Below, one piece after another: positions 1 to 26,979 of a stretch of DNA of 26,979 nt; the first letter of the stretch is position 1; each line of letters starts with the position of its first letter. The stretch spans positions 1 to 26,979 of the forward strand of contig JAEUMU010000013.1 in the NCBI GenBank assembly GCA_016791325.1, written 5' to 3'. Position numbers and translations under genes: made by a program. This DNA comes from Hyphomonadaceae bacterium (GTDB taxonomy: Bacteria > Pseudomonadota > Alphaproteobacteria > Caulobacterales > Aquidulcibacteraceae). The notes beneath the pieces are model-generated. The model saw nothing but the letters and a program-made list of their open reading frames with translations, made no database searches and was not told where the DNA came from.

Positions 1-11
1 GGCGGGGCCGA

Positions 12-104
12 TCAGGCGACGATTTGCGCGGCTTGGTTCAGCGTGGCGAAGGCCATCGGGGCGAACACGGCGCAGGCGGCGATCAGGGCGTAAAACTTGG
101 TCAT
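12..104 (-). CDS. 30-residue exported or membrane small protein, copy 1
   Basis: Function unknown. The ORF starts at ATG 102-104 and ends at TGA 12-14. The product begins MTKFYALIAACAVFAPMAFA and ends TLNQAAQIVA: a short basic start, a hydrophobic core and an AFA motif at residues 18-20 like a signal peptidase I site. Cleavage there would leave a ten-residue peptide; otherwise it is a tiny single-span membrane protein. AGGAG (113-117) sits 8 bases before the ATG. A second copy at 20284-20376 is identical at 27 of 30 residues (differences I8V, A26S, V29W). Four codons differ only synonymously, which supports real coding. Its own promoter-like motifs and a 5' hairpin lie upstream, so it is probably not just the tail of the peroxidase-thioesterase operon. 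Only 11 bases follow the stop, so its terminator cannot be seen. Confidence 0.75.
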   Translation of the reverse strand: MTKFYALIAACAVFAPMAFATLNQAAQIVA

Positions 105-121
105 CTCGGGTGCTCCTCTTC

Positions 122-141
122 TCGAAGCGCCATCGCTTCGA
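122..141 (-). promoter_or_regulatory. 5'-UTR hairpin upstream of small gene copy 1
   Basis: Perfect 8-bp inverted repeat TCGAAGCG / CGCTTCGA with a 4-base loop, ending 17 bases before the ATG and just upstream of the Shine-Dalgarno sequence. The copy at 20249-20265 has a stem of different sequence in the same place. As RNA it would form a hairpin at or near the transcript's 5' end. A role in mRNA stability or translation control is inferred. Confidence 0.5.
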
Positions 142-180
142 TGAACAGAAGCTACCCCGCGCCAGCGCCAGGCGATGTGA
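139..180 (-). promoter_or_regulatory. Conserved promoter-like block of small gene copy 1
   Basis: Read on the minus strand: TCACATC (180-174), 19 bases, TAGCTT (154-149), 4 bases, TCATCG (144-139). The same three elements with identical spacing precede the second small gene, although the bases between them differ. TAGCTT may be a -10 element. The upstream element does not resemble TTGACA, so it may be an alternative sigma-factor or activator site. Confidence 0.5.
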
Positions 181-205
181 CCTGGGGCACGCGGCGGTTA
201 GCGGC

Positions 206-655
206 TCAGCTGGCGGGGCGGAGGAGGGCGGTTTGGATGGCGCGAGCCAGGAGCGCGCCGCTGGCGTCGCGGATTTCGGCGCTGGTGAACGCCGCCGAAG
301 CGCCGATGCGATCGACGCGCGCCTCCACCATCGCGCGCGGGCCGATCGGCACAGGCTTGAAATAAGTAGTGTGCAGATCGAGCGTGACCGGGAATTTCTC
401 CGCGCCGGTGGCGGCCACGATGAGGGGGCCCATTGTATCGTCGAGAAACGAGGCGACGATGCCGCCCATCACCGCGCCGGCCGGATTGGCGTATTCGGCG
501 CGCGTTTCATAGGAGACGCGCAGCACGCCCGCGGCGGGATCGTGCGATTCCAAGCGCGCGCCGAGCAGCTTGCCGATGGGCGGAATGGGAAAGCCGGGCG
601 CGACAAAGCCGGCTTCCCAATCGCGCGCGTGGAGCTGGATCGGCGCGGCGCTCAC
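206..655 (-). CDS. PaaI-family hotdog thioesterase
   Basis: A 149-residue hotdog-fold protein, the usual size for PaaI/YdiI-type acyl-CoA thioesterases, which hydrolyse acyl- or aryl-CoA in the cytoplasm. The helix-start motif NPAGAVMGGIVASFLDD (about residues 57-73) matches the family pattern in which the HGG-type region and a following acidic residue form the active site. LDLHTTYFKPVPIG is the typical later strand. The likely start is GTG 653-655, which overlaps the peroxidase stop as GTGA, so translation is probably coupled. Substrate unknown; the operon link to a peroxidase does not identify it. Confidence 0.85.
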   Translation of the reverse strand: MSAAPIQLHARDWEAGFVAPGFPIPPIGKLLGARLESHDPAAGVLRVSYETRAEYANPAGAVMGGIVASFLDDTMGPLIVAATGAEKFPVTLDLHTTYFKPVPIGPRAMVEARVDRIGASAAFTSAEIRDASGALLARAIQTALLRPAS

Positions 656-1200
656 GCCGGTTTTGCGAGTTCGGCTTCGATCACGCTGACAAGGCGCGGA
701 TCGTCGGCGCCGACATCGGGAGAGAAACGGGCGACCACCGCGCCGTTGCGGCCGATGACGAACTTCTCGAAATTCCAGAGCACGTCCGGCGCTGCGTTGG
801 TTTCGATCTTGAAGCCCTGCAGGCGCTCGCGCATCGGGCCTTCGCCGGTGGCGGCGGGCTGCGCCTTGGTGAGCGCGGCGTAGAGCGGATGCTGATCGGC
901 GCCGACGACCGAGATCTTGGAATACATCGGAAATTGCACGTTGAACGTGGTGGTGCAGAAATCGGCGATCTCGGCGTCGGTTCCGGGCTCTTGGCCTTTG
1001 AAATTGTTGGCCGGGAAGCCCAGCACTTCGAGGCCCTGCGCGCGCTTATCCTCGAACAGCTTCTCAAGCCCGGCATATTGCGGCGTCAGCCCGCATTTGG
1101 AGGCGACGTTCACGATCAGCAGCACCTTGCCCTTATGGGCGCCCAGCGTATCGGGCGAGCCATCAATGCGGGTAAGGGGGATGTCTTGAAGCGCTGTCAT
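652..1200 (-). CDS. Glutathione peroxidase family protein (Cys type)
   Basis: Thioredoxin-fold peroxidase of 182 residues that reduces hydrogen and lipid peroxides using glutathione or, more often in bacteria, thioredoxin. The peroxidatic residue is Cys36 in NVASKCGLTPQY, not selenocysteine. Gln70 (NNFKGQEPG) and Trp142-Asn143 (WNF) complete the catalytic tetrad. Cys82 in DFCTTTF is a candidate resolving Cys; the common FPCNQF motif reads FPANNF here. ATG 1198-1200 was chosen because AGGAG lies 7 bases upstream; an in-frame start at 1224 would add eight residues without a better ribosome site. It heads a two-gene operon with the thioesterase. Confidence 0.92.
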   Translation of the reverse strand: MTALQDIPLTRIDGSPDTLGAHKGKVLLIVNVASKCGLTPQYAGLEKLFEDKRAQGLEVLGFPANNFKGQEPGTDAEIADFCTTTFNVQFPMYSKISVVGADQHPLYAALTKAQPAATGEGPMRERLQGFKIETNAAPDVLWNFEKFVIGRNGAVVARFSPDVGADDPRLVSVIEAELAKPA

Positions 1201-1286
1201 GCATGATCTCCTGAGCGGGCTCACTTATGGGGGCGCGCGCGGGCGTTGGCTAGCGGCGCGAGATTTGCGTGGGCGCCGGGTTGGCC

Positions 1287-2351
1287 ATGCTGAAACCCGC
1301 GCGCCCCCGCGTTGACGATGAATTCGCCGCCTTGCGCGCGGCTGATGGCGCGGCCCTGCGGGCGCTGGGCGGAAAATTCGCCGCCGGCGCGAAGTCGGGA
1401 CGGCGCTTGCTGGCGCAGGGCGCTGCGTGGCTGCGCGCCAGCTGGCATGCTTTCGCAGCGGATGCGCGCCCGGTTTGGGACGGTGCGCGGCGCGATCTCG
1501 GCGTGGCGCGGCGGGGCGTCGCGACGGGCCTCACAAGCCTGGCGCTGGCGGCGGGGGCGCTGAGCGTTGCGGCGCCCGGGGGGCTGATGCTGGCGGCGGG
1601 GGTGGCGCTGGTGCGCCCTGCGCCGGCGCCGCCGCCGGCCGAGCCCGAACCGCAAGAGGAGGTGCTGCCCGATTATGTGCGCTTTATCGAGCGCTTCCGC
1701 AGCATCGATCCAGAACGCTGGATCGTTTCCGACGGCTGGCACAATGGCGAATGGTCCGAGAACGATTGGCGCGCGAGCGCGCTGCATCCCGGCCCCAACG
1801 GTCTGCGCATCCTAATGAGCCCGAATGAGCCGGGCGCGGAAAAGCCGCTCGCTTCAGGCGAACTGCAATCCCAGGAGATGTTCCGCTACGGCTATTTTGA
1901 AGTGCGCATGCGGGTGCCGCGCGGTTCCGGTACGGGAGTGGGCTTTTTCACCTTCACCCGCCCGGGCGGGCGCGAGACCTGGCAGGAGATCGATGTCGAG
2001 TTTGTCGGGCGCAATACGCGCGACGTGGAGCTGACCTATCACCGCGCCGGGCGTTCGCGCTCGCTGCGGCTGACGCTGCCGTTCGATGCGGCGGACGACT
2101 TTCACACTTACGCCTTCGAATGGACGCCGGAGGGCGTGCGCTGGTACATCGATAATCAGCTGGCGCATGAGGAAATCGGCCGCGGCGCCGAGCTGCTGAA
2201 CGCGCCGCAGCGGCTCTACCTGATGCTGTTTGCTTCGCGCATCGAAGTCTGGGCCGGGCGCATGGATTATACGCGCGGACCCTGGATGCTCGACGTAACG
2301 TGCGTGGCGCAGGCGCAGGAATATCGCGGCGTTTCGCTCTGCGCGCCTTGA
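1287..2351 (+). CDS. Membrane-anchored glycoside hydrolase family 16 protein
   Basis: A 354-residue protein from ATG 1287; an in-frame GTG at 1269 would add six residues, and neither has a clear Shine-Dalgarno sequence. The C-terminal two thirds (from about residue 130) is a GH16 beta-jelly roll. It has the catalytic motif EIDVE at residues 234-238 (nucleophile Glu234, acid/base Glu238, in the ExDxE pattern), the GYFEVRMRVP strand and FEWTPEGVRWYID. GH16 enzymes cleave beta-1,3 or beta-1,3-1,4 glucans and related polysaccharides. The N-terminus is unusual: about 80 Ala/Arg-rich residues, then one hydrophobic segment (about 80-109) and a Pro-rich linker, so the enzyme is probably tethered to the inner membrane facing the periplasm. 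It may process an exopolysaccharide; the substrate is not identifiable here. Confidence 0.85.
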   Translation: MLKPARPRVDDEFAALRAADGAALRALGGKFAAGAKSGRRLLAQGAAWLRASWHAFAADARPVWDGARRDLGVARRGVATGLTSLALAAGALSVAAPGGLMLAAGVALVRPAPAPPPAEPEPQEEVLPDYVRFIERFRSIDPERWIVSDGWHNGEWSENDWRASALHPGPNGLRILMSPNEPGAEKPLASGELQSQEMFRYGYFEVRMRVPRGSGTGVGFFTFTRPGGRETWQEIDVEFVGRNTRDVELTYHRAGRSRSLRLTLPFDAADDFHTYAFEWTPEGVRWYIDNQLAHEEIGRGAELLNAPQRLYLMLFASRIEVWAGRMDYTRGPWMLDVTCVAQAQEYRGVSLCAP

Positions 2352-2355
2352 GCTG

Positions 2356-2372
2356 GCGCGGCTCAGCCGCGC
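2356..2372. other. Hairpin between convergent GH16 and protease-like genes
   Basis: GCGCGGC / GCCGCGC with loop TCA, where the loop is the stop codon of the minus-strand gene. There is no T-run on either strand, so a bidirectional end signal is possible but unproven. Confidence 0.3.
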
Positions 2373-3634
2373 TCCAGCAGCTCAAAGCGCATGGTTTGGA
2401 AATCGAGCACGTAACCGCCGCCAGAGCGCAGCACGTCCTGGCCCAGAATGCCGTGTCGATCCATGGCGCGGCCCGCGCGCATCAGGCGCACATTGCTGAG
2501 CGCGACATCGCGGCCGGCGACATTGAGCGTCAAGCGCGGAATGGAAAGCGCTTGCGCATCGGTGCGGACGCCGCCGGCGCCGCCGATCGTGGCGGCGCGT
2601 TCTTCAGCGCCTTCGAGCAGGGCGGGATAATCGCGTTCGACGATGCGCGAGAGCTGGCTGTTCTGTGCGCCGGTGTCGAGCAGCATGCGCAACGTGGCGT
2701 CGCCGCTTTGCACCACTGCGACAGGCTGCAGGCCGTCGACCAGCAAGTTCGGCGCTGGGCCGGGCGCGCCGCCCGCGCGCGTGTAGTGCAGGTGATCGCC
2801 GCTCGCGCCAAGCGCAAACTCAAGCCGGCCCAACTGGATCAGCACCGGCAGGCCGACAATGGCCTCGATGCGGTATGCGCCGCCGGCGAAGGTGAGCGCT
2901 TCATCGGGAAACACGATGAAGACGACGTTGTGAAACTCCGCCCCGCCTAGAGTGAGCGTATCGGCGATGGCCAGTTGCGCGGGCACGTTTTCATGGGAGG
3001 AGCTGCCGACGGTGACGTCGGAATCGACGAAGCGCAGGCCCAGCTGCTCGGCCACCGAACGCATGATGGTGGAGTAGGCCGCGCCGGTATCGAGAATGGC
3101 TTGCGAATGGGCGGCGCCGTTGATGGTCACGTCGGCGCGCAGGAGCTGGGCCATGTCGCGCGTGAGCGGAAGATCGCCGCCGGCCGGCACGCGGGCGCGC
3201 ATCGGCGCTTCGTGCGCGAGCGCGGCGGCGAAGGCTTGCGCCTGGGCGTAGGTGTGGGCGCGCTCGGGCTCCTGGGTGACGCCGAGCGCGGCCCCATCGG
3301 CCAAAGCGGCGGCGGCGTCCGCGAAGCGGCCCTGGCGAAGATAGATGCTGCCCAGCGCCTGATACGCGCTGAGCCGGGTTTCAGCCGAAAGGCGGCGCGA
3401 GCGGGCGGCGGCGCGCAGGTCAGGAATGGCGGCGGCGTCCTGATGGTGGAGCGCGGCCAGCGCGGCGCGGGCAAGGCGTGCTTCCTGGCTGCTTGCGGTT
3501 TCAGAGAGAGCGGCCAGCGCGGCGGCGTCGCCGGTGCGGACGGCGGCGGCCACCTCCTGGGCGTGGGCTGCGCCTGGCGCTGCGAGGAACGCGAGGGCGA
3601 GAACGGCGCTGGAGAGCAGAGCAGAGCGAAACAT
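2363..3634 (-). CDS. Exported retropepsin-like protein with two DTG motifs
   Basis: A 423-residue protein with a signal peptide (residues 1-25, AHA cleavage site). A helical, Ala-rich region with TPR-like character (about 30-145, including YQALGSIYLRQGRFADAAAAL) is followed by two aspartyl-protease-like units. The first carries ILDTGAAYSTI (DTG 182-184) and a later VGLPVL. The second carries MLLDTGAQNSQL (DTG 320-322) and HGILGQDVL. Retropepsins act as dimers with one DTG each, so two units in one chain could form an intramolecular pair, as pepsins do. Probably periplasmic. ATG 3632-3634 has AGGGG 7 bases upstream. It converges on the GH16 gene. Substrate unknown; proteolytic activity is inferred from the motifs. 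Confidence 0.8.
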   Translation of the reverse strand: MFRSALLSSAVLALAFLAAPGAAHAQEVAAAVRTGDAAALAALSETASSQEARLARAALAALHHQDAAAIPDLRAAARSRRLSAETRLSAYQALGSIYLRQGRFADAAAALADGAALGVTQEPERAHTYAQAQAFAAALAHEAPMRARVPAGGDLPLTRDMAQLLRADVTINGAAHSQAILDTGAAYSTIMRSVAEQLGLRFVDSDVTVGSSSHENVPAQLAIADTLTLGGAEFHNVVFIVFPDEALTFAGGAYRIEAIVGLPVLIQLGRLEFALGASGDHLHYTRAGGAPGPAPNLLVDGLQPVAVVQSGDATLRMLLDTGAQNSQLSRIVERDYPALLEGAEERAATIGGAGGVRTDAQALSIPRLTLNVAGRDVALSNVRLMRAGRAMDRHGILGQDVLRSGGGYVLDFQTMRFELLERG

Positions 3635-3654
3635 CGAATAGCCCCTAATTGATC

Positions 3655-3674
3655 TTCGATAACAAAATATCGAA
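3655..3674. promoter_or_regulatory. AT-rich inverted repeat upstream of protease-like gene
   Basis: TTCGATA-N6-TATCGAA, a perfect 7-bp dyad 20-40 bases upstream of the start at 3634, in one of the few AT-rich stretches of the window. Position and symmetry suit a repressor site overlapping the promoter. The binding protein is unknown. Confidence 0.4.
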
Positions 3675-3785
3675 AAACAATGCCTACTGCAAGGAACTTT
3701 ATTGAATATCGCTAAATTTCCCTGGAAGGGTGCGGATTCGCGAGGATTTTCTGGAACTGGACGCGCGGTTGCGCGTTTAGCGGTA

Positions 3786-3905
3786 ATGGTGGACCGCCAT
3801 TTTTCTCTGGCTGACTATCTCAGCCATCCCTTCATCCACGCGATGATGTTTTGCGCTTTGGTTTGGACCACGACGCTGATCGGAATTGCGGCGTTGCTGG
3901 ACTGA
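3786..3905 (+). CDS. Possible 39-residue single-span membrane protein
   Basis: The ORF from ATG 3786 encodes MVDRHFSLADYLSHPFIHAM followed by a hydrophobic stretch (FCALVWTTTLIGIAALL), a plausible single membrane helix. The same frame is open upstream to 3702. No good Shine-Dalgarno sequence precedes either ATG. It lies alone in the gap before the ribosomal operon. No family is recognised; it may be a chance ORF. Confidence 0.3.
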   Translation: MVDRHFSLADYLSHPFIHAMMFCALVWTTTLIGIAALLD

Positions 3906-4040
3906 GCGTGTCTTAGCGGGCGCCGCTCTGAGGGCGGCTCTTGCCAATCACATGAATCTATGCGTCGGCCCCTTGCGGGAGCCTAATAAACCGTGCATAT
4001 GCCGCGATCCGGTGGGGTTAACCCCCCGCCGATCCTGTCC

Positions 4041-4303
4041 GAGACTGCAGGCGCCACGTGCATGGGCAGCCCGAGAGGGCTCTATGTGCGCGGCTTAATC
4101 GCTTGAAAGCCCTTGGCTTTCTGCCCCTGCAATAGACAGAAGCTGACGTTTTCCGGGGTGGTCTGTCAAGACCGCTCCCGCAGGCCGGCCTCTGGGACAG
4201 GCAGCGCGTGGATCGCGCGCCGCTCGGGGGTTTTTCCGCCGGCCGGCTGATCCGCGTGCGCAGGGCGCCCGGATTGGCCGGGGGCCCAACTGAGGAGACC
4301 GCA
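4041..4303 (+). promoter_or_regulatory. Probable ribosomal protein L10 (rplJ) leader
   Basis: Long untranslated region before rplJ that folds by eye into a branched structure. TGCAGG (4046-4051) pairs with CCTGCA (4126-4131), enclosing AGCCC-GAGA-GGGCT (4068-4081) and GAAAGCC-CTT-GGCTTTC (4105-4121). L10, alone or with L7/L12, commonly binds such a leader and represses its own operon; the assignment here is by position and fold. The preceding stretch (3906-4040) holds a GGGGTTAACCCC palindrome at 4014-4025 and no convincing gene or clear consensus promoter. Confidence 0.6.
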
Positions 4304-4819
4304 ATGGATCGTGCTCAGAAGGCCGAAACGGTGGAGAGCCTGAAAGGCGTCTTCGCCGGGGCTGGTGTGGTGGTTGTCGGCCACTATTCCGGTCTGACCG
4401 TTGCGGACATGACGGTGCTGCGTAATCGCCTTCGTAATGAAGGCGGGGCGCTCAAAGTAGTGAAGAACCGGCTGGTGAAGCTGGCGATCGACGGCACGCC
4501 CAAGGCGTCCGCCGCCAACCTGTTCACCGGCCCCACGGCCATCGCCTATTCCGCTGACCCGATTTCGGCCGCCAAGGTCGCTGTCGCGTACGCCAAGGAA
4601 AAGGAACAGTTCGCCATCCTCGGCGGCCTGTTCGGCGATCAGCTGCTCGACGTGCAAGGCGTGCAGGCTCTGGCCACGCTGCCTTCGCTGGACGAGCTGC
4701 GCGGCAAGATCATCGGCCTGGTGCAAGCCCCCGCGACCAAGATCGCCGGCGTGCTGGCAGCGCCCGGTGGGCAATTGGCGCGGGTTCTCAACGCTTACGC
4801 GACCAAGGACGCCGCCTAA
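4304..4819 (+). CDS. rplJ: 50S ribosomal protein L10
   Basis: A 171-residue L10, the base of the ribosomal stalk that carries L7/L12 dimers and the usual autoregulator of this operon. It starts MDRAQKAETVESLKGVFAGA with the typical VVVGHYSGLTVADMTVLRN and VVKNRL motifs; the C-terminal Ala-rich helix is where L12 dimers bind. ATG 4304 was chosen because GAGGAGA lies just upstream and the family N-terminus begins here; the frame is open from 4208 but that part is leader. rplL follows after 56 bases. Unlike the common arrangement, rplK-rplA are not upstream. Confidence 0.97.
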   Translation: MDRAQKAETVESLKGVFAGAGVVVVGHYSGLTVADMTVLRNRLRNEGGALKVVKNRLVKLAIDGTPKASAANLFTGPTAIAYSADPISAAKVAVAYAKEKEQFAILGGLFGDQLLDVQGVQALATLPSLDELRGKIIGLVQAPATKIAGVLAAPGGQLARVLNAYATKDAA

Positions 4820-4875
4820 CCGTCATTTCCGCATTTCGCATTTGAACCGAACACAAAACGTCAGGAATCAAGATT

Positions 4876-5253
<378 letters not shown>

Positions 5254-5267
5254 CTCGCACACATTGA

Positions 5268-5308
5268 GCGGACGCCGGGCGGTTCCAAGGGAACGGCTGG
5301 GCGTCCGC
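5268..5308 (+). promoter_or_regulatory. Hairpin in the rplL-rpoB gap (attenuator or processing site)
   Basis: Perfect 9-bp stem GCGGACGCC (5268-5276) / GGCGTCCGC (5300-5308) containing a nested GTTCC-AAG-GGAAC hairpin. No T-run follows, so it is not a plain intrinsic terminator. In E. coli the same gap holds an attenuator and an RNase III site that set the ribosomal protein to polymerase ratio; a similar role is inferred. The rest of the 230-base gap shows no gene. Confidence 0.5.
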
Positions 5309-5483
5309 CGTTGCGCGCCGCGATCGGCGCGCCGGAGCGCCCTCCGCCCGAGGCGCTTCGAGATCGGGTCGGACCTGCAGTCGCGCGGGGCCAGGGCGGA
5401 ATAAGGCGGCTCATGCTGCCCAAGCTGGCGGACCTTACGGCCGGAGGTTCGCGACCAGTGACGGGCGCACATGGGAAGAACAG

Positions 5484-9578
<4,095 letters not shown>

Positions 9579-9584
9579 AAGCGC

Positions 9585-9612
9585 CCGGCGGGCGCGCGGT
9601 TGCGCCCGCCGG
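9585..9612 (+). promoter_or_regulatory. Strong hairpin in the rpoB-rpoC gap
   Basis: Perfect 11-bp stem CCGGCGGGCGC / GCGCCCGCCGG with a 6-base loop, 7 bases after the rpoB stop. No T-run follows. A second dyad, GTTCCG (9636-9641) / CGGAAC (9653-9658), sits just before the rpoC ribosome site. Likely an mRNA stabiliser, processing or pausing element; function inferred. Confidence 0.45.
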
Positions 9613-9675
9613 ATCGCTTGCTTGATGCCCCCAATGTTCCGGATCGGCCGTTCGGAACGCGGAAGGTGAAAACGA

Positions 9676-13839
<4,164 letters not shown>

Positions 13840-13865
13840 ACGGCGCAAGCACGCAAACACGCAAA

Positions 13866-13898
13866 CGGCCCGGGAGCGATCCCGGGCCGCTTTTTTTT
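13866..13898 (+). terminator. Intrinsic terminator after rpoC
   Basis: Perfect 10-bp stem CGGCCCGGGA / TCCCGGGCCG with loop GCGA, followed by GC and eight T's. Ends the rpoBC transcript 27 bases after the stop codon. Confidence 0.92.
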
Positions 13899-13914
13899 CG
13901 GGACCGTGCGCCGC

Positions 13915-16071
13915 TCAGAACGTGGGCACGGGCGGGCCGCCGGGCGGCTGCTGATCCTGCGGCGGGCGGCGGGGGCCGGAGCCGAACTGGTAGGTCAAGG
14001 CGAAGCGCACGCGCGCCCCGGGGCTGGAGAATTCGGTGCGCTCGAAATACGCATCGGTGGTGATTTCCGAGACGTTGTTCTGCGAACTGAAAATATCCTG
14101 CGCCATCAGTGTGGCGTAGAGGCTGTCCGTGATTTTTCGCCGCCAAGTGATGTTGCCGATGACGAATTCGTCCAGATCGCTCTGCAGCGTATGCCGCGGG
14201 CCCTGGAAGCGCAGCTCGAACTGCACTTGATCGGCGCCGATCGCGTTCTGATCCTGATCGCGGTAATCGAGCGAAATCGCGCCATCGTATTCGAACTCGC
14301 TGCGCCGGGAGGTGACGCCGCCGTTCAACACGTCGAACTCCCGCTCCATCAGATTCACGCTGGCGGAGTAGCGCCAATTCGCGTTCAGGGGCCCGCGCAA
14401 AATGGCTTGCAGGCCGCGCTGTTCGCTCACGCCGGCATTAACGGTGGTGGTGCGGATGAGGCCCCCCGGCGTCACTTCCGTAAAGGGCGAGAACACATCC
14501 TCGCTGATACGATTATAGAAGGTGAGACCAAAGTTCGTGCCGGCGTTTTGATAGGTGAAATTGGCCTCGTAGGCGTCAGTGAGAGAGGGCTCGAGCGCCG
14601 GGTTGCCGACGATGGCGCGGTTGACATCGGCGAAGCGCAGGTTCGGATCGAGCTGCTGGAAGCTGGGGCGCTGGATGCGGCTGGTGTAGCTGAGATCGAC
14701 ATTGATGCTGTCGGTGAGGTCGCGCCGCAGGTGGATGCTGGGGAAATAACGCAGATCCGTATCGTCATCGTCGACAGCGCCGGATTGCACCTCGCGCCGG
14801 TAGTTCTCGATGCGCAAGCCTGGCTGCCAGGTCCATGGGCCTGTTTCGAACTGATAGGCGCCGTAGCCCGCCAGAGTTTGCTGGCGCCCTTCAAGCAGGG
14901 TGACGTAATCGGGTGCGATCACGGTGCCGGCGAGGGCGGTGCGCGAATTGTTGTGCTCTTGATCTGAGCTTTCGAAGTTCAGGCCGACGCTTAGGAAGCG
15001 GCTGTCGCCGAAGGGACGATCATACTCGAGGCGGGTGTTGGTGTTCAGCATGTCGAAGCTGTTGGCCGCGCGCGCGCGCGTTGCGGGGCCGCTCAGGGGC
15101 GTCAAGCCGAACGTCTGCTCGAAATCGACGCCGTGCCATTGGGCCATGGAGTTGAAGCGGAGCTGCTCGCGCGGGCGGGCGCCATCCTGCTGGAAATCGA
15201 AACTGATCTGGTCGTTGTAGAACTCGACCTCGTTCAGGTTTGATTGCGTGGCCGAAGGCGCGCCGTTGAGCGTGATGGCGGTATCGCGCAGGATGTCGTT
15301 GCCGCCCCTTACGTTGTCGACGGCGACGCTCATGCGGCGGCGCTCGTTCGGCCGATAGCCCAACGTGAGGCGGCTGAGATAGCGCCCGCCAAACTCCACC
15401 TCCTGCTCGCCGGTTTCGCGGCTTTGGTCGCCGGTGGCGAAGATCTGGCGCTCGCGCTCAAAATCCTGGGTTTGCCGGCCATTCCAGTAGCCGCCGCCGC
15501 CGCTAAGGCTCCAAGGGCCGCGCGACCAGTTCATCGATACGCCACCGTTGGAAACGCCGAACGTATCGACGCCCGCCTGCGCCGAGCCGGAAACGCCGGC
15601 GCTGAGGCGTTGGCGGGTAATGATGTTGATGATGCCGCCCGATGCTTGTGCAGAATATTGCGCCGAGGGATTGGTGATCACCTCGATGCGCTGAACCTCC
15701 GCGCCCAGAATGCCGCGCAGCACCTGCTCCAAATTGGTGCCGGGGACGGGCTGGCCGTTGATCTGGATGGTGACGTTTTCAGCGCCCAGCAATGTCACCG
15801 CGCCCGACGGCGCAACGCTCACCGAGGGTATGCGGCCCAGCACCTCGAACATGTTGGTGGCCTGGGCAGAGGCGTCGTCGCGCAGCGTGTAGGTGCGCCG
15901 GTCGATGCGGACCTGATCACCGGTGTCGGCCAGCACGACGATTTCATCTTCGAGATTTTCCGCGGCGGCCTGCTCGGCAGGTGGCGGCGGCGCGGCTTGC
16001 TGCTGCTGAGCGTGCGCGACCCCTGCGCTCGCCAGCAGGATTGCGACGCCGGAAGGAATAATGCGCTTCAT
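13915..16071 (-). CDS. TonB-dependent outer-membrane receptor
   Basis: A 718-residue receptor for energy-driven uptake across the outer membrane. It has a signal peptide (MKRIIPSGVAILLASAGVAH, AHA site) and a Gln/Pro-rich linker. A TonB-box-like DEIVVLA is followed by a plug domain (about 50-165) with the sequence ENVTIQINGQPVPG and SGGIINIITRQ. A 22-strand-type barrel follows. The plug resembles the OMP_b-brl_3-like receptor group. The last strand (ARVRFALTYQFG) is followed by a Pro-rich tail ending in Phe, unusual because barrels normally end at the strand's aromatic residue. ATG 16069-16071 has GGGGA upstream; an in-frame TTG at 16074 is less likely. It faces the rpoC terminator. No partner transport gene is adjacent, so the ligand is unknown. 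Confidence 0.9.
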   Translation of the reverse strand: MKRIIPSGVAILLASAGVAHAQQQQAAPPPPAEQAAAENLEDEIVVLADTGDQVRIDRRTYTLRDDASAQATNMFEVLGRIPSVSVAPSGAVTLLGAENVTIQINGQPVPGTNLEQVLRGILGAEVQRIEVITNPSAQYSAQASGGIINIITRQRLSAGVSGSAQAGVDTFGVSNGGVSMNWSRGPWSLSGGGGYWNGRQTQDFERERQIFATGDQSRETGEQEVEFGGRYLSRLTLGYRPNERRRMSVAVDNVRGGNDILRDTAITLNGAPSATQSNLNEVEFYNDQISFDFQQDGARPREQLRFNSMAQWHGVDFEQTFGLTPLSGPATRARAANSFDMLNTNTRLEYDRPFGDSRFLSVGLNFESSDQEHNNSRTALAGTVIAPDYVTLLEGRQQTLAGYGAYQFETGPWTWQPGLRIENYRREVQSGAVDDDDTDLRYFPSIHLRRDLTDSINVDLSYTSRIQRPSFQQLDPNLRFADVNRAIVGNPALEPSLTDAYEANFTYQNAGTNFGLTFYNRISEDVFSPFTEVTPGGLIRTTTVNAGVSEQRGLQAILRGPLNANWRYSASVNLMEREFDVLNGGVTSRRSEFEYDGAISLDYRDQDQNAIGADQVQFELRFQGPRHTLQSDLDEFVIGNITWRRKITDSLYATLMAQDIFSSQNNVSEITTDAYFERTEFSSPGARVRFALTYQFGSGPRRPPQDQQPPGGPPVPTF

Positions 16072-16192
16072 CAAATGTCCCCAAAGTTCACGCGGAGTTT
16101 GGGAACAGGCGGGGCGGCGTCAACGCGTGGTCGACAACCGCCGTTCGTCCGCCACTTATTGCAGTAGTGTTTCAGCCGCGAGCGGTGCTCGC

Positions 16193-17880
<1,688 letters not shown>

Positions 17881-17883
17881 GAC

Positions 17884-18717
17884 GTGGCGCCGCTCGCGAT
17901 CGGCGCCGCTCTGCTCTCAGCGCTTATCCACGCCAGTTGGAACGCAGCGCTGAAGGGCGGGACCGATCGGGTCACGGATTCGTTTCTGATCGCCGTGGGC
18001 GGGCTGGGCGCGGGCGTCATCATTATTGCGCTGATGGGCGCCCCGCCCGAGGCTGCCTGGCCCTATCTGGGGCTGACGGTGTTCATTCACTTGGCTTATT
18101 GGTTCGCGCTGTTCAAAGGCTACGACGCTGGCGACATGAGCCATGTCTATACGCTCTCGCGCGGGACAGCGCCGATGCTGGTGGGGCTGGGCGCGGCGCT
18201 GACGGCGCATGAGATTCCGCCGCCGCTGAAGATGGCCGGCATCGCGCTGGTTTCGGCCGGAGTGCTGACGGTGGGCGCGAGCCCGCAAGCGCCGGTGCGC
18301 GCCACACTATGGGCGATCGGCATTGGCCTTTGCATCGCCTCTTACTCGCTCGTGGACGCGCTGGGGGCGCGGGCCACAGGCAATGCGGTGCTGTTCCTGG
18401 GCTGGTCGATGGCGCTGATGAGCGTGCCGATGGCGGCGTTCGCTTTCTGGCGGCGCGGCGTTGGGCCCTTGCTGCGCAGCGCCTCCGTGGCGCCGTGGCG
18501 GGGCATCGGCATCGGCGTGATCAGCTTTGCCGGTTATGGGCTGGTGCTCTGGGCGCAGACGTTCGCGCCGATTGCGCAGGTGACGGCGCTGCGCGAGACC
18601 TCGGTGGTGTGGGGCGCGCTGATTGCGTTTCTGTTTCTGGGCGAGAAGCTCGGCCGGCGGCGCTGGCTGGGCGCGCTGATCGTGGCGGCGGGCGCTGGCT
18701 TGATCGCGTTCGGCTGA
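17884..18717 (+). CDS. EamA/DMT-family transporter
   Basis: A 277-residue integral membrane protein with about ten hydrophobic segments in two EamA-type halves, typical of drug/metabolite exporters of amino acids and other small metabolites. HASWNAALKGG in the first helix and the second-half ALRETSVVWGALIAFLFLGE near the C-terminus are characteristic. It starts at GTG 17884, three bases after the aminotransferase stop, with only a weak TAGGA upstream, suggesting translational coupling. Substrate unknown; co-transcription with an aminotransferase hints at an amino acid-like compound. Confidence 0.88.
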   Translation: MAPLAIGAALLSALIHASWNAALKGGTDRVTDSFLIAVGGLGAGVIIIALMGAPPEAAWPYLGLTVFIHLAYWFALFKGYDAGDMSHVYTLSRGTAPMLVGLGAALTAHEIPPPLKMAGIALVSAGVLTVGASPQAPVRATLWAIGIGLCIASYSLVDALGARATGNAVLFLGWSMALMSVPMAAFAFWRRGVGPLLRSASVAPWRGIGIGVISFAGYGLVLWAQTFAPIAQVTALRETSVVWGALIAFLFLGEKLGRRRWLGALIVAAGAGLIAFG

Positions 18718-18731
18718 GTAAAGTGGCGCCG

Positions 18732-19100
18732 ATGGCCGACCTGCAGCTTATCCGCATCGACGACGCCAAGGCGATCGTGCGCGTGGGCGTGCCGGAGCCC
18801 GAGCGCGCCGCGCCGCAGGAGGTGCGCATATCCGTGACGTTGGCGCTGGCTTCGCCCCCGGATTACGTGCGCAACGACCGCATCGGCGCAACTGTCGATT
18901 ACGACCGCATCATCCATTTCATCCGCGACGATCTGGGCGAGCCCGCGCATCTGGTGGAAACGCTGGCCGACCGCGTGGCGGGGCATTGCCTCTCGCTTTC
19001 GGAGCGCGCGCGCTGGGTGGAGGTTACGGTGAAGAAGCCTTCGGTGCTTTCCGGCGACGGCTTGGTGGCGGTGACGATCCGGCGGGAGCGCGCCGCATGA
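18732..19100 (+). CDS. Dihydroneopterin aldolase family protein (FolB/FolX type)
   Basis: A 122-residue tunnelling-fold protein of the FolB/FolX group. FolB cleaves 7,8-dihydroneopterin to 6-hydroxymethyl-dihydropterin in folate synthesis; FolX epimerises the triphosphate. Seen here are VGVPEPERAAPQEVRISVTL (the conserved acidic residue and Gln), VDYDRIIHFI (Tyr) and VTVKKPSVL (the Lys-Pro of the active site). It overlaps the next gene by ATGA, and that gene is a pteridine-reductase-like SDR, which supports a pterin role. Which of the two activities applies cannot be decided by eye. The frame is open upstream to 18309 but that part lies inside the exporter gene. Confidence 0.82.
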   Translation: MADLQLIRIDDAKAIVRVGVPEPERAAPQEVRISVTLALASPPDYVRNDRIGATVDYDRIIHFIRDDLGEPAHLVETLADRVAGHCLSLSERARWVEVTVKKPSVLSGDGLVAVTIRRERAA

Positions 19101-19846
19101 AATGGGCGCTGGTGACAGGCGGCGCGCAGCGCTTGGGGCGCGCAACGGCGCTGGAGTTGGCCGCCGCTGGCTGGGGCGTGGCCGTCCACTACAACAGCTC
19201 CGAGGCGGAAGCGGAGGCGGTTGCGGGCGAGATCGCCGCCGCGGGCGGGCGCGGTGTGATCGTTCAGGCGGATCTCGAGCATGCGCCTTCGCGCCATGCG
19301 CTGATCACGCGCGCCGCGGCGCAGGCGCAGGCGCCGATGAGCGCGCTGGTGAATTGTGCGGCGATTTTTGAACACGACACCATCGATACGCTGAGCGAAG
19401 ACGCCTTGCAGCGCCACATCAAGATCAACGCGCTGACGCCGGCTGTGCTGGCGCGTGAATTTGTGGAGGCGCTGCCCGAAGGCGAGCGCGGGGCGGTGGT
19501 GAATTTTCTCGATTTCAAACTGGCCAATCCCTATCCGGATCACTTCTCCTACACGCTCTCGAAATACGCGCTGGCCGGCGCGACCGAGTTGCTTGCACGC
19601 GCCTTAGCGCCGCGTGTGCGCGTGAACGCGGTTGCGCCGGGCTATGCGCTGCCCGCGCCTGGGCAAGCGCAGGCCGATTTTGAACGGCTGCACGCCGATA
19701 CGCCGCTGGATTACGGCCCGGCGCCGCAGGACATCGCCGGCGCCGTGCGTTTCCTGATCGAGAATCCCGCGGTGACGGGGCAGACGATCTACGTCGACGC
19801 CGGCCGGCGCTTCCGCTCGTTCACGCGGGACATGGCGTTTATGTGA
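19097..19846 (+). CDS. Pteridine-reductase-like SDR (FolM/PTR1 type)
   Basis: A 249-residue NAD(P)-dependent short-chain dehydrogenase. The Rossmann motif is TGGAQRLGRA, followed by NCAAIF and the catalytic YTLSK (Tyr152, Lys156). Where most SDRs have the catalytic Ser there is Asp139 (VVNFLDFK), the substitution known in pteridine reductase PTR1 and its FolM relatives, which reduce dihydropterins or dihydrofolate. Together with the overlapping FolB/FolX-like gene this points to tetrahydropterin or tetrahydrofolate formation. ATG 19097 overlaps the previous stop. Alternative: a general SDR of unknown substrate, less likely given the Asp. Confidence 0.85.
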   Translation: MKWALVTGGAQRLGRATALELAAAGWGVAVHYNSSEAEAEAVAGEIAAAGGRGVIVQADLEHAPSRHALITRAAAQAQAPMSALVNCAAIFEHDTIDTLSEDALQRHIKINALTPAVLAREFVEALPEGERGAVVNFLDFKLANPYPDHFSYTLSKYALAGATELLARALAPRVRVNAVAPGYALPAPGQAQADFERLHADTPLDYGPAPQDIAGAVRFLIENPAVTGQTIYVDAGRRFRSFTRDMAFM

Positions 19847-19852
19847 GCTTCG

Positions 19853-20182
19853 ATGCCGTATTTGTTCTTGGCCGGCGCGATCATCGCCGAAGTGGTGGCG
19901 ACGACAGCCTTGAAGGCGTCGGACGGGTTCACGAAATTCTGGCCCTCTGTCGTTGTCGTGATCGGCTATGCGATTGCGTTCTATCTTTTGGCGCTGGTGC
20001 TGAAGTCGATCCCGACGGGCGTGGCGTATGCGATCTGGTCGGGCGTGGGGGTGGTTCTGATCGCGCTGGCGGCGTGGCTGCTGCAAGGCCAGAAGCTCGA
20101 CGCGCCGGCGATGTTCGGCATGGGCCTCATCATCGCCGGCGTGGTGGTGATGAACCTGTTCTCGAAGACCATGGCGCATTGA
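19853..20182 (+). CDS. SMR-family multidrug efflux protein (EmrE-like)
   Basis: A 109-residue protein with four membrane helices, exactly the SMR size. Glu13 in [12 protein letters not shown] is the essential proton/substrate residue of helix 1, and [11 protein letters not shown] holds the conserved Trp of helix 3. The sequence follows EmrE/Qac closely, so export of quaternary cations by proton antiport is likely. It starts 6 bases after the reductase stop and is the last gene of the five-gene run. No terminator follows before the next promoter at 20209. Confidence 0.92.
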
Positions 20183-20208
20183 GCGCCGCGCGCCGCCCGT
20201 GCCCGCCG

Positions 20209-20250
20209 TCACATCCTTAGGGCGGAGGGCCTACTAGCTTGTCCTCATCG
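20209..20250 (+). promoter_or_regulatory. Conserved promoter-like block of small gene copy 2
   Basis: TCACATC (20209-20215), 19 bases, TAGCTT (20235-20240), 4 bases, TCATCG (20245-20250): the same elements and spacing as at 180-139 on the minus strand, with unrelated bases between them. Transcription probably starts near TCATCG, just before the hairpin. Confidence 0.5.
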
Positions 20251-20265
20251 GATCACGGTGATCCG
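20249..20265 (+). promoter_or_regulatory. 5'-UTR hairpin upstream of small gene copy 2
   Basis: CGGATCAC-G-GTGATCCG, a perfect dyad that as RNA would form CGGATC-ACGGT-GATCCG. It ends 18 bases before the ATG, against 17 in copy 1; the stem sequence differs but pairing is kept. As DNA it could instead be an operator. Confidence 0.5.
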
Positions 20266-20283
20266 GCCCAAGGAGCCAAGGAA

Positions 20284-20376
20284 ATGACCAAGTTTTACGC
20301 CCTCGTCGCCGCCTGCGCAGTGTTCGCCCCCATGGCCTTCGCCACGCTGAACCAAGCCTCGCAAATCTGGGCATGA
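20284..20376 (+). CDS. 30-residue exported or membrane small protein, copy 2
   Basis: Function unknown. ATG 20284 to TGA 20374-20376. It begins MTKFYALVAACAVFAPMAFA and ends TLNQASQIWA. AGGAG (20271-20275) lies exactly 8 bases before the ATG, as in copy 1 at 12-104. Of 93 bases 84 match copy 1, with four synonymous codon changes and three replacements; the most different site is residue 29 (Trp here, Val there). The AFA motif could be a signal peptidase site releasing a ten-residue peptide. It stands as a single-gene unit with its own promoter block upstream and an intrinsic terminator at 20452-20480. Alternatives are a small membrane regulator or a type I toxin-like peptide. Confidence 0.78.
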   Translation: MTKFYALVAACAVFAPMAFATLNQASQIWA

Positions 20377-20451
20377 TCCTCCGCCGCCAGCTTCACCAGC
20401 CGGGACGGCGTTGAGGGACGGAAGAGATTATGCGCAGCGAGAATTGCTGAA

Positions 20452-20480
20452 GGGCTCCGGATCGCACCGGGGCCCTTTTT
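20452..20480 (+). terminator. Intrinsic terminator of small gene copy 2
   Basis: GGGCTCCGG / CCGGGGCCC (9 bp including one G-U pair) with loop ATCGCA, then five T's. It separates the small gene from the radical SAM promoter 13 bases further on. Confidence 0.85.
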
Positions 20481-20492
20481 GCTGCGGATAAT

Positions 20493-20507
20493 GTTCTTGA
20501 TATGTTC
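20493..20507 (+). promoter_or_regulatory. SOS box (LexA site), GTTC-N7-GTTC
   Basis: GTTCTTGATATGTTC is an exact match to the alphaproteobacterial LexA site, two direct GTTC repeats with seven bases between. It covers the -35 element of the radical SAM gene promoter, so bound LexA would block polymerase. Confidence 0.8.
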
Positions 20508-20525
20508 TATTTGTAGGACTACAAT
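20497..20525 (+). promoter_or_regulatory. Sigma-70-type promoter of radical SAM gene, leaderless
   Basis: TTGATA (20497-20502), exactly 17 bases, TACAAT (20520-20525). The ATG begins at 20534, 8 bases after the -10, so the start site should fall on or within a base or two of the start codon. There is no Shine-Dalgarno sequence, which agrees with a leaderless mRNA. Confidence 0.75.
20511..20524. promoter_or_regulatory. Palindrome over the -10 of the radical SAM gene
   Basis: TTGTAG-GA-CTACAA, a perfect 6-bp dyad overlapping the -10 box. It could be a second repressor site beside the SOS box. The binding protein is not identified. Confidence 0.4.
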
Positions 20526-20533
20526 CCTGCATC

Positions 20534-21604
20534 ATGTCCCGCGACGCTTTGCATGGGCGCGGCGTGCGCAGCAATGCGAGCGGCCGCTACGAACGCTTCG
20601 CGCGCGAAGCGTTCGACGATGGCTGGGCTGAGGAGGCGGCGACGCCGCTGGAGACGATCGTGACGCCGGAGTCGGCCAGGACGATCATCTCGCGCAACAC
20701 CAGCCCCGATATTTCCTTCGATCAGTCGATCAACCCGTATCGGGGCTGCGAACATGGCTGCGTCTATTGCTATGCGCGGCCCAACCATGCGTATGCGGGG
20801 CTATCGCCGGGGCTCGATTTTGAAACCAAGCTGTTTGTGAAGGCCAACGCGGCCGAGCTGCTGGAGCGCGAGTTCGCCAAGGCCAGCTATCGCCCGCGCA
20901 CGATCATGCTCGGCGGCGTCACCGACATTTATCAGCCGATCGAGCGCGGCTATGGCGTCACGCGGGCGGTGCTGCAGGTGATGGAGCGCTGGCGCCATCC
21001 GGTGGCGCTGATCACCAAGTCGCAGCTTGTAATCCGCGATATCGATATTCTCGCGCCTCTGGCCGCGCGCGGGCTGGCGAAGGCGGCGATCTCAGTCACG
21101 ACGCTGGACCGGCGCCTCGCGCGGGTGATGGAGCCGCGTGCGGCAGCGCCGCACCGGCGGGTGGAGACGATCCGGGCGCTGGCGGAGGCGGGCGTGCCCG
21201 TCACGGTGATGGCCGCGCCAATTATTCCAGGCGTCAATGACAGTGAGATCGAGGCCATCCTCGAACACTGCGCCGCCGCCGGCGCAAGCGCTGCGGGCTA
21301 TGTGGTGTTGCGGCTGCCGCTGGAGATCAAGGATTTGTTCCGCGAGTGGCTGGCGCAGCATTTTCCCGATCGCGCCGGGCGCGTGTTGGCGCTGGTGCGC
21401 CAGATGCGCGGCGGGCGCGATTACGATCCCGAATGGGGCAAACGGCAGAAGGGCGAGGGCCCCTATGCGCAGTTGATCGCCGACCGCTTCGCCCGCGCCT
21501 GCCGCCGGCTGGGGCTGGATAAGCCGCGCCTGCCGCTCGATCACAGCCAGTTCCGCCGCCCGATCGAGAGCGGAGACCAGCAGGAATTGTTCGGTGGCGC
21601 GTGA
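20534..21604 (+). CDS. PA0069-family radical SAM protein
   Basis: A 356-residue iron-sulfur enzyme. The 4Fe-4S/SAM motif is YRGCEHGCVYCYAR with Cys72, Cys76 and Cys79. Around it lie the family features HGRGVRSNASGRYE near the N-terminus, SFDQSINPYRG before the cysteines, GGVTDIYQPIE and ITKSQLVIRDIDIL. The family is related to SplB-like radical SAM proteins (spore photoproduct lyase group), but its reaction is unknown; there is no evidence that this protein repairs spore photoproduct. The SOS-box promoter argues for a DNA-damage role. ATG 20534 fits both the conserved N-terminus and the promoter. Confidence 0.92.
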   Translation: MSRDALHGRGVRSNASGRYERFAREAFDDGWAEEAATPLETIVTPESARTIISRNTSPDISFDQSINPYRGCEHGCVYCYARPNHAYAGLSPGLDFETKLFVKANAAELLEREFAKASYRPRTIMLGGVTDIYQPIERGYGVTRAVLQVMERWRHPVALITKSQLVIRDIDILAPLAARGLAKAAISVTTLDRRLARVMEPRAAAPHRRVETIRALAEAGVPVTVMAAPIIPGVNDSEIEAILEHCAAAGASAAGYVVLRLPLEIKDLFREWLAQHFPDRAGRVLALVRQMRGGRDYDPEWGKRQKGEGPYAQLIADRFARACRRLGLDKPRLPLDHSQFRRPIESGDQQELFGGA

Positions 21605-21671
21605 GCGCTGCTTTCCCAGCCCGGCGCGGATGCTCTAAGAAGGGCGCGAGGGCCCGAGGAGGACGCTTCCC

Positions 21672-22583
21672 ATGCGCATCGACAATCAGCGCCGTTCCGA
21701 CAATTTCCGCGACCGCGGCGCCGGCCGTGGCGGCGGCGGCGGCGGCGTGCCGGCCGCGGCGCTGTTCGCGATCCTCGGCAGACTTGGCTTTCGCGGCGTG
21801 CTGATCGTGGGCGTTATCGCGCTGGCGGCGTATTTCTTCGTGCCGGGCCTACGCGGGCCGATGATGGGCGCGCTGGGAATCGGCGGTGGCGGCGAAGTTG
21901 CGAGTTCCGGCGAAGTGTGCGCGCAGCACGAGCAGGCTTGCGATTTCTCGCGTGCGATCCTGGGCTCGACGGAAGACGTGTGGCGCGCGCAGTTCGCGCA
22001 AGGCCGCTTGCCGAATTATGGCCAAACGCCCAGCACCTATACCGATCCGACGTTGAACGTGTTTCAGGGGCAGGTTTCAACGGCATGCGGCGTGGCGCCT
22101 TCATCCGTCGGCCCGTTCTACTGCCCAGGCGACAACATGCTCTATATCGACCCGACCTTCTACGAGACGATGGCCACGCGCCTGCGCGCGCCGGGCGATT
22201 TCGCCCAAGCTTACGTCATCGCGCATGAAGTGGGTCACCACGTGCAAAACCTGATCGGCTCGATGCGCCGCGGCGCGCCGGGAGAAACGGAAAACCAAAC
22301 CTCCGTGCGCACGGAGCTGCAGGCCGATTGCTTTGCTGGCGTGTGGGGCCACACGGCGCGCGCCGATCTGGCCATCGACGATGCGGACCTGCGCGAAGCG
22401 TTGGGCGCCGCGCACGCCATTGGCGACGATACGTTGCAGCGGCAAAGCCAGGGCTATGTGAACCCCAACGAATTCTCGCACGGCACGAGCGCCCAGCGCA
22501 TGGCCTGGTTCCGCCGCGGCTTCGATAGCGGCGACGCGCGCCAGTGCGATACGTTCGCGGTGCGGGATTACAACGCGCTCTAG
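21672..22583 (+). CDS. ypfJ: YpfJ-type neutral zinc metallopeptidase
   Basis: A 303-residue protein of the Zn_peptidase (PF04228) family. A charged N-terminus with a Gly run (19-25) precedes one membrane helix (about 40-58), placing the rest in the periplasm. The zinc motif is HEVGHH (His185, Glu186, His189), with TELQADCFAG (Glu215) as the likely third ligand. CPGDNMLYIDP and the NEFSHGTSAQRMAWFRRGFD C-terminal motif are typical. GAGGAGG lies 9 bases before the ATG. Substrate unknown. Its TAG overlaps the stop of the opposite-strand gene. Confidence 0.92.
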   Translation: MRIDNQRRSDNFRDRGAGRGGGGGGVPAAALFAILGRLGFRGVLIVGVIALAAYFFVPGLRGPMMGALGIGGGGEVASSGEVCAQHEQACDFSRAILGSTEDVWRAQFAQGRLPNYGQTPSTYTDPTLNVFQGQVSTACGVAPSSVGPFYCPGDNMLYIDPTFYETMATRLRAPGDFAQAYVIAHEVGHHVQNLIGSMRRGAPGETENQTSVRTELQADCFAGVWGHTARADLAIDDADLREALGAAHAIGDDTLQRQSQGYVNPNEFSHGTSAQRMAWFRRGFDSGDARQCDTFAVRDYNAL

Positions 22584-23779
22584 GCTGGCTGGAAGGTAAC
22601 GCCAGCATGCGCCTGTAGGCGGGCGATGAGCGCCTCGCCCATGGCGGCGGCGGGCGTCCAGACGCCGCCTGGCGTGTTTTCGCACTCCGCAGCGAGGCAG
22701 AGCGCCGCTTCGCTGATCATTTTCGAGGTTGAGCCGTAGCCGGGATCGCGATCGCCGGCGACGCTGACTTTGATCTGGCGCCCATCGGCCAGATCGCCGA
22801 CGAACAGCACTTCATAGCTGCCGCGTTCGCGCGCTTCGCGTGATGGGCCCTGGCCGGGCTTCGGCAAGGCGAAGGCGCGCAGCAGGGCGCGCGTAGGCGC
22901 GAAGGCGAGCAGCGCCATCTGGGTGCGGCCCTGGTTGGTCATGCTGCGGGCGCGCTTGGCGCCGGCGTCGCCGGCGCCTGCAGATTGCATTTCCTGGTAG
23001 GTGAAATCGCGCCCGTAAGGATAGCCCATGAGCGCGTTGGAGCGATGCACGTTCTTGGTGTTGATCGCCGCCATCACAAAAGGAGCCGCCCAGGCGTTGA
23101 GATCGGCGTCTTCGATGGGGCCATCGTCACGCGGCTGTTGGGCCCCGCGTTCGGGCGAGAGCGCAAACGGGTTGCGCATCAGTTTAACGACGCCGGGATC
23201 GCGCTTGCCGGCCTCCAGCGTCGCCAGCATGGAGGCGAGGGTGCCGCCGGAGAACGTGCCCTTCATGCGCCGCACGCGCCCGCGAACGCGCTGCGCCGGG
23301 GCGCCGAACTGCGCTTGCGCTTGCCGCTGCAGATAAAATACGCCGCAGTCGAAGGGGATGGAATCGAAGCCGCAGGAGAACACGATGCGGGCGCGGCTTT
23401 CGCGCGCTTGCGCCTCGTATTTGGCGATCATCGCCGCCATCCAGTTCGGCTCGCCGCAAAGATCGACATAATCGGCGCCGGTCTTGGCGCAGGCTGCGAC
23501 CAACGGCTCGCCATAAAGCTGGTAGGGGCCGACCGTGCTGATCACCACTTTGGCGCGCCGGGCCATGGCCTCAATTGAAGCGGCGTCACGCGCATTGGCG
23601 ATGACGATGGGCGTGCTTTCGGGGGCGCCGATTTCGCGGCGCACGCTTTCGAGCTTAGAGGCGTCCCGCCCAGCCATGGCCCAACGCTCTATGCCGCGTT
23701 TGGCGAGATATTCCGCCACCAGCCGGCCTGTGAAGCCCGACGCGCCGTAAACGATGATGTCGAACTCGCGAGTGCTCAT
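22580..23779 (-). CDS. Saccharopine dehydrogenase-like NAD(P)-binding oxidoreductase
   Basis: A 399-residue protein with an N-terminal Rossmann domain (DIIVYGASGFTGRLVAEYLA, residues 7-26) and the family pattern VVISTVGPYQLYGEPLVAACAKTGADYVDLCGE. It is the group that includes mycobacterial trans-acting enoyl reductases and eukaryotic SCCPDH-like proteins, not true lysine-pathway saccharopine dehydrogenases. The middle section IVFSCGFDSIPFDCGVFYLQ is also typical. It probably reduces a lipid or polyketide-like substrate, but nothing here identifies it. ATG 23777-23779 lies 10 bases after the LysR stop with no clear ribosome site, so translation may be coupled to LysR. Confidence 0.85.
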   Translation of the reverse strand: MSTREFDIIVYGASGFTGRLVAEYLAKRGIERWAMAGRDASKLESVRREIGAPESTPIVIANARDAASIEAMARRAKVVISTVGPYQLYGEPLVAACAKTGADYVDLCGEPNWMAAMIAKYEAQARESRARIVFSCGFDSIPFDCGVFYLQRQAQAQFGAPAQRVRGRVRRMKGTFSGGTLASMLATLEAGKRDPGVVKLMRNPFALSPERGAQQPRDDGPIEDADLNAWAAPFVMAAINTKNVHRSNALMGYPYGRDFTYQEMQSAGAGDAGAKRARSMTNQGRTQMALLAFAPTRALLRAFALPKPGQGPSREARERGSYEVLFVGDLADGRQIKVSVAGDRDPGYGSTSKMISEAALCLAAECENTPGGVWTPAAAMGEALIARLQAHAGVTFQPA

Positions 23780-23789
23780 GGGGGATTTG

Positions 23790-24680
23790 TTACGCTTTCC
23801 AATCCGCGGCCTGGTCGATCAGGAATTGCCGGAAGGCGGCGATGCGCTTGGAGCGCTTCAGATCGCTCGGGTATATGAAATAGACCTCGAAGCTTGGGCC
23901 TGGCAGCTCAGGCAGCACTTTCACCAGGTTCGGGCTTTCGCGCGCCATGTAATCGGGCACGCTGGCGATGCCGAAGCCGCTCTCCACCGCGCGCAGCATG
24001 CCATAGACGTTGTTGATCTCCAGCAGCGGCGGACGCGGCTTGGCGTCCTCGCGCCCGGCGCGTTGGGCCCAATCCAATTCGCGCATCGGCGTGGGCACGC
24101 CGGCCTGGTAGGCGATGATGCGGTGGTGATCGAGATCATCGACCTCTTTCGGCGCGCCGTGGCGTTTGATGTAGTCCTGCGACGCATAGAGACTGACGGT
24201 GACATCGAGCAGTTTGCGTTGGATGAGATCGGCGTGGGTGGCGGCCCAAAGCCGGATCGCGCATTCGGCCTCAAGCTTCAGAAGGTCGTATTCGCGATCA
24301 TCCAGCATGATCTGGAGCCGCGTTTCGGGATAGGTGTCTGTGAAGTGCGAGAGCCGCGGCGCCAGCCAGGTGGAGCCGAAGGCGACGGGCGCGGTGACTT
24401 TCAGATCGCCGATGACCTTTTCGCGCGCATCCTTGAGCGTGGATTCCGCGATCACCGCGTTGGCGGCCATTTCGCGCGTGAACTCGCGCAGCGCCATGCC
24501 GGGGCCGGTGAGCAAGAGGCCGCGCGCGTGACGTTGAAACAGGGGCACGCCCATATCGCTTTCAAGCGCCGCGATTTGGCGGCTCACGGAACTCTGGCTG
24601 ACGCCGAGTTTCTCCGCCGCGGCCGTTAGGCTGCCGGTTTCGGCGGCGAAGTGGAAAGTCTTGAGCTTGTCCCAGTCCAT
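23790..24680 (-). CDS. LysR-family transcriptional regulator
   Basis: A 296-residue regulator with an N-terminal winged helix-turn-helix (MDWDKLKTFHFAAETGSLTA, then AEKLGVSQSSVSRQIAALE, about 18-40) and a C-terminal effector-binding domain (about 90-290). ATG 24678-24680 was chosen; a GTG one codon earlier is possible. It is upstream of and co-directional with the oxidoreductase gene and divergent from the MscS channel gene; LysR regulators usually control such a neighbour and themselves. A palindrome at 24729-24740 lies in the shared promoter region. Ligand unknown. Confidence 0.92.
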   Translation of the reverse strand: MDWDKLKTFHFAAETGSLTAAAEKLGVSQSSVSRQIAALESDMGVPLFQRHARGLLLTGPGMALREFTREMAANAVIAESTLKDAREKVIGDLKVTAPVAFGSTWLAPRLSHFTDTYPETRLQIMLDDREYDLLKLEAECAIRLWAATHADLIQRKLLDVTVSLYASQDYIKRHGAPKEVDDLDHHRIIAYQAGVPTPMRELDWAQRAGREDAKPRPPLLEINNVYGMLRAVESGFGIASVPDYMARESPNLVKVLPELPGPSFEVYFIYPSDLKRSKRIAAFRQFLIDQAADWKA

Positions 24681-24728
24681 CACGGCGCGTCTTGCCCCCT
24701 AAGCCGCCCGCCGGGCGCTCAATCGCTT

Positions 24729-24740
24729 TGCAATATTGCA
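24729..24740. promoter_or_regulatory. TGCAATATTGCA palindrome in LysR/MscS divergent promoter
   Basis: Perfect 12-base palindrome about 50 bases from the LysR start and 32 bases from the MscS start, in the only AT-rich part of the gap. A candidate LysR operator; it does not extend cleanly into a T-N11-A motif with long arms. Confidence 0.45.
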
Positions 24741-24771
24741 TAGCTCGCCGACGCGGTCGATAGAGGGGGCG

Positions 24772-25803
24772 ATGTGGTACGACCAATTTCAGCGCCTGAG
24801 CGAATTTGAGCTGGTGAGCCTTGGCGCCGGGCGGCTGACGCTGGGCGGGGTGTTCGCCGCGCTGCTGGTGATGTTGTTCTTCATGGCCGCCGCGTGGGTG
24901 GCGGGCACGGCGCTGAAGCGCCTGAGGCTGCGCATCCGCGAGGGCAACGCAGCACTCTATCTGATGGAGAAATTGCTGAGCTACGGCTTGGTGATTTTCG
25001 GCATCATCGCCGGCCTTTCATCCTTGGGGCTCGATCTTTCTTCGATCGCCGTTTTCGCCGGCGCGCTGGGCATAGGCCTTGGGCTGGGCCTGCAGGGCAT
25101 CGTCAAAGAATTTGTTTCCGGACTGGTGCTGATTTCGGACCGCGCGGTGCACATCGGCGATTACGTGGAGCTGCAGGACGGCACGCGCGGGCTGGTGCAG
25201 GAAATCGGCCCGCGCGCCACGCGCATTCGCAACAACGACAATGTGTACTTGCTGATCCCTAATTCAAAACTGATCGAAAACACCGTGATCAATTGGACTT
25301 TGCGCGGCGATACGCGGCGCATCCATGTGCCGTTCAAGGTGGCGTACGGGGCCGATAAGGAGAAGGTGCGCGATGCGGTGCTGGAGGCGGCGCACCTCGT
25401 GCCCTTCACGCTGCCGGATGATGGCGCGCGGCGCACGCAAGTGTGGATGACGGGCTATGCGGACTCCGCGCTCAATTTCGAGCTTGTGGTGTGGCCGACG
25501 CTGGAGGCGGTGAAGCGCCCGCGCGCGATGCAGGCGGCTTATACCTGGGCGATCGACGATGCTCTGCGCAAAGCGGGGATCGAGATCCCGTACCCGCAGC
25601 GCGAGCTGCGCGTGCGCGGCCTGTTCGGCGAAGAGGGTGAAGATGCGTTGCGTGCGCTGCGGCTTGAGCGCGGCACGCTGGCCGCGCGCGAAACGCCGGC
25701 CGCGCCCACCACCAACGACGCCGCCGAAGACCTGATGCGCCCCCCGCCGGAGCCTGCGGAGGATCAGCCCGCCCCCGACGCTGACCGGCGCGAGCCGCGC
25801 TGA
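24772..25803 (+). CDS. MscS-family mechanosensitive channel
   Basis: A 343-residue inner-membrane channel that opens under membrane tension to release solutes on hypo-osmotic shock. Three membrane segments are visible (about 22-45, 62-86, 91-122). The third is the pore helix with FAGALGIGLGLGLQGIVKEF, followed by the beta domain start (DRAVHIGDYVEL) and VYLLIPNSKLIENTVINWT. The C-terminal 40 or so residues are Pro/Glu/Asp-rich and probably disordered. ATG 24772 has AGAGGGGG just upstream; the longer frame from TTG 24736 runs through the operator palindrome and is less likely. Confidence 0.92.
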   Translation: MWYDQFQRLSEFELVSLGAGRLTLGGVFAALLVMLFFMAAAWVAGTALKRLRLRIREGNAALYLMEKLLSYGLVIFGIIAGLSSLGLDLSSIAVFAGALGIGLGLGLQGIVKEFVSGLVLISDRAVHIGDYVELQDGTRGLVQEIGPRATRIRNNDNVYLLIPNSKLIENTVINWTLRGDTRRIHVPFKVAYGADKEKVRDAVLEAAHLVPFTLPDDGARRTQVWMTGYADSALNFELVVWPTLEAVKRPRAMQAAYTWAIDDALRKAGIEIPYPQRELRVRGLFGEEGEDALRALRLERGTLAARETPAAPTTNDAAEDLMRPPPEPAEDQPAPDADRREPR

Positions 25804-25834
25804 AGCCCTTGACGAGGGCTGCGTTTTGCTCAAG

Positions 25835-25842
25835 TGTATACA
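25835..25842. promoter_or_regulatory. TGTATACA site just before the GntR gene
   Basis: An 8-base palindrome two bases upstream of the ATG at 25845. FadR-subfamily GntR regulators often bind GTATAC-centred sites, so autorepression is plausible. TTGACG at 25809-25814 may be the -35, but the spacing to any -10 is poor. Confidence 0.4.
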
Positions 25843-25844
25843 GT

Positions 25845-26501
25845 ATGCAAATTGTCCGGCCCAATATGAGCGCCGACGCCGCGGATGCTGTGCGCGCCAT
25901 GATCATTGACGGCGCGCTCGCCCCCGGGGAGCGCATCAACGAGGTGCATCTGGCGGCGCGGTTGGGGGTTAGCCGCACGCCGCTGCGCGAGGCGTTGAGC
26001 CGGCTGGCCTCGGAAGGCGCGTTGGTGGCGGCGCCGCGGCGGGGCTATTTCGTGCGCCCGCTGACGCTTGAAGAGTTCGAGCAGATTTACGGTATCCGCC
26101 CGATCCTCGATCCTGAAGCGCTGCGGCTGGCGGGCGTCCCAAGCGCGGCGCAGCTTGAGGGGCTTGAGCAACTCAACCGCAAACTCGCCAGCGCCCGCAC
26201 GCCGCAAATGGCGATCGCACTCGACGATGCGTGGCACATGGCGCTGCTTGAGCACTGCCCGAACCAGGTGCTGATAGAGCTGATTCAAAACATCATGCAG
26301 CGCACGCGGCGTTACGAGCTGGCGCTGATGCGAGAGCGCGGGGGTGTGCTGACCGCGACGGAAGATCACGCGCGCATCCTCAAAGCCTTGCGCGCCGGCG
26401 ATCTGGAGGCGGCCTGCGCCGCTTTGAAGCGGAATATGCAAAGCGGGCGAGAGCCAATGGTGCAATGGCTGAAGCAGCGCGGCAAGCGTAAGGGAAAATG
26501 A
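25845..26501 (+). CDS. GntR-family regulator, FCD (FadR) type
   Basis: A 218-residue regulator. The winged helix-turn-helix (about 12-70) includes LAPGERINEVHLAARLGVSR and TPLREALSRLASEGAL, the GntR signature. The FCD effector domain (about 78-205) includes DDAWHMALLEHCPN and EDHARILKALRAGDLEAA, with the Asp and His residues that usually bind a metal. Ligands of this subfamily are often organic or sugar acids; none can be named here. ATG 25845 was chosen; ATG 25866 is an alternative, and neither has a Shine-Dalgarno sequence. It overlaps the following exported-protein gene by ATGA. Confidence 0.9.
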   Translation: MQIVRPNMSADAADAVRAMIIDGALAPGERINEVHLAARLGVSRTPLREALSRLASEGALVAAPRRGYFVRPLTLEEFEQIYGIRPILDPEALRLAGVPSAAQLEGLEQLNRKLASARTPQMAIALDDAWHMALLEHCPNQVLIELIQNIMQRTRRYELALMRERGGVLTATEDHARILKALRAGDLEAACAALKRNMQSGREPMVQWLKQRGKRKGK

Positions 26502-26979
26502 TCGTGCGATGGCTTTCTTGTTGGGGGGCGTTGCTGTGTGCGTTGGCGCTTGGCGCGCCAGCATGGGCGCAGGACTCTGGGCTGGAAGGCTTGTGGGTGG
26601 CTGAGCGCGCTTACGCGCCCGCCCTCCGCGGAGAGATCGATGTGCGGCGAGAGGGCGGTGCGTGGCGCGGCGTCATCGCCGGTGTTTCGGCGCACGCGCA
26701 GGCAGGGCATGACGTGCGCCTCGATTTCGGCGGCGGCGCCGCCTTTCGCGGAACCCTGCGCCGCGACGGCGCGCTGAGCGGGGTGTGGCTGCAGCCATCG
26801 AGCCGAAGCGAGGGCCGCGACGACCCCACCGCCACCGCGCAAGCGTTTGCAACGCCGCTGATTCTGGCGCGGGTTGGCCGCGATCATTGGCGTGGCGCGG
26901 TTGCGCCGCTTGACGGCCGCTTCACGCTTTATCTGCACCTCAGCCGTGATGGGCAGGGCGGGCTGATCGGCGCATTCCG
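26498..26979 (+). CDS. Exported protein, 3'-truncated by window end (possible serine hydrolase)
   Basis: An open frame from ATG 26498 to the window edge (160 codons, no stop). It overlaps the GntR stop by ATGA, so the two are probably co-translated. Residues 1-24 form a signal peptide (MIVRWLSCWGALLCALALGA, AWA cleavage site). The rest is beta-rich: GLEGLWVAERAY, RGEIDVRREGGAWRGVIAG and GRFTLYLHLSRDGQGGLIGAF. This resembles the leader domain before a beta-lactamase-type serine hydrolase in some exported proteins, but the catalytic part lies outside the window, so this is a weak inference. Confidence 0.7.
   Translation, partial: MIVRWLSCWGALLCALALGAPAWAQDSGLEGLWVAERAYAPALRGEIDVRREGGAWRGVIAGVSAHAQAGHDVRLDFGGGAAFRGTLRRDGALSGVWLQPSSRSEGRDDPTATAQAFATPLILARVGRDHWRGAVAPLDGRFTLYLHLSRDGQGGLIGAF

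Follow-up and report, generated by a model that had tools for sequence, protein, structure and literature searches.

Our analysis of a 26,979-nucleotide stretch of contig JAEUMU010000013.1 from a Hyphomonadaceae bacterium (the window) indicates that its PA0069-family radical SAM gene very probably encodes a LexA-repressed, damage-induced enzyme whose most likely role is on damaged nucleic acid. As suggested by the arrangement of the promoter, LexA would bind at 20493-20507, cover the -35 hexamer and repress a leaderless radical SAM transcript; upon DNA damage, RecA-stimulated self-cleavage of LexA would free the promoter and the enzyme would be made. For the enzyme, use of SAM and a [4Fe-4S] cluster (C72/C76/C79) is predicted, and its predicted fold is nearest to that of spore photoproduct lyase (SPL). 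It would most likely act on damaged nucleic acid by radical chemistry, through a mechanism or at a lesion that differs from the spore photoproduct case, and DNA is put forward as a proposed substrate only. Repression and induction in this organism are deduced from the conserved anatomy of the promoter, the biology of alphaproteobacterial LexA and an induced gene of Streptomyces that is probably a relative. The parts of this reading differ in strength: SOS control of the family in Alphaproteobacteria, as predicted from the sequences, is close to certain and that in this organism slightly less so, and a role on damaged nucleic acid has about an even chance.

The family appears to keep LexA control across most of the Alphaproteobacteria and Pseudomonas examined. 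Since this control would be kept while the DNA code of LexA changes, the gene likely matters in the damage response, and it becomes testable which lesion, if any, a PA0069-family enzyme acts on.

Promoter architecture and the radical SAM gene

The first-pass annotation of this DNA had placed an exact alphaproteobacterial LexA site over the -35 of a near-consensus promoter, ahead of a radical SAM gene of the PA0069 family, and each of these elements was recovered (Table 1). The 15-mer was found on the plus strand, and the TTGATA-17-TACAAT promoter, whose -35 lies inside the box, has 10 of 12 matches overall and is the sole sigma-70-like promoter between 20200 and 20800, where shuffles expect 0.2. 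The intrinsic terminator, absent from the list of a simple scan and seen by folding, lies just upstream and isolates the promoter, so that the radical SAM gene appears to own its transcription start. With the ATG at 20534 located 8 nt downstream of the -10, the transcript is predicted to be leaderless or nearly so, and the 5' end of the message should lie at the start codon or within a few nt of it.

The window protein scored 519.3 bits against NF033668 (rSAM_PA0069; cut-off 360), aligned over residues 8-353 and model positions 2-348 of 348, which places it in the PA0069 family, and 70.9 bits against PF04055. The three cysteines C72, C76 and C79 of the CxxxCxxC motif were invariant in 72/72 aligned relatives. 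The nearest curated relative is the Rv2578c family (NF038135 at 8e-61), and the next curated family beyond the Rv2578c models is TIGR04470 (7e-25). The latter, radical SAM mobile pair protein B, is annotated on plasmids of Bacteroides and others; it differs in that the window protein reaches it with 88 bits against a cut-off of 410 and over residues 64-246 only.

Table 1. Features predicted around the radical SAM gene of the window.
Feature	Position	Strand	Basis
Small-multidrug-resistance-family (SMR) transporter gene	19853-20182		PF00893
Intrinsic terminator, 9-bp stem, 6-nt loop, five T	20452-20480	+	folding: -25 kcal/mol, z -4.3
Predicted LexA operator (SOS box), GTTC-N7-GTTC = GTTCTTGATATGTTC	20493-20507	+	exact match
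-35 hexamer TTGATA, wholly within the box	20497-20502	+	promoter scan
-10 hexamer TACAAT, 17 nt from the -35	20520-20525	+	promoter scan
PA0069-family radical SAM gene, 356 aa, predicted leaderless	20534-21604	+	NF033668
Codons of the [4Fe-4S]/SAM motif C72-x3-C76-x2-C79	20747-20770	+	alignment
Zn_peptidase gene	21672-22583		PF04228

The Zn_peptidase gene was found as a neighbour in 10 of 60 alphaproteobacterial loci, that of the window included. Genes rnhB (22/60) and ccrM (20/60) were located nearby on the same strand; one or both were present in 26 of the 60 loci (e.g., L040, L056, L151 and L155), downstream in 25 of these 26. Hence, transcription from the SOS promoter may in places extend into the genes for RNase HII and CcrM, a methyltransferase. 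A 30-codon open frame, MTKFYALVAACAVFAPMAFATLNQASQIWA (20284-20376), which follows the SMR transporter gene and precedes the terminator of the window, has a purine-rich stretch ahead of it as read by eye and possibly encodes a small exported peptide. A search against Rfam gave no match in the window.

Conservation of the box in Alphaproteobacteria

The close relatives, in which absence of the box would speak against the prediction, carry it throughout: the box is kept in 9/9 genus members (window included), with an in-frame start codon 38-41 nt from the box start in 9/9 and a -10 of at least 4/6 matches at 16-17 nt in 8/9. The order sample comprised 120 genomes, 100 of which had the NF033668 family above the cut-off, and the upstream region was read in all 100. 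The exact site was present no more than 500 bp upstream in 95 of them, always on the strand of the gene, and within -150 to +15 in 90. By comparison, ten other spacings (3-6 and 8-13) were represented in 0-4 of the 100 genomes and seven other words in 0-1, and dinucleotide shuffles of the order promoters gave a mean of 0.5 and a maximum of 2 of 100. One of the 95 sites, in G032, belongs to a native promoter ahead of a split gene. The order consensus is mostly GTTC-TTG-N-T-(T/A)-T-GTTC: box positions 5-7 are T, T and G in 92, 89 and 88 of 95 promoters, and the spacer TTG stands in register with the best -10 at 16-17 nt in 60/95.

The class sample consisted of 190 genomes, 92 with the family above the cut-off; three of these were already in the order sample and one gene fragment was left out, giving 88 loci counted. 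Here, the exact site was found in 28/30 loci read over 350 bp upstream and in 48/58 read over 500 bp, two of the sites being on the opposite strand. Alphaproteobacterial loci fetched from the phylum search carried it in 26/27 cases. The search for GTTC-N7-GTTC upstream of orthologues that had been proposed from the window alone was positive overall in 197 of 215 alphaproteobacterial genomes read, drawn from samples that are not phylogenetically independent. Among 60 loci with longer flanks, 57 sites fell in 19.7 kb of promoter sequence vs 4 in 220 kb elsewhere. Copies on named plasmids or chromids had the site in 5 of the 6 read (S. meliloti, Paracoccus ferrooxidans, Sphingomonas parapaucimobilis, Azospirillum brasilense and Shinella zoogloeoides); the Methylobacterium bullatum copy showed no site in 400 nt and a single one 486 nt upstream.

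The exact box was missing in 12/88 alphaproteobacteria of other orders and in 5/100 order genomes. Absence of LexA was rejected as the cause of missing boxes, as 26 of the 27 genomes with the gene and without the box have a lexA match, above the cut-off in 24. In 13 of the 17 box-less alphaproteobacteria, the motif is still present ahead of the lexA gene of the genome (in one of these, G223, it lies merely 15 nt from the start of the lexA match), and in G194, one of the remaining four, the contig gives 5 nt upstream of lexA. The site at the radical SAM gene was therefore lost in a minority.

LexA and SOS sites in the host genome and its order

The metagenome-assembled genome (MAG) of the host (1.94 Mb in 249 contigs) is 65% complete, and lexA was not found in it; this is unsurprising given such completeness and a lexA gene in each of the remaining 119 genomes of the 120 in the order sample, among them all eight further members of the genus. 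Out of 118 order genomes with lexA above the cut-off, 30 lexA promoters were fetched, and GTTCN7GTTC was present within 350 bp of the gene in 30/30. The host genome contains sites at promoter positions before recA, ssb, radA and uvrB (for radA and uvrB the position depends on the start codon chosen), a site before ruvB that is common to a divergent gene, and sites before a DOPA-dioxygenase/uvrA operon and a helicase-like gene with weak NCBIfam helicase matches. Taken with the conservation within the genus, these order and host sites support the earlier prediction of LexA and DNA-damage control. GTTCN7GTTC occurs 36 times in the host genome vs 56 times for the reversed control pattern; of the remaining matches, many lie within long open frames and are probably due to chance. 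In a separate locus, L003 (G000 contig 21, 7106-7156), two GTTCN7GTTC sites spaced 36 bp apart sit in the N-terminal portion of an open frame that otherwise looks like the zinc repressor Zur (118 bits, cut-off 167). Should translation actually begin downstream of them, LexA would control a Fur-family regulator here.

Different operators in other lineages

The phylum search covered 299 genomes, 111 of them above the cut-off and 39 of these outside Alphaproteobacteria. The palindrome CTGTN8ACAG was located within 300 bp upstream of the gene in 29 of the 39 (other spacings 0-2; shuffles 0.1). A Pseudomonas-directed search revealed CTGTN8ACAG in 79/80 loci and other spacings in 0-1; these loci are the best 80 of 167, with 76 labelled Pseudomonas and 4 Gammaproteobacteria, P. 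aeruginosa not among them, and overlap in part with the 39. The family gene of Aeromonas caviae has the site, and none was found at that of Legionella adelaidensis. In the five actinobacterial loci read, for which counts are given without a spacing control, exact sites were detected in Streptomyces (GAACATGTGTTC) and Nonomuraea (GAACTGCTGTTC), sites with one mismatch each in Arthrobacter (GAACATACATTC) and at a second Nonomuraea gene (GAATACGTGTTC), and none of this N4-type site in Tsukamurella. Three unrelated predicted operators are seen for the family gene. The proposal that SOS control of this family has been kept across changed operators gains support from the predicted sites of the Pseudomonas and actinobacterial relatives. 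In an unrooted tree of 112 proteins (L298, L443, L448 and L463 left out, their motif being outside the pattern of the script), the alphaproteobacterial (100/98), Pseudomonas (100/100) and actinobacterial (100/100) proteins are each set apart from all others by a branch, consistent with vertical inheritance of the gene while the operator changed. Our literature search yielded no report joining PA0069 with LexA, a link that the first-pass annotation had put forward, and none joining Rv2578c with LexA. LexA has been described to regulate directly 15 genes of P. aeruginosa via 11 operators, citing Cirz et al. 2006 (PMC12796719), and the main text of that source has no match for PA00.

In the Xanthomonas-type order of G383, the family is present in 40/61 genomes, and 23 of the 30 loci read have none of the four site types; the remaining loci carry CTGTN8ACAG (four), the alphaproteobacterial site (one) and TTAGN6TACTA (two). 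We take TTAGN6TACTA to be the xanthomonad LexA site. Family f170 of G383 has TTAGTAGTA(A/T)TACTA at a lexA gene, and TTAGN6TACTA was found at one lexA gene in each of four f170 genomes. At both radical SAM loci with this site, it belongs to a full-length copy located next to a native gene that is split, and not to the native gene itself; therefore TTAGN6TACTA, at 2/30 loci, was rejected as a fourth kept operator. Genomes G580, G598 and G602 have CTGTN8ACAG at lexA and no site at the family gene. A PA0069 gene of the same order (L443, in the two-contig genome G594) scored 554.7 bits, the next order mate 511.5; it has an alphaproteobacterial box upstream and CEQGC in place of CEHGC, possibly reflecting transfer of gene and operator together, and is a candidate exception to vertical inheritance. 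The lexA match of G594 is weak, and its lexA promoter holds a GAACN7GAAC match.

Comparison with spore photoproduct lyase and published systems

SPL tops the list of PDB entries closest to the predicted structure: it leads the following entries by about 3 Z units and aligns over some 40-55 residues more. The nearest structures (4FHC, 4FHE, 4FHF, 4FHG, 4K9R and 4RH0) are 13-14% identical to the window protein. Sequence comparison places the protein outside SPL: it scored 13.5 bits against the SPL model TIGR04070 (E 0.025, cut-off 400), and the family profile reaches SPL chains at E 0.34 only. A fourth conserved cysteine, C141 in B. subtilis SPL, is described as essential for repair (PMC3742179). 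Our 72-row alignment contains no conserved cysteine outside the cluster motif, and the best extra cysteine column (42/72) has another residue in the window protein. SPL membership was rejected on these grounds and SPL kept as the nearest fold among the entries listed, and the usual photolyase/SplB label is unsupported by the sequence. The fourth cysteine is the hydrogen donor of SPL, and its lack of conservation here suggests a route or lesion other than the spore photoproduct.

The principle of a LexA-controlled splB-type gene is already in print. A comparison of multi-chromosome species from 2012 predicted LexA sites for the splB genes of alpha- and betaproteobacteria and did not observe this SOS trait in gammaproteobacteria (PMC3323433). 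Its splB, a homologue of B. subtilis SplB with a predicted LexA site upstream like the window gene, may well represent the PA0069 family; S. meliloti is among its species, and the PA0069-family gene of S. meliloti has GTTCTTGCTTTGTTC 79 nt upstream of the start. The 2012 work reads splB as photoreactivation or SPL, whereas SPL membership finds no support in our sequence tests, and Pseudomonas widely carries the site here, which extends the trait to a group in whose class the comparison had not observed it. Other reports describe a radical SAM protein that is part of the core regulon of Gram-positive bacteria and also of Balneolaeota (PMC7739468), SplB-like proteins linked to ImuB-C operons (PMC3765255), and the Caulobacter genes ccna_01391 and ccna_02355, which share the box GTTCttgttatGTTC and either of which is a candidate family member only (PMC12700426). 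PMC13384398 and PMC4211646 had no match for radical SAM, photoproduct or selected tags, and the available portions of PMC6120978, PMC1839093 and PMC3789691 held nothing on a PA0069-family gene. What is new here, as far as the literature searches tell, is how broad the census is, the sites in Pseudomonas and the arguments against SPL membership.

The closest case of measured induction is the Streptomyces radical SAM gene vnz_31145, reported with a LexA ChIP peak and 19.97-fold induction by mitomycin C (PMC9380542); it differs in its imperfect box, TCGACCGTTCGCTC, and its Gram-positive host. Rv2578c-family proteins of Streptomyces are 30-33% identical to the window protein. One of their genes, SVEN_6313 of S. 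venezuelae, is located at 6.889 Mb according to PMC12924846. From the matching relative genome positions, we infer that vnz_31145 and SVEN_6313 are the same gene. Chromosome length and tag range presumably place vnz_31145 near the position of SVEN_6313. The product of SVEN_6313 is described as more than 4 Å RMSD from B. subtilis SplB, with the SplB label doubtful and a DNA-repair link called speculative, and inactivation of the gene by integration is suggested to have no significant fitness cost (PMC12924846). This structural verdict is harsher than our fold comparison, which used a different protein and aligner.

Competing explanations

A chance match, with the gene outside SOS control, has hardly any probability left and is nearly excluded for the family. 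Taken alone, the statistics of the box are weak: at least one GTTCN7GTTC occurs in 48/100 shuffles of the window, and across the genome the motif does not outnumber the reversed control; ~0.0006 matches are expected per given 60 nt of one strand at the host genome rate. Single-site statistics would not exclude chance, but the site is kept in the great majority of the alphaproteobacterial genomes read, where spacing and word controls are near zero, and chance was rejected on this conservation (90/100 order genomes). The SOS control would be the same if the enzyme modified tRNA, protein or a small molecule, e.g., in growth arrest or redox recovery. This is a serious contender, held to about one chance in three by the clear lead of SPL in the fold list and by the DNA-acting rnhB and ccrM genes that lie nearby on the same strand in Alphaproteobacteria.

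It is improbable that the enzyme is a genuine SPL used in vegetative cells. One source annotates it as 'DNA repair photolyase', genes named 'splB' appear in the SOS literature (PMC3323433), and SPL is the nearest solved fold, but neither the TIGR04070 score, far below its cut-off, nor the E value of the SPL chains fits such an enzyme, and the cysteine essential in SPL is not conserved. The preferred reading, a LexA-repressed enzyme whose most likely role is on damaged nucleic acid, may be taken further: PA0069/Rv2578c would belong to the SOS core and, without the SPL cysteine, reverse some DNA lesion that is not the spore photoproduct, with at least three unrelated operators kept and gene-splitting insertions bringing their own intact copy. 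We regard this extension as tentative and rather unlikely. To our knowledge, such direct reversal by a radical SAM enzyme without the SPL cysteine has not yet been described.

Split genes at the cluster-motif codons

The PA0069-family gene is split at its CEHGC codons in four genomes from two classes (L447 in G383, L444 in G605, L098 in G032 and L448 on contig 15 of G590). The 5' and 3' pieces, ~6-24 kb apart, flank a full-length homologue; the match of the 3' piece in G383 is limited to residues 246-339. The inserted copies of G383 and G605 have their own TTAGN6TACTA site, and the 750 nt holding the native 5' piece of each contain no known site type. In G032, the native SOS promoter lies ahead of the copy, which begins ~50 nt past the broken 5' piece of the native gene. 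Among the four genomes, only G590 has a tyrosine recombinase between the pieces. In phage sequences, distant and incomplete matches were found in 11 records, and all of them covered less than 80% of the protein. The match to the NCBIfam intein-containing Rv2578c model resumes at residue 79, and phage Samy integrates in an Rv2578c-family gene in Streptomyces (PMC12924846).
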